Shown one piece after another: positions 1-64,000 of a stretch of 64,000 nucleotides of DNA. The translations under genes and the position numbers were made by a program. Source of the DNA: Terriglobales bacterium (lineage in GTDB: Bacteria > Acidobacteriota > Terriglobia > Bryobacterales > Bryobacteraceae); the NCBI GenBank assembly GCA_027485675.1, contig JAIXQP010000007.1, forward strand, positions 248,001 to 312,000. Direction: 5' to 3'. The notes under the pieces were generated by a model that saw nothing but the letters and a program-made list of their open reading frames with translations, had not been told where the DNA came from and did not search any database. The first letter of the stretch is position 1, and each line of letters opens with the position of its first letter.

Positions 1-14
1 TCAGCCTGGGTTCC

Positions 15-30
15 GGGGCTGGCCAGCCCC
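15..30. other. 16-bp perfect palindrome
   Basis: GGGGCTGGCCAGCCCC is a perfect palindrome in the otherwise featureless first 80 bases. It lies downstream of the leftward DUF2442 gene and could act as a hairpin at its 3' side, but no T-tract follows on the minus strand. Confidence 0.35.
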
Positions 31-80
31 GCACTTGCCTAATTCGGCAAACTCCTACCTTATGCAGGTAACCATGGCAA

Positions 81-347
81 TTACGCCGCGCAAGAGGAGG
101 AATCAGCAGGAGGCAGCCCTCCCCAAATCACCATATCTGGGCAAAGATCAACGCCGCCCGGCCAGACCAAGGTTCCCTCCGCCGCCTGCACCTGCCGAAA
201 CTGCGATGGGTCTGTCCGAATCGCCTCAAATATCGGTCCGCTCAGAAGACCGCTCAGATCCCGGGTTACGACCTCGCCCGTCGTCAAAGTGATTTCCACC
301 TCGAACGATTCTAACGGTTTGACCTTTGCGATGCGGACTAGCGCCAT
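81..347 (-). CDS. DUF2442 domain protein
   Basis: This 88-residue protein matches the small DUF2442 family. The opening MALVRIAKVKPLESFEVEI and the central ends VWPGGVDLCPD (W-P-G-x-x-D-L-x-P-D) are the family signature. DUF2442 genes usually sit directly after a DUF4160 gene, as here (23 nt after it on the same strand). The pair is often listed as a toxin-antitoxin-like module, but its activity is not established, so no function is claimed. A second DUF2442 gene next to a damaged DUF4160 gene occurs at 32.0 kb. Confidence 0.8.
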   Translation of the reverse strand: MALVRIAKVKPLESFEVEITLTTGEVVTRDLSGLLSGPIFEAIRTDPSQFRQVQAAEGTLVWPGGVDLCPDMVIWGGLPPADSSSCAA

Positions 348-369
348 GGGTTTCGACCTCTGCTATCTC

Positions 370-630
370 CTAGTCTAGCGGCGCAATTGGAACAAGGGGC
401 GCGCCGCTGCGAGAGTTCTGCCAGTTTGCGAGGAGTTCAGGTCGGTGGAGAGCTGCCCATTCGAGGACCATGGCAAGAGCGCGCCGCGGCAGCTGCCCAC
501 GGAGCACAGCCAGAGAATCTATCTCAATCAGGGCTTCATGCTCCCCATAAACGGCGTGAAAATGCCCGGGCTCATGGTCGTTATAGTAGAAGCGAACTGC
601 AATCCCGAAGAATCGAGAAACTTCCGGCAT
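370..630 (-). CDS. DUF4160 domain protein
   Basis: An 86-residue protein of the DUF4160 family, full length for the family. The N-terminus MPEVSRFFGIAVRFYYNDHE is followed by the conserved HFHAVYGE block, and the C-terminal ALAMVLEWAALHRPELLANW block is also typical. It is the middle gene of a leftward three-gene cluster: a small antitoxin-like gene 6 nt upstream and DUF2442 downstream. The intact copy is a reference for the truncated relative at 31.8-32.0 kb. The biochemical role is unknown. Confidence 0.8.
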   Translation of the reverse strand: MPEVSRFFGIAVRFYYNDHEPGHFHAVYGEHEALIEIDSLAVLRGQLPRRALAMVLEWAALHRPELLANWQNSRSGAPLVPIAPLD

Positions 631-636
631 CTTGCC

Positions 637-813
637 CTAAATGCTATCCCGTTGTCCATTTAGCTTCCGCTTAGCGCTTCGTTCCCGGATCGCCGCGAAG
701 ACCTCTGGACCATCGACGAACTCACCGCGGTCCGCCTCCGCAATACCGACCGCGATCTCCCTCCGGAGTTCCGCCAGCCGCCACTGCTCCAGTTCCTCTT
801 TCTCTTCCCGCAA
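637..813 (-). CDS. small antitoxin-like protein, TTG start
   Basis: A 58-residue leftward frame starting at TTG (813). A strong GGGGAGG ribosome-binding site lies 7 nt upstream, which supports this start although TTG is rare. The protein is charged and helical and contains EADRGEFVDGPEVFAAIRER, which resembles the C-terminal half of ParD/RelB-type antitoxins. It ends 6 nt before the DUF4160 start, so the three genes look like one operon. It lacks an N-terminal ribbon-helix-helix segment, so it may be a shortened antitoxin. Alternatively it is a third component of the DUF4160/DUF2442 module. Confidence 0.55.
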   Translation of the reverse strand: MREEKEELEQWRLAELRREIAVGIAEADRGEFVDGPEVFAAIRERSAKRKLNGQRDSI

Positions 814-965
814 ACGTCAGCCTCCCCAAATGTGATACCCGAACAAATATTGTCCGAAAACCGCCCGCCAAAACACCCCCAGCGGCGTGCCGGGCCATCG
901 AGGCCCGGCCCACCGCCATGCACGCTCCCCCCACCGAACGGTACCCTAAAAGATTGAGCACCATC
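814..965. promoter_or_regulatory. divergent intergenic region
   Basis: This gap separates the leftward DUF4160 cluster from rightward mutS2 and must carry both promoters. No convincing -35/-10 pair could be picked by eye. The sequence is less GC-rich than mutS2. Confidence 0.3.
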
Positions 966-3341
966 ATGGGTCCCGGCAGCCTCGAACTCCTCGAATACGC
1001 GTCTCTCAAGGAACTCGTCGGCCGCCACATCTCCACCGCCGCCGCCCGCCGCCTCCTCGACGACCTCGCCCCCTCCACCCACCGCGAAGCCCTCGAACAC
1101 GCCCTCGCCGAAGTCGCCGAAGCCATGCGCTGGCTCGACGAGGCCAACTCCCCCGGCAACGCCGCCAAAGGCTCCGCCGTCCGCTTCACCGGACTCCCCG
1201 ACGTCGCCGAAGCCGCCGCCCGCCTCCGCATCGAAGGCGCCGGACTCGACGGCCGCGAACTCTACGACCTCATCCAGTGGCTCGAACGCAGCGGCGATAT
1301 GCGCGCCGCCATCTTCCTCGTCGTCGATCGCTACCCCCTCCTCGCCCAACGCGCCCAAAAGCTCGGCGACTTCCGCAGCGTCCTCCGCGAAATCTCCGGC
1401 AAAGTCCTCCCCGATGGCTCCCTCGCCGACGATGCCAGCGTCGCCCTCCATCGCCTCCGCCGTGGCATGAGCAAGCAGAAGGAGCACATCCAGTCCTCCC
1501 TCGAAAAGTTCCTCCGCGTCCACCGCGATGAAGGCGTCCTGCAAGACGAATACGTCACCATCCGCAACGACCGCTTCGTCGTCCCCCTCGTCGCCGGCCA
1601 ACACAAGAAAGTCGACGGCGTCATCCACGCCGCCTCCGGCACCGGCGCCACCCTGTTCGTTGAGCCCATGGAAACCATCCAGCTCAACAACGAACTCGTC
1701 CGCATGACCGAAGAGGAGATGCGCGAAGTCCATCGCATCCTCCGCGAACTCACCGAAGCCCTCCGCGCCCACGCCACCTCCATCCGCGACTCCATCGCCA
1801 CCATGGCGATCCTCGAACTCACCTTCGCCAAAGCCAACCTCGGCGGCGTCATTCCCACCTTCGGCGACACCCTCCGCCTCGTCGAAGCCCGCCACCCCAT
1901 CCTCGCCGACGTCCTCCGCCGCGAACGCCGCCGCCCCGTCCCCGTCTCCTTCGGCCTCGATCCCATCAACCGCACCCTCCTCATCACCGGCCCCAACACC
2001 GGCGGCAAAACCGTCACCATGAAGACCGCCGGCCTTCTCGCCCTCATGGCCCAATCCGCCATGCCCGTCCCCGCCCGCGAAGCCGAGTTCCCCATCTTTC
2101 AGCAGATCCTCGCCGACATCGGCGACAACCAGTCCATCGCCGAATCCCTCAGCTCGTTCAGCTCTCACATCCGCCACGTCTCGGAAATGCTCGAACAGGC
2201 CACACCCGAATCGCTCGTCCTCCTCGACGAACTCGGCCGCGCCACCGACCCCGAAGAAGGCGGCGCCCTCGGCATCGCCATCCTCGAAAAGTTCCGCGAG
2301 TATGGCGCGCTGACCATGGCCTCCACGCATCTGACGGCCCTCAAGATCTGGGGCGCCAACACCCCCGGCGTCATCCAGGCCTCCATGGGCTTCGACGACG
2401 CCACCCTCAAGCCCACGTATCTCCTTCAAACCGGCGCCCCCGGCCGCAGCGCCGGCCTCGCCATCGCCTCCCAACTTGGCATGCCGCCTGCACTAATCGA
2501 ACGCGCCAAACAGGCGATGACCTCCACCGAGCGCGACATCGCCGCCTTCATCGCCGAACTCCACCGCCGCCTCGAAGAGGTCAACCGCGAAAAGGCCGAC
2601 CTCGAACAAAAACGAACCCAGTTCGAACTCGAAACGAACCAACAGCGCGAGGCCTCCAAGAAGGCGCACGAACAGAAGATCCGCGAAGTCGAACGCCGCA
2701 GCGAAGCCGCCCTCGCTCAGTTCGAAGCCCAAGCCCGCGAAGCCATCGAAGGCGCCATGGCCGGCCTCGCCAGCAAGAAGGCCGCCGAAAATGCCATCCG
2801 CAAAGTCGCCCGCACCCGCGCCGAACTCAAAGACGAAGTCGGCGCCCTCCGCGGACCCGTCGGTGGGCCCGCTGCGCTGCCGCCCATCGTCGAAGGCAGC
2901 CGCGTCAAGCTCAAAGGCGTCCGCGACATCGCCCGGGTCAAACGACTCCTCCCCAGCGGCGAGATCGAAGTCGTCATCGGCTTCATGAAGATGCGCGTCC
3001 CCGTCACCGACGTCCTCGAAGTCCTCCCCGCCGGTGGCGCCGACCCCAAACTCCCCAGCGGCGTCACGTTTCAGCAGGGTCCTGCATACGAGACAGTGAC
3101 GCGCGAACTGAACTTAATCGGCAAGCGCGCCGACGAGGCCATGGATGAGGTCGACGCCTTTCTCGACCGAGCGGCAATCGCCAGCGTCGACCGAGTCCGC
3201 ATCGTCCACGGCCACGGCATGGGTATCCTCAAGCGGGCCGTCGCCGACCTCCTCAAGAAGAGCCCCCATGTCTCCGATTTCTACCCGGCGACGCCGGCCG
3301 AAGGCGGGACCGGCGCCACCATTGCCGAATTGAAGGGTTAG
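966..3341 (+). CDS. mutS2: endonuclease MutS2
   Basis: MutS2-family ATPase/nuclease of 791 residues, normal length. The core carries a P-loop GPNTGGKT near residue 341 and the Walker B/signature stretch LVLLDELGRATDPEEGG near residue 420. A charged coiled coil follows (about residues 520-640), then a C-terminal Smr nuclease domain with HGHGMGILKRAV near residue 745. The family acts on branched DNA to suppress recombination, and in some bacteria on stalled ribosomes. The ATG at 966 (MGPGSLELLEYASLKELVG) was preferred over an in-frame ATG at 918 because family members begin this way. There is no MutS mismatch-binding domain. Confidence 0.95.
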   Translation: MGPGSLELLEYASLKELVGRHISTAAARRLLDDLAPSTHREALEHALAEVAEAMRWLDEANSPGNAAKGSAVRFTGLPDVAEAAARLRIEGAGLDGRELYDLIQWLERSGDMRAAIFLVVDRYPLLAQRAQKLGDFRSVLREISGKVLPDGSLADDASVALHRLRRGMSKQKEHIQSSLEKFLRVHRDEGVLQDEYVTIRNDRFVVPLVAGQHKKVDGVIHAASGTGATLFVEPMETIQLNNELVRMTEEEMREVHRILRELTEALRAHATSIRDSIATMAILELTFAKANLGGVIPTFGDTLRLVEARHPILADVLRRERRRPVPVSFGLDPINRTLLITGPNTGGKTVTMKTAGLLALMAQSAMPVPAREAEFPIFQQILADIGDNQSIAESLSSFSSHIRHVSEMLEQATPESLVLLDELGRATDPEEGGALGIAILEKFREYGALTMASTHLTALKIWGANTPGVIQASMGFDDATLKPTYLLQTGAPGRSAGLAIASQLGMPPALIERAKQAMTSTERDIAAFIAELHRRLEEVNREKADLEQKRTQFELETNQQREASKKAHEQKIREVERRSEAALAQFEAQAREAIEGAMAGLASKKAAENAIRKVARTRAELKDEVGALRGPVGGPAALPPIVEGSRVKLKGVRDIARVKRLLPSGEIEVVIGFMKMRVPVTDVLEVLPAGGADPKLPSGVTFQQGPAYETVTRELNLIGKRADEAMDEVDAFLDRAAIASVDRVRIVHGHGMGILKRAVADLLKKSPHVSDFYPATPAEGGTGATIAELKG

Positions 3342-3793
3342 ATCGCCGCCAGCACTTCGGCCGCATGGCCCGCCGGCTTCACCTTCTCGAAGATCTGCTT
3401 GATCTTGCCGTCCGGGCCAATGATGAAGGTGGTCCGCTCGACGCCCATGTAAGTCTTGCCGTACATCGACTTCTCCTTCCAAACGCCATAGGCCTCCGCC
3501 CCGGCGTGCTCGAAGTCCGCGAGCAGCGTAAAGGGCAGATCAAACTTCGACTTGAACTTCGATTGCGCCTTCTCCGCGTCCGGCGAGATGCCGATGATCA
3601 CGGCGTCCTTCTCGGCGAACGCCGCCGTGTGGTCGCGGAACTCGCAGCTCTCGGTGGTGCAGCCGGGGGTATCGGCCTTCGGGTAGAAGTACAGGACAAC
3701 GGTCTTGCCCTTGAGCGAGGAGAGCTTGAACGGGTTCCCTGCTTCGTCAGTGAGCTTCAATTCGGGTGCTTTGCTGCCAACTTTAAGTGCCAT
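3338..3793 (-). CDS. bcp: thioredoxin-dependent peroxiredoxin, Bcp/PrxQ type
   Basis: A 151-residue AhpC/TSA-fold peroxidase that reduces hydroperoxides with thioredoxin. The active site reads DTPGCTTESCEFRD: the peroxidatic Cys is followed five residues later by the resolving Cys, the spacing of E. coli Bcp. FTLLADFEHAGAEAYGVW and the ERTTFIIGPDGKI block are also family features. The start at 3793 (MALKVGSKAPEL) was chosen over an upstream in-frame ATG at 3865 because only this part matches the family. It overlaps the upstream glycosyltransferase by 11 nt (same strand, translational coupling likely) and converges with mutS2 over 4 nt. Confidence 0.92.
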   Translation of the reverse strand: MALKVGSKAPELKLTDEAGNPFKLSSLKGKTVVLYFYPKADTPGCTTESCEFRDHTAAFAEKDAVIIGISPDAEKAQSKFKSKFDLPFTLLADFEHAGAEAYGVWKEKSMYGKTYMGVERTTFIIGPDGKIKQIFEKVKPAGHAAEVLAAI

Positions 3794-4385
3794 GGTGGGG
3801 GAGATGTTCGAAGTGGCCGTTTTGCTCCAGGAATTCCGCGATGCGCCCGAGATCCTTGGGTTCATCCACGTCGAACCAGGAAGGTCCCAACGAGACTGTC
3901 AGCCCCGCCGCCCGGCAAGCCGCCGCGGTGTCCGCCAGGGCGTCCGCCGTTGACCACCGAACCCGTGCAAACATCGCCGGATGCGTCCGGCGCGCCGCGA
4001 TGGCCCAGTAGCCGCCGTCGTCCGTCGGCGCCAGTGTCACGTCCGCTTCCGCCTCCATCATCGCCGCGATATGCGGGTCCGGCACGGTTGGCGAATCCGA
4101 ACCCAAAAGCAAAGCCGGGAGCCGGGGTGTCAGGGCGTTCAGCATCCTGTCTCCCAAATTTCCGGCGGATTGCAGGGCGACAGAAACGTTCTGGCTCGGA
4201 AAGTCGTCTGTGAGGGTGTCCAGATGTAGTTCAACTTCTCCAAACTTGGGCAGGCGGTTCAGCATCGTATTGACGAAGAGTCTATGTAAGTCGGCAGCTT
4301 TTTGGGGGCCGATTCCGGCGGCGAGTCTTGTTTTGACGCGGCCTGGCACCGGCGCCTTGGCGAAGAGCAAGATGACGGGACGCAT
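3783..4385 (-). CDS. DUF2064 (TIGR04282) glycosyltransferase
   Basis: A 200-residue GT-A-like protein of the DUF2064/TIGR04282 family. The N-terminal LFAKAPVPGRVKTRLA motif is the nucleotide-sugar binding signature, and LLGSDSPTVPDPHI carries the metal-binding Asp region. Some members lie in arsenosugar or other small glycoside pathways. No arsenic gene is nearby, so the substrate is open. It heads a two-gene leftward operon with the peroxiredoxin and is divergent from the cytochrome c gene. Confidence 0.88.
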   Translation of the reverse strand: MRPVILLFAKAPVPGRVKTRLAAGIGPQKAADLHRLFVNTMLNRLPKFGEVELHLDTLTDDFPSQNVSVALQSAGNLGDRMLNALTPRLPALLLGSDSPTVPDPHIAAMMEAEADVTLAPTDDGGYWAIAARRTHPAMFARVRWSTADALADTAAACRAAGLTVSLGPSWFDVDEPKDLGRIAEFLEQNGHFEHLPHHGT

Positions 4386-4435
4386 GGGCAGATTGTAGAA
4401 TAGCGGTTTAGATCCTTTGAGGAGTTCGGATATCT

Positions 4436-4747
4436 ATGACTATGATGAAGCGCTTTTTTGCCTTGACCGCGCCGGCGATTCTCTTGACCGGTTCGGCGAT
4501 GGCGTTCGACGCCAAGAAGGGCCAGGAAGTATTTGAGAATTCGGCCTGTATGGGTTGCCACAACACCGATACCGACGAAAAGCGCGGCAACGCGCCCGCG
4601 TTGAAGGGCCTGTACAAGAAGGAAGGCATGACCGAAGCCAAGGTCGTGGACAAAATCAAGAAGGGCGGCAACGGGATGCCCCCTTATGAAGAGCAGCTCG
4701 AAAAGGCCGACATGGAGAACCTCCTGGCCTATCTGAAGACCCTCTAA
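4436..4747 (+). CDS. small periplasmic cytochrome c, class I
   Basis: A 103-residue precursor. Residues 1-23 form a Sec signal peptide ending in GSAMA, and the haem site CMGCH spans residues 38-42. The axial Met is probably in GMPPYEEQL near residue 81. This fits small monohaem cytochromes that carry electrons in the periplasm. A GAGGAG ribosome-binding site at 4419-4424 precedes the ATG. The divergent neighbour is the DUF2064 gene and a hairpin follows the stop. Confidence 0.9.
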   Translation: MTMMKRFFALTAPAILLTGSAMAFDAKKGQEVFENSACMGCHNTDTDEKRGNAPALKGLYKKEGMTEAKVVDKIKKGGNGMPPYEEQLEKADMENLLAYLKTL

Positions 4748-4762
4748 ACCTCAGAAATCCTT

Positions 4763-4791
4763 GGGCGGGTTGACGTTGGGTCCACCCGCCC
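4763..4791 (+). terminator. hairpin after cytochrome c
   Basis: GGGCGGGT (4763-4770) and ACCCGCCC (4784-4791) form an 8-bp perfect stem with a 13-nt loop, 15 nt after the cytochrome stop. Only a weak T-rich stretch (GGTATTCTAG) follows, so termination may be partial. Confidence 0.6.
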
Positions 4792-4819
4792 GGTATTCTA
4801 GTATCTGTTCGCCCGTCGC

Positions 4820-4897
4820 GACCCCATCGTCTAGCCCGGCCTAGGACACCGCCCTTTCACGGCGTCAACGAGGGTTCGAATCCCTCTGGGGTCGCCA
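4820..4897 (+). tRNA. tRNA-Glu (TTC)
   Basis: Cloverleaf read by eye. The acceptor stem is GACCCCA/TGGGGTC (4820-4826 with 4887-4893), discriminator G is at 4894 and an encoded CCA lies at 4895-4897. The D arm contains GTCTAG...CTAGGAC. The anticodon loop CTTTCAC has anticodon TTC at 4856-4858. The T arm is GAGGG-TTCGAAT-CCCTC (4870-4886). The outermost anticodon-stem pair is C-T instead of C-G. The layout closely follows bacterial tRNA-Glu. Confidence 0.95.
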
Positions 4898-4930
4898 TTA
4901 AATTTGTTTTCGGATAAACTCAATGTCACC

Positions 4931-7486
4931 ATGTGGCCTTGGGTTTTTTTGTTGGCGGCGACCGTTCCGGATTTCGATCGGGATGTGGCTCCGATTTTGG
5001 CTGCGCAGTGCGCCAAATGTCACGGCGGGACTTCGCGGTTGAGCGGTTTTTCGGTGGAAAGCCGCGAATTGGTCATCGAAGGCGGACGGAAGAATGGCAA
5101 GGCGGTGATCGGCGGCCATCCCGAATCGAGTCCGCTCATCCAGATGGTGAAGGGCGAACTGAACCCGCAGATGCCCCTCGGCAAACCACTCCCCGAGCGG
5201 GACATCGCAACGCTCGAAGCTTGGGTGAAGAGTCTTCCGGCCGAAGAGTCCAACGCCAAAAAAGAATGGCGCTGGCCGTACGAAAGACCGGTTCGTCCAC
5301 CGGGAAAATCCATCGACGAGTTCGTCCTGGCGAAGTTGAAGCCCAAGGGTTTAGGGCTCGCTCCAGAAGCCGACCGGCGGACGCTGGCTCGCCGCGCTTA
5401 TTTTGATTTGATCGGACTGCCTCCCACTGCGGAGGAGCTGGCGGAGTTCCTCCGCGAAGGCGATTACCCAAAGCTGATCGAGAAGCTCCTGGCGGATCCT
5501 CGCTACGGCGAACGCTGGGGCCGGCACTGGCTCGATCTCGCTCGCTACGGAGAGACCAGCGGACTCGAAGGCGACGGGGCGATCGGGAACGCCTGGCGGT
5601 ATCGCGATTGGGTGATTGATTCGTTCAATCGCGATCTGCCCTACGACAAGTTCATCATCCAGCAGTTGGGGGGCGGGGACGAGCATTCGCAGTCGCGGAA
5701 TAATTACGCGCCGAACATCCAGGGCCACGTCCCATTAGGGTTCCTGCGATTGGCTCCGTGGGACCGGTCGAACCTCGTTGCCGACGAAGTGCGGGCGAAC
5801 TATTTGGCGGAGATTACGGCGGCGACGAGTTCCGTTTTTCTTGGGCTAACCGTCGGTTGCGCGCGCTGCCATGACCATAAGTACGACCCGATTCCGCAGA
5901 AGGATTACTACCGGTGGCAGGCGTTCTTCAACACGATTCAGGTGGAGAATGTGACGGTGCCTTATGCCGATGAAGACTTCGCCGAGAAGGCGAAGGCCAA
6001 GATCAAGGAGATTGAGGCGAGGCTGAAGGACGGGCCGGAGAAGGCTGCGCTTGACGCCTACGAGAAAGAGTCTCTGCCCAAGCTGGTGGCACGACGGCGG
6101 GAGTTGGCGGCCGGGAAGCCGGCGACGCTTACGGATCTGCGGCTGGAGATGCGGCGGAAGGAGAAAAGCCAGTTTTCGCGGGCCGAGCAGCGGCATTACG
6201 CCCTCGTGAAGGAGGACGCGGACCGGACGGGCGACCCCGAAGAGAAAGCGGCGCTGGACGCTTTAGAGAAGGAACTGATGGGCCGGCTGAAGCTGGATCC
6301 GGCGCGCTTCGACGTGTTCGAGGTGACGGATTTGCGGGCGGAGATGGGGAATCGCCAATCGAAGGTGTTCAGCGAGGCGGAGCGGGAGCGGCACGGCGAA
6401 TTGAGCGAAGCGCTTGAGGTTTGGCGCCGCCGGCTGGGCCGCTGGCAGCCCGTCGCGCTGACCGTGAAGAACGTTCCGGGGCCGCCGAACGGTCCGGCGA
6501 TTGCGCCGGTCCGGGTGCTGCTGCGGGGCGATTACCGGCTACCGGGTGAACCGGTGGAGGCGGGCTTCCCGACGGCCTTCACGGGCAAGGCGGAGCCGGC
6601 GACGCTGGAGACGGACCGGTACCGGCAGTTCCCGACGCGGGGGCACCGGCTGACGCTGGCGAAGTGGATTGCGAGCAAGGAGAATCCGCTGACGGCGCGG
6701 GTGATGGCGAACCGGATCTGGCAGTATCACTTCGGGACGGGGATTGTCGCGACGCCGAGCGATTTCGGGGTGAACGGCGAGCGGCCGACGCATCCGGAGC
6801 TTCTCGACTGGCTGGCGCACGAGTTCATGGATAGCGGTTGGAGCATCAAGGCGATGCACCGGAAGATCATGTTATCAGCCACTTACCGGCAGAGCGGAGA
6901 AAATCCGGCGTGGGAGAAGGACGCCGAGAACAAGCTGCTTTCGCGCTTTCCCCGGCGGCGCCTGGCGGGCGAGGAGTTGCGGGATTCGATCCTGTACCTG
7001 AGCGGGCGGCTGAACGGGGAGCGCGGCGGGCCGAGCGTGTTTCCTCCGCTGCCGGCGGACCTGGCGGACTTCGCGCGCTACGGGCGCGGCGGGGCCGCGA
7101 TGTGGGAGCCGAACGAACAGGAAGAGGACGGGCGGCGGCGGAGTATCTACACCTTCCAACGGCGGAGCATGCCGCTGCCGATGATGGCGGCGTTTGACGC
7201 GCCGGTGTTCAGCGAGAGCTGCGACCGGCGGAGCGCGACGACCACGCCGCTACAGGCACTGGCGATGTTGAACGGGAATCTGCTGCATGAAGAGGCCGGC
7301 CACCTGGCCAAGCGCATTGCGGCGGAGAGCGGGGACCGGGCGGTGCAGGTGAAGCGGGCGTTCGGCATGGTGCTGGGGCGGGCGCCAGCGGCGGCGGAGT
7401 TGGAACGGTATACGGGATTCACGGGCGATCTGGCGGCGATCTGCCGGGTCCTGTTGAACACGAACGAGTTTCTGTACGTGGAGTAG
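4931..7486 (+). CDS. DUF1549/DUF1553 (PSD1-type) secreted cytochrome
   Basis: An 851-residue protein of the Planctomycete-cytochrome-C / DUF1549 / DUF1553 family, found in Planctomycetes and Solibacter-type acidobacteria. After a short signal sequence a haem site CAKCHGG sits near residue 33. DUF1549 follows (WGRHWLDLARYGETSG region), with a second CARCHDHKYDPI motif near residue 315, and DUF1553 in the last third (NRIWQYHFGTGIVATPSDFG). The start at 4931 gives a compact signal peptide; an earlier ATG at 4904 lies almost at the tRNA end. The DUF1501 gene begins 2 nt after the stop. A role in degrading sulfated or complex polysaccharides is suggested for the family but not shown here. Confidence 0.9.
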   Translation: MWPWVFLLAATVPDFDRDVAPILAAQCAKCHGGTSRLSGFSVESRELVIEGGRKNGKAVIGGHPESSPLIQMVKGELNPQMPLGKPLPERDIATLEAWVKSLPAEESNAKKEWRWPYERPVRPPGKSIDEFVLAKLKPKGLGLAPEADRRTLARRAYFDLIGLPPTAEELAEFLREGDYPKLIEKLLADPRYGERWGRHWLDLARYGETSGLEGDGAIGNAWRYRDWVIDSFNRDLPYDKFIIQQLGGGDEHSQSRNNYAPNIQGHVPLGFLRLAPWDRSNLVADEVRANYLAEITAATSSVFLGLTVGCARCHDHKYDPIPQKDYYRWQAFFNTIQVENVTVPYADEDFAEKAKAKIKEIEARLKDGPEKAALDAYEKESLPKLVARRRELAAGKPATLTDLRLEMRRKEKSQFSRAEQRHYALVKEDADRTGDPEEKAALDALEKELMGRLKLDPARFDVFEVTDLRAEMGNRQSKVFSEAERERHGELSEALEVWRRRLGRWQPVALTVKNVPGPPNGPAIAPVRVLLRGDYRLPGEPVEAGFPTAFTGKAEPATLETDRYRQFPTRGHRLTLAKWIASKENPLTARVMANRIWQYHFGTGIVATPSDFGVNGERPTHPELLDWLAHEFMDSGWSIKAMHRKIMLSATYRQSGENPAWEKDAENKLLSRFPRRRLAGEELRDSILYLSGRLNGERGGPSVFPPLPADLADFARYGRGGAAMWEPNEQEEDGRRRSIYTFQRRSMPLPMMAAFDAPVFSESCDRRSATTTPLQALAMLNGNLLHEEAGHLAKRIAAESGDRAVQVKRAFGMVLGRAPAAAELERYTGFTGDLAAICRVLLNTNEFLYVE

Positions 7487-7488
7487 CT

Positions 7489-8874
7489 ATGACGAGACGG
7501 GATTGGTTATTGCAGTCGTATCTGGGCCTGGGCGGCATTGCGCTGGCAGGCCAGGAGAGCCCGTTGGCGCCGAAGGTGGCGCACTGGCCGGCGCGGGCGA
7601 AGAGCTGCATCTTCCTGTTCATGGAAGGCGGCGTGAGCCAGATGGACCTGTTCGAGAATAAGCCGGAGCTCGTGAAGCGGGCGGGGCAACGGATGCCCCA
7701 GGCGGGGAACACGGAGGGGGAGATCGCGACGTTCTCGGCGGCGCCGAACCGGATCATCCCGCCGATCGCGCCGTTGCGGCAGTGGGGGCAGAGCGGGCGC
7801 TGGATTACGGAGCTGATGCCGGCGCTGGGCGGCGTGGCGGATGAGCTGGCGTTTGTCCATGGGGTGAAGGTGGACAACAACAACCATGGGCCGGCGGTGT
7901 ACCACACGTTGACGGGGAACCAGTTTCCGGGGTCGGCGAGCGTGGGGGCATGGATGACGTATGGGCTGGGGTCGGAGAACCGGGATCTGCCGGGGTTTGT
8001 GGTGCTGGGGGACCGGCGGGGCGCGACGATTGGCGGGGCGGGCGTTTGGGGGAACGGGTTCCTGCCGGCGGCGTATCAGGGGACGTTGTTCCGGAACGGG
8101 GACACGCCGATTGTGGACCTGAAGCGGCCGGAGGGGATGAGCGAGCGGGAGCAGCGAGCGGAGTTGGACCTGCTGCAGTGGCAGAACGAGCAGCACCGGG
8201 CGGCGCGGACGAACACGGGCGAGTTAGAGGCCCGGATTGCGGCGTACGAGCTGGCATTCCGGATGCAGGCGAAGGCGCCGGAGCTGGTGGATTTGAGTGG
8301 GGAGACGGCGGCGACGAAGAAGCTGTATGGGATGGACGACCCGATCTCGGAGCCGTTTGGGCGGCAGTGTTTGCTGGCCCGTCGGATGGTGGAACGGGGG
8401 GTGCGGTTCGTGATGACGCTGCACGGGGCGGGGGGCGATCGCTGGGACGATCATGGGGACGTGAAGGGGCGGATTCCGAAGCACTGCAAGGAGGTGGACC
8501 AGCCGGTGGGCGGGCTGATTCAGGACCTGAAGTCGCGGGGGCTGTTGGAGGATACGCTGGTGGTCTGGGCGAGTGAGATGGGACGGACGCCGTTTGACAA
8601 CAACCTGGTGACGGACAAGCCGGGGCGGGACCACAACCAGTATGGGTTGGCGGTGTGGATGGCGGGTGGGAACGTGAAGAAGGGGGCGACGTTTGGGGAG
8701 ACGGACGACTTTTCGGTGCGTTCGGCGGGGAGCCCGATCCCGGTGCGGGACGTGCATGCGACGCTGCTGCATTTGATGGGTTTGGAGCAGGACCGGCTGA
8801 CGTACCTGCATGCGGGGCGGTATAAGAAGCTGACGGATATTGGGGGTCGGGTGATCCGGGAGATTCTGGCTTAG
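7489..8874 (+). CDS. DUF1501 domain protein (secreted sulfatase-like)
   Basis: A 461-residue protein with the DUF1501 signature: SCIFLFMEGGVSQMDLFENK near the N-terminus, EMGRTPFDNN and the GRDHNQYGLAVWMAGG block near the C-terminus. The fold resembles alkaline phosphatases/sulfatases. The N-terminus TRRDWLLQSYLGLGGIALAG looks like a Tat-type leader, although the twin Arg follows only one residue. It is translationally close to the DUF1549/DUF1553 cytochrome, the usual partner. The 3' end runs straight into a GC-rich tandem repeat array. Confidence 0.9.
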   Translation: MTRRDWLLQSYLGLGGIALAGQESPLAPKVAHWPARAKSCIFLFMEGGVSQMDLFENKPELVKRAGQRMPQAGNTEGEIATFSAAPNRIIPPIAPLRQWGQSGRWITELMPALGGVADELAFVHGVKVDNNNHGPAVYHTLTGNQFPGSASVGAWMTYGLGSENRDLPGFVVLGDRRGATIGGAGVWGNGFLPAAYQGTLFRNGDTPIVDLKRPEGMSEREQRAELDLLQWQNEQHRAARTNTGELEARIAAYELAFRMQAKAPELVDLSGETAATKKLYGMDDPISEPFGRQCLLARRMVERGVRFVMTLHGAGGDRWDDHGDVKGRIPKHCKEVDQPVGGLIQDLKSRGLLEDTLVVWASEMGRTPFDNNLVTDKPGRDHNQYGLAVWMAGGNVKKGATFGETDDFSVRSAGSPIPVRDVHATLLHLMGLEQDRLTYLHAGRYKKLTDIGGRVIREILA

Positions 8875-8880
8875 GGCTGA

Positions 8881-9985
8881 GCGGTCCGGCGGGGTTCGAT
8901 GCCCCGCCGGGCCGCAGCCGGGGTGGGTGCTGGCGGCCTGGGGTGCGGCGGGTTCGGTGTGGTTCGGGTCCTGGGATGTCGGGGCCGTGGCGGCATGGAG
9001 TTGGCCGGGGCTTGGGGGCTGGTACTCCCGGAGGGAGAGGCTTGGGACTTCGCGGTCCGGCGGGGTTCGATGCCCCGCCGGACCGCAGCCGGGGTGGGTT
9101 CTGGCGGCCTGGGGTGCGGCGGGTTCGGTAGGGTTCGGGTCCTGGGATGCCGGGGCAGTTGCGGCCTGGAGTTGGCCGGGGCTTGGGGGCTGGTACTCCC
9201 GGAGGGAGAGGCTTGGGACCTCGCGGTCCGGCGGGGTTCGAGGCCCCGCCGGGCCGCAGCCGGGATGGGTTCTGGCGGCCTGGAGGGCGGCGGGTTCGGT
9301 GGGGTTCGGGTCCTGGGATGCCGGGGCCGTTGCGGCATGGAGTTGGCCGGGGCTTGGGGGCTGGTACTCCCGGAGGGAGAGGCTTGGGAACTCGCGGTCC
9401 GGCGGGGTTTGATGCCCCGCCGGGCCGCAGCCGGGGTCGGAGCTGGCGGCCTGGGGTGCGGCGGGTTCGGTGGCGGCCTGGAGTTCGCTTTGGCTTAGGG
9501 GCTGGTGCTCCCGGATGGACGGGCTTAGGGCTGGGCGGTCCGGCGGGGTTCGAGGCCCCGCCGGGCCGCAGCCGGGGTGGGTTCTGGCGGCGCGGGGTGC
9601 GGCGGGTTCGGTGACGGCCTGGAGTTCGCTTTGGCTTAGGGGCTGGTGCTCCCGGAGGGATGGGCTTAGGGCTGGGCGGTCCGGCGGGGTTCGAGGCCCC
9701 GCCGGACCGCGGCAGGGGTCGGAGTTGGCGGCCTGGGATGCGGCGGGTTCGGTGACGGCATGGAGTTGGGTTGGGCTTAGGGGCTGGTGCTCCCGGAGGG
9801 ATGGGCTTAGGGCTGAGCGGTCTGGCGGGGTTCGATGCCCCGCCGGGCCGCGGCCTGGGTCGGAGCTGGCGGCCTGGAGTTGGCTTGGGCTTAGGGGCGG
9901 TTACTCCGGGAGGGACGGGCGGTTCGAGGCCCCGCCGGGCCGCAGCCGGGGCGGGTTCGGTGGCGGCGTGGCGTTGGCCGGGGCT
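8881..9985. repeat. GC-rich tandem repeat array with hairpins (8 units)
   Basis: Units begin GCGGTCCGGCGGGG at 8881, 9052, 9223 and 9394, spaced 171 bp, and at 9535, 9676 and 9817, spaced 141 bp; a truncated unit lies near 9918. The 141-bp units lack a 30-bp block around GGTTCGGGTCCTGGGATG. Each unit starts with an inverted repeat. In the 9052 unit the arms GCGGTCCGGCGGGG and CCCCGCCGGACCGC are 14 bp and perfect, with a 7-nt loop TTCGATG. Because 171 and 141 are multiples of three, several frames stay open across the array (for example 8899-9498 with a 57-residue period), but none has codon use or a family match that supports a protein. Confidence 0.9.
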
Positions 9986-10335
9986 CAGGGCCTTGTGGCG
10001 GGGATTCGGTATGCCATAGGGAATCGGCTCGCTTCGGCTTGACCGACCGGTGGAGTTTGGCCCTTCGCTGGACCCAGTTCGGGCGGTGACCAGTGGCTTC
10101 GTTCTTAAATTTGAACGTTTTTCGTGCCGAAGGACGGCCGGATCTGCCCTAAGTTGTTGATTCTAAAACGAGACAGACCCGACAAGGCCAGTCGGAAATT
10201 GGCTTCGTTTTTCGATTCTGTCCGGCCGTTGCGATCGGCGAACAGAGGTTTGCCCGCGACTCAGTATCCTATGCGGACGGGACGGCCGGGATACGGGGGC
10301 TCTGTATCTATCGGATTCTTTGGGAGATAAATTCT
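9986..10335. other. intergenic stretch without a supported gene
   Basis: This 350-base stretch follows the repeat array and precedes the 3' end of the leftward BLUF gene. It is less GC-rich than the array. A short rightward frame at 10124-10330 has no family resemblance and is not called. Confidence 0.5.
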
Positions 10336-10797
10336 CTAATCGCCCGAACTCGCATGGCCGACCGTCGCCACTACCGCGGGATCGGCGATGCCGCGGAAGC
10401 AGAGCAGAAGCGTCTGCGTCGTCGTGGGGTTCGCTCCAAAGTAGTCCGGATCGAACGGGCGCCTCATGATCGCGGCGGTTTCGCTGCGACCGGCTTCGTC
10501 ATCAAGGTTCTCGAAACCCATCTGCCAGTCCCCAAACTGCCGGGGACCAACCTCCCGGCATAACGTCCGGAAAGAGTGATGCCGGGGGTCAGACTCGATC
10601 GTCTGGATCAACGTCGAGACGACCGGCTCCGGTCCTTCCAAAACCTGCAGGAAACACTGATCCCGATACAACAGCAGGCCCGTGATGTTCCGCCGGCCGT
10701 TATTGCGCCGGGACTTCCGCAGTAACTCGAGGAGTTCTTCCTCGCCCATGGGGTGGGTCGCCCGACTCCAGTAGGTTAGGGTGATGACTTGCTCCAT
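10336..10797 (-). CDS. BLUF-domain blue-light sensor
   Basis: A 153-residue stand-alone BLUF protein (FAD-based blue-light photoreceptor). The key flavin-pocket residues are visible: Tyr in LTYWSR, Asn in RRNNGRRNITGLLLY, Gln in FLQVLEG and the DWQMGF stretch with Trp and Met near residue 105. The start at 10797 (MEQVITL) matches the family; a longer upstream frame has no homology. No output domain is fused, so it would act through a partner. It is divergent from a small membrane protein, and the shared upstream region holds repeats. Confidence 0.9.
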   Translation of the reverse strand: MEQVITLTYWSRATHPMGEEELLELLRKSRRNNGRRNITGLLLYRDQCFLQVLEGPEPVVSTLIQTIESDPRHHSFRTLCREVGPRQFGDWQMGFENLDDEAGRSETAAIMRRPFDPDYFGANPTTTQTLLLCFRGIADPAVVATVGHASSGD

Positions 10798-10800
10798 GCG

Positions 10801-10936
10801 GAACTTTTCGGCAAAAGTGAAGCTTTCTTGAGGAGAAGGGCGGGAGGAAAGGCGAAAATGGCTTCGATTTTCTGTACGGGATGCGACAGGAAGACGAATT
10901 TTCGCTACATGGAAGCGAACTTTTCGGCGAAAATTC
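10801..10936. promoter_or_regulatory. divergent regulatory region with repeats
   Basis: Between the BLUF gene and the small membrane gene, GAACTTTTCGGC followed by RAAA occurs twice in direct orientation (10801-10816 and 10917-10932). GAATTTTCGC (10896-10905) and GCGAAAATTC (10927-10936) form a 10-bp inverted repeat. The layout suggests a regulator site shared by the divergent genes; the regulator is unknown. Confidence 0.45.
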
Positions 10937-10951
10937 TGCGCCCGTAGGGGT

Positions 10952-11245
10952 ATGCGAACCCCGATCTTTAACCTGCTGGCCCTAGCCTTGCCCCTGGTGA
11001 CAGGCGCTGGTGGGTACTGGTTTGTGCGAACGGCGAAGGGGGCGACCAATCTGGGCGAGGCGATAGGCCCTTGGTTCGCGGCAGTGATCTTCGTGACGCT
11101 GGCGGCGGCGGTGGGCGAAGTGGCGGCGGTGATCTCGGTCGTGCGCGGGGAGCGAATGGGCTGGCTTTCGTGGGTGGGGGTGGCGGTGAACGGGGTGCTG
11201 CTGTTGCCGTCGATCTATCTGCTGTTGACGGCGGATTGGAGCTAG
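10952..11245 (+). CDS. small membrane protein, 3 TM
   Basis: A 97-residue protein with three predicted membrane segments (about residues 7-25, 39-63 and 72-92) joined by short charged loops (RTAKGATN; RGERMG). The family was not recognised. It is divergent from the BLUF gene and ends 5 nt before a 14-bp hairpin shared with the convergent dehydrogenase gene. Its frame and codon use (GC at third positions) look like a real gene. Confidence 0.6.
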   Translation: MRTPIFNLLALALPLVTGAGGYWFVRTAKGATNLGEAIGPWFAAVIFVTLAAAVGEVAAVISVVRGERMGWLSWVGVAVNGVLLLPSIYLLLTADWS

Positions 11246-11249
11246 GAGA

Positions 11250-11290
11250 GGGCTCGCCGTCCCGAGCGAGGGGCGCGGGACGGCGAGCCC
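11250..11290. terminator. bidirectional hairpin between convergent genes
   Basis: GGGCTCGCCGTCCC (11250-11263) and GGGACGGCGAGCCC (11277-11290) form a 14-bp perfect stem with a 13-nt loop. It sits exactly between the stop codons of the small membrane gene and the leftward dehydrogenase gene. Confidence 0.75.
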
Positions 11291-11297
11291 GAGGGGG

Positions 11298-12500
11298 TTA
11301 GTGGACCAGGTTGTGGGGGTCGATGACGAACTTCTTCGCCGCGCCCTTGTCGAAGTCCATGTAGCCTTTCGCAGAGTCGTCGAGCCCGATGATGGTGACG
11401 CCGACGGCCTTGGCGGGATGAACCTTGCCGTAGAGGATGGCGTTCATGAGATTGCGGTGATACTTCATGACCGGGCACTGGCCGGTGCAGAAGGTATGGG
11501 ACTTGGCCCAGCCGAGGCCGATGCGGATGCCGAGCATGCCGATCTTGGCGTTGGCGTCGACGCCGCCGGGGTCGCCGGTGACGTAGAGGCCGGGGATGCC
11601 GATGCCGCCACCAGCCATGGTGACGTCCATGAGGGAGTTCAAGACGGTGGCGGGGCGCTCGACAGCGGCTTCCGCGCCGTGGCCGCGGGCTTCGAAGCCG
11701 ACGCAGTCGACGGAGCAATCGACTTCGGGGACGCCGACGATCTCGGCGATTTGCTCGGCGAGGGTGGCGTTTTTCTTGAGGTCGATGACTTCGCAGCCGA
11801 AGCTCTTGGCTTGGGCGAGACGCTCGTCGATGAGGTCGCCGACGATGACGCAGGCGGCGCCGAGGAGCTGGCAACTGACGGCGCAGGCGAGGCCGACGGG
11901 TCCGGCGCCGGCGACATAGACGATGGAGCCGGGGCCGACACCGGCGGTGACGGCGCCGTGGAAGCCGGTGGGGAAGATATCGCTGAGGAGCGTGAGGTCG
12001 CCGATTTTGGCGAGGGCCTGGTCGCGATCGGGGAACTTGAGGAGGTTGAAGTCGGCGTAGGGGACCATGACATATTCGGCCTGGCCGCCGATCCATCCGC
12101 CCATGTCGACGTAGCCGTAGGCGGCGCCGGGGCGGGCCGGATTGACATTGAGGCAGATGCCGGTTTTGCCGGACTTACAGTTCTTACAGCGCCCGCAGGC
12201 GATGTTGAAGGGGACGCTGACGATGTCGCCCTTTTTGATGTACTCGACGTCGCGGCCGCACTCGATCACCTCGCCGGTGATTTCGTGGCCGAGGACGAGG
12301 CCGGTGGGTGCGGTGGTTCTGCCGCGCACCATGTGCTGATCGCTACCACAGATATTGGTGGTGACGATGCGGAGGATGACGCCGTGTTGGCAGGGGCGCG
12401 GGAGCGCGCCGGGGATATCCAACTCCAGCTTCGGGAAATCAATTGTCTGGACCTCGACCTTGCCGGGTCCCATATATACAACACCGCGATTGCTTGCCAT
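11298..12500 (-). CDS. fdhA: glutathione-independent formaldehyde dehydrogenase, zinc type
   Basis: A 400-residue medium-chain zinc alcohol dehydrogenase of the glutathione-independent formaldehyde dehydrogenase group, which oxidises formaldehyde to formate with NAD+. The catalytic zinc site is in TNICGSDQHMVRGR and LGHEITGEV. The structural zinc loop has CGRCKNCKSGKTGIC, and the Rossmann motif is VAGAGPVGLA near residue 190. The opening NRGVVYMGPGKVEV is typical of FdhA. The length fits the family (about 400). It stands alone, convergent with the small membrane gene. Confidence 0.9.
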   Translation of the reverse strand: MASNRGVVYMGPGKVEVQTIDFPKLELDIPGALPRPCQHGVILRIVTTNICGSDQHMVRGRTTAPTGLVLGHEITGEVIECGRDVEYIKKGDIVSVPFNIACGRCKNCKSGKTGICLNVNPARPGAAYGYVDMGGWIGGQAEYVMVPYADFNLLKFPDRDQALAKIGDLTLLSDIFPTGFHGAVTAGVGPGSIVYVAGAGPVGLACAVSCQLLGAACVIVGDLIDERLAQAKSFGCEVIDLKKNATLAEQIAEIVGVPEVDCSVDCVGFEARGHGAEAAVERPATVLNSLMDVTMAGGGIGIPGLYVTGDPGGVDANAKIGMLGIRIGLGWAKSHTFCTGQCPVMKYHRNLMNAILYGKVHPAKAVGVTIIGLDDSAKGYMDFDKGAAKKFVIDPHNLVH

Positions 12501-12616
12501 TTGGGGGTGATCTCATCACATTTGGCCCCGCAGGTCAAGTAGCCCGCCGCGGGCGGGCACTTTCGGCGGGGGAGAGCGGTGGTCCGCGAGCGGCGGATCG
12601 TGCCGCTCGTTATCCC

Positions 12617-13270
12617 TTAGCGCTCTTCGGGAAGCAGCGGCGGGATGAGATCGAGGAAAGTACCTGCGGACGGAATGTTGACAGATTTGCGCAGATAGAC
12701 TTTATCTTGGCGAGTAACTTCGAGGACATAGGCGCCCGGCTCGACGAGCAAGCCGAACTGCCCGAACCGGTCCGGGCGGCTACAGTTGGCCGGGTGGCGG
12801 GAGTCGCCTTCGTACACGCAGATGCGGGCTTCCGCAGCGGGCTCGTCCCGGAAGCGGATGACTCCGGTGATTCGTGCGATCCGGCTGATATCGAGTTCAA
12901 TGACCTGCCCGAAGAGCATGCCGACGGCCAGCGAGGCCGGGCGCAGTACATCGACGCGGATGGGCTGGTACGTTGCCGTGAGAAACCCGTGGAGGGCCAG
13001 TTCGACGCTGTAGCTGCCATCCGGGATCTGGAAGAAGCACGCTTGCCCGGCGGCATCCGTTCGCGTTTGCGTGGGAGCAAAGGGGAGGCTGGCGGCCTCG
13101 TCCGTCCGCTTCGCGATGGTGACGGAAACCCCGGGCAGGGACTGCCCGGCCGGATCCCTGGTGGTGACGCAGAGGTTTCCGGCCTGGGCGGAAGGGAGGC
13201 AAGCGGCGAACAGCAACAGCCGCAAGAGAAGAGATGCGTTCGCACCAACGGGAGGACGATCTGTCGCCAT
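12617..13270 (-). CDS. secreted protein with carboxypeptidase-regulatory-like domains
   Basis: A 217-residue protein. It has a signal peptide (LLLRLLLFAACLPSAQA, cleavage near residue 30) and then two beta-sandwich segments like carboxypeptidase regulatory/CnaB domains: DPAGQSLPGVSVTIA...TDAAGQACF...DGSYSV, and a second starting near ITGVIRFRDEPAAEARICV. These domains are very common in acidobacterial secreted proteins. The ATG at 13270 has GGAG 9 nt upstream and gives a clean signal peptide; a longer upstream frame is an antisense artefact. The function is unknown. Confidence 0.75.
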   Translation of the reverse strand: MATDRPPVGANASLLLRLLLFAACLPSAQAGNLCVTTRDPAGQSLPGVSVTIAKRTDEAASLPFAPTQTRTDAAGQACFFQIPDGSYSVELALHGFLTATYQPIRVDVLRPASLAVGMLFGQVIELDISRIARITGVIRFRDEPAAEARICVYEGDSRHPANCSRPDRFGQFGLLVEPGAYVLEVTRQDKVYLRKSVNIPSAGTFLDLIPPLLPEER

Positions 13271-13350
13271 GGCAATCTCCGAAGGTACTGTAGCACCTTT
13301 GCTCTGAGCGGCTGAGGCCGGCCGATGGCGAATTCGGTTAGCGTCGGGGC

Positions 13351-14019
13351 TTAGCGTCCGGCGAGGCGGGGAGAACCGGCCCGCGATGAAGGCCGGCAGC
13401 CGAGCCACGCGGCCAGGAGGAAGAGCGAGAACGGGACCAGGAGGATGACGGCGTGGAAGGCGAACTGGAGCAGGGGTGTTTCGAGGACGGCGAGCGACTT
13501 TCCGTAGGGACGGCCGAGCACCGGACGCATGACGTAGGGCATGAATGCGTTGGTGAGGAGCAGCCAGAGGAGGACGAGGACGGAGTTGATGGCTCCCGTG
13601 CGGAAGAGACTGGCCCATTGGAACCTTCCCTGGATACGGAGGCCGAGGCCCAGGATCGGCAGAGCGCCTATCGCAAAAAGGGCGGGGCCGCTGAGTTCGA
13701 AGAGGAGCTGCGACCAGGGCCAGGGCATGGTCCACCATTGCAGGGCGGTGGCTGCGTACGTGCGAGCGTCGGAGAAGCGGAAGAGCGGGAGAAACAGGCC
13801 TACGGTAGCGAAGGCGAGCTGCGGCCAGTGGCTCTGCGCGGCGCGGCGGAGGCGGAGGGCACCGGCGAAGAGCACCTGGCGCCAGAACCAGAGGCCGGTT
13901 TGCCCGGCGTGAAAGCGTTCGAGGATGTCGCCGGCGAGGGGGTCGGCCTGGCCACGGGGGCAGGCGACCGAGAGGAGCCACTTGGCGAGGCGGGGCGGTT
14001 CAGCAGATTTGCGATTCAT
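13351..14019 (-). CDS. membrane protein, PadR-associated
   Basis: A 222-residue protein. An N-terminal helical segment contains PLAGDILERFHAGQTGLWFWRQVL, followed by four or five hydrophobic segments. In acidobacteria this GDxxE...WFWRQVL type of N-terminus is common in proteins encoded beside PadR regulators and near ABC permeases. The ATG overlaps the PadR stop by 4 nt, so the two are co-translated and the PadR protein probably controls this gene. The precise function is unknown. Confidence 0.7.
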   Translation of the reverse strand: MNRKSAEPPRLAKWLLSVACPRGQADPLAGDILERFHAGQTGLWFWRQVLFAGALRLRRAAQSHWPQLAFATVGLFLPLFRFSDARTYAATALQWWTMPWPWSQLLFELSGPALFAIGALPILGLGLRIQGRFQWASLFRTGAINSVLVLLWLLLTNAFMPYVMRPVLGRPYGKSLAVLETPLLQFAFHAVILLVPFSLFLLAAWLGCRPSSRAGSPRLAGR

Positions 14020-14351
14020 CCGGTTTCTCCTTCGAGCGAGGGGATGCCGCTCCAGAGGGTGGTGAGGGCGGCGCGGGTGTCCCGGACGGCTTGGAGGCCG
14101 GCGGGGGTGAGGCGGAAGTAGCGTTTGGCGCGGCCTCCGCGTTCGGGAGTGGGATCGCCGAGGGAGGAGAGGACGAGGCCTTTGTGTTCGAGGCGGTCGA
14201 GGGCGGCATAGATGCTGCCGAGGGCAACGTCGCGGCCGGCGAGGGCGAGGAGTTCCTGGGCGATGGGGACGCCGTAGGCTTGGTCTTCGAGACGAAGGAC
14301 GGCGAGAAGGACGAGAAGCTCCATTTCACCGAGGATGGGCCGGGGCGGCAT
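14016..14351 (-). CDS. PadR-family transcriptional regulator
   Basis: A 111-residue PadR-type winged-helix repressor. ILGEMELLVLLAVLRLEDQAYG is the N-terminal helix pair, SIYAALDRLEHKGLV the recognition helix region, and RAKRYFRLTPAGLQAV the wing. The start at 14351 (MPPRPILGE) is chosen over 14387 because the family begins here. A palindromic region lies immediately upstream and may be its own operator. The membrane gene downstream overlaps by 4 nt. Confidence 0.85.
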   Translation of the reverse strand: MPPRPILGEMELLVLLAVLRLEDQAYGVPIAQELLALAGRDVALGSIYAALDRLEHKGLVLSSLGDPTPERGGRAKRYFRLTPAGLQAVRDTRAALTTLWSGIPSLEGETG

Positions 14352-14372
14352 TTCTTCAACTATAGTGAAGAA
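14352..14372 (-). promoter_or_regulatory. candidate PadR operator
   Basis: TTCTTCA (14352-14358) and TGAAGAA (14366-14372) are inverted arms around ACTATAG; ACTATAGT (14359-14366) is itself a palindrome. The box touches the padR start codon, the position expected for autorepression. Binding by this PadR is inferred. Confidence 0.5.
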
Positions 14373-14452
14373 ATAGACTGGGAGCAAGCGAATTCGGGAG
14401 TCGAAGTGCTTGATGGGGGGTGGCTGGGCCGGATGCGGAGAATAGGCCGCCT

Positions 14453-14511
14453 AATCTCCGCACATTATGCGGAGATTGTACCGTATAATCTCCGCATGGA
14501 GCGCGGAGATT
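14453..14511 (+). promoter_or_regulatory. two identical palindromic boxes at the fic start
   Basis: AATCTCCGC-N7-GCGGAGATT occurs at 14453-14477 and again at 14487-14511, with the same 9-bp arms and the same 7-nt spacing. A TATAAT-like -10 (14484-14489) lies at the edge of the second box, which ends 4 nt before the ATG. A related half-site (GCGGAGAAT, 14435-14443) lies upstream. The arrangement indicates cooperative autoregulation by a dimeric DNA-binding protein. Confidence 0.7.
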
Positions 14512-14515
14512 GAGA

Positions 14516-15622
14516 ATGTATATCCATCAATTGGAGGATTGGCCGCAGTTCCGGTGGGATCAGGAACGGGTGGCGAATTCCTTGGCCGCCGTGCGGCATG
14601 AGCAGGGGCGATTGATTGGCAGGATGGAGGCGCTGGGATTTCCGTTGCGCCAGGAGGCGGTGCTGCAGGCATTGACGGAAGATGCGGTGAAGACGAGCGA
14701 GATTGAGGGCGAGAAACTTGATCGGGGACAGGTTCGCTCGGCACTGGCCCGCCGGATGGGGATCGATATTGGCGGGTTACGACCGGCGGACCGGAATGTG
14801 GAAGGCGTCGTGGAGATGCTGCTGGATGCCACCGTCCGCTATGACCAGCCGGTGACGGCGGAGCGGCTGTGGGCCTGGCAGGCGAGTTTGTTTCCGACGG
14901 GGCGAAGCGGCCTGGCATCGGTTGGGGTGGGACGCTGGCGGGACGACGCCGGGGGGCCGATGCAGGTGGTTTCGGGTCCGCTGGGGCGGGAGCGCGTCCA
15001 TTACGAGGCGCCGGGGGCGGCGCGGGTGGAGGGGGAGATGCAGCAGTTTCTCGCCTGGTTGAACGGGGCGCCGGCGATGGACCTGGTGCTGCGGGCGGCG
15101 CTGGCCCATTTGTGGTTTGTGACGGTGCATCCGTTTGAGGACGGCAATGGACGCGTGGCGCGGGCGTTGGCGGATTTGATGCTGGCGCGATCGGAACGGA
15201 GCCCGCAACGGTTCTATAGTATGTCAGCGCAGATTCGGCGGGAACGCGAGACGTACTACAGCTTTCTGGAGCGGACGCAGCGGGGTGATCTGGACGTGAC
15301 GGCGTGGATGGAGTGGTTTCTGGACTGCCTGGGGCGGGCGATTGCGGGGGCTCATGAGGAGGTGGCGGCGACTTTGCGGAAGGCGAGTTTTTGGGAATCC
15401 TTGGCGGGGGCCCCGCTGAATGAGCGGCAGCGGCTGATGGTGAACCGTTTGCTGGATGGGTTTGCGGGGAAGTTGACGACGTCGAAATGGGCGTTGTTGA
15501 TGAAGTGTTCGCAGGATACGGCGCACCGGGATGTGCAGCAGTTGGTGGGGATGGGGGTTTTGGCGCGGGGGCCAGAGGGTGGGCGGAGTACGAGCTATGT
15601 GCTCGTGGGCGAGAGGACCTAG
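14516..15622 (+). CDS. Fic-family protein with DUF4172 N-terminus
   Basis: A 368-residue Fic protein. The DUF4172 N-terminus (YIHQLEDWPQFRWD) is followed by SEIEGEKL, a possible inhibitory helix of the S/T-x-x-x-E-G type, and by the Fic core motif HPFEDGNGRVARALADL near residue 205. The HPFxDGNGR catalytic His and the NGR for nucleotide phosphates are intact. Fic enzymes mostly transfer AMP to proteins. The C-terminal 80 residues look like a winged helix (KWALLMKCSQDTAHRDVQQL), which could bind the palindromes at its own start. ATG 14516 was taken instead of the in-frame TTG at 14510. Confidence 0.9.
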   Translation: MYIHQLEDWPQFRWDQERVANSLAAVRHEQGRLIGRMEALGFPLRQEAVLQALTEDAVKTSEIEGEKLDRGQVRSALARRMGIDIGGLRPADRNVEGVVEMLLDATVRYDQPVTAERLWAWQASLFPTGRSGLASVGVGRWRDDAGGPMQVVSGPLGRERVHYEAPGAARVEGEMQQFLAWLNGAPAMDLVLRAALAHLWFVTVHPFEDGNGRVARALADLMLARSERSPQRFYSMSAQIRRERETYYSFLERTQRGDLDVTAWMEWFLDCLGRAIAGAHEEVAATLRKASFWESLAGAPLNERQRLMVNRLLDGFAGKLTTSKWALLMKCSQDTAHRDVQQLVGMGVLARGPEGGRSTSYVLVGERT

Positions 15623-15645
15623 CGCAGGCCGCTCATTACCCAATT

Positions 15646-15683
15646 ACGTTTCCGAACTGGACCCCATCACGTTTCCGAACTGG
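15646..15683. repeat. short direct repeat, 15 bp twice
   Basis: ACGTTTCCGAACTGG occurs at 15646-15660 and at 15669-15683, 23 bp apart, in the gap between the fic gene and the next small gene. It may be a slippage duplication, a recombination scar or a regulator half-site pair. Confidence 0.5.
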
Positions 15684-15699
15684 TAGCGTCGAAGTAGAG

Positions 15700-15909
15700 A
15701 TGGCAACGAAACGAATTCCGACCATTGCGAAAACGGGAACGTTAGCCGCAGGTTCCGACCTCAGCAGCCCGGCGTCGGTTCAAACTTTTCGGAAGGCGGC
15801 AAAGGCCTTCACCGATAGGGCAACTCGGTCCCAAGAAGAGGCCCGGCGAACGCTAGTGGCCGCCGGATTTCATACTGCCACCGGACGGCTGAAGAAGCCG
15901 TATCGGTAG
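15700..15909 (+). CDS. small protein upstream of ADP-ribosyltransferase-like gene
   Basis: A 69-residue protein starting at ATG 15700. The C-terminal half has SQEEARRTLVAAGFHTATGRL, a pattern seen in small proteins encoded directly upstream of the gene that follows. That neighbour starts 3 nt after this stop, so the two form an operon. By position it is the antitoxin candidate of a toxin-antitoxin-like pair. This is inference; no binding domain was recognised. Confidence 0.55.
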   Translation: MATKRIPTIAKTGTLAAGSDLSSPASVQTFRKAAKAFTDRATRSQEEARRTLVAAGFHTATGRLKKPYR

Positions 15910-15912
15910 GCT

Positions 15913-16386
15913 GTGCATCGACTGAGCTCCAGTTTTGTGCTGGCCTACGATGGATGCGACCAGCGCGTCGGCGAACGGATCTTGGGTGGCGAGGCGCTAC
16001 AACAAAGCGCGAACGAGTACGACTGGCTTGGGCCGGGAAGCTACTTCTGGGAATCGAATCCTGGACGTGCCCTAGAATTTGCTCGCGAGACGCAAAGACG
16101 AAAGGCCTTGGAACTCGGAAAGCCATTCGTTGTGGGAGCAGTGATCGATTTGGGGCTTTGTCTGGACTTGACCACCGCCGGCGGAATGGAGTGGGTGAAG
16201 ACGGCTCACGACCGCCTCGTGAAGCGTACCAAGAAAGCCGGCTGGGAACTTCCCAAGAACAGTGTCGACGGACTGCGGCGTAACTTGGACTGTGCTGTAT
16301 TGAAGTACCTGCACGAGATTCTCCGGGAAGAAGGGCAGCCGCCAATCGATACGGTGAAGGGAATTTTCGTGGAAGGCGAACCGTAG
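15913..16386 (+). CDS. ADP-ribosyltransferase-like protein (putative toxin)
   Basis: A 157-residue protein with GTG start. It has LAYDGCDQRVGERILGGE at the N-terminus, YDWLGPGSYFWESNPGRA, and a conserved C-terminal part (LDCAVLKYLHE; IDTVKGIFVEGE). This resembles a family of small toxin-like proteins with a PARP/DUF3990-type ART fold, usually reading YHGCD at the first motif. If that memory is right, the usual His is Asp here (GAT for CAT), which would weaken NAD binding. The small gene 3 nt upstream is the likely partner. The fold assignment is inference from motif layout. Confidence 0.5.
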   Translation: MHRLSSSFVLAYDGCDQRVGERILGGEALQQSANEYDWLGPGSYFWESNPGRALEFARETQRRKALELGKPFVVGAVIDLGLCLDLTTAGGMEWVKTAHDRLVKRTKKAGWELPKNSVDGLRRNLDCAVLKYLHEILREEGQPPIDTVKGIFVEGEP

Positions 16387-16565
16387 TATCCCGGGTCAGG
16401 CTTTTCGACCAAGACCCACACCCAGATTGCGGTGCGCAATCCCCTCTGCATCAAGGGTGTGTTTCGTGTTCCCAAAGACCAACTACGCAGCCTTTCGCCC
16501 AACCAGCCGACCGCATAAGTTGGAGGCACCCCTTTTCATTCGAAGACCGTATACGAATCGTGGCC
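16387..16565. other. intergenic stretch without a supported gene
   Basis: No frame here shows family resemblance on either strand, and no strong hairpin was seen. It separates the ADP-ribosyltransferase-like pair from the decayed relative of the 17.8-kb ORF. Confidence 0.4.
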
Positions 16566-16763
16566 ATCCATTTCGTCGCCGGTGCGGCGCTTGGTCAACT
16601 TGTTCGCCGGGCGCGGCCGAACGTCTTCAAGAAAGGCGGCTCCGCCACCGACGAGCTCTGGATGGTTTTCGAGGCTTCACACTTCGGCGGACGCGCACTT
16701 GGCCTCCCACTGGCGCGTACGGCGGAGATGTATCCCAAGCACCTCAATACCTCTACGATGTAG
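16566..16763 (-). pseudogene. degenerate relative of the 17.8-kb ORF
   Basis: Read on the minus strand, this stretch contains SLENHPELVGGGAAFLED, closely like QPENHPELVHGGAAFIGK in the frame at 17731-17958. The upstream part (IHLRRTRQW) also aligns with the other copy (IRRIRQHK). An in-frame stop separates the two parts here. It is a decayed relative of an unrecognised small protein. Confidence 0.4.
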
Positions 16764-16882
16764 GCCGTTCGGTGGGGGGCGGGGCGTTGAACGGACTGCC
16801 TTGCTTGTTTCGGTATCGCCCAAGGCGCCGGTTGACAGCGTTGGCTGCAAAGGCTACTCTCGGGCTTGACGAGGCACATCGC

Positions 16883-17143
16883 ATGAACGTTCATCTCACC
16901 CCTGAACTTGAGCAGCTCGTCCAGAGCCGGGTGGAGAGTGGTCGCTATGGCTCCGCTGGTGAGGTGGTGCGGGACGCGCTGCGGTTGCTGGCTGATCGTG
17001 ATGAGTTGCTGGAACGACGGAAGCAGGAGCTCCATTCGCAGATCGCGCAAGGCCTTGATTCCCTGCAGCGGGGCGAAGGTGTTGATGGTGGTGAGTTCTT
17101 TGCCGAGCTTGCACGCGAAGAGGCCAATCTTTTGGCTCCATGA
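16883..17143 (+). CDS. parD: ParD-type antitoxin
   Basis: An 86-residue ribbon-helix-helix antitoxin. The N-terminal MNVHLTPELEQLVQSRVES is the RHH strand and first helix, and GRYGSAGEVVRDALRLL is the typical second helix. The charged C-terminal tail (FFAELAREE) would wrap the toxin. The stop overlaps the parE start (ATGA). As in the family it should bind its own promoter. A longer upstream in-frame extension has no homology and was rejected. Confidence 0.85.
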   Translation: MNVHLTPELEQLVQSRVESGRYGSAGEVVRDALRLLADRDELLERRKQELHSQIAQGLDSLQRGEGVDGGEFFAELAREEANLLAP

Positions 17144-17430
17144 GGCGATTTCGGTTTTCGCTGGAAGCGGCCAGTGACATCAGAGAGATTTGGCGCCACA
17201 TAGCGGCAGATCGCGCTGCCGCTGCCCGAAAAGTTCGCTTAGATCTCTTTGCGGCTTGCCAGCGCCTGGCCGAGAATCCGCTAATTGGCCACGAGCGCAA
17301 GGACTTGACTGACCAACCAGTTCTATTCTGGCCGGTCGGCTCCAATCCGATCATTTACGATCCAAGCTGCAAGCCACTGGCTATTGTTCGAGTGGTACAC
17401 GGTGCCTGTGATATCTCGAGCTTTCTTTGA
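17140..17430 (+). CDS. parE: ParE/RelE-family toxin
   Basis: A 96-residue ParE-like toxin: RFSLEAASDIREIWRHIA at the N-terminus and PLIGHERKDL followed by IIYDPSCKPLAIVRVVHG at the C-terminus. ParE proteins poison gyrase; RelE relatives cut mRNA, and assignment between the two is uncertain. It overlaps parD by 4 nt. No truncation is seen, so this module looks intact, unlike most neighbours. Confidence 0.82.
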   Translation: MRRFRFSLEAASDIREIWRHIAADRAAAARKVRLDLFAACQRLAENPLIGHERKDLTDQPVLFWPVGSNPIIYDPSCKPLAIVRVVHGACDISSFL

Positions 17431-17484
17431 GGGAGGATCAATTCCTCTGGCACTCCACTTTTGTATCCGAAAGCCAGGGCTAGG

Positions 17485-17679
17485 CTAAGAGTGGGTGTCC
17501 TCGGTGCGTCCGGAGTTGGCCCGTCGCTGGGACTCGGAGTGGGCTTGGAGTTGGCGGAACGCTTCTTCTCCGTCGATGTAGCGCCCGGCGTCGAAATCCG
17601 CCAGGCCCTCGGCGATTAGGGCGTCGATGTCATCGTCTGGGGAGAAAAGCGGGGGATGGAGCGAGGGTTGTTTCCTCAT
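17485..17679 (-). CDS. orphan antitoxin-like small protein
   Basis: A 64-residue acidic protein with DDIDALIAEGLADFDAGRYIDGEEAFRQL, which resembles the C-terminal half of RelB/ParD antitoxins (the xDxGRYxDGEEAF pattern). No toxin gene follows: 54 nt downstream is the convergent parE gene. It may be a solitary antitoxin left after loss of its partner. Confidence 0.45.
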   Translation of the reverse strand: MRKQPSLHPPLFSPDDDIDALIAEGLADFDAGRYIDGEEAFRQLQAHSESQRRANSGRTEDTHS

Positions 17680-17730
17680 ACAGAGTTTTTCCTTCTTTGA
17701 TTACCGAGGAATCTCGTAGGATCGTTGCCA

Positions 17731-17958
17731 TCAGCTCGAGTGCCGATCCAATGCGTTTTCGAATCGTTCATCGCGCTCAGAACGGGTTTTTCCGATGAAG
17801 GCAGCGCCACCATGGACCAGTTCTGGATGGTTTTCCGGCTGCCAAACGCCAGCGGACCTGTGAAGTGCCTTGTGCTGGCGAATGCGTCTAATCTCTTTCG
17901 AGAGCCCATTGACGATGTAATCGGGATCGTTGATCGTGGTCAATTCAGCCGCATCCAT
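17731..17958 (-). CDS. small ORF following the Phd antitoxin
   Basis: A possible 75-residue protein starting at ATG 17958, overlapping the Phd frame end by 14 nt. That coupling is typical of antitoxin-toxin pairs. It has DPDYIVNGLSKEIRRIRQHK and QPENHPELVHGGAAFIGK. The protein family was not recognised. A second, degenerate version at 16.6 kb shows that the sequence is a recurring element. It could be the partner of the Phd protein, or a decayed remnant. Confidence 0.35.
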   Translation of the reverse strand: MDAAELTTINDPDYIVNGLSKEIRRIRQHKALHRSAGVWQPENHPELVHGGAAFIGKTRSERDERFENALDRHSS

Positions 17959-18235
17959 CGAATTTGAGGTCGCGGCGTACGTCAATGCCTGCCTGCACAT
18001 CCTTGGCGGGGTCTTCATCGGGCACCGGCGCATCACCCAGCTTTGCTTCGTCAGCTTTTGCTGGCACGATGCCCTCGCTCAGCTTGCGGCCGGGGCGGGC
18101 GGATGCGAAAGGTTCCAGCACGGCAATGGGGCGGTGGTCCTGCTCGATGACGATCTCGATTCCTTGCTGTACCTGGGCCAGCGCGGCGTGAAAATCGCTA
18201 GCTAGCTCGGCCACGCTCATGCGGACGGTTGCCAT
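17945..18235 (-). CDS. Phd/YefM-type antitoxin domain (internal start)
   Basis: A 96-residue Phd/YefM-like antitoxin: MATVRMSVAELASDFHAALA, then GIEIVIEQDHRPIAVLEP, the usual strand-helix DNA-binding layout with a disordered acidic tail (PVPDEDPAKDVQAGID). An internal ATG at 18235 would give this protein alone, but the frame is also continuous with darG upstream. No VapC-type toxin follows; a small unrecognised ORF overlaps its end. Confidence 0.7.
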   Translation of the reverse strand: MATVRMSVAELASDFHAALAQVQQGIEIVIEQDHRPIAVLEPFASARPGRKLSEGIVPAKADEAKLGDAPVPDEDPAKDVQAGIDVRRDLKFDGCG

Positions 18236-19429
18236 GGCTCCAGTATGACGGGCGCTTCCCTTCCTTGTCTTCCTCCGCCTCCGATGCCTTCCGCAGTTCG
18301 TCGCCGGGGGGAGAGACGAGTCGGGAGCACCCTGACTGAGGGCACTTGGGGAGTTTTGGGTTTCCTGCACTCTGTTCAGTTGGCCCAAGCCAAGGTCAAT
18401 CAGACGATCGGTGAACAGTTTCTGTTTGCGTTGGGCGGCAGCGGGGCCGGCGGGCCAGTGGGCCAGGCCGGCGCGGATTCCTTCGCGAGTGGGAGGACAG
18501 TTCTCCCTGACGATCAGCCAATCGAGCGTGGCCAGGAGCTCGAGCCCTAGGGGCGACTGAAAGCCTTCGATGACCTCTTCGGCGCGATCGAGGACGCGAC
18601 GCAGGGGCAGGGCCGATTCCTGTTTCAGGTAGAGGTCGATATAGGGGCGCCGCTCCTCGTCAAACCAGATGGTATCGGACGGGCCGGCATCGCTCAGCCG
18701 CTTGTTGCAATGCAGGTAGCTGCCGTCGAGAGCATCCAAGAGGTGCCGCAAGCGATCCGAGTATGGGCCGTACTTGTCGGCGGCGAACCGGAGATCGAGC
18801 GGGTCGGCGACTTGCAACGACTGGATTGCTCGCTCCAGAAACCAGGCGATCTTCTGCACTTCGAGATAGGTACATTCGATCCCGAGTATGGAGTAGCGGC
18901 GAACCATTTCCGCAATCAGGACACGGGCGGGGGTGAGCTTGAGAACTCCGCTGCGCTTCGTTACGTTTTGGTACTTCTCGGTTGGCTCGTAGACCCAGAC
19001 GTCGACATCGGGCAGGGTTCCCAGAACCTTCTCGATTTCGGGGCGGGCGATGGCCCAATCGAGGCCGCCATTGCCACAGCCCAAGGGAGGGAGCGCGATG
19101 GAACGGATCTGCCGGTCCTCGATGACGCGGCGGAGATCCTGCAAGCCGTCGATGACCCACTGGAGCTGGGAGGGGCTGCGCCAATGCTGTTTGGTGGGAA
19201 AGTTGATCAGGAACCGGGGCCCATCGAGAGCGTCCCGTTCCGTGACGAACATGCAGCCGACCTGCACGTTGCCTTGCTTGACGGCGGCGGCGTAGGCGGC
19301 GAAGTTGCCGGGGAAGGCTTCTTTGAACATGAGCGCGATTCCTTTACCCATGACGCCGACCGTGTTGAAGGTGTTCACTAGGGCCTCGGTGGGAGCGTCG
19401 AGCAAATTGCCTGTGAGCAAACGTAGCAT
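17945..19429 (-). CDS. darG: DarG-like macrodomain antitoxin, read-through fusion to Phd
   Basis: One open frame of 494 residues. Residues 1-150 are a macrodomain (LRLLTGNLLDAPTEALVN; NTVGVMGKGIALMFK; LINFPTKQHWR with the catalytic-region Lys; LPPLGCGNGGLDW). The next 200 residues (PARVLIAEMVRRY to HWPAGPAAAQRKQKL) match the DarG C-terminal domain that holds DarT. DarG removes ADP-ribose from thymidine in DNA. DarG homology stops near 18360. About 40 low-complexity residues follow, then a Phd antitoxin domain. The ATG at 19429 overlaps the darT stop (TAATG). Loss of a stop codon is more likely than a designed fusion. Confidence 0.85.
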   Translation of the reverse strand: MLRLLTGNLLDAPTEALVNTFNTVGVMGKGIALMFKEAFPGNFAAYAAAVKQGNVQVGCMFVTERDALDGPRFLINFPTKQHWRSPSQLQWVIDGLQDLRRVIEDRQIRSIALPPLGCGNGGLDWAIARPEIEKVLGTLPDVDVWVYEPTEKYQNVTKRSGVLKLTPARVLIAEMVRRYSILGIECTYLEVQKIAWFLERAIQSLQVADPLDLRFAADKYGPYSDRLRHLLDALDGSYLHCNKRLSDAGPSDTIWFDEERRPYIDLYLKQESALPLRRVLDRAEEVIEGFQSPLGLELLATLDWLIVRENCPPTREGIRAGLAHWPAGPAAAQRKQKLFTDRLIDLGLGQLNRVQETQNSPSALSQGAPDSSLPPATNCGRHRRRRKTRKGSARHTGAMATVRMSVAELASDFHAALAQVQQGIEIVIEQDHRPIAVLEPFASARPGRKLSEGIVPAKADEAKLGDAPVPDEDPAKDVQAGIDVRRDLKFDGCG

Positions 19430-19728
19430 TAGACATACCACTGTGGCTGGGCGGCCGCGTTGCAGTCAACGCCCCGGTCTTTGATCTGGTGTTGGATATC
19501 GGCCAGGATCTCCTGCTTGAAACAGCAAACGCCTTTTACGCCGCGCAGAGGCACGTGCTTCCACAGCAGCGCCTCGGCTTGATAGCGCTCTTTCTTGGCG
19601 GGATCTTCGGAATCGTGGCGGAAATCGCCGCTCTGAAAGAGGGACCAATCGATGGGTTGCAGGTCTTCCAGGCGAGTGAAGTATTCGGCTATTTGGGGAT
19701 CGATCTGGACGCCGTGCTGCACCCTTGA
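19429..19728 (-). pseudogene. darT: darT toxin, N-terminal half missing
   Basis: About 98 residues match the C-terminal half of DarT (DUF4433), a DNA thymidine ADP-ribosyltransferase: YFTRLEDLQPIDWSLF, KKERYQAEALLWKHVPL with the QAE catalytic Glu, and the terminal PQWYV. Family members are about 210 residues; the first half with the NAD-binding Arg is absent. The sequence upstream of 19728 has no DarT resemblance and leads to the divergent nuclease gene. The toxin should be inactive, leaving darG as an orphan antitoxin. Confidence 0.8.
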
Positions 19729-19823
19729 CGACGCAAAGTGAGCTCGCGAGCGGCCTCCTCTTAGATCATGTAGGCGGTTGCGACATTCCTGCGATAATTT
19801 CGATAAAGAACACTGTAAGAGCC

Positions 19824-20687
19824 ATGTCTGACCTAACACAACTCGAAAAGAAAAAGCTAGAAACAGTCCTTGGAATGAGTAGCGGATACGTCCTCGACTT
19901 TGGGGACACCACGTTTGCCGCGTTCATTTTCGAGAGTACGGGGCTGGATATTGACGAGGACAAGTATCACGAAAACGGACGCTCAAAAGCCAAACGCCTA
20001 CGCACCTTCTGGCAAAGAGAACCCAACCATGTTGTGGGAAAGTTGCTTAATGACCTCCTCGACTATACCGAGGATAAAGGCGCTCAAGCGGAAGTGTGCC
20101 GCCTTATCGTTCGCCGCCTTCTCAGCAGCAACTCTCCGGCGCCACAAAAGCAGCACTCTCCTACTTCGACTTCATTCCCTTCGATTGACCACAAACATTA
20201 CGATCAATTGTCTGCGTCGTTAAAGGACCTACTTGAACTTGCGCCAAGCCATCGCGGATTCGCCTTCGAGCGGTTCCTGGATGATACATTCGCAACGTTT
20301 AATCTCTCCCCCCGCAGGTCATTTCGGCTCACTGGCGAGCAGATAGACGGCAGCTTTCATCTTGCAAACGAAACCTACTTGGTCGAGGCAAAATGGCAAG
20401 GCCAGAAAATTGGAAATCGAGAGCTTCAAGGTTTTGCGGGTACCGTGCGCACCAAATCCAGCTGGGCGCGTGGTTTGTTCGTGAGTTATTCGGGCTTCAG
20501 CGAAGAAGGTCTGGCCGCGTTCGCCCGGGGCGATGCAACGCGCATCATCTGCCTGGACGGTTTTGAACTCTGGCAGGTAATGAACCACAAACTTGATCTC
20601 TGCGAAGTGCTTGCGCTCAAAACCAGACGCGCTGCTGAAACGGGCAGAGCTCATGTGCCCGTCAGAGAACTCTATCCGCTTTTGTGA
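19824..20687 (+). CDS. Mrr-like restriction endonuclease with N-terminal Abi-like domain
   Basis: A 287-residue protein in two parts. Residues 1-100 (KKKLETVLGMSSGYVLDFGD; SKAKRLRTFWQREPNHVVGK) form a helical domain often found at the front of abortive-infection and restriction proteins. Residues 135-270 are an Mrr-type PD-(D/E)xK fold: GFAFERFLDDTF, then EQIDGSF (Asp) and YLVEAKWQG (E-x-K). RGLFVSYSGFSEEGLAAF is the family C-terminal block. Mrr enzymes cut modified DNA. No methylase lies nearby, which fits a modification-dependent enzyme. The ATG at 19824 gives the full domain. Confidence 0.8.
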   Translation: MSDLTQLEKKKLETVLGMSSGYVLDFGDTTFAAFIFESTGLDIDEDKYHENGRSKAKRLRTFWQREPNHVVGKLLNDLLDYTEDKGAQAEVCRLIVRRLLSSNSPAPQKQHSPTSTSFPSIDHKHYDQLSASLKDLLELAPSHRGFAFERFLDDTFATFNLSPRRSFRLTGEQIDGSFHLANETYLVEAKWQGQKIGNRELQGFAGTVRTKSSWARGLFVSYSGFSEEGLAAFARGDATRIICLDGFELWQVMNHKLDLCEVLALKTRRAAETGRAHVPVRELYPLL

Positions 20688-21053
20688 CGACCCCACTCCC
20701 GATCTAAACTTGATTCTGGTGCCTCGATCCCTTGAACCGATCCCTCGGCCAACTGGTCGATATCATCGTTGGGGTCAGCACAGTTCATGCCGGCTAACCT
20801 AGGTCTCGGAATCCACCTTCAGCACTACCGCATGACCTTGTGCTTGCGGTCGAACAGGTATGGCAAGTATTGACGCTGGAGAATCCGGCCAACAACGTAC
20901 CTGCCTCGTCGACCAGCCCGGTATGCAGCAGCCTGTTAGGCTCGCCCAGCTGGCCCTCGCAGCAGGCGCGGCCGGAGTACACCGGCGATGAGTCCACCCC
21001 TTGATTCGGCCACGACTTGATCGAAGGACATCTCTGTGTTATCGTCTGCTTGG
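20688..21053. other. intergenic stretch before the retron RNA
   Basis: About 365 bases without a supported gene. A leftward frame holds DRKHKV in a transposase-like context, but it is too short and interrupted to call. Confidence 0.4.
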
Positions 21054-21181
21054 CTCACCCGGTAGATTTTGTGCCACGCTTCGTGGCATGTGAAGTAAAC
21101 GTTAGAAGCACTGCTGTCCTCGCCGTGGGGTCGTTGCTGTATGCCCCATGAGCCTGCCTACGCAAAAGAGTGCCGGGTGAG
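21054..21181 (+). ncRNA. candidate retron msr-msd RNA
   Basis: CTCACCCGG (21054-21062) and CCGGGTGAG (21173-21181) are inverted 9-mers, the expected a1/a2 ends, and a2 ends 17 nt before the reverse transcriptase start. Just inside a1 a 7-bp hairpin TGCCACG-CTT-CGTGGCA (21072-21088) looks like an msr stem. GCACT (21108-21112) and AGTGC (21169-21173) could close the msd, enclosing about 66 nt, with TGGGG/CCCCA (21126-21130 with 21144-21148) inside. The layout matches a retron RNA; base-level boundaries are inferred. Confidence 0.6.
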
Positions 21182-21198
21182 TCATCAAGGCGGTCTCA

Positions 21199-22905
21199 AT
21201 GTCGAAGCTTCACTCGCTTAAGTTGGCAACTTGCCTCGGCGACGTCGCCAAACTCCTTGGCTTCACGCCTAGCGGACTCAGCTATATTCTCTTTCGGCAG
21301 CCTGCCACTGAAAAATACAAGTCATTCCAAATCCCAAAGCGGTGCGGTGGAACTCGCGACATCATGGCTCCCAACGCAAAGCTGAAGCTGCTTCAGCAGA
21401 AACTCTCGGAACTACTGCAAGACTGCGCTGAGGAAATCGACGCCACGGCGAAGCGCGAGGATCAAATAGCGCATGGCTTTAAGCGCAATCGTTCCATCAT
21501 CTCCAATGCTCGGTGTCACCGGAACCGGCGATTCGTTTTCAACTTAGACTTGGCCGATTTCTTCCCTTCGATCAATTTTGGTCGAGTAAGGGGGTTTTTC
21601 ATACGCGACAGGAGCTTCGAACTTCATCCGGCAGCGGCCACCGTCATCGCGCAAATAGCGTCTCATGAAAACGCTCTTCCGCAGGGCGCTCCCTGTTCGC
21701 CTGTAATTTCGAATTTAATCGCACGCATATTGGACATCCATCTCGTTCGGCTTGCTTCAGCAAACGATTGCACCTACTCACGATACGCAGATGACTTAAC
21801 GTTCTCTACTAACAAGAAGGATTTCCCTGAGAATATAGCTTACAAGAATGGAGACTCTTGGAGACCTGGCTCGGAACTAGACCGGCTTATCTTGCTCTCT
21901 GGCTTTCGTGTCAATCACGGCAAGACATCGATGCAATTCCGGACCTCCCGCCAAGTCGTAACCGGCCTTGTCGTTAACAAGAAAGTTAATGTTCCAATCG
22001 AGTATAGGCGCACAACCAGAGCGATGGTGCATAGCTTCCTAACAACGGGACGTTATGAGACATATGGGTCTAATAAGAAGGCTATTGATCCGTCCATGGA
22101 GAAGCAGCCCGGCACTCCGGAGCAGTTGCACGGGATGCTCGGATTCATCGACAGCGTCGATTTGTTCAACAAGAGACAACATCCACCCAAGCCGGAGCGA
22201 TCAGTTCCAAGCAGCAACGAACTGATGTACCGGCGATTCTTGCTCTACAAGGATCTCTACGCCGCAAATCGTCCAGTCGTCATCTGCGAAGGCGAGACTG
22301 ACAACATATACCTCTCTCGAGCTCTGCGGAAGCTTGCCGCTAAGTTTCCTCAGTTGGTTGAGCTGACACCGGAGGGAAAGCCCCAGGCGAAGATTCGGCT
22401 CTACAGATATCGCCATACCAGCACGTCGCGAGTACTAGGCCTGAATGACGGCGGATCGGCGGTACTCGCTTCTTTCATACAGACGTACCGCCGCGAGACA
22501 GAACGATTCAAGGGCCCAGGCCAGTATCATCCAGTGATCATCCTGTTTGACAATGATTCAGGAGCTAAGCCAATAAGAAGAATCATTTCAGACATCACAC
22601 AATCGAAACTACTACCCGGGGATTCATTCAGACATATCACCAAGAATCTCTACGCCGTTGCGACCCCGTTATTGGAAGGCAAGGAAGAATCCTGCATAGA
22701 GGACTTCTTCGACGAGTCCGTTAAGTCAAGACTTCTCGATGGAAAATTTTTCTCCAGAGCCGATAGCTTTGACACGGAGAACTCTTACGGAAAGAAAATA
22801 TTCGCAAACTCCATCGTTGTCCCGAATTCAGATACAATAAACTTTACTGGTTTTGAGCCAATTTTGGGCCGATTCGTTGAGGTGCTAACCGCACATTATC
22901 GCTAG
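21199..22905 (+). CDS. retron reverse transcriptase fused to TOPRIM domain
   Basis: A 568-residue protein. The N-terminal 330 residues are a retron-type reverse transcriptase: NLDLADFFPSINFGRV, LPQGAPCSPVISNLI, catalytic YSRYADDLTFS, and the retron-specific VTG (RQVVTGLVVN). Residues 340-560 contain a TOPRIM-like fold with VVICEGETDNIYL (Glu) and VIILFDNDSG (D-x-D), the arrangement of Ec67-type retrons, where the fused domain is the effector. Retrons make msDNA and protect against phage by abortive infection. Codon use is less GC-rich than in core genes, which suggests transfer. Confidence 0.9.
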   Translation: MSKLHSLKLATCLGDVAKLLGFTPSGLSYILFRQPATEKYKSFQIPKRCGGTRDIMAPNAKLKLLQQKLSELLQDCAEEIDATAKREDQIAHGFKRNRSIISNARCHRNRRFVFNLDLADFFPSINFGRVRGFFIRDRSFELHPAAATVIAQIASHENALPQGAPCSPVISNLIARILDIHLVRLASANDCTYSRYADDLTFSTNKKDFPENIAYKNGDSWRPGSELDRLILLSGFRVNHGKTSMQFRTSRQVVTGLVVNKKVNVPIEYRRTTRAMVHSFLTTGRYETYGSNKKAIDPSMEKQPGTPEQLHGMLGFIDSVDLFNKRQHPPKPERSVPSSNELMYRRFLLYKDLYAANRPVVICEGETDNIYLSRALRKLAAKFPQLVELTPEGKPQAKIRLYRYRHTSTSRVLGLNDGGSAVLASFIQTYRRETERFKGPGQYHPVIILFDNDSGAKPIRRIISDITQSKLLPGDSFRHITKNLYAVATPLLEGKEESCIEDFFDESVKSRLLDGKFFSRADSFDTENSYGKKIFANSIVVPNSDTINFTGFEPILGRFVEVLTAHYR

Positions 22906-23064
22906 CTGTTGCATCTTGTATTATCTACTCAGCCGAGTCACTAGCAGCATCAACTCGCAGCAACTTCTCTAGCACAAATTGCTTTTCTTTGGACGGCTTT
23001 CGTCAGTGCTTTGCATTGAGCTTCACCTGATGCCCGAAGTTAATCGGCGATTAACAACTGAAAC
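22906..23064. other. gap with 17-bp palindrome (23039-23055)
   Basis: No gene was seen. GTTAATCG-G-CGATTAAC is a perfect palindrome of 17 bp. It has no T-tract and could be a protein-binding site rather than a terminator. Confidence 0.4.
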
Positions 23065-23189
23065 AACCCTCAAGGTCAAGGTATCAGGCTTGATCCAATC
23101 CTAGGCAGCCCGGATCGAACCGCACTTAACAAGTACGTCTCCATCTCAACACCTCATATGCCATATCCTCTCGAAGGACGCCTCGTTGT
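23065..23189 (+). other. open gene-like fragment abutting the IS66 left end
   Basis: From a stop near 23062, the frame ACCCTCAAGG... reads open for about 41 codons up to the IS (…SPDRTALNKYVSISTPHMPY…). It looks like coding debris but has no recognised family. Whether it once continued into the fragment right of the IS is not known. Confidence 0.3.
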
Positions 23190-23249
23190 GTAAACGTCCG
23201 GCCGTCACCGTCTTGCGCCACCCACCGTTTTTGAGCTAGCTCTTCCGCA

Positions 23250-23282
23250 GGTGTCCACCTCATCCCGAAGTGGACACCTGAC
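23250..23282 (-). terminator. hairpin downstream of IS66 tnpC
   Basis: CAGGTGTCCAC (23250-23260) and GTGGACACCTG (23272-23282) form an 11-bp perfect stem 20 nt past the tnpC stop and inside the IS. No T-tract follows. Confidence 0.5.
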
Positions 23283-23301
23283 GACGGATCACTCTTCGCC
23301 C

Positions 23302-24843
23302 CTACTCCGCGCCCACTTTCCGCGGCAGATCCACATTCCACGGCAGCAGTTCCTCCACCCGATTCACCGGATGCTCCGCAATCCGCTCCAGCACATACCG
23401 CAGGTACCCCTCCGGCTCCACCCCGTTCAGCTTCGCCGAACCCAGCAACGAATACATCGCCGCCGCCCGCTCCCCGCCCGCATCCGAACCCGCAAACAAA
23501 AAGTTCTTCCGGCCCAAAGCAACCGCCCGAATAGCCCGTTCCGCCGCGTTGTTGTCGATCTCGACGCGCCCGTCGGAAACATAGCGCACCAGCGCCTCCC
23601 ACTGCCCCAACGCATAGCCGATCGCGCCCGCCAACGCAGACTTCTTCGACAAACTCCGCAACTGATCCCGTAAATACCGCAGCAGGTCTTCAAGCCGCGA
23701 ACGCGCCCGTTCCTGCCGCACTCGCAGCCGGTCCTCCGGTAACTGTCCCCGAATCTCCCGCTCTATGTCGTAGAGTTCCCCAATCCGCCGGAGAACCTCC
23801 AGCGCCACCGGTGATCGTTGCGCCTCGTGGACGTCCACAAACTTACGCCTCACATGCGCCCAGCAAGCAGCGTGGACTACTTTGCCTTCGGCATATACCC
23901 GGTTGAAGCCCGCATACGCATCCGCTTGCAGCACCCCTTCGAAGTGCTGTAAGTGCCTGACGGGATGTTCTCCCTTCCGGTCAGGCGAGTAAGTGAACCA
24001 CACCGCCGGGGGAGTTGCATCCCCCGCTGGCCGGCCATCGCGGACATAAGTCCAAAAGCGGCCGGTCGCTGTCTTGCCTTTGCCAGGCGCAAGCACCGGC
24101 AGGGGAGTATCATCGGCGTGCAAAGTAGCCGTGCTCATCACATGCCGCCGGAGGACTTCCACCAGCGGTTCCAACATCCGGCTGGCGCCGCCCACCCAGT
24201 CCGCCATCGTCGAGCGGTCCAGGTCAACGCCCTCACGGGCGTAGATCTCGCTCTGCCGGTACAGGGGCAAATGATCGGCATACTTGGCGACTAGGATGTG
24301 CGCCAACAGGCCCGGGCCAACCAGGCCGCGGTCGATGGCGCGGCTCGGGGCGGGCTCCTGCACAATGCAGTCGCAGCCCGCGCAGGCCAGCTTCGGACGG
24401 ACTTGGCGGATCACTTTGAACCGCGCCGGAACGTACTCCAGAAACTCGGTCACATCTTCGCCGAGCGGCTTGAGAGAGCCGCCGCAGTCGGGGCAGGCCG
24501 CCTGCGGCGGCGCAATGGTTTCGACTTCGCGGGGGAGGTCGGCGGGCAGCGGCCGGCGGACCGGGCGTCGGCGTTCGTCCGCAACTGGCAGTGGGACGGG
24601 CGGCTGCGTGGCGGCCTGCTGAATCTCGCGGTCTTCGAGCTCCAACTCCAGCTGCCGCAAGTGGCTATCGAGCTTCTCCGACTTACTGCCGAACTGCTCT
24701 CGTCTCAGCTTGGCGACTAATAGCTTCAGGTTCTCGATCTCTATGTTCTGGGCATTGAGTCGCTGGTGCTGGGAGAGGATGAGGGCCCGGAGAGCGTCGG
24801 CGTTGAGGCTCTGCAGGTCGGGAGTAGTTACGGCCGCACTCAT
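23302..24843 (-). CDS. tnpC: IS66 transposase TnpC
   Basis: A 513-residue DDE transposase of IS66, full length. The N-terminus has a leucine-zipper-like helix ([25 protein letters not shown]), then a zinc-finger-like CPDC/CAGC segment. The DDE core has [27 protein letters not shown], and the final Glu in [19 protein letters not shown]. The protein acts with TnpA and TnpB on the element's ends. No stop or frameshift was seen. Confidence 0.95.
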
Positions 24844-24919
24844 CCTAACTGAATTGTCTCATGAGTAAGTGAGTCACTCAAGAGATATTCCAACAGAATA
24901 GGGTGTGTTTGTTTTAGCG

Positions 24920-25267
24920 TCAGACGGTGAGGGTGATGGCGGCGGTGCGGGCGGGCCGTCGCCAGTCGATGCCTTCGAGCAGCATGGAGAGTTGAGCGCG
25001 GGATAGGGCGACGGAACCGGACTCGGCCTGGGGCCAGACGAAGCGGCCTCTTTCCAGTCGTTTCGTGAAGAGGCAAAGGCCGTCGCCATCGAACCAAAGG
25101 ACTTTGATGAGGTCGCCGCGACGGCCGCGAAACACGAAGATGTGTCCGTTGAACGGGCTGGCTTCGAGGGTGGTTTGGACGAGGGCGCCGAGGCCGTTGA
25201 GCCCGCGGCGCATGTCGGTGACGCCGGCGGCGATCCAGATCTGGGCGGCGGCGGGGAAGGTGATCAT
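24920..25267 (-). CDS. tnpB: IS66 accessory protein TnpB
   Basis: A 115-residue IS66 Orf2 family protein: AGVTDMRRGLNGLGALVQ and FNGHIFVFRGRRGDLIKVLW, then GRFVWPQAESG. It is required for IS66 transposition with TnpA and TnpC, in an unknown role. The start overlaps the tnpA stop by 4 nt. Confidence 0.95.
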   Translation of the reverse strand: MITFPAAAQIWIAAGVTDMRRGLNGLGALVQTTLEASPFNGHIFVFRGRRGDLIKVLWFDGDGLCLFTKRLERGRFVWPQAESGSVALSRAQLSMLLEGIDWRRPARTAAITLTV

Positions 25268-25620
25268 GGGAGGAGGTGGGCGAGGAGGGTGCGGAGGGTG
25301 GCGGGGTCGGGGGTGCCTTGGATGCGGAGGTGGGCGTGGGGGAGTTCGAGGTGGAGGACGCCGGCGGCTGTTGGAATGGGTGAAACGGGTGGGGCGGGCT
25401 TCGGGGAGACGATGCGGACGGGGAGGAGCGTGGAGGAGTCGCTGTTTTGCAGGAGTTCTTGGCGGTAGCGGCGACGCCAAGTGAAGACCAGGTTGGCGTT
25501 GACGTTGTGGGCGCGGGCGACGAGGGAGACGGAGGCACCGGGGACCAGGGTTTCTTCGACGATCTGGCGGCGGAGTTCGGCGGAACGATAGGTGCGGGGG
25601 CGGCGTGGGGAGTTGGACAT
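25264..25620 (-). CDS. tnpA: IS66 accessory protein TnpA
   Basis: A 118-residue IS66 Orf1 with a helix-turn-helix of the IS3/IS66 OrfA type: TYRSAELRRQIVEETLVPG, SVSLVARAHNVNANLVFTWRR. The C-terminus is less conserved, as is normal. The start lies 85 bp inside the right IS end, leaving room for the element's promoter. Confidence 0.9.
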   Translation of the reverse strand: MSNSPRRPRTYRSAELRRQIVEETLVPGASVSLVARAHNVNANLVFTWRRRYRQELLQNSDSSTLLPVRIVSPKPAPPVSPIPTAAGVLHLELPHAHLRIQGTPDPATLRTLLAHLLP

Positions 25621-25705
25621 GAGGGCGTGGCGCGGGTGCGCGATCGTCCTCTTAGCTTGCAGAAATCGGGGCTGAATCGCTAGACGGCCGAGACCGGACG
25701 CTTAC

Positions 25706-25838
25706 GTCCGAGCTCGTGGCGTTGGATATCAAGGATGGAGAACGGCTCAACACGACTCTGCGATATAAGGCTTTGAACACCGCTTGGGAACGAAATCAGA
25801 AGTACCTAGAATCTACCTACGCAAATTCGGGAGAATAG
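25706..25838 (+). pseudogene. gene 3' end cut by IS66
   Basis: Directly right of the IS the frame reads SELVALDIKDGERLNTTLR...AWERNQKYLE and ends at TAG 25836-25838, about 43 codons with no start. The composition looks coding. It ends 4 nt before the GTG of the membrane protein, so the two may once have formed an operon. The family is unknown. Confidence 0.5.
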
Positions 25839-25842
25839 GAGT

Positions 25843-26301
25843 GTGGGCGAATTCATTGAGCGACACTATCCATGGTTTATTGGCTTCGTAGCTGGCGTGG
25901 GTTTCTGGTGGCTTAACGGCGGATGGATCCCGCCCGGCTTGAAAGACCTGCTCAGCGGGTTTCTCAATGTCGCATCGATCGTTGTCGGCTTCCTCGTCAC
26001 TGCCAAGTCGATTCTCCTTTCTATCGACCACAAATGGATCATTCAGCGCTCTAAAGAATCAGGGGCATACGGGATGCTGGTCGGCTACATCGTTTCGGCG
26101 ACCTACTGGTGGCTGGCTTCAGCCCTTTTGTCGGCAGTTGGAGTGGCGATCATACCTCCTGACCCGCTTGCGGATTGGCAGCAGCCTATCGCAGTAGGGT
26201 TGTTTTCTGGTTGGCTCTTCGTGTCGGTTACGAGCGCTCTCGGCACAATTCGGGTGCTCTCCATCTACTCCAAAATTCTCAAGTCGATCAGCAAGGGGTA
26301 A
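25843..26301 (+). CDS. four-TM membrane protein
   Basis: A 152-residue protein with GTG start and hydrophobic segments near residues 10-27, 40-60, 78-102 and 113-137. The family was not recognised. Its position directly behind a gene tail cut by IS66, in a zone of defence genes, makes it a possible membrane effector of a lost two-gene system. That role is inference. Codon use is moderate in GC, like the retron. Confidence 0.6.
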   Translation: MGEFIERHYPWFIGFVAGVGFWWLNGGWIPPGLKDLLSGFLNVASIVVGFLVTAKSILLSIDHKWIIQRSKESGAYGMLVGYIVSATYWWLASALLSAVGVAIIPPDPLADWQQPIAVGLFSGWLFVSVTSALGTIRVLSIYSKILKSISKG

Positions 26302-26510
26302 ACACGATGACGCGGTTGGTTCGCAAGCGCAAACTTTTGCTTGACACTCGCCACTAGTCAATCAGCATTTCTCCCGAGGCCACTTCGGAGCGGAAGACTT
26401 GATCGAACCGGAACGACCCGGACCCTCGCCACGTGCACCCGCGGGTGCTGATTTCTGGTGGCTGAGATGAAGACCGTTCAGTTTGGTCCTTTTCATGCAT
26501 TAACACGAGA
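26302..26510. other. intergenic stretch without a supported gene
   Basis: About 210 bases between the membrane protein and the nuclease remnant. No frame with family resemblance was seen. Confidence 0.4.
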
Positions 26511-27112
26511 GTGAACATTAGACAAATTCTCAAGCAGATTCTTTTTCTGCTTCCATTCAACGGCCTAAATGCTCAAACGGAAGAGTTCTTCGCCAAGAAG
26601 AGTTCTTCGCCAAAGTGATCGCTGTTGCAGATGGAGACACCATTACCGTTTTGCACCATGGTGTTCCGAAACGGGTACGATTGTGGGGAATTGATTGCCC
26701 AGAGAAACGCCAACCGTTCGGCGCTAGGGCAGCGAAATTTACTGCCGACCTTTCATTTGGAACTACCGTTGTCGTCCGAGTTCGAGATGTAGACCGATAC
26801 TCGCGGCAGGTCGCTGAAGTTCTCCTGACTGATGGTAGGAATCTCAATCATGAAATCGTTCGTGCTGGGTACGGATGGTGGTTCGTGCGATACGCAAGAC
26901 GGGATCAGGAACTTTCACGTCTTGAGATGGAAGCCAGAGACGCCAAGAGAGGGCTTTGGACCGACGACCGTCCAATCGCGCCATGGGAATTTCGTCGGCA
27001 GGTACAGACTAAGTCACGTCTGTTGGAGTGTATTGGATCGCCAATTTCAATTGCGGGATTGTCAGCCACATTGATGGCCGATGGATCATGCGGCGCCAGT
27101 TTGCGCAAATGA
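26511..27112 (+). pseudogene. secreted SNase-like nuclease, frameshifted by 17-bp duplication
   Basis: A staphylococcal-nuclease (thermonuclease) family gene. From GTG 26511 the frame gives a signal peptide (IRQILKQILFLLPFNGLNAQ). It continues in frame to VADGDTITVLHHG, VRLWGIDCPEKRQPFG and VDRYSRQVAEVLL only if one of two tandem copies of GAAGAGTTCTTCGCCAA (26580-26596, 26597-26613) is removed. With both copies the frame hits TGA directly after. Translation from 26615 would give the SNase core (with the RLWGIDCPE and DVDRYSRQ active-site region) but without export signal. The duplication may be recent. Confidence 0.85.
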
Positions 27113-27205
27113 GCGCAAGATCATCAAGTCTTGTGCGCTCTGAAGCTCCGAGGGCAATCAGTGAGCGTCAGGAGAATCGGCGCGAGCCGCAACTGACGAT
27201 ATACT

Positions 27206-27463
27206 TTGTGTACGGATATCAGCGCAGCCGACGTCGACCTGTTGCTGGACTACTTGTTCGGAGTGGAGCATCTCGTTGAAGTTCAATTCCGGCTGCGCCC
27301 GACGTTGCGCGATCCCGATGATGATCGTATCTTGGAGTTGGCGGCCCGTGCCGGAGCGGTGATCGTCACCTTCAATACACGCGACTTCGCTGGGGCCGCG
27401 GCCTACGGCGTTCAGGTCGTTCGGCCTGTCGAATTCTTGCAGCAGATTGGAGACTTGCGGTGA
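27206..27463 (+). pseudogene. PIN-domain toxin, C-terminal half only
   Basis: About 85 residues match the second half of PIN toxins of the COG1569 type: DVDLLLDYLFG, RPTLRDPDDDRILELAARAG, VIVTFNTRDFAGA, and YGVQVVRPVEFL. The first half, with the start LDTN motif, is missing; upstream DNA has no PIN similarity. The catalytic Asp cluster DPDDD and TRDF are present. The following antitoxin-type gene overlaps its stop, and that start (GTG) is shared with this frame's end. Confidence 0.8.
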
Positions 27464-27684
27464 TCGTTAACGTCGAAGTGCCAGTTGATCTTTACGATAA
27501 AGCGAGCGAGATCGCGCGGTCGCAAAGCATAAGCGTCGCCGATGTATTCGCAACAGCATGCTTTGAACACATTGCGGCTTGGGAGCGGCTAGAGAGCCGT
27601 GCGAAACGGGCTGACCGGACAAAGTTTCTTGAAGTGCTGGCGAAAGTGCCAGACGTCGAGCCCGACGAGCACGATCGATTCTGA
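27460..27684 (+). CDS. antitoxin-like partner of the PIN fragment
   Basis: A 74-residue protein with GTG start: MIVNVEVPVDLYDKASEIAR, then SISVADVFATACFEHIAAWERL. The first strand followed by two helices resembles ribbon-helix-helix antitoxins. It overlaps the truncated PIN toxin by 4 nt, so it is the surviving antitoxin. Confidence 0.6.
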   Translation: MIVNVEVPVDLYDKASEIARSQSISVADVFATACFEHIAAWERLESRAKRADRTKFLEVLAKVPDVEPDEHDRF

Positions 27685-27900
27685 CGAATCGGTGGGCTCG
27701 GGTGCGACAACAGGAGCGTCGCCGGACAATCAAGATCGCTTGAAGTCGCGCAGGGGACCGCAAAATGGGACACTACCCGAGCCGGGTGCTGGCCGCCGTG
27801 GGGCGCACACCAGTCTTCTGGTACGAGGCGGACAAGAGTGCCAATCTATTGCCCCCTGTGCCGTTTTGCGGGTTCCATCGGCTATCCGCTACTGTAGAAG

Positions 27901-28167
27901 GTGAGGAATACTGCCTTGAACTTGACAATCAGCCTCCCAGACGCAGATGTGCGTGCCTTGGAAGTGAAGGCCAAAACGCAAGGAATGTCCGCCGAGCAGT
28001 ACGCGCGGCAGGTACTCGAACGGGACTTGGCGCCAGACTGGCTGCGGAAGTCTTGGTCGAGCGCGGAAGAGGCGGGCCTAGACCAACTGTCCATGGATGA
28101 GATCGAGGCTGAGATCGCAGCCGCGCGGCGAGCCCGTCGTGCAACTGGCCCACTTGACCGCCCATGA
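27901..28167 (+). CDS. antitoxin-like protein, PIN partner
   Basis: An 88-residue protein: LNLTISLPDADVRALEVKAKT is the strand-helix of an RHH fold, and GMSAEQYARQVLERDLAPDW is typical of antitoxins that precede PIN toxins. The GTG start at 27901 has AGAAGG just upstream; a TTG at 27916 is an alternative. The partner overlaps its end but is truncated. Confidence 0.65.
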   Translation: MRNTALNLTISLPDADVRALEVKAKTQGMSAEQYARQVLERDLAPDWLRKSWSSAEEAGLDQLSMDEIEAEIAAARRARRATGPLDRP

Positions 28168-28370
28168 ACCGGGTTGTTCTCGACACGAATATCATCGTGT
28201 CGGCGCTGCTCCAGCCCGTCGGCCCACCTGCGCAAGTTTTCTTGTTGGCGCTGGGCGGTACCGTTCCAATGTGTGTCAGCGGTGACATCTTCGCTGAGTA
28301 CGAGGAAGTGATCACAGAGCTCTTTACACCGCGCCACTTCCTGGAGATAGTCGCGGCGAGCGCGCAGTGA
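28164..28370 (+). pseudogene. PIN-domain toxin, N-terminal half only
   Basis: A 68-residue fragment of a COG1569-type PIN toxin: RVVLDTNIIVSALLQP, then CVSGDIFAEYEEVI, then LFTPRHFLEIVA. The start overlaps the antitoxin by 4 nt. A stop at 28368-28370 follows without the second half; the DNA after it does not match PIN. It is the mirror case of the fragment at 27.2-27.5 kb, which has only a C-terminal half. Confidence 0.75.
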
Positions 28371-28528
28371 TTGCCCCCCGATGCCCGCATGGTCATTTTG
28401 CGAGAGGGCCTGGCAACCAATCGACTGTGCGGCCGGGAATTGGCGAGTGACCTGTAAGAAACTTCCGAACGGAGCGACTATTTCCAGTAGGAGCCCCAAG
28501 ACCCTTGGATCGCCGCCAGTAGGACAAA
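28371..28528. other. intergenic debris between PIN half and sigma fragment
   Basis: About 160 bases without recognisable coding similarity on either strand. The breakpoint that removed the PIN second half probably lies at the left edge. Confidence 0.4.
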
Positions 28529-28651
28529 TTGTGCGAGGAAGCGAGCCGGTTCCATGGGGCATTGCTCCGACGGCTCACCGGGGGCTATGAGGCCGATGCC
28601 AATCTCCGCCCCGACCTCCTTCAGGAGATGCACATCGAACTGTGGCGAAGC
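28529..28651 (+). pseudogene. ECF sigma-factor N-terminal fragment
   Basis: About 41 codons resemble region 1/2 of ECF sigma-70 factors: RFHGALLRRLTGGYEAD and LRPDLLQEMHIELWRS, the familiar D-L-x-Q-E-x-x-x-x-x-W-R pattern. The frame then leaves homology, and the reverse-strand transposase tail begins 21 nt later. An insertion probably cut the sigma gene here. Confidence 0.6.
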
Positions 28652-28672
28652 AGTAAGCGTCCGGTCTCGCTT

Positions 28673-28951
28673 TCAATTACCCACAAGTCCAGCACCGATG
28701 ACGACGCCAAGTTCGATGTCATTGAGTCGAGACACACCGCGCCACATGACCGTGTTTCCCGGTGGGGGATCTTTGGCCCTGGCCAAGTAGCCTCCCAGCC
28801 GGGCAATTTTGGTGAGATAGGAACCAAGAGATGCCGGTTGGCTCTGGTGGCCTGTGCGGTCCGGTACCAAACGATCAAGCACGCGGGTTTCAAGCTCCGT
28901 TAGGGCGATGGTAGGTGGACCGGTTGGTGCAACGCGGTTCATCATCGTCAT
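28673..28951 (-). pseudogene. IS4-family transposase C-terminal fragment
   Basis: A 92-residue frame resembles the C-terminal domain of IS4/Tn5-type transposases: LTELETRVLDRLVP, SLGSYLTKIARLGGYLARAKD, PPPGNTVMWRGVSRLNDIELG. The first three quarters with the DDE core are missing. It lies in antisense orientation to the sigma fragment, suggesting an old insertion followed by deletion. Confidence 0.75.
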
Positions 28952-28960
28952 CCAGAAGAT

Positions 28961-28985
28961 GTCGGCGATTCGTCAACTGACGAAT
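28961..28985. repeat. dispersed palindromic repeat, copy 1
   Basis: ATTCGTCAACTGACGAAT at 28968-28985, preceded by GTCGGCG and followed by CGCGCGTCATC. It shares the arms with copies at 31751 and 33615. The centre CAACTG is one base from a perfect palindrome. Confidence 0.7.
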
Positions 28986-29355
28986 CGCGCGTCATCGGGG
29001 AACAAACGGAAAGAATGGATGGGAAAGATCACGCGGCTGGGTTCGGATCATCATTCACCGGCAGGTGAAGTGCTGTGGGTGACAGCGGGGTGTTTTGCAG
29101 GGATTCTTCTGGCGGACCGGATGATCCGCATGGTGGGGTGTGCCTGAGGGGGATTTCTGGCGCTGGATGTGGTGGGTCCAAGGAAGCTCGCGGCCTCTAC
29201 CACTTTGGGCGCGCTGTATTCGTCTGGAGATCTGGCGATCCGTTGTATGGTCTGCCAGGATGGGCTTGGGTATGGCCGATGGCGAGCGCACGATGCGGCT
29301 GCGACAGCTGCTGCCTTTTCGGAACAGAGGAAAGGTTCAAGTGGTGAGGGTGAAG
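28986..29355. other. intergenic stretch without a supported gene
   Basis: About 370 bases between the palindrome and vapB. Several short frames exist on both strands, but none resembles a known family. Only the operator at its right edge is called. Confidence 0.45.
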
Positions 29356-29382
29356 TGATATCGCTTATTGAAGGCGATATCA
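29356..29382 (+). promoter_or_regulatory. candidate vapBC operator
   Basis: TGATATCGC (29356-29364) and GCGATATCA (29374-29382) are 9-bp inverted arms with a 9-nt spacer, ending 7 nt before the vapB ATG. Such palindromes are the usual autoregulatory sites of type II modules. Confidence 0.6.
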
Positions 29383-29389
29383 TGTTCTG

Positions 29390-29617
29390 ATGACGAGAAC
29401 GGTTATTTCGCTCGATGCCGATATCAAAAAGTGGATCGATGCCAAAGCGGCACAGGACGGGGTGCCGATGACCGAACTGGTGCGGCGGGCGCTTCAGCAG
29501 TACCGGGAGCGGGAGGAGCAGGCGGTGGAGCGGCTTTTGAGCGAAACCAGCGGCATCTGGACGGCTGGGGACGGACTCCCGTATCAGCAAAACCTGCGGG
29601 AGGAGTGGGGCCAGTGA
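29390..29617 (+). CDS. vapB: VapB-type antitoxin
   Basis: A 75-residue RHH antitoxin: MTRTVISLDADIKKWIDAKA then GVPMTELVRRALQQYRERE. The C-terminal tail (GIWTAGDGLPYQQNLREEW) is the usual toxin-wrapping part. It overlaps vapC (GTGA). A palindrome sits directly upstream. The module is intact. Confidence 0.85.
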   Translation: MTRTVISLDADIKKWIDAKAAQDGVPMTELVRRALQQYREREEQAVERLLSETSGIWTAGDGLPYQQNLREEWGQ

Positions 29618-30000
29618 AGGTCCTGCTGGACTCAGTGATTCTGATCGATCACTTCCATGGGCGGGCGGAGGCGACGGAATACCTGCGGGTAGAGAGAGGG
29701 AACGCGGCGATTTCGGTGATTACGCGGGCGGAGGTGCTGGCGGGGTTTGATGGGGTTGGCGCGCCGCGGGCGAAGGCGCTGCTCGACCTGTTCCCGGTAC
29801 TCGCGATCACGAAAGAAGTCGCGGATTTGGCGGCGGAGCTGCGGCGCGAGCACCAGTGGAAGTTGCCGGACGCTTTCCAGGCGGCGCTGGCGCAGATCCA
29901 TAAGCTGCAGTTGGCGACAAGGAACACGCGGGACTTTCCGGCGGACCAGTTCGCATTCGTTTTCGTCCCTTACGAGAGCGGGAAGGCAACAGAAGATTAA
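29614..30000 (+). CDS. vapC: VapC PIN-domain ribonuclease toxin
   Basis: A 128-residue PIN toxin, full length, GTG start: KVLLDSVILIDHFHG (first Asp), SVITRAEVLAGF (Glu), WKLPDAFQAALAQIH (Asp), LATRNTRDF (Asp). All four metal-binding acidic positions are present, so it should be an active RNase, in contrast with the broken PIN genes on both sides. Confidence 0.85.
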   Translation: MKVLLDSVILIDHFHGRAEATEYLRVERGNAAISVITRAEVLAGFDGVGAPRAKALLDLFPVLAITKEVADLAAELRREHQWKLPDAFQAALAQIHKLQLATRNTRDFPADQFAFVFVPYESGKATED

Positions 30001-30157
30001 TCCCCCCGCTATCCGGGCTTGCGGTGACATCCCAAGAAGCGTAGCCGGACCACGCGCTACGCGGAAGCTGCAATCCGACCGGGGCGGGCAGCGAGCCCCG
30101 CCTGCCCAGCCAAATTCTCGCGCCCGGAATCGCTGTTCCCGACGATTCGGATACCGA

Positions 30158-31633
30158 TCAGCGGTGCGGCCCGATGGCAGCCCGGACTTCACTCGGTGGG
30201 CTCTCCCTGACGCGGCTGCGCCACATTACCAACGCAGCGAGGGCCACGCAGGCCCAACCTAGGAGATTACCCACCTGGGTATAGAGGGTGGCCATCGGCG
30301 CTGGCACAGGTACGTCCACTCGCAAGCTTCGCCCGGGCCGCGGACCGCTCGGCTGCTCGGCCAGGATCCGCCCCCGCGCATCCGTCACGGTCAGCAGACC
30401 CTCCCGTGCGGCGCGCACAACCACATATCCGTTCTCGATCCCTCGCGCCGCTGTCATCCGCGAACCCAGCCAGCCGTCGAGGCCGAAGTCCCATGCCGGC
30501 ACCAGCATCACCGCGGCCCGCTGTTGCCCGTAGGCGCGACCCAAGGTGGCAAAGTGCATGTCCTTGCAGATCGCGATCCCATAGCGGGCGCCCTCCACTT
30601 CGCGCACGACGTACTCCCGGCCCGCCACATAACCGCGCTCGGGCGGCGCCAGGAACTGCTTGCGGTAAGAGGCATCCCACTCGCCCTTCGGGGTGAATAG
30701 CCATGCGTCGTTCGCGATGCCGTCTGCCGTCTGCATGGCCATACCTGCGCTCAACCACACTCCCTGCGTTTTCGCCTGCGCCGCCAGATGCGCTTGCCAC
30801 TCCGCCGCGGCGGGCGGGGACGTGACGGCAATCTTCTCGGGAAGCAGCACTACCCGCGCGCCCTCGGCGGCCAGCGCCGCGATTTGACGGTCGTATTGCT
30901 CGCGGATCGCATTCGCGTAGTGTGCCGTGGCCTCCAGCCCGATCGGATCGTCCTGAACGGCCAGGCCAAATCGTGTCAGTGGCGCTGCTGGCGGAGGGGC
31001 CTCAAGGCGAGCTGTCCCGAACATGACTGCGGCGGCGAGGAGTCCGGCCGTACCGGCGACCATTGCCGTCATGCCCTTCGCGTCTCGGCCCAGCACGACC
31101 GCTGTGGCCATCGCCGAAGGGACCAGCGTCAACAGGAACAGTACACCGGCGATCCCGAAAAGTGACGCCGTCTGCATGATGGCCAGCACGTCGGATTGGG
31201 TGTACGCCAAGCTGGCCCAGTTGCCGTCCGGCAGAAGCGCCGCCATCAGGGTGTCTACGGCCACCCACAGGATCGGATACACCAGAGCGGTCCACGCCGT
31301 GCGCCAACGCCGGAGGGCCCTTCGGGACTCCGATACGACGAACATCCACAACAGCGTCTGCCCGGCCACCACCAGGAGCACGATCGGGGCAGGAATTACC
31401 CGCAGGTAGTAGACCCCGTTGCCGCTCACCCCGATCAGCGCCGCCACCAGCGTCAGCGGGCGCCACCAGCGCTCGCTCGCGGTGAAGGCGAGCACCAGCA
31501 GCAGGGCCGGAACCAGCCAAGCCATCCACCACACCGGCTCCAGCCCCACCACCAGACGGAGCAGCACACCGACCACCACCGCGCCAACGATGCCAACAGC
31601 TTTCGACCCTCCCAGCGCCCCGAAGTGTGCCAT
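30158..31633 (-). CDS. Lnt-like carbon-nitrogen hydrolase, membrane-bound
   Basis: A 491-residue protein resembling apolipoprotein N-acyltransferase. About six membrane helices (residues 10-210) are followed by a nitrilase-fold domain with the catalytic triad Glu in VVLLPEKIA, Lys in ASYRKQFL and Cys in GIAICKDMHF, then a final helix near residue 465. Lnt acylates the lipoprotein N-terminal Cys in the inner membrane. Similarity to Lnt is remote in the membrane part, so another amide-forming or hydrolysing role is possible. It is leftward and stands alone between accessory genes. Confidence 0.8.
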   Translation of the reverse strand: MAHFGALGGSKAVGIVGAVVVGVLLRLVVGLEPVWWMAWLVPALLLVLAFTASERWWRPLTLVAALIGVSGNGVYYLRVIPAPIVLLVVAGQTLLWMFVVSESRRALRRWRTAWTALVYPILWVAVDTLMAALLPDGNWASLAYTQSDVLAIMQTASLFGIAGVLFLLTLVPSAMATAVVLGRDAKGMTAMVAGTAGLLAAAVMFGTARLEAPPPAAPLTRFGLAVQDDPIGLEATAHYANAIREQYDRQIAALAAEGARVVLLPEKIAVTSPPAAAEWQAHLAAQAKTQGVWLSAGMAMQTADGIANDAWLFTPKGEWDASYRKQFLAPPERGYVAGREYVVREVEGARYGIAICKDMHFATLGRAYGQQRAAVMLVPAWDFGLDGWLGSRMTAARGIENGYVVVRAAREGLLTVTDARGRILAEQPSGPRPGRSLRVDVPVPAPMATLYTQVGNLLGWACVALAALVMWRSRVRESPPSEVRAAIGPHR

Positions 31634-31729
31634 AGCTATTCAGCATATCGCTGCCTCCGGGATAGGGATCCTTGGCGAAGGCTATACCGGGCAGTCCGCT
31701 CAGCAGGTTAGCCAAGGAGCCGGTGTCGA

Positions 31730-31793
31730 TTACCCGAATGGGAACTGATCGTCGGCGATTCGTCAATTGCCGAGTGGCGCGTTATTCGGGTAA
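31730..31793. repeat. dispersed palindromic repeat, copy 2, inside a 64-bp inverted repeat
   Basis: ATTCGTCAATTGCCGAGT (31758-31775), preceded by GTCGGCG, is a diverged copy. It is bracketed by TTACCCGAAT (31730-31739) and ATTCGGGTAA (31784-31793), a perfect 10-bp inverted repeat, so the whole could fold into one long structure. It lies just upstream of the headless DUF4160 remnant. Confidence 0.65.
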
Positions 31794-31822
31794 GACTTCA
31801 GGAGGCATGCGGATCAGGTGGA

Positions 31823-31980
31823 GTAACCATCGAGACCCTGGAGATCATCGAGGGCGAATTGCCCACCCGGGCTTTCCGTCTGGTTCGAGAATGGCCGATG
31901 ATGCCTAGAGAGGAACTGTTAGAAGATTGGCGATTGTGCCGCGAAAACAGGGTGGCTGCGACGATTGAGCCACTGGGATG
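31823..31980 (+). pseudogene. DUF4160 gene, N-terminus lost
   Basis: The frame ending at TGA 31978-31980 reads VTIETLEIIEGELPTRAFRL and then PREELLEDW, the second half of DUF4160 (compare the intact gene at 370-630: PRRALAMVLEW...PELLANW). The first half with FYYNDHE and HFH is absent; upstream in the same frame is the palindromic repeat. Like the complete locus it precedes a DUF2442 gene. Confidence 0.7.
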
Positions 31981-32012
31981 AGCGGAGCCTATGCCTTAAT
32001 GGACTGTGGTGG

Positions 32013-32282
32013 ATGAAGTGGACGGTGGTGGAAGTCAAGCCTGAACCCCACCATCGCCTTTTTGTGCGGTTTCAGGACGGGGCGGCGGGACACTGGCAAC
32101 TGCGACCGGAGGAGTTGACCGGGGTCCTTGCCCCACTGCGGGATGAGCAATTTTTTGCGCAGGTCTTTATCGACTACGGTGCGGTGGCGTGGCCAGGCGA
32201 GATCGATCTGGGTCCAGACGCAATGTACGCCCAAATCGTCGGCCAGCGCGACGAACGGCAGAAGGTTAGCGGAAGGAAGTAG
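32013..32282 (+). CDS. DUF2442 domain protein
   Basis: An 89-residue DUF2442 protein: WTVVEVKPEPHHRLFVRFQD, and VAWPGEIDLGPDAMYAQI (the W-P-G-x-x-D-L-x-P-D signature). The start at 32013 matches the family; a longer frame from 31965 overlaps the DUF4160 remnant. It is intact although its DUF4160 partner is broken. Confidence 0.78.
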   Translation: MKWTVVEVKPEPHHRLFVRFQDGAAGHWQLRPEELTGVLAPLRDEQFFAQVFIDYGAVAWPGEIDLGPDAMYAQIVGQRDERQKVSGRK

Positions 32283-32357
32283 GCGCTCCTACTGCGGCGT
32301 CTCCAGCGGTCGTCGATCCGTCAGCCCATTCGACCGCCTGATTGAGACGTTGGTTGT

Positions 32358-32894
32358 ATGTTCCGCGAACTCTCCATTGACGAATCGCGCGTGACCTGGG
32401 ATGAATACATCAACACTTCGCGACTGATCAGGCCCTATCTGAAGCTCAGCCAGCGAATACCAGCGGTTTATAGGAAAATGAGTGCTGTGGACGTTATCGA
32501 AACAACTCTGGGAACTGGACCCGAGGCCAAGCCCCGGCTGGTATTCCGCTTTGTTGAGCGTTGCCTTCGAGCGATCATTCCAGCGGCGAATCCCGATTTC
32601 GAACGGTCGTACGTCAAGGTGTGCAAATGGTGGGTTGAAATTGACTCAGCAGGAACGCCGCAACGTGAACTCGGGCTCAATGAACGCGGCGAAGTGATCG
32701 TTGCGTCACCCATCGGCAAAAACTTTGGCTTCTTTACCGATTCAAATGCGGTCTTTGCCGTCGCCGACCATCCAGTTGTTGAACACCCCTTGTTCGAGGC
32801 TGCATGGCACTCGTTTGAAGATCGTTGGGCAAGGGGAATCGGGAAGGGCTACAGGTTACGAGATGAGGATCCCGCTGCTACAGATACACACTGA
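32358..32894 (+). CDS. protein of unknown function
   Basis: A 178-residue soluble protein with mixed alpha/beta composition and no recognised motif. Features are VFRFVERCLRAIIPAANPDFE, and a C-terminal VAVADHPVVEHPLFEAAWH-like stretch. It stands between DUF2442 and brnTA. Its first codons contain a match to part of the dispersed palindrome (ATTGACGAATCGCGCG), which may be chance. Confidence 0.55.
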   Translation: MFRELSIDESRVTWDEYINTSRLIRPYLKLSQRIPAVYRKMSAVDVIETTLGTGPEAKPRLVFRFVERCLRAIIPAANPDFERSYVKVCKWWVEIDSAGTPQRELGLNERGEVIVASPIGKNFGFFTDSNAVFAVADHPVVEHPLFEAAWHSFEDRWARGIGKGYRLRDEDPAATDTH

Positions 32895-32965
32895 CGACAG
32901 GCCCGGCGGCGATGCTTTCGCCACCACGAGTGCCCGGGGGGATAGCATGGTAAGAGAGAATTTGC

Positions 32966-33271
32966 TTGGATGAACACCAGTTTCAATTCGAATGGGATGA
33001 GGCGAAGGCTGCGGCCAATCTCCGCAAACACGGCGTCTCCTTCGAGTTGGCATCATCGATCTTTGGTGATCCTCGAATTCTCACCCTCGCCGACACAATG
33101 CACAGCGACTCTGAAGAACGCTGGTTCTCGATTGGATTGGCGAGCAATGGAGTACCGATGTCGATAGCCTACCTTTGGACCGAAGCTGGCGCCGGATTCA
33201 TCAAGATTCGACTGATAACCGCCCGCCGGGCGACTGCCAGCGAGATTCGCTACTACACCGAAAATCAATGA
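32966..33271 (+). CDS. brnT: BrnT-family toxin
   Basis: A 101-residue BrnT toxin: FEWDEAKAAANLRKHGVSFELA is the diagnostic N-terminus (W-D-x-x-K-A-x-x-N-x-x-K-H-G-V), and IRLITARRATASEIRYY the C-terminal block. BrnT has a RelE-like RNase fold. The start is TTG 32966; no ATG fits the frame. It overlaps brnA by 4 nt. Confidence 0.85.
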   Translation: MDEHQFQFEWDEAKAAANLRKHGVSFELASSIFGDPRILTLADTMHSDSEERWFSIGLASNGVPMSIAYLWTEAGAGFIKIRLITARRATASEIRYYTENQ

Positions 33272-33498
33272 AAAACCAACCTATTGACGAAGAAATGCCC
33301 GAAGAAATCGACTTCAGCAAAGCTAAACGAGGCCGTCATCATATTCCAGCGGAGTCAACGGTCTTCCTGCCGGCTTCGATCGAGAGGAGTGTATGGGAGT
33401 ATTTCTCAGAGAAGGCCGAACGCAAGGGCGTTGGCCTCTCGCAGCTTCTTACCGACGTTCTGAAGCGCGATATTGAAATCAACGAAGCGCTGAAATAG
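33268..33498 (+). CDS. brnA: BrnA-type antitoxin
   Basis: A 76-residue antitoxin following brnT (ATGA overlap). DEEMPEEIDFSKAKRGRHH is the acidic-then-basic front of BrnA/CopG proteins, and VWEYFSEKAERKGVGLSQLL the RHH helices. The toxin-first order is characteristic of brnTA. The module is intact. Confidence 0.8.
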   Translation: MKNQPIDEEMPEEIDFSKAKRGRHHIPAESTVFLPASIERSVWEYFSEKAERKGVGLSQLLTDVLKRDIEINEALK

Positions 33499-33834
33499 CG
33501 CGTCCGCTTCCCAGCGTCTTCACGGACAGAAGCCATTCCTGTGCTGGTCTTACCGGGTTGTAGCAAGCATAGCTCCTCCCTGACGGCATAGTATTTACCA
33601 ATTGTGTCCGGTTGGTCGGCGATTCGTCAATTGACGAATGGCGTCATCCATTGTCCAAACGGAAGAAGCTGCCTACTCGACTGCCCAGACGTTTCTGGCC
33701 AACTTCCTGTTAGTCCTCTAATTCCCAGTTCGGCGACCTCGGCGACACTTTGCGGCAGGATCTCCGATGGTAGAAAAACTTGTGCTTCCCGCCGATCGAT
33801 GGAACCCGGCGATTGCCCGCACCGGACGAGACTC
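33499..33834. other. intergenic stretch containing palindromic repeat copy 3
   Basis: About 335 bases without a supported gene, between brnTA and the convergent histidine kinase. The only structured feature is the perfect palindrome called separately. Confidence 0.5.
33615..33639. repeat. dispersed palindromic repeat, copy 3
   Basis: ATTCGTCAATTGACGAAT at 33622-33639 is a perfect 18-bp palindrome, preceded by GTCGGCG and followed by GGCGTCATC. It is the most regular of the three copies. Confidence 0.75.
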
Positions 33835-36318
33835 CTAATCGGTGGTCCCGACCGAGCGGTCGAGCACTTGACGCAGCGCCTCAAGCTGAACCGGCTTTGC
33901 GAGGTAGTCGGTCATGCCGGCGGCCAGACAGGCTTCGCGATCCTCAGCCAAAGCGCCAGCCGTCAAGGCAATGATGGGAAGTTTCTCTTCCTTCAATACT
34001 TCGCGAATCTTCTTCGTGGCGGTTAAGCCGTCCATCACGGGCATGCTGCTATCCATGAGGACCGCATCGAAAGCTCCTTGTTGAATCGCCTCCAGCGCCG
34101 AGAGACCATTGCTCACGACCTTGGCATCGTAGTTCAGGCGGCGCAATAGACTCACTGCCACTTTTTGATTCACCGCATTGTCATCGACGACCAGCACCCT
34201 TCCGCGCGGGACGCCTGTTCCATCCAAGGAAGTAGTCACCGGCGCCGTCCCAACGGGCCAGCTTGATGAGCCGAAGATGCGGCTGAAACATTCAGCGAAG
34301 ACGCTGCTGCGAACTGGCTTTCGAAGCACAGCGGCAAGAGCGGATTGCGTTGCCCGGTCCTGGTCGTGGGGCAGGGGCCGCTTTACCAGCAGCACCACCG
34401 GGAGGCTTTGACCAGACCGCGGCGGGAGTGAACAAGCGAACTGGATCGAATCCGGATCGGCGCACTCAGCCGCCAGAAGCAACGCGTCAAACGGCGGTTC
34501 CGCATCACGGAGCCGCGCGGCGAGCGCCTCGCGGCTGTTTACCCACTCCACGCGCAACCCGAGCCCGGCCAGAGAACGGGAGACGATTCGCCGATCGTCG
34601 TCCGACTCGTCGAATGCCAGGAAGCGCTTCCCGGCTAGTTCGAGGCTGCACACCCCTCCGGTTCCCTGGTCGGCTGACACGGAGCAAGGAAAGCGTAACG
34701 AAAACGTTGACCCGACGCCGAGCCGGCTGGAGACTGTGATGGCACCCCCCATCAGTTCAACCAGACTCTTGGAGATAGCCAGACCCAACCCGGTCCCGCC
34801 GAAGCGCCGTGTGGTGGACATGTCCGCCTGGACGAACGCATGAAACAGCTTGGCCTGTGTTTCGGCGCTGATGCCGATGCCGGTATCTTCCACCTCGATC
34901 ACCAGGGGCCGGTCGACGCCCGGTGCGTCCATGAACACGCGCAACGTGACGACACCTTCTTTGGTGAACTTGATGGCATTGCCCAATAGATTGAGCAAAA
35001 CCTGACGAAGACGGGCAGGATCGCCGAGGATCATCGGCGGAATATCGGGATCCACGTCGAGCAGTAGGGCTAGATTCTTGGCTGCTGCTCCGCCGTAGAC
35101 CAGCTCAATACAATGCTCGGCAAGCTGGCCCAGATCGAGGGGAATGCTTTCCACCTGGACCATCCCCGCTTCCAGTTTCGAGGAATCCAAGATGTCATTG
35201 ATCACGGTCAGGAGAGCATCGCCGGAAAACAGGATGGTTTCGACGTGGTCCCTTTGTTCCGGCGTCAAAACGGTGGCCTTCAGCAGATCCGCCACGCCGA
35301 TGATGCCATTCATCGGGGTGCGGATTTCATGGCTCATGTTGGAGAGGAACGTACTCTTGGCGCGGGTGGCAACTTCGGCGGCCTCCTTGGCTTTGAGCAA
35401 AGCGATCTGGTCTCGTTTGCGTTCCGTGATATCCCAATTGACGCCAATCATTCTGGTGGCGTGACCATTGACGTCCCGAAGAACCAAGGCATGAGCCTCG
35501 ATGTAGCGCAGTTCGCCATTGGGCCACAACACCCGAAATTCAATGTCAAAATCCTTAGTGCCCCTAAGTGCAGACTCGATCGCCGCTTCCCCCAGGGCCT
35601 GATCTTCAGGGTATAAACCCGCCCGCCATGCAGCGTAAGCGCCGCCGAAGTCCTCGGGGCGAATGCCATAGAGTTCGTACATTCGATCGTCCCAGGTCAG
35701 CTCGTTTGTTTCGACGTCCCAATCCCAGATTCCAATGCGAGCCGACTTCGTCGCCAGAAACAGACGCTCTCGACTTCTCTGTAGCGCATCATGCAGGAGC
35801 GTATACTCGGCAATCTCGGGCGAACGGTGGGACACGCCATCGGGTTTGCCGTTGGCGGCCCTGCCGGCGGACGCGGATTGCACCAACGCCGGATCGCTCG
35901 AATCGCGCGAACGCCCAGCCGCTTCCGAAGCCTTGAGCCGGAGACATGTCCTGACCGTGGCCAGCAGGTCCAGCCGGTCCACCGGCTGAGTCAGACACGC
36001 TGCCGCGCCCTCATGGAGGGCGGCGCTTCGTTCGGCATCCGTCCCGTAGTTGGCGGACAGGTGCACAACCGGAATGATAGAAGTGTGCGGGTTCGCCGTG
36101 ATCCGCCGGCGCACTTCAAAGCCGTTGAGGTCAGCCAGATTCACGTCCAGCAGCACCAATTCCGGGCCGTGCTGAACCAGCCGCAAGCCCTCTTGGCCGG
36201 TAGACGCCTCCAGCACCTGATAGCCCGCTTGCCGAAGAAAGAGAGCCGTGGCGCTTCGTTCCGGGTCCTCTCGACTGACCAGGAGGATCACCGGGTTACG
36301 GCTGTGCATTTCACTCAT
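33835..36318 (-). CDS. hybrid sensor histidine kinase
   Basis: An 827-residue cytoplasmic hybrid kinase. Order: receiver domain (residues 8-125, LVLLDVNLADLNGFE with the phosphoacceptor Asp), PAS domain (190-310, IGIWDWDVETNELTWDD), HisKA (325-395, SNMSHEIRTPMNGIIG), HATPase (440-555, NLLGNAIKFTKEG; DTGIGI; GGTGLGLAISK), a degenerate receiver segment, and a C-terminal receiver (700-820, VLVVDDNAVNQKVA; VLMDSSMPVMDG; Lys in DYLAKPVQ). There is no membrane segment, so the PAS domain or partner proteins sense a cytoplasmic signal. Confidence 0.92.
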   Translation of the reverse strand: MSEMHSRNPVILLVSREDPERSATALFLRQAGYQVLEASTGQEGLRLVQHGPELVLLDVNLADLNGFEVRRRITANPHTSIIPVVHLSANYGTDAERSAALHEGAAACLTQPVDRLDLLATVRTCLRLKASEAAGRSRDSSDPALVQSASAGRAANGKPDGVSHRSPEIAEYTLLHDALQRSRERLFLATKSARIGIWDWDVETNELTWDDRMYELYGIRPEDFGGAYAAWRAGLYPEDQALGEAAIESALRGTKDFDIEFRVLWPNGELRYIEAHALVLRDVNGHATRMIGVNWDITERKRDQIALLKAKEAAEVATRAKSTFLSNMSHEIRTPMNGIIGVADLLKATVLTPEQRDHVETILFSGDALLTVINDILDSSKLEAGMVQVESIPLDLGQLAEHCIELVYGGAAAKNLALLLDVDPDIPPMILGDPARLRQVLLNLLGNAIKFTKEGVVTLRVFMDAPGVDRPLVIEVEDTGIGISAETQAKLFHAFVQADMSTTRRFGGTGLGLAISKSLVELMGGAITVSSRLGVGSTFSLRFPCSVSADQGTGGVCSLELAGKRFLAFDESDDDRRIVSRSLAGLGLRVEWVNSREALAARLRDAEPPFDALLLAAECADPDSIQFACSLPPRSGQSLPVVLLVKRPLPHDQDRATQSALAAVLRKPVRSSVFAECFSRIFGSSSWPVGTAPVTTSLDGTGVPRGRVLVVDDNAVNQKVAVSLLRRLNYDAKVVSNGLSALEAIQQGAFDAVLMDSSMPVMDGLTATKKIREVLKEEKLPIIALTAGALAEDREACLAAGMTDYLAKPVQLEALRQVLDRSVGTTD

Positions 36319-36463
36319 CCCAGTGACGCTTATCGGCCGACTTCGCCCTCGTCTTGCCCAGAAAATTTGCTTTCGTTTCGGGTGCTTTGCAAAAGCTTGG
36401 CCGATGTTTCCACTATCCGCCTACACGGGTCCAGAAGAGCGGCTTGCTCCGGGGCGTTACCGC

Positions 36464-36581
36464 TGCTGGAAAGTGCTTCCAGACGATCGGCGCCGCGGCG
36501 CGGCTCCTCGAAAAATCGACGTATCGCTTGCTCAATGACAGCGTCGGCACCGGGGTAATGTCCGTCGGCGAGTTCCTGTTG
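36464..36581 (-). pseudogene. possible ParD-like antitoxin fragment
   Basis: A leftward stretch reads QQELADGHYPGADAVIEQAI followed by RRFFEEP, which resembles the second half of ParD proteins. There is no clear start nor a toxin partner. The rest of 36319-36699 shows no gene. Confidence 0.3.
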
Positions 36582-36699
36582 CGGTCGTCTGGTCCGGGGC
36601 GGAAGCCGGAACGGAACGTCTTCTCCTGGTTGCCGGGTGACGCCGCCCATGATGTCAGCAAAGAATCGGAGCGATCCTCAAGAGATCCGAGTGATTTCT

Positions 36700-36979
36700 A
36701 TGAATGTTCCCCTTGAAATACCCGGGTCGATGGCTTACGGCATCCGGTTGCGGCAGCCCGAGATCGAGAAGCGCCTCCGCACGGAACTGGCGGGTCGCTC
36801 CCGCTCCCTGTTCGCTGACTGGATTGGTGAGCGCGGGATCCCCCCGCGACTACTCGGCGCACGAAATCGGGCAAGGTAAGACTTCGCCACGTTCCAACCT
36901 CGCGGATCTTGAACGGCTCGAACTGCTGACATTCCGGGTGGGCGAGCTATGGATGCCGCGTGGCCGCCCCGCAAGATAG
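36700..36979 (+). pseudogene. UPF0175-type antitoxin, frameshifted and internally deleted
   Basis: The frame from ATG 36700 starts MNVPLEIPGSMAYGIRL then EIEKRLRTELA, the front of UPF0175. A stretch in the middle is missing. The end LIGERGIPxRDYSAHEI is recognisable only by changing frame near 36840. This looks like an old antitoxin gene damaged by a deletion and a shift. Confidence 0.55.
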
Positions 36980-36985
36980 GGGGCT

Positions 36986-37130
36986 GTTGTGCAACCGGTG
37001 GATCGCGGCCGATTCAAGGGCCGACGTTCTTTTCATCGATGAGATGGAAGGGCGGAGCCTCGCCGAACCAGCCGGGCGGAACGTATCCGCGACGCTTGCG
37101 GCGAAGGTTTTGCTGGCCGCGGGGGAGTAG
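36986..37130 (+). pseudogene. DUF3368 toxin fragment
   Basis: A 48-codon stretch ending at TAG 37128-37130 has ADVLFIDEMEGRSLAEPAGR and VSATLAAKVLLAAGE, which fits the C-terminal part of DUF3368, the usual PIN-like partner of UPF0175. The N-terminal part is gone. Order (UPF0175 then DUF3368) matches intact modules. Confidence 0.5.
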
Positions 37131-37262
37131 CTACACCGATGCTGAGGGTGGGGAATCGCCTTCGCTCCGGGTAACAGACTCGCGTTCCGCTCTCTTGTTT
37201 GGGTCTGTCACGGGCTGATGCTCCCTTGGTTGTGACGTTTGCTTTGAAGGACACGAGGCTTC

Positions 37263-37502
37263 GTGATTCGATTGGGGGACCTGGTGAGCGAGGCCAAATT
37301 CGATGCCGTTGTCTTTGGGCTTCTGAGCCGGATAGATGGCGATGCCCCGATTGGGGCGATCGCCGCCATGCTGGATAAGCGGGAGGGCAAGTTTTGGCGG
37401 CCGGTGTTGCAAGTAGTTAAGCAATCATGGGTACTCTGTCGAGTTCGGCATGATGGCGTTCGAACGCTTCGATTCTATAGCACGGGATCAGCGCGACACT
37501 GA
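37263..37502 (+). CDS. small unrecognised ORF
   Basis: A 79-residue GTG-start frame: IRLGDLVSEAKFDAVVFGLL and PIGAIAAMLDKREGKFW. Base use looks coding over the first 50 codons. It has no recognised family, and its 3' end runs into the next gene's possible leader. It may be a remnant. Confidence 0.3.
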   Translation: MIRLGDLVSEAKFDAVVFGLLSRIDGDAPIGAIAAMLDKREGKFWRPVLQVVKQSWVLCRVRHDGVRTLRFYSTGSARH

Positions 37503-37506
37503 TGCC

Positions 37507-37725
37507 GTGGCAAATCTCACACTGGCAATTGCGGATGATTTGTTGCGGGCGGCACGAAAACTGGCGGTTGATCGTGACACGACGGTGAACCAGATGGTTC
37601 GGGAGTATCTAGAAATGCAAGTCCGGCAAGCTTCCCGCCGTCAGGAGGCAAAGGCGAGACTTTTGGAGTTGCGTCTTCCTGGAAAAGCGGTGACCTGGCG
37701 CCGGGATGAGCTTTATGAGCGATAG
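37507..37725 (+). CDS. vapB: VapB-type antitoxin
   Basis: A 72-residue antitoxin from GTG 37507: VANLTLAIADDLLRAARKLA then TTVNQMVREYLEMQV, the RHH of PIN-partner antitoxins; the tail is RLPGKAVTWRRDELYER. An in-frame ATG at 37450 is an alternative start. It overlaps the following toxin by 11 nt. The frame is intact although the toxin is not. Confidence 0.75.
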   Translation: MANLTLAIADDLLRAARKLAVDRDTTVNQMVREYLEMQVRQASRRQEAKARLLELRLPGKAVTWRRDELYER

Positions 37726-38152
37726 GCCGTTGGTCTTTGCGGATACGAATTTCCTTGTTTACGCCCTGAGGGAATCCCCGGACCCTCGCAACGCCTAGGC
37801 CCGGGCGATCTTTCGAGACTTGATTGCCGAAGAACGGCTTTGTCTGAGCACGCAGATCCTGCAAGAGCTCTATGTTACTTTGACGAAGAAACTGGGCATT
37901 CGCACAGAGTTGGCGCTCGGGGTGTTGGCGGATTTATCGGAGTATCCCGTGTTTGTCATTGATCCGACGGCAATCCGGGAGGCCGGTCGCTTGGCGGGGG
38001 AGGCGCAGCTCTCTTTCTGGGATGCCTTGATGGTTGTCGCGGCTCGCCGGATGGCCGCGGAAGTGCTGCTGACGGAGGATTGGAACGCGGGCCAGCGGTT
38101 TGGGACGCTGCGGGTGGAGAATCCATTTCGTTTGCCGCAGCGGGAGCCTTAA
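37715..38152 (+). pseudogene. vapC: vapC with in-frame amber codon
   Basis: A PIN toxin gene of about 145 codons: FADTNFLVYALRESPDPRNA, then TAG at 37796-37798 (codon 28). The same frame continues with RAIFRDLIAEERLCLSTQ, ILQELYVTLTKKLG, LSFWDALMVVAARRM and LLTEDWNAGQRFG. Everything else, including the acidic residues, is preserved. A single substitution from CAG, AAG or GAG would explain it, and the damage may be recent. The gene overlaps the convergent esterase by 4 nt. Confidence 0.88.
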
Positions 38153-39159
38153 CGGGCCGCGAGCTTACCGGTGAAGAAGGGCATGACGTGCTTTTCGATG
38201 CGGCCGGCGACGCCGTTGATGTGATTGCCGGGGTAGGTGGCAAAGCTATGCTCGATCCCGTAATTGGTGAGCAGGCGGCTGTATTCCTTAGAGCCAGCCA
38301 ACAGCCCGTCGGCGTCACCGCAATCGAGGGCTATGCCTTTGAGTTGCTTCAGGTGAGGGACGTATTGATCGAACATCGCCACCGGGGCGTTCGCCGCCCA
38401 GCGGGCGAGAACGGAGGGCTGGGGTTCGCCATTCTTCGTGGGCAGATCGAGATAGAGAGGCGGATTCTTCGGGTTGGGGGCCCAGGCGGCGGAGCTGGCG
38501 AGTTGGGCCTTGGTGCCGAAGTCGGCGGCGGCGATTTCGGAGAGAGCGGTGATCTGCTCGGCGCGCGAGGGGCGGGCCGGACCGCCGCCGGGGGGCAGGA
38601 GGCAGCAGGAGCTCATGGCGTAGACGGCGGAGAAGACGTCGGGGAACTTCATGGCGATGCGGAGCGCGCCGTAGCCACCAAAGGAATGGCCGGCCAAGCC
38701 GCGGCTGTTGCGCGTGGGCAGGGTGCGATAGCGGGAGTCGATGTAGGCGACCAGTTCGCGGGCGATGTAGGTTTCCCAGTCGCCGGTGGTGACGGAGGAG
38801 GAGTAGCCGCTGCCGCCGAAGACGTTGAGGGCGTTGGGCATGACGACGATCATTTCGGCGGCTCCGGCGGCGGTGGCGCGGTCGAGGACCTGGGGCAGGT
38901 GGATCCAGTGTTTGCGGAGGCCGAACCACTGGTCGTCGCTGTCGGTGAAGCCGTGGAGCATATAGACGACGGGGTAGCGGCGTTGGGGATTTTTGGCGTA
39001 GCTGGGCGGCAGGTAGACGGAGACGTCGCGGGTGGGGGAGTCGCCGATGAGGTTGCCTTCGAGGCTGCGGCCATGGACGCGGAGGCGCTCGGTGGTGCCG
39101 GTGGGCGGGTCCGCGGCGAAGGCTAGAGAGGTGAGGAGCAGAGCGCAGAGTCGCAGCAT
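38149..39159 (-). CDS. secreted esterase, esterase-D type alpha/beta hydrolase
   Basis: A 336-residue protein with signal peptide (LRLCALLLTSLAFA). The core is a putative-esterase/feruloyl-esterase-like hydrolase: YPVVYMLHGFTDSDDQWF, nucleophile GLAGHSFGGYGAL (Ser), DCGDADGLLAGS (Asp region) and FATYPGNHIN (His). It probably hydrolyses ester bonds of plant or sugar esters in the periplasm. The start at 39159 gives the signal peptide at the N-terminus; an upstream ATG at 39210 was rejected. Confidence 0.88.
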   Translation of the reverse strand: MLRLCALLLTSLAFAADPPTGTTERLRVHGRSLEGNLIGDSPTRDVSVYLPPSYAKNPQRRYPVVYMLHGFTDSDDQWFGLRKHWIHLPQVLDRATAAGAAEMIVVMPNALNVFGGSGYSSSVTTGDWETYIARELVAYIDSRYRTLPTRNSRGLAGHSFGGYGALRIAMKFPDVFSAVYAMSSCCLLPPGGGPARPSRAEQITALSEIAAADFGTKAQLASSAAWAPNPKNPPLYLDLPTKNGEPQPSVLARWAANAPVAMFDQYVPHLKQLKGIALDCGDADGLLAGSKEYSRLLTNYGIEHSFATYPGNHINGVAGRIEKHVMPFFTGKLAAR

Positions 39160-39281
39160 GGGACGATGATACGTGATCGGGACGCAGTGGGGAACAATGG
39201 CGAAGCCCAACGCGACATTGGCGGCTATGGGTCTGCCATTTTCGGCGTTCCCGCCCAGGCCGGCGGCGGTACACTGGGGTC

Positions 39282-39475
39282 ATGCTGAGGGCACGATACG
39301 TGTACTGGCAGGACGGAGAGGAGTGGCTGGGATAATTTGAGGAGTTTCCAGAGTATCTGACCCAAGGGGTCAGTCTGCCTTATTTGCGGGAACAGTTGAA
39401 AGCTCTGCACGCTGACTTGATGAGTGGGGAGATTCCCTGCGTTCGTAGAGTGGGCGAACTTTCGCTCTCGGAGTG
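39282..39475 (+). pseudogene. hicB: hicB antitoxin with in-frame TAA
   Basis: The frame from ATG 39282 starts LRARYVYWQDGEEWLG, then TAA at 39333-39335. It continues in the same frame FEEFPEYLTQGVSLPYLREQL and GEIPCVRRVGELSL, the HicB partial-RNase-H pattern. The interrupted position is usually Tyr (TAC/TAT to TAA). Confidence 0.75.
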
Positions 39476-39640
39476 GAAAGAACCGATCCGATCCGCAAAT
39501 TGGAGGAGACCGGATGCCGGTTTCTCCGTCACGGCGGAAGGCACGATTGGTGATGGAGTCCGGCGACAGGGTTTGCGCGGCCGTTGCCCCGCCAACGCGA
39601 GATTAACTAGGCGCTCGGCCGTCACATTTTGAAGAAGCCC
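39473..39640 (+). pseudogene. hicA: hicA toxin with two in-frame stops
   Basis: From GTG 39473 the frame reads RTDPIRKLEETGCRFLRHGG followed by RHDW, the HicA double-stranded-RNA-binding-like fold with the His in LRHGG. It is then broken by TGA (39551-39553) and TAG (39608-39610), between which PRQREIN is still visible. A HILKK end follows. Both genes of this module are dead. Confidence 0.75.
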
Positions 39641-39928
39641 CAGTCCTATGGCCAGAAGAAATCCCATGCTGGTTTGCCTCCAAAGTTAGCCGCTTTCTGT
39701 CTGGATGAAGGGGCAGCGCCAGGAGCAGCAGCCGCCATTGGAGAGTGGGAAGAAGCCGGACCGCTTGTTGCGGGGCCCGGGGGGGATGGACGCCGGTACG
39801 GCTTTGGACTTGGCTGGTTGGTATTGCGAACGGCGGTACCAGCGCAGGATCCCGTTCGATTTCTTCCAGGCGGAGGCAACGTGTCTTCTCCAAAATGCTC
39901 GGTACAGAAATCCCGATATCCTAGTCTG
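39641..39928. other. intergenic stretch without a supported gene
   Basis: About 290 bases upstream of the membrane protein at 39929. Open frames here overlap in several phases and show no family resemblance. Confidence 0.4.
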
Positions 39929-40483
39929 ATGTCTTCGCTCGACGAGCTTCGTGCGCGATTTCTCGCTACCAGCACCCTTTCGATGCCCATCGCCGGCTGC
40001 CTGGTTTGGTCTGCCATCGGAGTTGCCGCTCTGTTTGTGCCGCCGCCGTGGGTCGGCTGGCTGGCGGTTTACTCGATGCCCATTATTCTGCCGCTGGCCT
40101 TCCTGATTGAGAAGCTGCGGGGACGCAACCCGTTCCAGAAGGAGGAGAATCCGATTGCTACCCTGTTCTTTCAGTCCATCATCGGGATTGGGTTGTTGTT
40201 CCCGCTGGTGATCAACGCCGCGGCGTCCGCGGGGGACCCGATGATCCTGGTGCTCGGCGTCGCGATCCTTTCCGGCGTCATCTGGATTCAATACGGATGG
40301 GGGGCGAATGACCCGGTGGGCCTGCATCACGCGATTGGGCGCGGAATTGGTTGCTATCTCGCTTACTGGTTGAGCCCGGCGCCGTTTCAAGCGACGGCGA
40401 TCTGCGCTGTCGTGTCGGCCGCCTATCTTTACACGCTGGTGGTGATGCGCAAGCCGGAGAGTATCGAGGCAGGGCAACGCTGA
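39929..40483 (+). CDS. DUF7010-like membrane protein
   Basis: A 184-residue protein with about six hydrophobic segments (residues 20-38, 42-60, 78-95, 100-118, 130-147, 150-168). The short loop HHAIGRGIG and the end YLYTLVVMRKPES are visible. It resembles a group of small membrane proteins labelled DUF7010. No biochemical role is known. Confidence 0.6.
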   Translation: MSSLDELRARFLATSTLSMPIAGCLVWSAIGVAALFVPPPWVGWLAVYSMPIILPLAFLIEKLRGRNPFQKEENPIATLFFQSIIGIGLLFPLVINAAASAGDPMILVLGVAILSGVIWIQYGWGANDPVGLHHAIGRGIGCYLAYWLSPAPFQATAICAVVSAAYLYTLVVMRKPESIEAGQR

Positions 40484-40895
40484 AGCCGGCTCCTGACGGG
40501 TGGCCTGGATAGCGCGTCGCCGAAAACGCTGATGCTGGTTGGTCCGGATCGCGTCGCGGAGGGCCGGGGCTGCCACGAGAATGGGCCAGTCCTTGTGGGG
40601 CCGTGGGCGGTGGGCCGCGATCGTACGGCGGATTTTCAGGCTGCGTAGAGGCCCAGTGGGACGATCGTGTCTTGCCGGGAGCAGGGCTCTGGCGGTATTC
40701 TCGCGCGGAGCGAGCGGCCGATCTCCTGGTACTCGTCTCCGCGTGACGGGGGATGGCTGCGGGATAGGGCGCCAAGCGGGGAAGAGCACGAGACTAGGGC
40801 GATCCTCGCGGATGGCCGGGCCGGTTCGGCAAAGCCCCCAGGGCGGTGAGTCAGAAAGAGCTTGCGCGCGGCAAGGTTCTTCTGTATGGTGTATG
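40484..40895. other. intergenic stretch without a supported gene
   Basis: About 410 bases between the membrane protein and the GntR operator. Long frames on both strands are GC-driven and lack domains. Confidence 0.45.
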
Positions 40896-40908
40896 TGTAC
40901 AGTGTACA
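40896..40908 (+). promoter_or_regulatory. candidate GntR/YtrA operator
   Basis: TGTACA-G-TGTACA (40896-40908) is a perfect palindrome ending 3 nt before the regulator's ATG. The position fits autoregulation by the YtrA-type GntR protein it precedes. Confidence 0.6.
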
Positions 40909-40911
40909 GTT

Positions 40912-41322
40912 ATGGCAAAGGGCCAATTCCGATTCCATATTGATCCAAAGTCGCCAGAGCCTGCGTACCGGCAGATCAGCGATCAGATTCGGCACTGGTT
41001 GGTCCAAGGCGAGTTGTGTCCTGGCGACGCGTTACCTTCGGTACGCCGGCTGGCGATCGAATTGATGGTTCACCACAATACGGTGGCCGAGGCGTACCGG
41101 ACCTTGGCGGAGGAGGGCTGGCTGGATCTTGCGCAGGGCAAGCCGGCAAAGGTACGGGAACGATCGGCGCAGTTGCCGGCAGGCTCGATGGCGCGCAAGG
41201 AGATCCACGAGAGTTTTGCGCGGCGGTTAGAGCGGCTCGTTTCTGAGATGCGGGCGAGCGGGATATCGGAAGCGTGGATTGCGACGGCACTCGCCGCGCA
41301 GCGTGGGAAGACGGAACGGTAA
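40912..41322 (+). CDS. GntR-family regulator, YtrA type
   Basis: A 136-residue short GntR protein: PAYRQISDQIRHWLVQGEL (first helices) and LPSVRRLAIELMVHHNTVAEAYRTL (helix-turn-helix). There is only a short helical C-terminal tail, as in the YtrA subgroup that controls membrane/ABC operons. The next gene, a DUF1648 membrane protein, starts 14 nt after the stop and is the likely target. Confidence 0.88.
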   Translation: MAKGQFRFHIDPKSPEPAYRQISDQIRHWLVQGELCPGDALPSVRRLAIELMVHHNTVAEAYRTLAEEGWLDLAQGKPAKVRERSAQLPAGSMARKEIHESFARRLERLVSEMRASGISEAWIATALAAQRGKTER

Positions 41323-41336
41323 GAGGGAGTGATGGG

Positions 41337-42359
41337 ATGACGGTTGCGCTTTTCGTGATTCTTCTGAATTGGACGATTCATCAGTACCTGCCGGTGCTGC
41401 GCCGGGATGCCTTCTTCGGGGTGAGGGTGGGGGCTGGATTCCGGGATACCCACGAAGGCCAGCGGCTGCTGCAGCAGTACCGCTTGCTTAACCTAGCACT
41501 GGCGCTCGCGTCCGGTGCGGTATTGCGATACGCCTGGGAGCGAGGCGAGGGTTGGGTGGGTTGGGGCATGACGGTGACGGCACTGGTCCATAGTGCGGTG
41601 ATGTTTGCCATGCAGTGGTGGGGGCGGATGCGCGTTCTGCCGTTCGCGAGCGGCGGAGGGGAACGGGACGTTTCTTTCGTGCCAGATTCGAGTGGGGACG
41701 GGGGCGTGGTTTCGGGCTGGACTTGGGCGCTGGTGGCATTGCCGCTGTTGATTTTGTTGGGGGCGGGGGCGGTGTTGCAGATGCAGTGGACGGAGATCCC
41801 GGTGCGATTCGCCGTGCATTGGGGCCTGAACGGCGAAGCAGACCGGTTTGCGGAGAAGAGCTTTCGCTCCGTGTATGGGACGCTGATCCTGGGCTTTTCG
41901 ACGCTGCTGATGTCCTACGCGCCGATGCTGGCGGCGATTTTCGGGACGCGGCGAGGCGGCGGGGAGCTTGCCGTGCTGCGGAGTTTCATCTATTCGATGA
42001 TGGGGATCCAATGCGGAGTGGCGCTGCTGCTTGCCGTGATCGGGTTGCAGCCGCTGCTTAGCTCGCCGGAGAATCCGCCGCTGCCTTTGCCGCTTTTGCT
42101 GGGTTTGCCGATCCTGGTGGTGGGCATGGCGACGATGGCGATGTGGCGGAGCGGGAACCGGGAGGAGTTGAGCGATCCGACGCCGGAGGAGTGCTGGTAT
42201 GCGGGCAGGTATTACTGCAATCCCGACGATGCGGCGTTGATGGTCCGCAATCGGCTGGGGGTGGGATATTCGCCGAACTTTGGGAATCGGACGGTGCAGA
42301 TCGCGCTTCCGCTTCTGCTTGGGCAGTTTGGGCTCACGATGTACTGGTTTTCGCGTTGA
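41337..42359 (+). CDS. DUF1648/DUF5808 membrane protein
   Basis: A 340-residue membrane protein. After an N-terminal helical region, residues about 130-170 form the DUF1648 motif (TEIPVRFAVHWGLNGEADRF, the H-W-x-x-x-G-x-x-D pattern shared with SdpI-like proteins). Near residue 290 is the DUF5808-type AGRYYCNPDDAALMV and RLGVGYSPNFGN. Such proteins are often controlled by YtrA-type regulators, as here (same operon). AAGAGGGAG precedes the ATG. The role is unknown; SdpI relatives confer toxin immunity. Confidence 0.82.
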   Translation: MTVALFVILLNWTIHQYLPVLRRDAFFGVRVGAGFRDTHEGQRLLQQYRLLNLALALASGAVLRYAWERGEGWVGWGMTVTALVHSAVMFAMQWWGRMRVLPFASGGGERDVSFVPDSSGDGGVVSGWTWALVALPLLILLGAGAVLQMQWTEIPVRFAVHWGLNGEADRFAEKSFRSVYGTLILGFSTLLMSYAPMLAAIFGTRRGGGELAVLRSFIYSMMGIQCGVALLLAVIGLQPLLSSPENPPLPLPLLLGLPILVVGMATMAMWRSGNREELSDPTPEECWYAGRYYCNPDDAALMVRNRLGVGYSPNFGNRTVQIALPLLLGQFGLTMYWFSR

Positions 42360-42440
42360 GGGGGCGGGAGAGTGCAGCGCCGGGCAAACAGATGCATCCT
42401 GGCTGACTATGAAACATCCAGCTAGGCTGGCTTCGAAATT

Positions 42441-42746
42441 CTATGGAAATTGGTCCTGCGACAGTTGGCCGATTGGTTCAAAGCTGATCTGCAAGCGGGT
42501 GCCCGTGGCCATTGCTAGTCTTTCTAGGGTTTGTGTAGAGGGACGTGTTCTTCCACTTTCGAGCCTCGCGATGACGGACTGGGTGGTCTCCATCCGAACG
42601 GCTAGCTGCTCCTGTGTGAGCCCAGCATTGACGCGGGCCTGGATGATCGCGCGGGCCAGGGCGTACTCGCCAGCTAGAGCCTCGCGAGCCTGGCGGTACT
42701 CCTCATTCTGCATCCATTTGCTATGGAGATCCTTCACCTTCGTCAT
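42441..42746 (-). CDS. higA: HigA-type antitoxin, XRE helix-turn-helix
   Basis: A 101-residue protein with a helix-turn-helix: GLTQEQLAVRMETTQSVIAR followed by LESGRTRPSTQTLERLA. It follows its toxin on the minus strand with a 4-nt overlap, the reversed order of higBA. It should repress the operon. Confidence 0.88.
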   Translation of the reverse strand: MTKVKDLHSKWMQNEEYRQAREALAGEYALARAIIQARVNAGLTQEQLAVRMETTQSVIARLESGRTRPSTQTLERLAMATGTRLQISFEPIGQLSQDQFP

Positions 42747-43069
42747 TGCTTCAACTCCTTGGCCCGGCTCAATGCCAGCTTGATTTCCCGATCTGGCGTA
42801 GCCTCCGTCTTCTTGATGAATACCCGAACGACAACCACTCGGCGGCCGATTGCGGTTACATAAAGCGCTCGCGAGAATCCATCCCGGCCCTTCAGCCGCA
42901 TCTCCCAGAGCGGTCCCCGCACGTGCTTGATATGGGGCTCGCGGACTCTCTCTAACCCGAAGTCTTCTATCAACTCTGTAATGTAGACGAAACGCGCCAG
43001 CATATCCGCGGGAAGGCTGGCCAATTCCGCGTCGACCACGTCATTGAGAGTCTCTACCGTCCACTTCAT
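42743..43069 (-). CDS. higB: HigB/RelE-family toxin (phage Gp49-like)
   Basis: A 108-residue RelE-fold toxin: LADMLARFVYITELIEDFG-like helices at the front, and IKHVRGPLWEMRLKG followed by RALYVTAIGRRVVVVRVFIKK, the Gp49/HigB pattern. It probably cleaves mRNA on the ribosome. No damage is seen. Confidence 0.85.
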   Translation of the reverse strand: MKWTVETLNDVVDAELASLPADMLARFVYITELIEDFGLERVREPHIKHVRGPLWEMRLKGRDGFSRALYVTAIGRRVVVVRVFIKKTEATPDREIKLALSRAKELKQ

Positions 43070-43084
43070 ACCGGGCCTTTTCAG

Positions 43085-43101
43085 TATAGCGTTTTTGCTA
43101 T
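43085..43101 (-). promoter_or_regulatory. candidate higBA operator
   Basis: ATAGC (43086-43090) and GCTAT (43097-43101) are short inverted arms 16-30 nt upstream of the higB start. A CTATACT-like -10 overlaps. The position fits XRE autorepression. Confidence 0.4.
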
Positions 43102-43137
43102 GAAGGGGTTCTCGCCCGCAGCGGGCGGGACACTTCG

Positions 43138-44490
43138 CTAGATGCTGAGGCGGTCGAGTTTGCCTTGGCTGTCTCCGAAGCGCTCGGGCTCCACTCCCAT
43201 GCGGTCCAACATCGCTACGAACAAATCGGCCATGGGGGTTCCCTTCGCGTAGCGGATGTGGCGGCCTCCTTTGAGCTTTCCGTTCGCTCCTCCGGCTAGG
43301 ATGAGCGGGAGGTCGGCGTGGTCGTGGAGGTTTCCGTCCGAGATTCCGCTGCCGTAGGCAATCATCGCGTGGTCGAGGAGGGTTCCATCCGTTTCCTTGA
43401 TGCTCTTCAGCTTGTTCAGTACGTAGACCAGGGACTGCATGTGGTAACAGTTGATCCGGGTGATCTTCTCGATCTTGTCGCGGTCCCCGGTGTGGTGCGT
43501 CAGGCCGTGGTGGCCCTCCGGGATGCCGATCTCCGCTCCGTACGCCCGCGGGCTCTGCTCGATGCTGAAGAGGAGGGTCGCAATTCTGGTTTGATCCGTT
43601 TGGAAAGCCAACACCATCAGGTCCAACATCAAGCGGGCGTGCTCTCCGAAATCGCTCGGGACGCTCGTCGCTGGCGGGCTTAACGTCACCGCTGCCTTGG
43701 GCTCGCGGCTCGCTTTTTCGGTGGTCTGGATTCTTGTTTCAATTTCGCGGACCGCGGTGAGATACTCGTCGATCTTGTGTTTATCCGAGCCTCCTAGGGC
43801 GTTGCGGAGTTGGCGGGCTTCGTCCAGCACTCCATCGAGAATGCTCTTCTCATACAGCTCCTGGCGGCGGCGCTCGGCGGGATCCTTGCCCAGGTCTAAG
43901 CTGCCGAAGAGGCGCTCGAAAACCGCCCTCGGGCGCACCTCCGGGGGGAGGGGCGTCGTGGGGGTCTTCCACGACAGGGTGTTGCTGTAGGTGCAACTGT
44001 ACCCGTTGTCACAGTTGCCTCCCTGGACCCCTTCCTCACAGCCGAGTTCGAGCGAACGGAAACGGGTGACGCCGTCCATCTTCTGGGCGGCTACCTGATC
44101 GACGGAGGTGCCGGCGAGGACGTCCTTGCCCGCGCTCTTCTTGGGGTGGGTGGAGGTCAGGTAGGCCGCGCTGGCTCGGCCGTGGTCCCCGGGGCCGTCG
44201 CCGAGGGCGCGGCCTCCGTTGCAGTCCAGGCCGGAGAGGATGAGGAGCTCCTTGTGGAAGGGGGCGATGGCTTGGGTGATGCGGGGCAGGAGGGAGGGCA
44301 GGAGGGCCCATTCGCCCGGGCCTTGGCCGGTGCGGGGCGTCCATTCGTCCATTACGATGCCATTGGGCACATAGAGGAACGCCATGCGGGTGGGCGCGGC
44401 GGGGGGCATCGCTTCGAGCAGGGGGAGGGCGAGGGCGGCGCCGGCGCTGCGCAAGAGGGAGCGGCGGGATAGGGGTTTAACGCGTGGCAT
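43138..44490 (-). CDS. DUF1552 domain protein
   Basis: A 450-residue secreted protein. The N-terminus SRRSLLRSAGAALALPLLEA is a Tat leader. MAFLYVPNGIVMDEWTP and LDCNGGRALGDGPGDHGRA, then LELGCEEG are DUF1552 features, with DHADLPLILAGGANG near the end. These proteins accompany DUF1592-type cytochromes, as here (14-nt overlap). The start at 44490 gives the leader at the N-terminus. The function is unknown. Confidence 0.88.
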   Translation of the reverse strand: MPRVKPLSRRSLLRSAGAALALPLLEAMPPAAPTRMAFLYVPNGIVMDEWTPRTGQGPGEWALLPSLLPRITQAIAPFHKELLILSGLDCNGGRALGDGPGDHGRASAAYLTSTHPKKSAGKDVLAGTSVDQVAAQKMDGVTRFRSLELGCEEGVQGGNCDNGYSCTYSNTLSWKTPTTPLPPEVRPRAVFERLFGSLDLGKDPAERRRQELYEKSILDGVLDEARQLRNALGGSDKHKIDEYLTAVREIETRIQTTEKASREPKAAVTLSPPATSVPSDFGEHARLMLDLMVLAFQTDQTRIATLLFSIEQSPRAYGAEIGIPEGHHGLTHHTGDRDKIEKITRINCYHMQSLVYVLNKLKSIKETDGTLLDHAMIAYGSGISDGNLHDHADLPLILAGGANGKLKGGRHIRYAKGTPMADLFVAMLDRMGVEPERFGDSQGKLDRLSI

Positions 44491-46795
44491 GGAGCGGGGC
44501 TTCCTTTCTTCTCTTCTGAAATGGTTCGCTTTCGACAATCGCCAGGACCAGCGCCGAAAGCTTGTTGCCGTTGGCGGTGAGTTTTTGTTGGAGCTGGTCG
44601 ACCGTGGGTTGGTCCGAACGCTCGACGCCGCGGCCGAGGGCGAACGTCAGAAGCTGTTCGCTGAAGTGGCGGGTGAATTGGGCGGACTGGCGGAGGAGGA
44701 TCTGTTTGAGCTCGGCGGCTCCGGCGAAGCTTTGGCCGCCGGGGAGGGTGCCCGAGCTGTCGACGGGGAACTTGCCGTCGTGCGTGCGGTAGCCGCCGGC
44801 GGCGTCGAAGTTTTCGAGGCCAAAGCCGATGGGGTCCATGGAGACGTGGCAGGCGGCGCAGGCGGGGTTGGCGCGGTGCTGCTCGAGGCGGGTGCGGACG
44901 GAGGCTTCGTTGCTACCGTGCTTCTCTTCGAGGGCGGGGACGTCCGGGGGCGGGGGTGGGGGGGCAGATCCCAAGAGAGTCTGGAGGACCCACTTGCCGC
45001 GGATGACGGGGGAGGTGCGGGTGGCGTAGGAGGTGAGGGCGAGGACGGCGGCTTGGGTGATGACGCCGCCGCGGGCGCCGGGCGGGAGGGCGACGCGCTG
45101 GAAGGCGAAGCCGTTGACGTTGGGGATGCCGTAGTAACGGGCCAGGGGGCCGTTCAGATAACTGAAGTCGGCGTCGAGGAAGGCGAGGAGGCTGCGGTCT
45201 TGCCGGAAGATTTCGGAGGTGAAGAGGAGGGTTTCCTGGCGCATGTAGCCGAGGAGTTCGTCATCGACGTGGGGGAAGGCGGCGGCGTCGGGCTTCTTGC
45301 GGTCGAGGGCGCGGAGGTCCAGCCATTGGGTGGCGAAGCTGTCGACGAGGTAGGCGGCTTTGGGGTCCTTAAGCATTCGCTGAACCTGGGCGGCGCGGAC
45401 GGCGGGTTTTCCGAGTTCGTCGGTTTCGGCTAACTGGAGAAGCTCGTCGTCGGGCATGCTGCCCCAGAGGAAGTAGGAGAGGCGGGTGGCGAGTTCGAAG
45501 GGGTTGAGCTGGTAGGTGGCGGGGGCTTGGGGTGGATCGGTCTCGATGCGGAAGAGGAAGGCGGGGGAGACGAGGAGGGACTGGAGGGCGACGCGGATGC
45601 CTTCTGGGAATGGATCGCCTTGCTTTTGGACCAGGACGACGAGGTTTAGGAGCTTTCGGATTTCGGGGGCGGTGGGCGGGCGGCGGAAGGCTCGGCGGGC
45701 TAGCGGGGTGAGGATTTGTTTGGCGCAGGATTCGGTGGGTTCCTGGCAGGTGAAGAAGGGGGCGGGCTTGCGGGGCGCGGGGTTGTAGGGGCCGAGGATT
45801 TCGAGGAACTCGGCGCCGAGGCGGCGGCGGCCGTCGGGGTTGAGGTTGGCGCGGGGGTTATCGAGATTGGCGTGGTCCGGGACGGAGACGTGGATGTGGT
45901 GGTCGCCGGCGGTGAGGCGGACCTTGACGGTGGTGGGGCCGCGGGTGTAGTCGAAGGCTTCTTCGCCGACGACGGAGTCTTTGTGGACGAGTTGGCCATC
46001 GACTTCGATGTGGAAGTCGACGGGCGGGGCGGCGCGGCGGGAGGCTTCGAGTTGGGCGGCGAGGGCGGCTCCGGTGAGGGGCGTGGGGCCGCCGACGCCG
46101 GGGGCGCGGCCGCGGCGGTTCAACATGCGGAGCTGGAGGACGTAGTCGGCTTCGACGGGGGCGTGGTAGGTGGTGGCGAGGGTGCCGCGGAAGGAGAAGG
46201 GGAGGACGCTGCCGGAGACGTGACCGTCGTCCTGGACGGTCTTGATCATGAACTTGGCGATGAGTCCGGGCTTGGGTTCGACGGGTTCGCCGTAGACGGC
46301 GATTTTGGAGACGGTGCGGGCGGCGGCCATGTACTTCTCCATGAGGAGGGGGGAGAGGGTGAGGACGTCGCCGATGTTGTCGTAGCCGTAGCCTTGGTTA
46401 TCAGTCGGGAACACGTCGGCGGGGCGGGTGGTGACGCCGAGGAGGTCGCGGATGGTGTTGTTGTATTCGAGGCGGTTGAGACGGCGGGCGGTGACGCGGC
46501 CGGGTCCGGAGGGGAGGGGGTGGGCGGTGTCAATCCACGAGGTGAGGGTGGCGCGGTCGGTGTCGGGGAGGCCGGGGAGGGGCGGCGGGGGCATGGTGCG
46601 GGCTTGGATGCGGTCGCGGACTTTGTGCCAGGTGGCGGGGGGGAGGTTGGCGGCGGTGAGGTTGAGGCCGGCGAGTTGGGTTTTATCGTTGTGGCACTGG
46701 GCGCACTTTTGGGAGAGGAGGGCGGAGACGGGGGCGGGTTGGGGGTGGGCGGCGAGGGCGCCGGCGAGGACGAGGAGGGCGAGGCGGAGAGACAC
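44477..46795 (-). CDS. DUF1587/1595/1592/1588/1585 secreted cytochrome
   Basis: A 772-residue protein. Signal peptide, then the haem site KCAQCHND near residue 32. DUF1587 (RRLNRLEYNNTIRDLLGV), DUF1595 (LARRAFRRPPT), DUF1592 (ELATRLSYFLWGSMPD), DUF1588 (RTSPVIRGKWVLQTLLG) and DUF1585 (HVSMDPIGFGLENFD) follow in order. This is the acidobacterial/planctomycete set and the partner of DUF1552. A role in polymer degradation or electron transfer is unproven. It is convergent with nothing and overlaps the DUF1552 gene by 14 nt. Confidence 0.9.
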   Translation of the reverse strand: MSLRLALLVLAGALAAHPQPAPVSALLSQKCAQCHNDKTQLAGLNLTAANLPPATWHKVRDRIQARTMPPPPLPGLPDTDRATLTSWIDTAHPLPSGPGRVTARRLNRLEYNNTIRDLLGVTTRPADVFPTDNQGYGYDNIGDVLTLSPLLMEKYMAAARTVSKIAVYGEPVEPKPGLIAKFMIKTVQDDGHVSGSVLPFSFRGTLATTYHAPVEADYVLQLRMLNRRGRAPGVGGPTPLTGAALAAQLEASRRAAPPVDFHIEVDGQLVHKDSVVGEEAFDYTRGPTTVKVRLTAGDHHIHVSVPDHANLDNPRANLNPDGRRRLGAEFLEILGPYNPAPRKPAPFFTCQEPTESCAKQILTPLARRAFRRPPTAPEIRKLLNLVVLVQKQGDPFPEGIRVALQSLLVSPAFLFRIETDPPQAPATYQLNPFELATRLSYFLWGSMPDDELLQLAETDELGKPAVRAAQVQRMLKDPKAAYLVDSFATQWLDLRALDRKKPDAAAFPHVDDELLGYMRQETLLFTSEIFRQDRSLLAFLDADFSYLNGPLARYYGIPNVNGFAFQRVALPPGARGGVITQAAVLALTSYATRTSPVIRGKWVLQTLLGSAPPPPPPDVPALEEKHGSNEASVRTRLEQHRANPACAACHVSMDPIGFGLENFDAAGGYRTHDGKFPVDSSGTLPGGQSFAGAAELKQILLRQSAQFTRHFSEQLLTFALGRGVERSDQPTVDQLQQKLTANGNKLSALVLAIVESEPFQKRRKEAPLHATR

Positions 46796-46828
46796 CGCCT
46801 CTATTAGATCTCAGTTTGGGAGGTGGGG

Positions 46829-49342
46829 CTATAGGTTCCTCAAGAGGTGTTGGCATTGGAGGACTTTTTCGGCGAGGTCGAGGGGGGTGTAGTAGTAGTG
46901 ATTGGAGGCTTCGTAGCCGATGACGGGGAATTGGCGGGCGATGGGGTACTGGGCGCGGGCGAGGGCGAGTTCGCTTTCGAGGAGCTGGCGGATGCGGGGG
47001 CGATGGGCGGGGTTGGCGGCGTCGCGGAGGCGGTAGTATTCGACCTGGTTGGCGACGCTTTGGAAGTGGTGGTAGCAGGTCTGGGCAATGGCCAAGTCCT
47101 GAGCGGCGTTGGGGCGCTTGGCGCGGGGGGCCTGGGCGAGCGCTTCGGCGAGGCGGGCGAGTCCGGGCTTCCAGGCTTGGGCGAGTTTGGTGAGCTGCTG
47201 TTCGACGACCTCGGGCGGGTAGCGGCCGCACCAGGCTTTGTAAGCATCGTGGGGGAAGAGGATCATGCCGGGCTTGAGGCCGGTGGGTTGGGGGCGGAGG
47301 AGATGGGCGGGGCCGTGCTGGAGGGGGAGGATATAGATCGACACGCCGTAGGGGAATTCGAGGAACGCGTCCGAGAAGATCTGCCAGGCGGCGACGGCGG
47401 CCTGGTGGCCGGCGCCGTAGCGTTGGCGGGCGACTTGGGTGAGGATTTCGGCGTCGGAGGGGACGGGGTCCGCGTAGTAGGCCTTGGCGGCGTGGAGGTT
47501 GGGGGAGGGGTAGCCGCCGCAGGTCCAGGCGGCCATGAGGCCGGAGACACCGGACTGGCGGAGGTTGCGGCAGTGCTGGAGGATGAGTTGGGGGACGGGG
47601 ATATAGGGGACGGCGGAGAGCTCCCAGGTGTTGTTGAACTGGACTTTGGCGAGATTGGTGAGGCCGGCTTTCTTGGCGGCGGCCCAGTTGCGGGTGGCGC
47701 GGGGGCCGGGGCCGACGACGGAGATGGAGTATTCGCCGACGGCGGAGCGGACGCCGCCGCGTTCGACGGGGACGCTCCATTCGCTGATGGAGACGATGCG
47801 GGTATCGGGAGGGAGCTGGGAGACGAGGGGGGCGACCATTTCGTCGGGCCAGCCCCAGTCGTAGTGGATGATTTCGGCGGTGGGGGAGGATTGGCGGATG
47901 CCCTCGTGCATGGCGCGGAAGAGTTCGGCGAGGACATCGGCGGCGGGGCGGGAGTTGCAGCGGGGACAATCGCCGGCGTTGGGGGGCGGGACTCCCCAGG
48001 CGCCTCCGTGGGAGAAGCAGTTGGTGTGGTTCTCGGACATGGAGATGGTGAAGACGCCGCCGAGTTGGGGGGCGGCGCGGAAGACGTGGGCGAGGGAGTC
48101 GCGGATCCACTGGCGCACGGCGGGTTGGGAGGTGCAGAGGGCGTAGAGGTTTTGGAAGCGGGAGCCGCGGAGGGTGGGGTGTTTCGAGAAGAAGGCGGCG
48201 GGGAGGGCGCGGGGTTCGTTGAGATAGAGATAGACGCGGACGCCGTAGGCGGCGGCGCGTTCGGTGAGGGCTTTGAGGTTTTGGAGGCGGGTGGCGGAGT
48301 CTTGGCCGAATTCGGGGAAGAGGGGGGAGGGGGCGAGGGTATTGAGGACGCCTTGGAGCCAGACGCCGTTGATGCCGGCGCGGGCGAGTTTTTCGAGGTA
48401 GGCGTCGGGGAAGGGGTCGGCTTCGGGTTCCATGAGGGGGTCGCCGTAGAGGGCGAAGTAGGAGTAGAGGAAGCGGGGGGACCAGACGGTGCGGGATTGG
48501 GTGACGCCGGGGGGAAGGGCGGGGGATTCGAGGGCCTCCATGCGGTCCTGGAGGGTGTAGAGGGCTTGGATGAGTTCGGCGAGGTGGACGGCTTCGACGT
48601 GGATGGAGTGGGGGGCGGTGATGGTGGTGCGGGAGCCGGGGAGGGCGGGGTTGAGCGAGAGGGTGAGCTGGCCGGGGGCGCCGCCGAAGGATTCGCGGAG
48701 GAAGCGGAGGAAGCGCTGGCCGGCGGCTTGGAGCTGGGGATTCCCGGTTGGCGTGAGAGTGAAGCCGGGGCCGGGGTGGCGGGGGGTGAGGGGGGGATTG
48801 GCGGGGTTGGAGAGGTCGGCGACGAAGCTGCAGAGGGGGCGGCCGGGGCGATGGAGGAGGGGGCCGAAGGCGCGTTGGAGGGTTTGGCGGAGGGTGGCGG
48901 CGGCTTGGGTTTCGGCGGGGGTGAGGGGGGCGTAGCGGACGGGTTCGCAGGCGGGTTGGGGGCCGAGTTTGTGGTCGAGGAAATCGTCTTCTTTGAGGGT
49001 GAAGGCGAGGCGTTCTGGAGTCCAGCCGAGGAGTTGGGTGAGTTGGGCGGTGGGGAGGAGGTGCCAGTTTTGGCGGATGACGGTGACGTAGATGCGGCGG
49101 AGCTGATCGTCGGTGAGGGTGAGTTTGGGAGGGAGGCCGAGGGTGCGGGCGAGGGCGAGGAGGTTGGCGGGGGAGGTTTTGAGGACGGCGGCGAGGCGGG
49201 GGAGATTGGCGAGTTCCCAGTTGCGCCAGAGGAACTGGCAGGCGCGGTTGGGGAAGTGGGGTTCGAGGAGGGGGGAGAGGGGGGCCTGGGCGAGGAGGGG
49301 GGCGGCGGAGGCGAGGGCGAGGAAGTCGCGGCGGGGGAGCAT
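46829..49342 (-). CDS. secreted GH20-like TIM-barrel protein
   Basis: An 837-residue protein with Tat-type leader (LPRRDFLALASAAPLLAQ). The middle (residues 250-620) resembles glycoside hydrolase 20-type barrels: GINGVWLQGVLNT, YGVRVYLYLNEPRALP, GVFTISMSENHTNC, AEIIHYDWGWPDEM. The residues DWGW and SENHT are candidates for the active site, but the DE pair of GH20 is not clear, so activity is open. The start at 49342 gives the leader at the N-terminus. An antisense frame of nearly the same length is a GC artefact. Confidence 0.7.
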   Translation of the reverse strand: MLPRRDFLALASAAPLLAQAPLSPLLEPHFPNRACQFLWRNWELANLPRLAAVLKTSPANLLALARTLGLPPKLTLTDDQLRRIYVTVIRQNWHLLPTAQLTQLLGWTPERLAFTLKEDDFLDHKLGPQPACEPVRYAPLTPAETQAAATLRQTLQRAFGPLLHRPGRPLCSFVADLSNPANPPLTPRHPGPGFTLTPTGNPQLQAAGQRFLRFLRESFGGAPGQLTLSLNPALPGSRTTITAPHSIHVEAVHLAELIQALYTLQDRMEALESPALPPGVTQSRTVWSPRFLYSYFALYGDPLMEPEADPFPDAYLEKLARAGINGVWLQGVLNTLAPSPLFPEFGQDSATRLQNLKALTERAAAYGVRVYLYLNEPRALPAAFFSKHPTLRGSRFQNLYALCTSQPAVRQWIRDSLAHVFRAAPQLGGVFTISMSENHTNCFSHGGAWGVPPPNAGDCPRCNSRPAADVLAELFRAMHEGIRQSSPTAEIIHYDWGWPDEMVAPLVSQLPPDTRIVSISEWSVPVERGGVRSAVGEYSISVVGPGPRATRNWAAAKKAGLTNLAKVQFNNTWELSAVPYIPVPQLILQHCRNLRQSGVSGLMAAWTCGGYPSPNLHAAKAYYADPVPSDAEILTQVARQRYGAGHQAAVAAWQIFSDAFLEFPYGVSIYILPLQHGPAHLLRPQPTGLKPGMILFPHDAYKAWCGRYPPEVVEQQLTKLAQAWKPGLARLAEALAQAPRAKRPNAAQDLAIAQTCYHHFQSVANQVEYYRLRDAANPAHRPRIRQLLESELALARAQYPIARQFPVIGYEASNHYYYTPLDLAEKVLQCQHLLRNL

Positions 49343-49391
49343 GGGGATATGGTAACGGAGCCGGGCGGCGGGCCGATTGCTATGCTGGGGC

Positions 49392-50093
49392 ATGTCTGAT
49401 CGGCGCGATTTTTTACTGGGATTGTCGGCTTTGACGGCTTCGGCGGAGGGGGCGACGGAGAGTTTGTATATTCCGGAGCGGCATGTGGAGCGCGACCGGG
49501 AGTTACTGCATGCTTACGTGGAGGAGTACTCGTTCGCGATGGTGATTAGTGCGAACGGGGGCATTCGGGTGACAAATGTGCCGACGCTGGTGGAGCGGGC
49601 GGGGGACGGCTGGGGGAAGGTGTGGTGGCACCTGGCGAAGAGTAATCCGCAGAACGGGGCGTTGACAGGGGAGGCGGAGGCCGTGGTGGTGTTTCACGGG
49701 CCGCACGGGTACATCTCGCCGAGCTGGTACGCGGCAAGGCCGACGGTGCCGACGTGGAATTTTGCCGTGGTGCATTTGCACGGGAAGCCGCGGCGGGTGG
49801 ACGACGATGCGGCGTTTGCGCGGAGTTTGGATCTGTTAGTGGCGAGTAACGAGAAGAAGTATGGCGGGGCGAAGAAGTGGGAGTTGGGCGCGATGCATCC
49901 GGAGTATTTGAAGGGGATGCGGCAGCAGATTGTGGCTTACGAAATGACGATTGAGAAAGTGGAAGCGAAGTTTAAGTTAGGGCAGGAGCGGACGGCGGCG
50001 GACCGGGCGGGAGTCTTGCAGGGCTTGGAGCGGCCGCAGGGGCGGAGCTTGTACGAACTGACGCGGGATTACTACGCACGGCTGCAGGGGTAG
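49392..50093 (+). CDS. PaiB-like FMN-binding protein
   Basis: A 233-residue protein: SLYIPERHVERDRELLHAYV, LAKSNPQNGALTGEAEAVVV, FHGPHGYISPSWYA and VPTWNFAVVHLHG. These are the PaiB/FMN-binding split-barrel signature. Members are called negative transcriptional regulators but are flavoproteins of unclear role. An unusual N-terminal DRRDFLLGLSALTASAEG looks like a leader, which is not common for PaiB. It is divergent from the GH20-like gene with a 49-nt gap. Confidence 0.82.
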   Translation: MSDRRDFLLGLSALTASAEGATESLYIPERHVERDRELLHAYVEEYSFAMVISANGGIRVTNVPTLVERAGDGWGKVWWHLAKSNPQNGALTGEAEAVVVFHGPHGYISPSWYAARPTVPTWNFAVVHLHGKPRRVDDDAAFARSLDLLVASNEKKYGGAKKWELGAMHPEYLKGMRQQIVAYEMTIEKVEAKFKLGQERTAADRAGVLQGLERPQGRSLYELTRDYYARLQG

Positions 50094-50129
50094 GCGGTGG
50101 CCTAACCCCGCAGACCGGCGGCGCGGCGA

Positions 50130-53100
50130 TTACTGAATCGCCGCGATGGTGGAGGGGTTGCTGGCGATGGTTTCGCCGGAGGCGCTTTCGGTGGTGACCG
50201 AGAGGGCGGCGAAGGCGCCAGGGGCGACGGTGTTGGGGATCTCAAAGGTGATGAGATAGACACCGAGCTGGCCGGGGGCGGCGAGGGCGGAGACGACGCG
50301 GGCGGTGACGCCGGCGACGCGCACTGCTAGCGGCGCGCGGACCGCCTGGTTCTGACCGGGGCGCTGGTTGGTGGCCAGGGCCGGGGTGGTTTGGCCGAGG
50401 CCGGTGACGGCGAGGCGAACGGTTTCGCCGCGGCGGGCGGGGTTGGTGGGGGTGACGTAGGAGTCGTCGGGGCGGGTGAGCCCGGCGAAGGCGGTGGAGC
50501 CGGCGGCCGTTTCAAAGATGCCGGGGGCGGCGGCGAGCAGCGGGATGCTTTCGAGGCGCTGTTCGGCGTTGCCTACGCGGATGGCCACAAAGCTGAGGCT
50601 GGGGGCCGGGAGGTCGCAAGGCGTTTGGACGATGACCGATTCGACGCCGTTCTGGTTCGAGACGGCGAAGAGGGGGGCCGGGACGCCGCCGATTTCGACG
50701 GAGAGACCGTTCGAGGCGAGCGGCAGGGGGCCGGAGTTATTGGGGTTGGTGAGGACCGCTCCGTCAACGCCGGGGGCGAGGCCAAGGCCAGTGAGGGTGG
50801 CGAGGGCGCAGGGGACGAGGCCGGGGAGGTTGCGGGCGGTGGTGGTGACGGCGGAGGGGGCGACGAGGGGCCCGGGGCCGTAGGAGGTGAGCGCGAAGTT
50901 GGCGCTGAGGGAGCCGGCGGTGGCGCGGACGAGGATGGGTCCGGGGGTGTTGCCCGCGAGGACGGTGACGGTGGCGCGGCCGTCGGCGCCGGTGGTGGAG
51001 CTGGGGGCGCCGAGGGTGGCGGCGCCTTGGACGACGGACCACTGGATGGCCTGGGCGCGGACGGGCTGGTTGGCACCGTCGCGGAGTTCGACGACGAGGG
51101 GCGCGGCGAAGGGCCGGTTGGTGTAGCCGACCTGGGCATCGCCGGAGAGCCTGTTTAGGCGGTTGTTGACGGCGGTGGTGGTGAAATTGAACGTTTGGGT
51201 GAAGGCACCGACGCGGACGCGAACCTGATGGGCGCCGGCGAGGTTCCCGAGAACGCCGAGGGCCGAGACGTGGCCGGTGGTGTCGGTGGTGGTGACGACG
51301 TTCGTGAGGTTGATGGAGCCGAGGGTGGGAACATCCCAAATGGCGGTTTGGCCGACGATGGCGAGGCCGCTCGCGTCGACGAGCTGGGCGACGAAGGCGA
51401 GGGGAAGGGTCTGACCGGCGAGGGCCGACTGGTTATCGCCGCGGACGAGGCGGAGAGCCGCCGGGGCGCCAGGGACGACGGGGGTAACGGGGGCTGGGTT
51501 GACGGTAAGCGAACAGCCACGGACCGCGGACTGCGGTGGGTTGCTGGAGTCGGTGACCTGGAGGGTAAAGTTGGCGTTGGCGGAGTTCGCGGGGATGCCA
51601 TCGATGATCCAAAGGCCGCTGCGGTTGCGGAGGGAGAGGCCGGCGGGGAGGTTGCCGGCGGAGATGGCGAACGTGTAGAGGCCATTGCCGCCGGTGGCGG
51701 TGAGGGTTTGGGTGTAGGGCGTGCCGGCGGTGGCGGAGGGGAGGGGGCACGCGGTGGTGAGGGCGATGGTAACCGGGGCCGGGTTCACGTCGACGGTGAT
51801 GGTGTCGACGGTGGTGAGGCCAAGGGAGTTGGTGGCCGTGACGGTGATGACGTGGCGGCCAGGGGCGAGGGCGCGGGCGACGATCTGTGCGCCGGCGCCG
51901 AGAATGCCGGAGAGGCTGGAGCGCCAGAGGATGCGGGAATCGGCGACGACGTCATCCTGAAGGTCGAAGACTTCGGCGATGAGCGGGAGGTCCTGGCCGG
52001 TGGTGATGTTGGCGGGGGTGTCGTCGATGTAGACTTCGGGGGCTTTGAAGGGGACGCGGAAGGTGGCGCTTTCGGCGGAGACGGAGCGGATGCCATCGGT
52101 GGCGGTGACGCGGATTTTGGCTTGGGCGCCGCCGGGGAGGGTGCTGAAGTCGTTGTCGAGAAGGGGGGCGGTGAGTTCGGAGGCGAGGACGGTCCAATCG
52201 AGGGGATTGGCGGCGGGATTGGGGTTGTACTCGACGAGATAGCTGAGCGGTTCCGGGCCGGTGGCGGTGGCGGACCACTGGATGGTGGCGGGACCGGCGA
52301 GGGTGGAGCCGGGGGCGGTGGGGGTGACGCCGGCGAGGATGGGATCGGTGGGGTTGACGGGGATGGTTTGTTTGATGACGCCGTTGGCGAAGATCTCAAA
52401 ACGATTGGTGTTGGCCGGGAACCGGATTACGCCTTCAAAGGGAGCCTTTTCGATGGTGCGGGGCGGATTGGTGAGGGCGATGAATTGGGGGGAGAGCGCT
52501 TGGGAGGCGAGAACGGCGCCCGAGGCATCGACGGCGCGGAGGACGATGGGTCCGGTTGTATCGGGGGCGGGTTCGGTGGTGGTGAGGGTGAACCAGGGCT
52601 CTTTGTCGACATCGAAGGCGTTGTTGAGGAAGCCGGCGAAGTTGACGACGCGTTGCGCGGTGGTGCGGCGTTGCGAGGCGAGGGCTTGCTGAATGGGGTT
52701 AACGGGGTCGAGGGAGTCGAATAGACGCTTGTAGACGTCGGGGGTGATCCAGTAGTCGGCGGCTTTGCCACCGGAGCCCATGAAGCAGGCTTTGGCGCCG
52801 AGGTCGCCGCGGCCGCCGACTTCGTAGGCGCGGGCATCGGCGGGGATGAGGGTGGCGGAGATGCCGGTGGCCGGGAGGCGGCCGGCGGTGCAGGAGGTGG
52901 TTTGTTCGCGATTGTCCCAGTCTTTTCCGTTGAAGCCATTGGGGGCGGGGTTGACGGCGCAGCGGATGGAGCCGTCGGCGTAGGTATCGCCGGCGCCGTA
53001 GATGTGGGCGATTTCGTGAGCGACGGTGGACTCCATGTCTTCATCGCTGGCGACGACGATGTTGGTGGGGGCGCCCATGGTGAAACCTTGGCCGGTGCCG

Positions 53101-53816
53101 TTGGGGAAGCCGAGGTTGCGGCTTTGGATGAAGCCGACGATGAGGTCGAAGCAGCCATCGGCCTTTCGGTTGGTGGCGCAGTGGGGGGGCAGGAGATCGG
53201 TGAGGGCTTGCCAGAGGTTGCGTTCGCCGTCGTTGGTTTCGAGGTTGAAGCGGGCGTCGGAGGCGTCGAACTCGTCCTGGATGGTCCACGTGATTTTGTC
53301 GGCGGCGACGGGATAGACGTGGCGGACGTATTCGACGGAGCGGCGCCAGCGGTCGCCGGTGACGGACTGGATGGTGCCGTTGTAGTTGGCTTTGACGGGG
53401 CGGACGAGGATGCGGAGGGCCTGGCGTTCGCGGAAGACGATGGCGGTGGTGGTGGAGATGGTTTCGCCATTGACGGTGGCGGTGAAGCGATAGTTGCCTT
53501 CTTGCCAGTTGCCACAGGCGGCGCGAGTGGGGCAGAGGAATTCGACGATGGCGACGGGTTCGGGGTAGGGGCGGGGGGCGAGTTCGGTGACTCGGGTGCC
53601 GTTTCGTTCGATGACGAGGCGGGTGTTTTCCGGGTCGATGGTGGCGGTGGCAGCGAGGAAGACGCGGATGGCGGTGTCCTTACCGGCGACATAATCGGCG
53701 GCGCCGTTCAGCTGTCTGCCAATGGCTTGATTGACTTCGATTTCTCGGATGGTTGAGGTTTGTGCGGAAGAGAGGGATAAAAAGAAGGCAGCAGCGCAGG
53801 CCAAGCGGAAAGACAT
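50130..53816 (-). CDS. large secreted metalloprotease-like protein with Ig domains and TIGR03437 end
   Basis: A 1228-residue protein. Signal peptide (residues 1-18). The first 450 residues include a zinc site STVAHEIAHIYGAGD (H-E-x-x-H), with a supporting GGRGDLGAKACFMG. Ig-like segments follow (about residues 470-900), including a putative-Ig repeat at TPYTQTLTATGGNGLYTFAI. The C-terminal 230 residues (LVPCALATLTGLGLAPGVDG; VRLAVTGLGQTTPALA) are the Solibacter domain TIGR03437, a marker of Bryobacterales. Cysteines in CPTRAACGNW and CATNRKADGC may form disulfides. The substrate is unknown. Confidence 0.85.
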   Translation of the reverse strand: MSFRLACAAAFFLSLSSAQTSTIREIEVNQAIGRQLNGAADYVAGKDTAIRVFLAATATIDPENTRLVIERNGTRVTELAPRPYPEPVAIVEFLCPTRAACGNWQEGNYRFTATVNGETISTTTAIVFRERQALRILVRPVKANYNGTIQSVTGDRWRRSVEYVRHVYPVAADKITWTIQDEFDASDARFNLETNDGERNLWQALTDLLPPHCATNRKADGCFDLIVGFIQSRNLGFPNGTGQGFTMGAPTNIVVASDEDMESTVAHEIAHIYGAGDTYADGSIRCAVNPAPNGFNGKDWDNREQTTSCTAGRLPATGISATLIPADARAYEVGGRGDLGAKACFMGSGGKAADYWITPDVYKRLFDSLDPVNPIQQALASQRRTTAQRVVNFAGFLNNAFDVDKEPWFTLTTTEPAPDTTGPIVLRAVDASGAVLASQALSPQFIALTNPPRTIEKAPFEGVIRFPANTNRFEIFANGVIKQTIPVNPTDPILAGVTPTAPGSTLAGPATIQWSATATGPEPLSYLVEYNPNPAANPLDWTVLASELTAPLLDNDFSTLPGGAQAKIRVTATDGIRSVSAESATFRVPFKAPEVYIDDTPANITTGQDLPLIAEVFDLQDDVVADSRILWRSSLSGILGAGAQIVARALAPGRHVITVTATNSLGLTTVDTITVDVNPAPVTIALTTACPLPSATAGTPYTQTLTATGGNGLYTFAISAGNLPAGLSLRNRSGLWIIDGIPANSANANFTLQVTDSSNPPQSAVRGCSLTVNPAPVTPVVPGAPAALRLVRGDNQSALAGQTLPLAFVAQLVDASGLAIVGQTAIWDVPTLGSINLTNVVTTTDTTGHVSALGVLGNLAGAHQVRVRVGAFTQTFNFTTTAVNNRLNRLSGDAQVGYTNRPFAAPLVVELRDGANQPVRAQAIQWSVVQGAATLGAPSSTTGADGRATVTVLAGNTPGPILVRATAGSLSANFALTSYGPGPLVAPSAVTTTARNLPGLVPCALATLTGLGLAPGVDGAVLTNPNNSGPLPLASNGLSVEIGGVPAPLFAVSNQNGVESVIVQTPCDLPAPSLSFVAIRVGNAEQRLESIPLLAAAPGIFETAAGSTAFAGLTRPDDSYVTPTNPARRGETVRLAVTGLGQTTPALATNQRPGQNQAVRAPLAVRVAGVTARVVSALAAPGQLGVYLITFEIPNTVAPGAFAALSVTTESASGETIASNPSTIAAIQ

Positions 53817-54044
53817 GGTGACAGGTTAGCAGCTCTTATCAAAGATCTACCTAAAGATCTACTCATTCTTTGAGGGCGTGACGGACTGGCGAGTGGATGA
53901 GCTGTTAGGGGAAGTCTAGGAGTACTGGGAGCAATAGGCGGAGGAATTTGAGTGGATGGGGAGCGGCGCTCCGCTTGGTACCGGAGGCGAGCTGTAACTC
54001 CGAGTAACAACGGCCGGAACTATCTGACAGCTAGCGCGGCCGTA
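53817..54044. other. intergenic stretch without a supported gene
   Basis: About 230 bases. GATCTACCTAAAGATCTACT holds a short direct repeat. A broken frame reads SFFEGVTDWRVDELLGEV then a stop; it could be a gene remnant but is too short to name. Confidence 0.35.
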
Positions 54045-55655
54045 CTAGGGTTTTCGCATGTTCCGGTAGAGAGACTCCATGTGGCGGGCGAAGGCGGCGG
54101 AGTTACAGACCGGGGCGTTTTGGAGGTGGTGGCGGAGGTTCGAGCGGAGGGCGGCGAGGGGTTCGGGATCTTGCGCGAGGGCGACGGCGGTATGGATGTA
54201 GGTGGGGAGGTCCGGGGCGGCGAACTGGGGGAGGCCGGCGTTGCGGAGGAGGGAGACGCCTTGGCGGGCGGCCCAGCGATCGCCATCGAAACAGAGGACG
54301 GGGACGCCCTGCCAGAGGGCTTCCATGGTGGTGGTGCCGCCGTTGTAGGGGAAGGGGTCGAGGGCGACATCGACATCGGCGTAGGCGGCGAGGAAGTCGT
54401 AGTGGGGGGCGCGGCCGGAGCAGGAGAGGCGGTCCGGGGCGATGCCGTGGGCTTCGAAGGCGTCGAGCAGGTGCTGGCGGACGGAGGGGCGATGGAGGAG
54501 GCTGTTTTTGAGGACCAGGCGGGAGTGGGGGGCGCGGCGGAGGATTTCGGCCCAGGCGGCGAGGACGGCGGGGTTTAGCTTGTGGTGGGAGGCGAAGCAG
54601 CCGAAGGTGAGGTGACCGTTTGCGAGGAAGGGAGGGGGGGCGACGGCGGGGACTTCGTATTGGACCTGGAAGGTGAGATAGGAGCCGGGGACGCGGAGGA
54701 TGGTTTCCGAGTAGTGGGATTCCTCGCCGGGATGGATGACGTGGGGGTCGCCGATGAGGTAGTCATAGGCGGGGATGCCGGAGGTTGCGTAAAGATTGAA
54801 CCAGCCGGCGACGAGGGGGGCGGGTTTGCGGGCGATGAAGGGGAGACGGTCGATTTGGCTGTAGCCGTTCAGGTCGATGAGGAGGTCGAGTTGGAGTTGG
54901 GCGATGCGATCGGCGGCTTCTTCGTTCGAGAGGGCGGAGATGTCGAGGAAGTGATCGGAGGGGTGCTGTTGGTAGCCGGCGCAGGCGGAGCGGGGGCAAT
55001 CGGAGAGGAGGAAGAGTTCGAAGCGGGACCGGTCGTGATGGTTGAGGAGGCCCCAGACGGGTTTCATCCAGTGGTCGGACTGGAAGAAAGAGGAGAAATA
55101 GCCGATGCGGAGGGGACCGGGGTGGGCAGTGGGTGGAGGAGGGGCGGGGGCGGGTAGGGTGGCGGCGTAGTGTTGGCGAGCGGCCAGGATATCGGAGGGG
55201 GTGGCGGCGGGGTTGGCGGGGATGGAGGTGGCGAGGGCGGCGAGGGAGTGGGGGTTGCCGTCGAGTTCGTAGGCGGCGTGGAAGTACTGGATGGCGGCTT
55301 CGATGTCGCCGAGTTGGAAGAGGGCTTTGGCGTAGTTGTGGAGGCTGGGGATGTGCTGGGGTTGGAGGGCGAGGGCGTGGCGCCAACTTTCGAGGGAGGC
55401 AGCGAACTCCTGGAGCTGGAGAAGGGCGCAGCCGGAGCCGTACCAGGCGGCGAAGTAGCGGGGGGCGAGTTGGAGGGCTTCGTGGAAGGCAGCGAGGGCG
55501 TCTTTCGGGCGCTGTTGGGCCAGGAGAATGTCGCCGTGGAGGCCGTGGAGTTCCGGGGAGGCGGAGTCAACCCAGAGAGCGGACCGGCAGGCGCGTTCCG
55601 CTTCGGGAAGGCGTTGGGCGAGGAAGTGGTCCCGGGCGGTTTCGAAAGAGGACAT
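54045..55655 (-). CDS. TPR protein with O-GlcNAc-transferase-like domain
   Basis: A 536-residue protein. Residues 1-140 form about four tetratricopeptide repeats (AWYGSGCALLQLQEFAASLE; SLHNYAKALFQLGDIEAAIQ). Residues 180-530 resemble the OGT/SPINDLY glycosyltransferase (GT41) C-terminus: RIGYFSSFFQSDHWMKPV, LLIDLNGYSQ, DYLIGDPHVIHPGEESHYSE, VDVALDPFPYNGGTTTMEAL with the late GVPVLCFDG. It may glycosylate proteins with a sugar nucleotide. The start at 55655 (MSSFETARDH) matches the TPR; a longer upstream frame is antisense to other features. It lies 29 nt after a Cys-rich gene. Confidence 0.85.
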   Translation of the reverse strand: MSSFETARDHFLAQRLPEAERACRSALWVDSASPELHGLHGDILLAQQRPKDALAAFHEALQLAPRYFAAWYGSGCALLQLQEFAASLESWRHALALQPQHIPSLHNYAKALFQLGDIEAAIQYFHAAYELDGNPHSLAALATSIPANPAATPSDILAARQHYAATLPAPAPPPPTAHPGPLRIGYFSSFFQSDHWMKPVWGLLNHHDRSRFELFLLSDCPRSACAGYQQHPSDHFLDISALSNEEAADRIAQLQLDLLIDLNGYSQIDRLPFIARKPAPLVAGWFNLYATSGIPAYDYLIGDPHVIHPGEESHYSETILRVPGSYLTFQVQYEVPAVAPPPFLANGHLTFGCFASHHKLNPAVLAAWAEILRRAPHSRLVLKNSLLHRPSVRQHLLDAFEAHGIAPDRLSCSGRAPHYDFLAAYADVDVALDPFPYNGGTTTMEALWQGVPVLCFDGDRWAARQGVSLLRNAGLPQFAAPDLPTYIHTAVALAQDPEPLAALRSNLRHHLQNAPVCNSAAFARHMESLYRNMRKP

Positions 55656-55684
55656 GCCCACCCAGGATAGCGGGGCGGGAGGGG

Positions 55685-55894
55685 TTACTTGACGGCGGCT
55701 TGCAGGACTGCGAAGGGGGAGGGGATGTTCCGGGCGAAGCGGCGGCCGCAGGAGCCCTGCGTGGTGGAGCACTCCTGACGGCAGGCTTCCGCGGCAGCCA
55801 TGTTTTCCGGCAGACAGGGGCAAATGGAACAGCGGGTGCCCCGCGAGAGATAGGTTTCGCAGCACTGCTTGCGGACCTGAATCGTAGTTGCCAT
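55685..55894 (-). CDS. small Cys-rich protein
   Basis: A 69-residue protein with eight Cys in the first 49 residues: C11, C12, C22, C25, C27, C38, C42, C49. RCSICPCLPEN gives a C-x-x-C-x-C core, and EACRQEC and GSCG follow. The family was not recognised. The pattern suggests metal binding or a disulfide-rich peptide. A TATACT -10-like box (55904-55909) lies 10 nt before the ATG, so the transcript could be nearly leaderless. It heads an operon with the TPR glycosyltransferase. Confidence 0.6.
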   Translation of the reverse strand: MATTIQVRKQCCETYLSRGTRCSICPCLPENMAAAEACRQECSTTQGSCGRRFARNIPSPFAVLQAAVK

Positions 55895-55987
55895 CTATTT
55901 GCAAGTATAGGATGGCGGACCAAAAGAGTCCAGGATCGCGTGAAAATTTTTTTTGGCGGGTTATGATGGTGGGCTGTGGGGGAACGC

Positions 55988-57376
55988 ATGGGTCGATGGA
56001 TAGCCGTTTTGGGGCCGGGGGCGTTGCTGTACTTTTTGCCGGGGCCGGGATTTACGGAGCCGCAGCGGCATTTGGTGGCGGTGTTTTTGGCGACGGTGCT
56101 GGCGATGGTGGTGAAGCCGGCGCCGATGGGCGTTTGCGTGCTGGTGGCGATGACGCTGCTGGGGGTGACGGGGACGGTGCCGGCGAACCGGGTTTTATTG
56201 GGGTTTAGCAACCAGACGGTGTGGCTGATCTTTTCGGCTTATCTGTTTGCGCGGGCGGTGAGTTCGACGGGACTGGGGATGCGGGTGGCGTACCAATTGA
56301 TTGCGCGGTTCGCGACGACGCCGTTGCGGCTGGCGTATTCGGTGGTGGGGGCGGGACTAGCGGTGGCGCCGTTTGTGCCGTCGGATACGGCGCGGGGCGG
56401 GAGCGTGGTGTTTCCGGTGACGCGGAGTTTAGCGCTGGCGTTTGGTTCGGAGCCCGGAGAGACGGCGCGGCGGATTGGTTCCTTCCTGATGTTGGTTTGC
56501 TTTCACGGGAACTATCTGGCGTCGGCGGTGTTTTTGACGAGCATGGTGGCGAACCCGCTGATGGCGCAGATGGCGCTGAAGATCGGCGGGGTGGAGATTA
56601 CGTGGTTGGGTTGGCTGGCGGGGAGTTGCGTGCCGGCGGTGGTGGCGGCGGTAGCGGTGCCGTACTGTATCCATCAATGGCACCGGCCGGAGTTGACAGA
56701 TACGGCGCCGGCGCGGGAGTTGGCGGTGGGGCGGTTGCGGGAGATGGGGCGGATGAGCCGGGACGAGCGGGGCCTGGTGGTGATTCTGGGTCTGGTGATG
56801 TTGGGGTGGGTGACTTCGCCTTGGCACGGGGTGGGGAACGCGTACGTGGCGTTGGTGGGGATCTGCGCGCAGTTACTGACGGGGTTGCTGCGCTGGGAGG
56901 AGTTACTGGCGGAGACGAAGGCCTGGGACGTTCTGCTGTGGTTTGCGCCGCTAATCATGATGGCGGATGAGTTGAACGCGGGTGGGGCGGTGAAGGTGGC
57001 GTCGGAGGCGTTGTTTGGGCGTTTGGCGGGGCTTTCGTGGCTGGCCGGACTGCTGGTGTTGATCCTGGTCTACCTGTACATTCACTATGCGTTTGCGAGC
57101 ATGACGGCGCAGGTGACGGCGTTGTATCCGGCGTTCCTGACGGCGGCGCTGGCGCTAGGGGCTCCACCGCTGGTGGCGGCGCTGCCGTTGGGTTACTTTT
57201 CGAATTTGAACGCGGGGTTGACGCCGTACGGGACAGGATCGGCGCCGGTGTTTTACGGGGCAGGGTATGTCGGGGAAGGCGAATGGTGGCGGATTGGATT
57301 CCTGGTGAGCCTTGTGAATCTGGTGGTTTGGTTGGGGGTGGGCGGGGTTTGGTGGAAGGTGATCGGGATCTGGTAA
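55988..57376 (+). CDS. DASS/SLC13-family anion transporter
   Basis: A 462-residue membrane protein with about 12 hydrophobic segments. It matches the divalent anion:Na+ symporter family: VFLATVLAMVVKPAPMGVCV, NQTVWLIFSAYLFARAV, PFVPSDTARGGSVVFPV (the first S-x-T substrate/sodium loop), and LNAGLTPYGTGSAPVFYGAGY (the second). It probably takes up dicarboxylates such as malate or 2-oxoglutarate. ATG 55988 (MGRWIAVLG) was preferred over an in-frame GTG at 55976. Confidence 0.88.
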   Translation: MGRWIAVLGPGALLYFLPGPGFTEPQRHLVAVFLATVLAMVVKPAPMGVCVLVAMTLLGVTGTVPANRVLLGFSNQTVWLIFSAYLFARAVSSTGLGMRVAYQLIARFATTPLRLAYSVVGAGLAVAPFVPSDTARGGSVVFPVTRSLALAFGSEPGETARRIGSFLMLVCFHGNYLASAVFLTSMVANPLMAQMALKIGGVEITWLGWLAGSCVPAVVAAVAVPYCIHQWHRPELTDTAPARELAVGRLREMGRMSRDERGLVVILGLVMLGWVTSPWHGVGNAYVALVGICAQLLTGLLRWEELLAETKAWDVLLWFAPLIMMADELNAGGAVKVASEALFGRLAGLSWLAGLLVLILVYLYIHYAFASMTAQVTALYPAFLTAALALGAPPLVAALPLGYFSNLNAGLTPYGTGSAPVFYGAGYVGEGEWWRIGFLVSLVNLVVWLGVGGVWWKVIGIW

Positions 57377-57456
57377 TGGCCCTTTGACACGGGGAGAGAA
57401 ATGTGATGAAGTACGGCGCGCTGTACCCTCACCCTTTCTTACTTTTGGAGAACCTT

Positions 57457-60400
57457 GTGTCGTTTCCCTCTTACCGACCGATATCCCGATGGGCCTGGAG
57501 CCTGGCTCTTTGCTGTAGCGCCCTGTTAGCGCAGACGACTGGAACTGGAACGCTGGTAGGCACGGTGGTCGATTCGACCGGCGCCGTCGTGGTGGGCGCG
57601 AAAGTGGTGGTCGTCAATCCTGCGACGGCATTCACGTCAGAGGTGATGACGACGGGGGAGGGGAGCTATTACATCCCCTACCTGGCGCCGGCGACCTACC
57701 GGATCACCGTGGAGATGGCCGGCTTTAAGAAGTACGTCCGCGAAGGGGTGACGATTCGCACCGGTGAGATTCCGCGTATCGACATTGAGATGCAGCTGGG
57801 CGGGGTAACGGAGACGGTGCAGGTCTCGGGCGGCGCGCCGCTACTCGATACGGAGACGTCGGCTTCGGGCTTGGTGCTATCGGGCGACACGCTGGTGGCC
57901 ATTCCGGTGAGCCAGAAGCGGCCGGTGCGTATGATGTACTACTACCCGGGCACGAACTCGATGAACGGGTACCACGTGCTAGGGCAGCGGTCGCGGGCGA
58001 TTGGTTACCAGGTGGACGGGGTGAATGGTAAGGAGCCGGGCATTGGCAACATTGGCGGCCCCAATGAGCAGGTTTCGCCCACGCAGGATGCGTTTGAGGA
58101 GGTGAAGATCCACACGACGGGTATGCCGGCCGAGTATGGGCACTCGGCGGGTGGGTTGATGTCGATGGTGATGAAGTCGGGGACGAACGATCTGCATGGC
58201 GCGATCGAGAACCGGTACATCAACAAAAACATGGTTCACCGAACTTACCTGGAGCAGTTGGCGCGGACGAATCCGTTCACCTACAACGAGTCGACCGGGT
58301 TGATTCATGGTCCGCTCAACATTCCGAAACTGTACCGGGGTAAGGACCGGACCTTTTTCCTGGCGGGTATTGCGCGGCACGCCGAGGTGGCGGGCACGGC
58401 GTCGGCCCGCGCGACGGTGCCGACCGAAGCGATGATGAACGGTGACTTCTCGTTTGGCGGCCAGACGACGCCACGGGTGTTGCCGGTGTACAACCCGTTC
58501 ACGACCCGGCAGGAGAATGGGACCTGGGTGCGGGATCCCTTCCCTGGCAACATCATTCCGCGTTCGCTGTTCGATCCGGTGGCGGTGAACTTCCTGGGCC
58601 GGACTCCGTTCAACAAGCCGAACCAGGCCGGTATTCCGGGGGCGACGAATCCGACGGAGAACCTGGTGCAGAACCAGCCGAAGGAGATCTACCGGACGCG
58701 CATCGATTTCAAGGTGGACCATCAGTTCAATTCGAACCACAAGGCCTATGGGCGGTATTCGCAGTCGATTCACCGGGCTTGGAAGGGTGACTATCAGGCG
58801 CAGTTTGCGTGGCTGGAGATCGATCCGAACGCGCAGCCGCAGCCGGTGGACCACTACAACATGGTGTTTGCCGACATGATGATTCTGTCGCCGACGGTGA
58901 GCAATGAGTTCCGGGTGGGCTTTAACCGGCGCGTACTGAAGGAGACCGCGCTGACGCGGGGGGGCGATTGGGCGAAGACGCTGGGGATTCCGAACGTTTC
59001 GGGCGAAACGTTTCCGTTGTTTAACTTCGGCTATAGTTTAGCGGCGTTGCCGAGCTTCCAGAACATTGGGGAAGATTTCACGCTGCAGAACAACGTATCG
59101 AAGGTGGCGGGCAAGCACACGATTAAGTTTGGCTATGAGTTGATGCGGACCCGGTACAATGCGACGGCGGGCGCGCTGCCGGGCGGCACTTACAACTTTA
59201 CGGGGGGCGGGACGGCGACGGCCGCGCCGTTTACTCCGAACACGGGTAACCCATTTGCGTCGTTCCTGTTGGGGACGGTGTCGAGCGCCACGTTCAGCAG
59301 CGAGTTTGCGAGCTGGTTGCCGCGCTGGTGGTCGCACCAGGCGTACTTCCAGGATGACTGGAAGCCGTTTCGGAACCTGACGCTGAACCTGGGTATCCGG
59401 TACTCGTATGAGAGCCCCTTCCAGACCAAGTATGGGCAGCAGTCGCAGTTCGATCCGACGGCGACCGATCTGCTGACGGGACGGATGGGGGCGATCGTGC
59501 ATCGTCCGGGACCGCTGGCCCGGAAGGACCTGAACAATTTTGCACCTCGCGTGGGTCTTGCCTGGAACTTCCATCCGAAGATCGTGTTCCGCGCCTCGCT
59601 GGGCATTGTCCACCAGGACATCTTTGCCACGGACCGGAACAGCATGTTCCAGGAGTATCTGGCGACGGCGAACTTACAGTCGCCCGTGGGGGACCCGCGG
59701 CATGTGTTCCGTTTGTCGCAGGGCCCGGGAAATATCGTTTACAACGTGCAACCGGATGGGTCGGTGCCGTTTGTAGGTACGAACTTCAGCGCGCGGCAGG
59801 CGCATATGTGGGATCCGAATATGCGGATGCCGTATGTGACGAGCTGGTCGGGCGGTTTGCAGTGGAGCTTCCGGAACAACTGGGTGTTGGAAGGCCAGTA
59901 TCAGGGGCAATCGGGTGTTGGGTTGTTGAATAACTGGAACATGAACGTCCTGCCGTTGGATGTCTCCCGCGACCTTGCCACGTTGAACACCATCTTCACG
60001 GGCGTGCAGAATTTTCTGCCGTATCCGCATTTCGGGCAGATCCGGCTGTTCTCGAATTTTGGCCATAACTCTTACCACGGAGGGACCTGGCGCGTGGAGA
60101 AGCGGATGTCGGCGGGTCTGATGTTCAACAGCTTCTATACCTGGAGCAAGACGATTACGGAGAATGAGGGCGAGACGGGCGACGACGGAATCACGTATTA
60201 CAACCGGCGGCTCGAGAAAGCGCGGGCGAATTACGATGTGCGGCACCGGTTTGTGACGGTCATGTCGTACGACCTGCCGTTTGGTCGCGGCCGGAAGTTC
60301 ATGAACTCTGGTGGCGTATCGAATGCGGTATTTGGCGGTTGGCAGTTCACGTTGACGCAGACGCTGCAATCCGGTCCGCCATTCAACGTTGGCTTCGCCG

Positions 60401-60846
60401 GGAGCCCGAACCGGTATCTGCCCGGTGAGTCGCGGCCCAATATCCTGACGACTCACCAGGAGGCCCTGGTGCCGAACTGGACCCTGGGCGACAACCGGTT
60501 TCCGACACAAGCGCAGAACCCGTATCTCAATATCAACTCCTTTGCCTATCCGCCGGCTTTTACGGCGGGGAACTTAGGGCGGAACGTGTTTGAGGCTCCC
60601 GGCCTGGCGTGGACGCAGTTTTCCGTGGCGAAGTGGTGGACGCTCAAAGAGCGTTTTCGCTTCCAACTCCGCTTAGATGGGAATAACATGCCGTTCAAAC
60701 AGCCGCAGTTTGCCAATCCGAACGGAACGTATAACATCAACCAGCCGGGCGCGTTTGCCCGGATTGGGAGCGGGACGCGGGGAGCCTTCTCGGACATTGG
60801 AACCTCCAACTCGAACCTGTTGATTATTGGCCGTTTCCAGTTCTAA
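57457..60846 (+). CDS. Oar-like TonB-dependent outer-membrane protein
   Basis: A 1129-residue protein. From GTG 57457, GGAG lies 6 nt upstream and a signal peptide follows (SRWAWSLALCCSALLAQ). Residues 30-110 are a carboxypeptidase regulatory-like domain (GTLVGTVVDSTGAVVVGAKV). A plug domain comes next (YQVDGVNGKEPGIGN; MPAEYGHSAGGLMSMVMKSG), then a long beta-barrel with many aromatic strands, ending YNINQ...NLLIIGRFQF. It is the OmpA/Oar-type protein abundant in Solibacter. It is thought to import polymers or glycans; the ligand is unknown. A clear terminator follows. Confidence 0.9.
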   Translation: MSFPSYRPISRWAWSLALCCSALLAQTTGTGTLVGTVVDSTGAVVVGAKVVVVNPATAFTSEVMTTGEGSYYIPYLAPATYRITVEMAGFKKYVREGVTIRTGEIPRIDIEMQLGGVTETVQVSGGAPLLDTETSASGLVLSGDTLVAIPVSQKRPVRMMYYYPGTNSMNGYHVLGQRSRAIGYQVDGVNGKEPGIGNIGGPNEQVSPTQDAFEEVKIHTTGMPAEYGHSAGGLMSMVMKSGTNDLHGAIENRYINKNMVHRTYLEQLARTNPFTYNESTGLIHGPLNIPKLYRGKDRTFFLAGIARHAEVAGTASARATVPTEAMMNGDFSFGGQTTPRVLPVYNPFTTRQENGTWVRDPFPGNIIPRSLFDPVAVNFLGRTPFNKPNQAGIPGATNPTENLVQNQPKEIYRTRIDFKVDHQFNSNHKAYGRYSQSIHRAWKGDYQAQFAWLEIDPNAQPQPVDHYNMVFADMMILSPTVSNEFRVGFNRRVLKETALTRGGDWAKTLGIPNVSGETFPLFNFGYSLAALPSFQNIGEDFTLQNNVSKVAGKHTIKFGYELMRTRYNATAGALPGGTYNFTGGGTATAAPFTPNTGNPFASFLLGTVSSATFSSEFASWLPRWWSHQAYFQDDWKPFRNLTLNLGIRYSYESPFQTKYGQQSQFDPTATDLLTGRMGAIVHRPGPLARKDLNNFAPRVGLAWNFHPKIVFRASLGIVHQDIFATDRNSMFQEYLATANLQSPVGDPRHVFRLSQGPGNIVYNVQPDGSVPFVGTNFSARQAHMWDPNMRMPYVTSWSGGLQWSFRNNWVLEGQYQGQSGVGLLNNWNMNVLPLDVSRDLATLNTIFTGVQNFLPYPHFGQIRLFSNFGHNSYHGGTWRVEKRMSAGLMFNSFYTWSKTITENEGETGDDGITYYNRRLEKARANYDVRHRFVTVMSYDLPFGRGRKFMNSGGVSNAVFGGWQFTLTQTLQSGPPFNVGFAGSPNRYLPGESRPNILTTHQEALVPNWTLGDNRFPTQAQNPYLNINSFAYPPAFTAGNLGRNVFEAPGLAWTQFSVAKWWTLKERFRFQLRLDGNNMPFKQPQFANPNGTYNINQPGAFARIGSGTRGAFSDIGTSNSNLLIIGRFQF

Positions 60847-60864
60847 CCGGATCCGGATTGCACA

Positions 60865-60906
60865 GGCCCGCTTCCTTCCGCGCGGAAGGAGGCGGGCCTT
60901 TTCTTT
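60865..60906 (+). terminator. rho-independent terminator
   Basis: A 17-bp stem with one G-T pair (60865-60898, GGCCCGCTTCCTTCCGC against GCGGAAGGAGGCGGGCC) is followed by TTTTCTTT (60899-60906), 19 nt after the Oar-like gene. It is the clearest intrinsic terminator in the window. Confidence 0.9.
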
Positions 60907-60930
60907 GCGGCGGTCTGGTAGGATGCCGGG

Positions 60931-63201
60931 ATGCTTCGTCTTGCGCCGTACGTCACCGCCATGGTCTTTCTCGCCGGCTTCCCGTCCTGGTTAGCCGGTT
61001 CCGATGAGTTGTATCAGCGGTTGCAGCGAATCCACGATTCGCCCGCGTTTCAGCCGAAGCGCTTTGGCCCGGCCCGGTGGATTCGGGACGGCGCGGCCTT
61101 CACGACGCTCGAGACGGCGCCGGCGACCGAGGGGGCGAAGGAGATCGTCGAGTACGAGACGGCGACGGGCAAGCGAGCCATTCTGGTTTCGCACCAGCAA
61201 CTGACGCCGGCTAAGGCAGCAAAGCCACTGACGGTGGACGACTATCATTGGAGCAACGACGCCAAGCGGCTGCTGATCTATACCGAATCCCGGAAGGTGT
61301 GGCGGACGAATTCGCGGGGCGATTATTGGGTGTTAGACCGGACGACGGGGACGCTGAAGAAGCTGGGTGGCGAGGCGCCGGCGTCGTCGTTGAGCTTTGC
61401 CAAGTTCTCGCCCGATGGCGCCCGCGTGGCTTATGTGCGGGCCAATAACCTGTATGTGGAAGAGGTCGCCAGCGGTGCGGTGCGGGCGTTGACGACCGAT
61501 GGTTCGGCGACGCTCGTGAACGGGGCTTCCGACTGGGTGTACGAAGAGGAGTTGAGCGTGCGCGACGGCTTTCGGTGGTCGCCGGACGGCAAGAGCCTGG
61601 CGTTCTGGCAGTTTGACGTGACGGGGGTGGAGCAGTTCGCACTGATCGATAACACGAGCGGGTTGTATCCGAAGGTGACGAACATTCCGTATCCGAAGAC
61701 GGGGACAAAGAACTCGGCGGTGCGGGTGGGGGTGATGGGGGTGGAGGGTGGCGCCGCGCGGTGGATGCAGATTCCGGGTGATCCGCGGGAGCACTACATC
61801 TTCCGGATTGAATGGCTGGCGGACGGGGCGGGCCTGGCGATTGGGCAACTGAACCGGCTGCAGAACCGGGCGACGGTGTTTGTGGCCGATCCGGGGTCCG
61901 GGGTGGCGAAGCCGATGTTTCAGGATCAGGATGCCGCGTGGGTGGATGTACAGCACCGGGGCGACCAGGGCGGCGGGTTCGATTGGCTGCGGGGCGGCAA
62001 GAGTTTGCTGTGGCTCAGCGAGCGCGACGGTTGGAACCACGCGTATGCGGCGCCGCGCGAGGGGGGCGCGCCGGTGCTGTTGACGCCGGGGGCGGCCGAT
62101 ATCGTGTCTTTGGAGGCGGTGGCGCCGGGCAGCGATTGGATCTACTACACGGCATCGCCGGAGAACGCGACGCAGCGGTATTTGTACCGTTCGTCGGTGG
62201 AGCGCCCGGGGCCGGCGGTGCGGCTGACGCCGATGGATCAGCCGGGGACGCATGCGTACGATATCTCACCGGATGGCCGGTGGGCGTTCCATACTTATTC
62301 GCGATTTGACCGGCCGCCGGTGGTGGACTTAGTGAGTTTGCCGGAGCACAAGCGGGTGCGGGTGTTAGAGGACAACGCGGTGCTGCGGGCGAATGTGGCG
62401 GCGGCGCTCGATCCGCCGGCGGAGTTTCTGCAATTGGATTTGGGCAACGGCACGATGGTGGATGGGTGGTTGTTGAAGCCGCGGGGGTTCGACCCGGCGA
62501 AGAAGTATCCGCTGGTGGTGCATGTGTACGGGGAGCCGGCGGGGGTGACGGTGACGGATTCCTGGATGGGGGCGCGGGGGCTGTTTCATCGAGCGTTGGC
62601 GGCGGATGGGTATTTGGTGGCGAGTTTTGACAATCGGGGGACGCCGGCGCCGAAGGGCCGGGCTTGGCGGAAGGTGATTTATGGGGCGGTGGGGGTGATT
62701 TCGGCGCAGGAGCAGACGGAGGCGGTGATGGCGTTGGGGCGTTTGAAGAGTTACGTGGACTTGTCGCGGGTGGGGGTGTGGGGTTGGAGTGGGGGTGGTT
62801 CGAATACGTTGAACCTGATGTTCCGGTCGCCGGACTTGTTTCGGGTGGGGGTGTCGGTGGCGCCGGTGCCGGATCAGCGGCTGTACGACACGATTTATCA
62901 GGAGCGGTATATGGGATTGCCGGAGCAGAACGCGGAGGGGTATCGGAGCGGGTCGCCGATTTTCTTTGCGGAGGGGCTGCGGGGGAAGTTACTACTGGTC
63001 CACGGGTCGGGGGATGACAACGTGCATATTCAGGGGACGCAGAAATTGGTGAACCGGTTGGTGGAGTTAGGCAAGGCGTTTGATTACATGGATTATCCGA
63101 ACCGGACGCATTCGATCTCCGAGGGGAAGGGGACGACGTTGCATTTGTACAGTCTGATCGGGCGGTATATCGAGGAGCATTTGCCGGCGGGGGGGCGGTA
63201 G
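60931..63201 (+). CDS. dipeptidyl-peptidase IV, S9 family
   Basis: A 756-residue secreted S9B peptidase. Signal peptide, beta-propeller (residues 80-500) with the substrate Glu pair DWVYEEELSVRDG, and an alpha/beta-hydrolase end: nucleophile VGVWGWSGGGSNTLN, GSGDDNVHI (Asp), and PNRTHSIS (His). It removes X-Pro dipeptides from peptide N-termini. The ATG is preceded by a weak GGTAGG. The length fits the family. Confidence 0.92.
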   Translation: MLRLAPYVTAMVFLAGFPSWLAGSDELYQRLQRIHDSPAFQPKRFGPARWIRDGAAFTTLETAPATEGAKEIVEYETATGKRAILVSHQQLTPAKAAKPLTVDDYHWSNDAKRLLIYTESRKVWRTNSRGDYWVLDRTTGTLKKLGGEAPASSLSFAKFSPDGARVAYVRANNLYVEEVASGAVRALTTDGSATLVNGASDWVYEEELSVRDGFRWSPDGKSLAFWQFDVTGVEQFALIDNTSGLYPKVTNIPYPKTGTKNSAVRVGVMGVEGGAARWMQIPGDPREHYIFRIEWLADGAGLAIGQLNRLQNRATVFVADPGSGVAKPMFQDQDAAWVDVQHRGDQGGGFDWLRGGKSLLWLSERDGWNHAYAAPREGGAPVLLTPGAADIVSLEAVAPGSDWIYYTASPENATQRYLYRSSVERPGPAVRLTPMDQPGTHAYDISPDGRWAFHTYSRFDRPPVVDLVSLPEHKRVRVLEDNAVLRANVAAALDPPAEFLQLDLGNGTMVDGWLLKPRGFDPAKKYPLVVHVYGEPAGVTVTDSWMGARGLFHRALAADGYLVASFDNRGTPAPKGRAWRKVIYGAVGVISAQEQTEAVMALGRLKSYVDLSRVGVWGWSGGGSNTLNLMFRSPDLFRVGVSVAPVPDQRLYDTIYQERYMGLPEQNAEGYRSGSPIFFAEGLRGKLLLVHGSGDDNVHIQGTQKLVNRLVELGKAFDYMDYPNRTHSISEGKGTTLHLYSLIGRYIEEHLPAGGR

Positions 63202-63321
63202 CGGGGTGTTTGGCGAGTTCTCTCCGCAGCTAGCCTAGGCTCACGTTCATTTACTCCGTCCCTCTAAGATTGTAGTAGGTCACCAATCCGGGTGTTTTCC
63301 ACTTTGTGCTAGCCTGACGCC
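63202..63321. promoter_or_regulatory. upstream region of the beta-lactamase-fold gene
   Basis: About 120 bases between DPP-IV and the next gene. No hairpin follows DPP-IV; TTGTAGTAGGTCACC has no clear -10. Nothing more can be said. Confidence 0.3.
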
Positions 63322-64000
63322 ATGTGCCACCGACAGAGCCGCCGAGCAGGCCGCGGTGTTGTCGAAGAGCTTTATCGGGCGTGGGCCGGTTTGGTATCCG
63401 GTTTCCTGTCGCTGGGGTGTCTCGCTCTCCTTGCCAGTGCGTGCCGTTCGCAGACCGCCCAACCGGCCCCCTTGACCCCAGCGCAACTGGAGACCCTGAT
63501 TCGCTCCCGCATGGACGAAGCGGGTCTGATGGGAGTTGCCGGGATCGTCCTGGTTGACGGCAAAGTGGTTTGGTCGAATGGCTTTGGCTACCGCGATGCG
63601 GATCGCTCCAAGTCCTTTACGGTAGACACGCCGATGAACGTCGCGTCCATCACCAAAACCGTCACCGGGGTAGCGATGATGCAGCTTGTGGCGGAAGGCA
63701 AACTGGACCTCGACGCCGACATCAATCGGTATCTCCCGTTCCCAGTGCGAAACCCCCGCTTCCCGGACACGCCGATCACGCTACGTATGCTGGCGACGCA
63801 CACCTCCAGTGTCAAGGACCGCTGGGAAGTCTACCGGGCCCAATACCGGTTTGGCGGCGATCCCGTGGAACCGCTCGCGAAGTTCCTGGCCGATTACTTC
63901 ACGAAGGGAGCCCGCCTGTGGTCGGAGGACAACTATCTGAAGAGCGCTCCGGGTGGCGAGAGGGAGTATTCGAACATCGGTGCGGGCCTAGTGGGGCACA
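63322..64000 (+). CDS. beta-lactamase-fold serine hydrolase, partial (3' end outside window)
   Basis: At least 226 residues, running past the window end without a stop. A hydrophobic leader ends in LLASAC, so it may be a lipoprotein. It has VASITKTVTGVAMMQLV with the S-x-x-K nucleophile motif, TLRMLATHTS, and EYSNIGAGLVGH with the Y-S-N motif. These are class C beta-lactamase/ D,D-peptidase family features; many such acidobacterial proteins are esterases or peptidases. The ATG at 63322 is chosen because it gives the leader. Confidence 0.85.
   Translation, partial: MCHRQSRRAGRGVVEELYRAWAGLVSGFLSLGCLALLASACRSQTAQPAPLTPAQLETLIRSRMDEAGLMGVAGIVLVDGKVVWSNGFGYRDADRSKSFTVDTPMNVASITKTVTGVAMMQLVAEGKLDLDADINRYLPFPVRNPRFPDTPITLRMLATHTSSVKDRWEVYRAQYRFGGDPVEPLAKFLADYFTKGARLWSEDNYLKSAPGGEREYSNIGAGLVGH

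Follow-up and report, generated by a model that had tools for sequence, protein, structure and literature searches.

Retrons are bacterial anti-phage devices in which a small RNA-linked DNA serves as a tripwire for an effector. The Ec67 retron family is best studied in Escherichia coli. In Eco2 (Ec67; PDB 9lm3, 9i2f, 9s1f) the reverse transcriptase (RT) and the TOPRIM domain are joined in one protein. According to the 2025 Eco2 study (PMC12405507), this protein and its msDNA form a self-inhibited trimer that is held by the msr RNA; upon activation the TOPRIM part, an RNase, is released. Mutations in denB allow escape and suggest that a nuclease is the trigger; because DenB is toxic, the authors lacked a direct assay (PMC12405507). 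Activated Eco2 cuts tRNA, as described in a passage of a second study (PMC12956279).

The 64,000-nucleotide stretch of acidobacterial DNA analysed here (the window) has an RT-TOPRIM gene and an upstream RNA that together look like a complete Ec67-like retron, legible from its probable promoter through the stop codon and with msDNA ends that can be predicted. What the sequence itself shows is the gene with its motifs, the RNA with its covariation, and a match to the fold of Eco2. The original prediction of an RT-TOPRIM retron of the Ec67 kind is borne out by the protein family scores, the closest structures, the RT tree, a covariance model that excluded the window and the covariation of paired bases, and the locus is placed in that family because of these five. 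The family is already known, and the novelty of this retron lies mainly in its coming from an acidobacterium. A literature search with most subscription papers outside its range returned only titles on other subjects, and a prior mention is possible; passage searches for the string "acidobacteri" in PMC12548924 and PMC8934634 gave no match.

The RT-TOPRIM protein

The RT-TOPRIM gene occupies 21199-22905 of the forward strand. It starts at ATG 21199, 5 nt after a probable ribosome-binding site (AAGGCGG, 21187-21193, forward strand), and encodes 568 amino acids, with the RT at about residues 1-320 and the TOPRIM at about 355-568. The NCBIfam model retron_Ec67_fus ("retron Ec67 family RNA-directed DNA polymerase/endonuclease") matches residues 4-564 with 684.4 bits against a curated cut-off of 450 bits, and the best of 52 PADLOC families is RT-Toprim_I-C at 727.3 bits. 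The top PDB chains by sequence are those of E. coli Eco2/Ec67 (residues 2-567, E 3.8e-111). Pfam detected the RT domain, and the TOPRIM part appeared below cut-off only. The PADLOC families RT-TIR (XII) and RT-protease (XI) have an RT domain like that of the window protein (360 and 335 bits), but their effector domains are different and the match covers the RT part only, to residues 382 and 320. The G+C content of the gene is 0.50 compared with 0.62 for the window, which fits a horizontal arrival.

As originally read, the RT carries the motifs YADD (residues 196-199) and VTG (254-256), and the TOPRIM carries E364 and D451-x-D453. NAxxH (103-107) and D368 are also present. NAxxH, YADD and VTG are named as conserved retron RT motifs in the Eco2 study (PMC12405507). 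In an alignment with Eco2, all 39 relatives share residues Y196, D198, D199, H107, E364, D368, D451 and D453 with the window protein, A104 of NAxxH is kept in 37 of the 39, and the TOPRIM E, D and DxD residues are the same in Eco2 as well. The same study also names S513, E515 and K562 as catalytic in Eco2 (PMC12405507). The equivalent of E515 is kept in all 39 relatives; S513 is C in the window protein, at a position that varies among relatives; and residue 562 of the Eco2 PDB chain, as numbered in the alignment, is D where the paper names K562. Some RNA and trimer contacts of Eco2 are missing from the window protein. Besides S513, three contact residues are changed (R184 to H, K383 to S and K418 to S), and the trimer-interface residue R332 aligns to a gap in the window protein and in 34 of the 39 relatives.

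An AlphaFold2 model of RT-TOPRIM, built from 25 aligned sequences, had a mean pLDDT of 88.1 and a pTM of 0.55. The first five Foldseek matches to this model were five Eco2 chains. Superposition over the whole chain gave an rmsd of ~19 Å and a TM of 0.47, so the domain placement relative to Eco2 either differs or is badly predicted, and an Eco2-like arrangement of the predicted domains is not confirmed by the model.

A quick RT tree was made from 109 RT rows, with DGR RTs left out. The window protein falls within a 17-row set (SH-aLRT 96) consisting mostly of acidobacterial RT-TOPRIM retrons, and this set sits inside a 52-row group that includes Eco2 (support 82). The remaining RTs from the window's family, including the second RT of the same genome, fall outside the 52-row group. 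Long branches were flagged, hence the deep joins of this tree are not claimed. Placement in an RT phylogeny, proposed at the start as a check, groups the protein with RT-TOPRIM retrons among the RTs sampled.

The msr-msd RNA

The whole msr-msd spans 21052-21184 of the forward strand, upstream of the RT-TOPRIM gene. The inverted ends noticed at the outset are the a1 arm (21052-21064) and the a2 arm (21171-21183), which pair without a break over 13 positions, two of the pairs being G-T. The predicted branching G, the equivalent of Eco2 rG15 by a numbering checked on Eco2, is at 21065. It lies in an AGA that, like the GAGT, does not vary among the 49 RNAs. The msr stem-loop (21070-21090) has 8 pairs (21071-21078/21082-21089) plus a U-G pair (21070/21090) and matches the Eco2 stem-loop 20-42 in position; the hairpin originally counted at 7 bp is real and slightly longer. 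The window and Eco2 share the order a1, AGA with the branching G, one stem-loop, msd, GAGT and a2.

The msd borders were set by a rule that takes the G following the msr tail as the first nucleotide and the A of GAGT as the last. When checked on the Eco2 RNA, taken from E. coli S10 and numbered as in PMC12405507, the rule returned 67 nt, which is the published length. The same rule gives 69 nt for the window, so that 21101-21169 is the template of a predicted 69-nt msDNA, and the range over 49 sequences is 61-84 nt. The original prediction had a closed block of about 66 nt at 21108-21173; the msd predicted by homology has other borders. On the forward strand, near the end of the template, lies TGC (21112-21114, YGC in the family) and near the start of reverse transcription GCA (21162-21164, GCR plus variants in the family); the first site and the GC of the second are conserved in the 49 RNAs.

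The RNA is more stable than expected by chance. The region 21040-21200 folds at -68.4 kcal/mol against a shuffled mean of -50.4 (z -4.45), and 0 of 200 dinucleotide shuffles fold as low. The segment 21052-21185 also beats all dinucleotide shuffles (z -4.52). The stable fold that had been anticipated is thus a property of the msr-msd as a whole.

At the gathering score the RNA is unmatched by any Rfam family. Up to E 10 on 20680-21260 there is no retron family, and a single Antizyme_FSE match (E 9.7, opposite strand) was dismissed as chance. The two covariance models built in the analysis, R1 and R2, recognize the RNA. R2 was made from 33 RT-TOPRIM loci, leaving out the window and its 15 nearest relatives, and one of its 33 seeds (L012) belongs to the window's 17-row tree set. 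It found a single match in the window, at 21051-21185 (52.7 bits, E 1.8e-11), and also matched all 15 left-out relatives. The covariance search proposed at the start was therefore negative with Rfam and positive with the purpose-built model. Judged by its parts, fold and covariation in sequence, 21052-21184 is a genuine msr-msd.

The same element was placed upstream of 48 relatives, which together with the window gave a 49-sequence alignment. The first two pattern scripts had anchors that were too strict and missed many loci; relaxed anchors were used for the alignment. Rows removed before counting were L017 (upstream sequence equal to L016), L026 (a near-copy of L024), L084 and L085 (equal to L005 and L006) and L043, whose upstream sequence is absent. 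The alignment leaves out L050-L082; of seven of these searched with R2, L050 and L070 match and L055, L059, L063, L069 and L072 do not. Ten more loci came from plasmids or phages; upstream sequence is present in nine of these, and the script recovered the RNA in 8 of the nine. It missed L125, where parts of the RNA are legible by eye, and L127 begins at the start of its record and has no upstream sequence.

Both conserved helices, a1/a2 and the msr stem-loop, covary over the 49 sequences, as the original prediction had called for. The structure for the tests was taken from the window's fold, and the controls were 500 shuffles and slid versions. In the 49-sequence set, 90.0% of 1029 cells pair compared with 76.0% shuffled and at most 40.8% slid, and the covariation score is 0.606 compared with 0.312 and at most 0.150. 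Two of the five measures were matched by some shuffles: both-side pair changes in 7 of 500 and further pair types in 18 of 500. The 33-sequence set pairs in 98.1% with a covariation score of 0.622, and its further pair types were reached by 315 of 500 shuffles. In the 16-sequence set pairing is 88.1% versus 83.9% and the score 0.207 versus 0.128; by eye, five of its rows have an extra a1 base that shifts the outer pairs out of register. The anchors were picked partly on a1/a2 likeness, which biases the a1/a2 counts toward pairing; the stem-loop was unselected.

A probable promoter, weak with four of six positions in each hexamer, lies at 21017-21045 on the forward strand (TTGATC at 21017, 17 nt, TATCGT at 21040). 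A consensus promoter scan did not list this pair. Over the 49 loci, -35-like and -10-like hexamers are enriched at the promoter's distances from the branch site, and the top -35 score fell within a1 itself.

Proposed mechanism and its alternatives

The locus is likely a type I-C (Ec67/Eco2-like) retron with an Eco2-like self-inhibited TOPRIM RNase mechanism. An RNA would be transcribed from the promoter immediately before a1. The RT domain would bind the msr stem-loop and prime DNA on the 2'-OH of G21065, opposite A21169, and the msd would be copied back to about G21101, giving an msDNA of ~69 nt with the RNA still attached. If Eco2 is a guide, RT-TOPRIM would then assemble with the msDNA into a self-inhibited complex. 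Degradation of the msDNA by a phage enzyme would free the TOPRIM, RNA would be cut and phage growth would stop in the infected cell. The 2'-5' link, the oligomer, the RNase activity and the nuclease trigger of the window retron are inferred by carrying them over from Eco2.

This last step is where a different outcome is conceivable. The window retron has only ~36% protein identity to Eco2, a different msd sequence and a host in another phylum, with hosts and phages distant from E. coli, and several of the Eco2 contact residues are changed. In other defence systems the substrate of TOPRIM domains is DNA or tRNA, according to PMC12405507. A genuine retron whose TOPRIM cuts another substrate such as DNA, or whose trigger is something other than a nuclease acting on msDNA, is nevertheless unlikely given that the active-site residues are identical and the match to Eco2 is full-length. 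Decay of the copy, leaving gene and RNA legible and the retron no longer working, is considerably less probable. The locus does adjoin a cut-down darT and an IS66 transposase, and some relatives have decayed (G192 retains a TOPRIM remnant, and the G073 gene is split between frames), but here the 568-codon frame is open, the YADD aspartates and the TOPRIM E, D and DxD residues are kept and a1 and a2 pair over 13 positions. It would be very surprising if the gene encoded another kind of RT, for example one of a group II intron, with a chance inverted repeat upstream. The NCBIfam group II RT model matches weakly, at 51.6 bits, under its curated cut-off of 300 bits, and NAxxH and VTG, the RT tree and the RNA found by the window-free model all speak for a retron. 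No DGR model appears among the PADLOC, Pfam and NCBIfam matches to the protein.

A point against the Eco2-like reading concerns the msd itself. A long msd hairpin is described for Eco2 (PMC12405507), whereas the msd of the window has no hairpin above chance. Folded as DNA it behaves like shuffled sequence (z 0.06 and 0.18 in two runs), so the "closed" character first ascribed to the block is not upheld, and the Eco2 msd is likewise near its shuffles (z 0.12). Over 50 sequences with 300 shuffles the mean z is -0.66; 10 of the sequences fall under -1.64 and no sequence goes under -3. With 100 shuffles, L003 had -3.16 and L006 -3.10. The msd structure across the family is slight overall, with few exceptions. 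A supposed loss of a small msd-start hairpin in the window's group was dropped; at p <= 0.05 a single sequence has such a stem in the set of 16, and a single one in the set of 33.

Conservation follows the ends of the msd. The 50 middle columns hold 0.26 bits of information per column, compared with 1.10 for the msr, 0.82 for the first 18 msd columns and 1.44 for the last 8, and YGC and GCR are the standout conserved sites of the msd. The distal msd of Eco2 is mostly unresolved by cryo-EM and accepts inserts, as stated in passages of PMC12956279. If YGC and GCR are paired as a clamp, the first pair is T-A in 25 RNAs, T-G in 15, T-T in 4, T-C in 4 and C-G in 1; the second is G-C in 49 of 49 and the third C-G in 47 of 49. 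In L123, L124 and L128, inspected by eye, CGC stands opposite a mismatched GCA; in Eco2 the two sites are CGC and GCG. Covariation in the 49 RNAs gave no support for the clamp. A tentative idea, somewhat on the doubtful side, is that the RT-TOPRIM msDNA may be a nearly sequence-free and fold-free single-stranded "fuse" of which only the ends (YGC, GCR) matter, perhaps as a clamp of 2-3 bp. It would sense any attack on single-stranded DNA, not one sequence or hairpin, and the window copy would show this design in Acidobacteriota. According to the 49-RNA alignment, RT-TOPRIM retrons keep a1/a2, AGA, one stem-loop and the msd ends and leave the msd interior free. The kept and free parts suggest where foreign DNA could go in these retrons and make the fuse idea testable.

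Distribution and neighboring genes

The survey of the window's family comprised 200 genomes, among them that of the window itself (G000). Protein matches at E <= 0.001 occur in 59 of them and the RT-TOPRIM gene in six (G000, G025, G067, G073, G117 and G121), that of G073 being split over two frames. R1, applied with strict filters, finds the RNA in the same six genomes and none elsewhere; since all six positives are R1 seeds, the informative part is that none of the other 194 genomes gave an orphan RNA match. Acidobacterial RT-TOPRIM retrons (L003-L008, L010, L035, L040, L047, G025, G067, G117 and G121, the G121 sequence being that of L006, a Bryobacteraceae record) have 48-63% protein identity to the window in the best segment, the same RNA and one tree group. 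As G121 is of the window's family, its shared sequence with L006 makes Bryobacteraceae the probable family of the host. In G192, of the same genus, a TOPRIM remnant (L092:1258-1911) has 44% identity to residues 441-566, and R1 did not find the RNA in that genome. A second retron-like RT of 412 residues is present in G000 itself, on contig C31 (L002:1144-2382). Its best PADLOC families are RT_other and RT_outgroup, relatives of it occur in G004 and G177, both from this genus, and R1 has no match at it.

The retron lies in what looks like an ordinary defence-rich stretch; the E. coli Eco2 copy adjoins phage genes. Upstream is an Mrr-like nuclease gene (19824-20687, forward strand; Pfam Mrr_cat 32.1 bits, cut-off 21). 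ATG 19824 is apparently a better start than the listed TTG 19725, which would overrun the darT remnant. In the latter (19429-19839, reverse strand) the match is confined to positions 114-200 of a DarT model that is 201 positions long, and darG (17945-19441, reverse strand) covers its model in full (NCBIfam 395 bits against a cut-off of 250). The "darTG remnant" of the original prediction is real, the reduced gene being darT. An IS66 transposase is downstream (Pfam).

The Mrr-like nuclease and darTG genes are beside the retron as first noted, but a role as its partners is unsupported. The neighbors of the acidobacterial retrons differ from those of the window, and relatives of the Mrr-like protein or DarG were not found at other retron loci, among ORFs of at least 150 codons outside the window's region and with many flanks short. 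What did turn up in such flanks was a single weak Fic relative, in L009, and a single IS66 relative, in L032. A DNA match in G204, of the same genus, covers the Mrr-like gene at 82% identity and ends there. Inspected by eye, the DarG frame ends in a part that looks like an antitoxin of the Phd/YefM type. The same stretch also has a 157-residue ORF at 15913-16386 (forward strand) with no Pfam or NCBIfam match, lying among defence-type genes, a Fic gene at 14510-15622, and a ParD/ParE-like pair (Pfam) at 16427-17143 and 17140-17430 on the forward strand.
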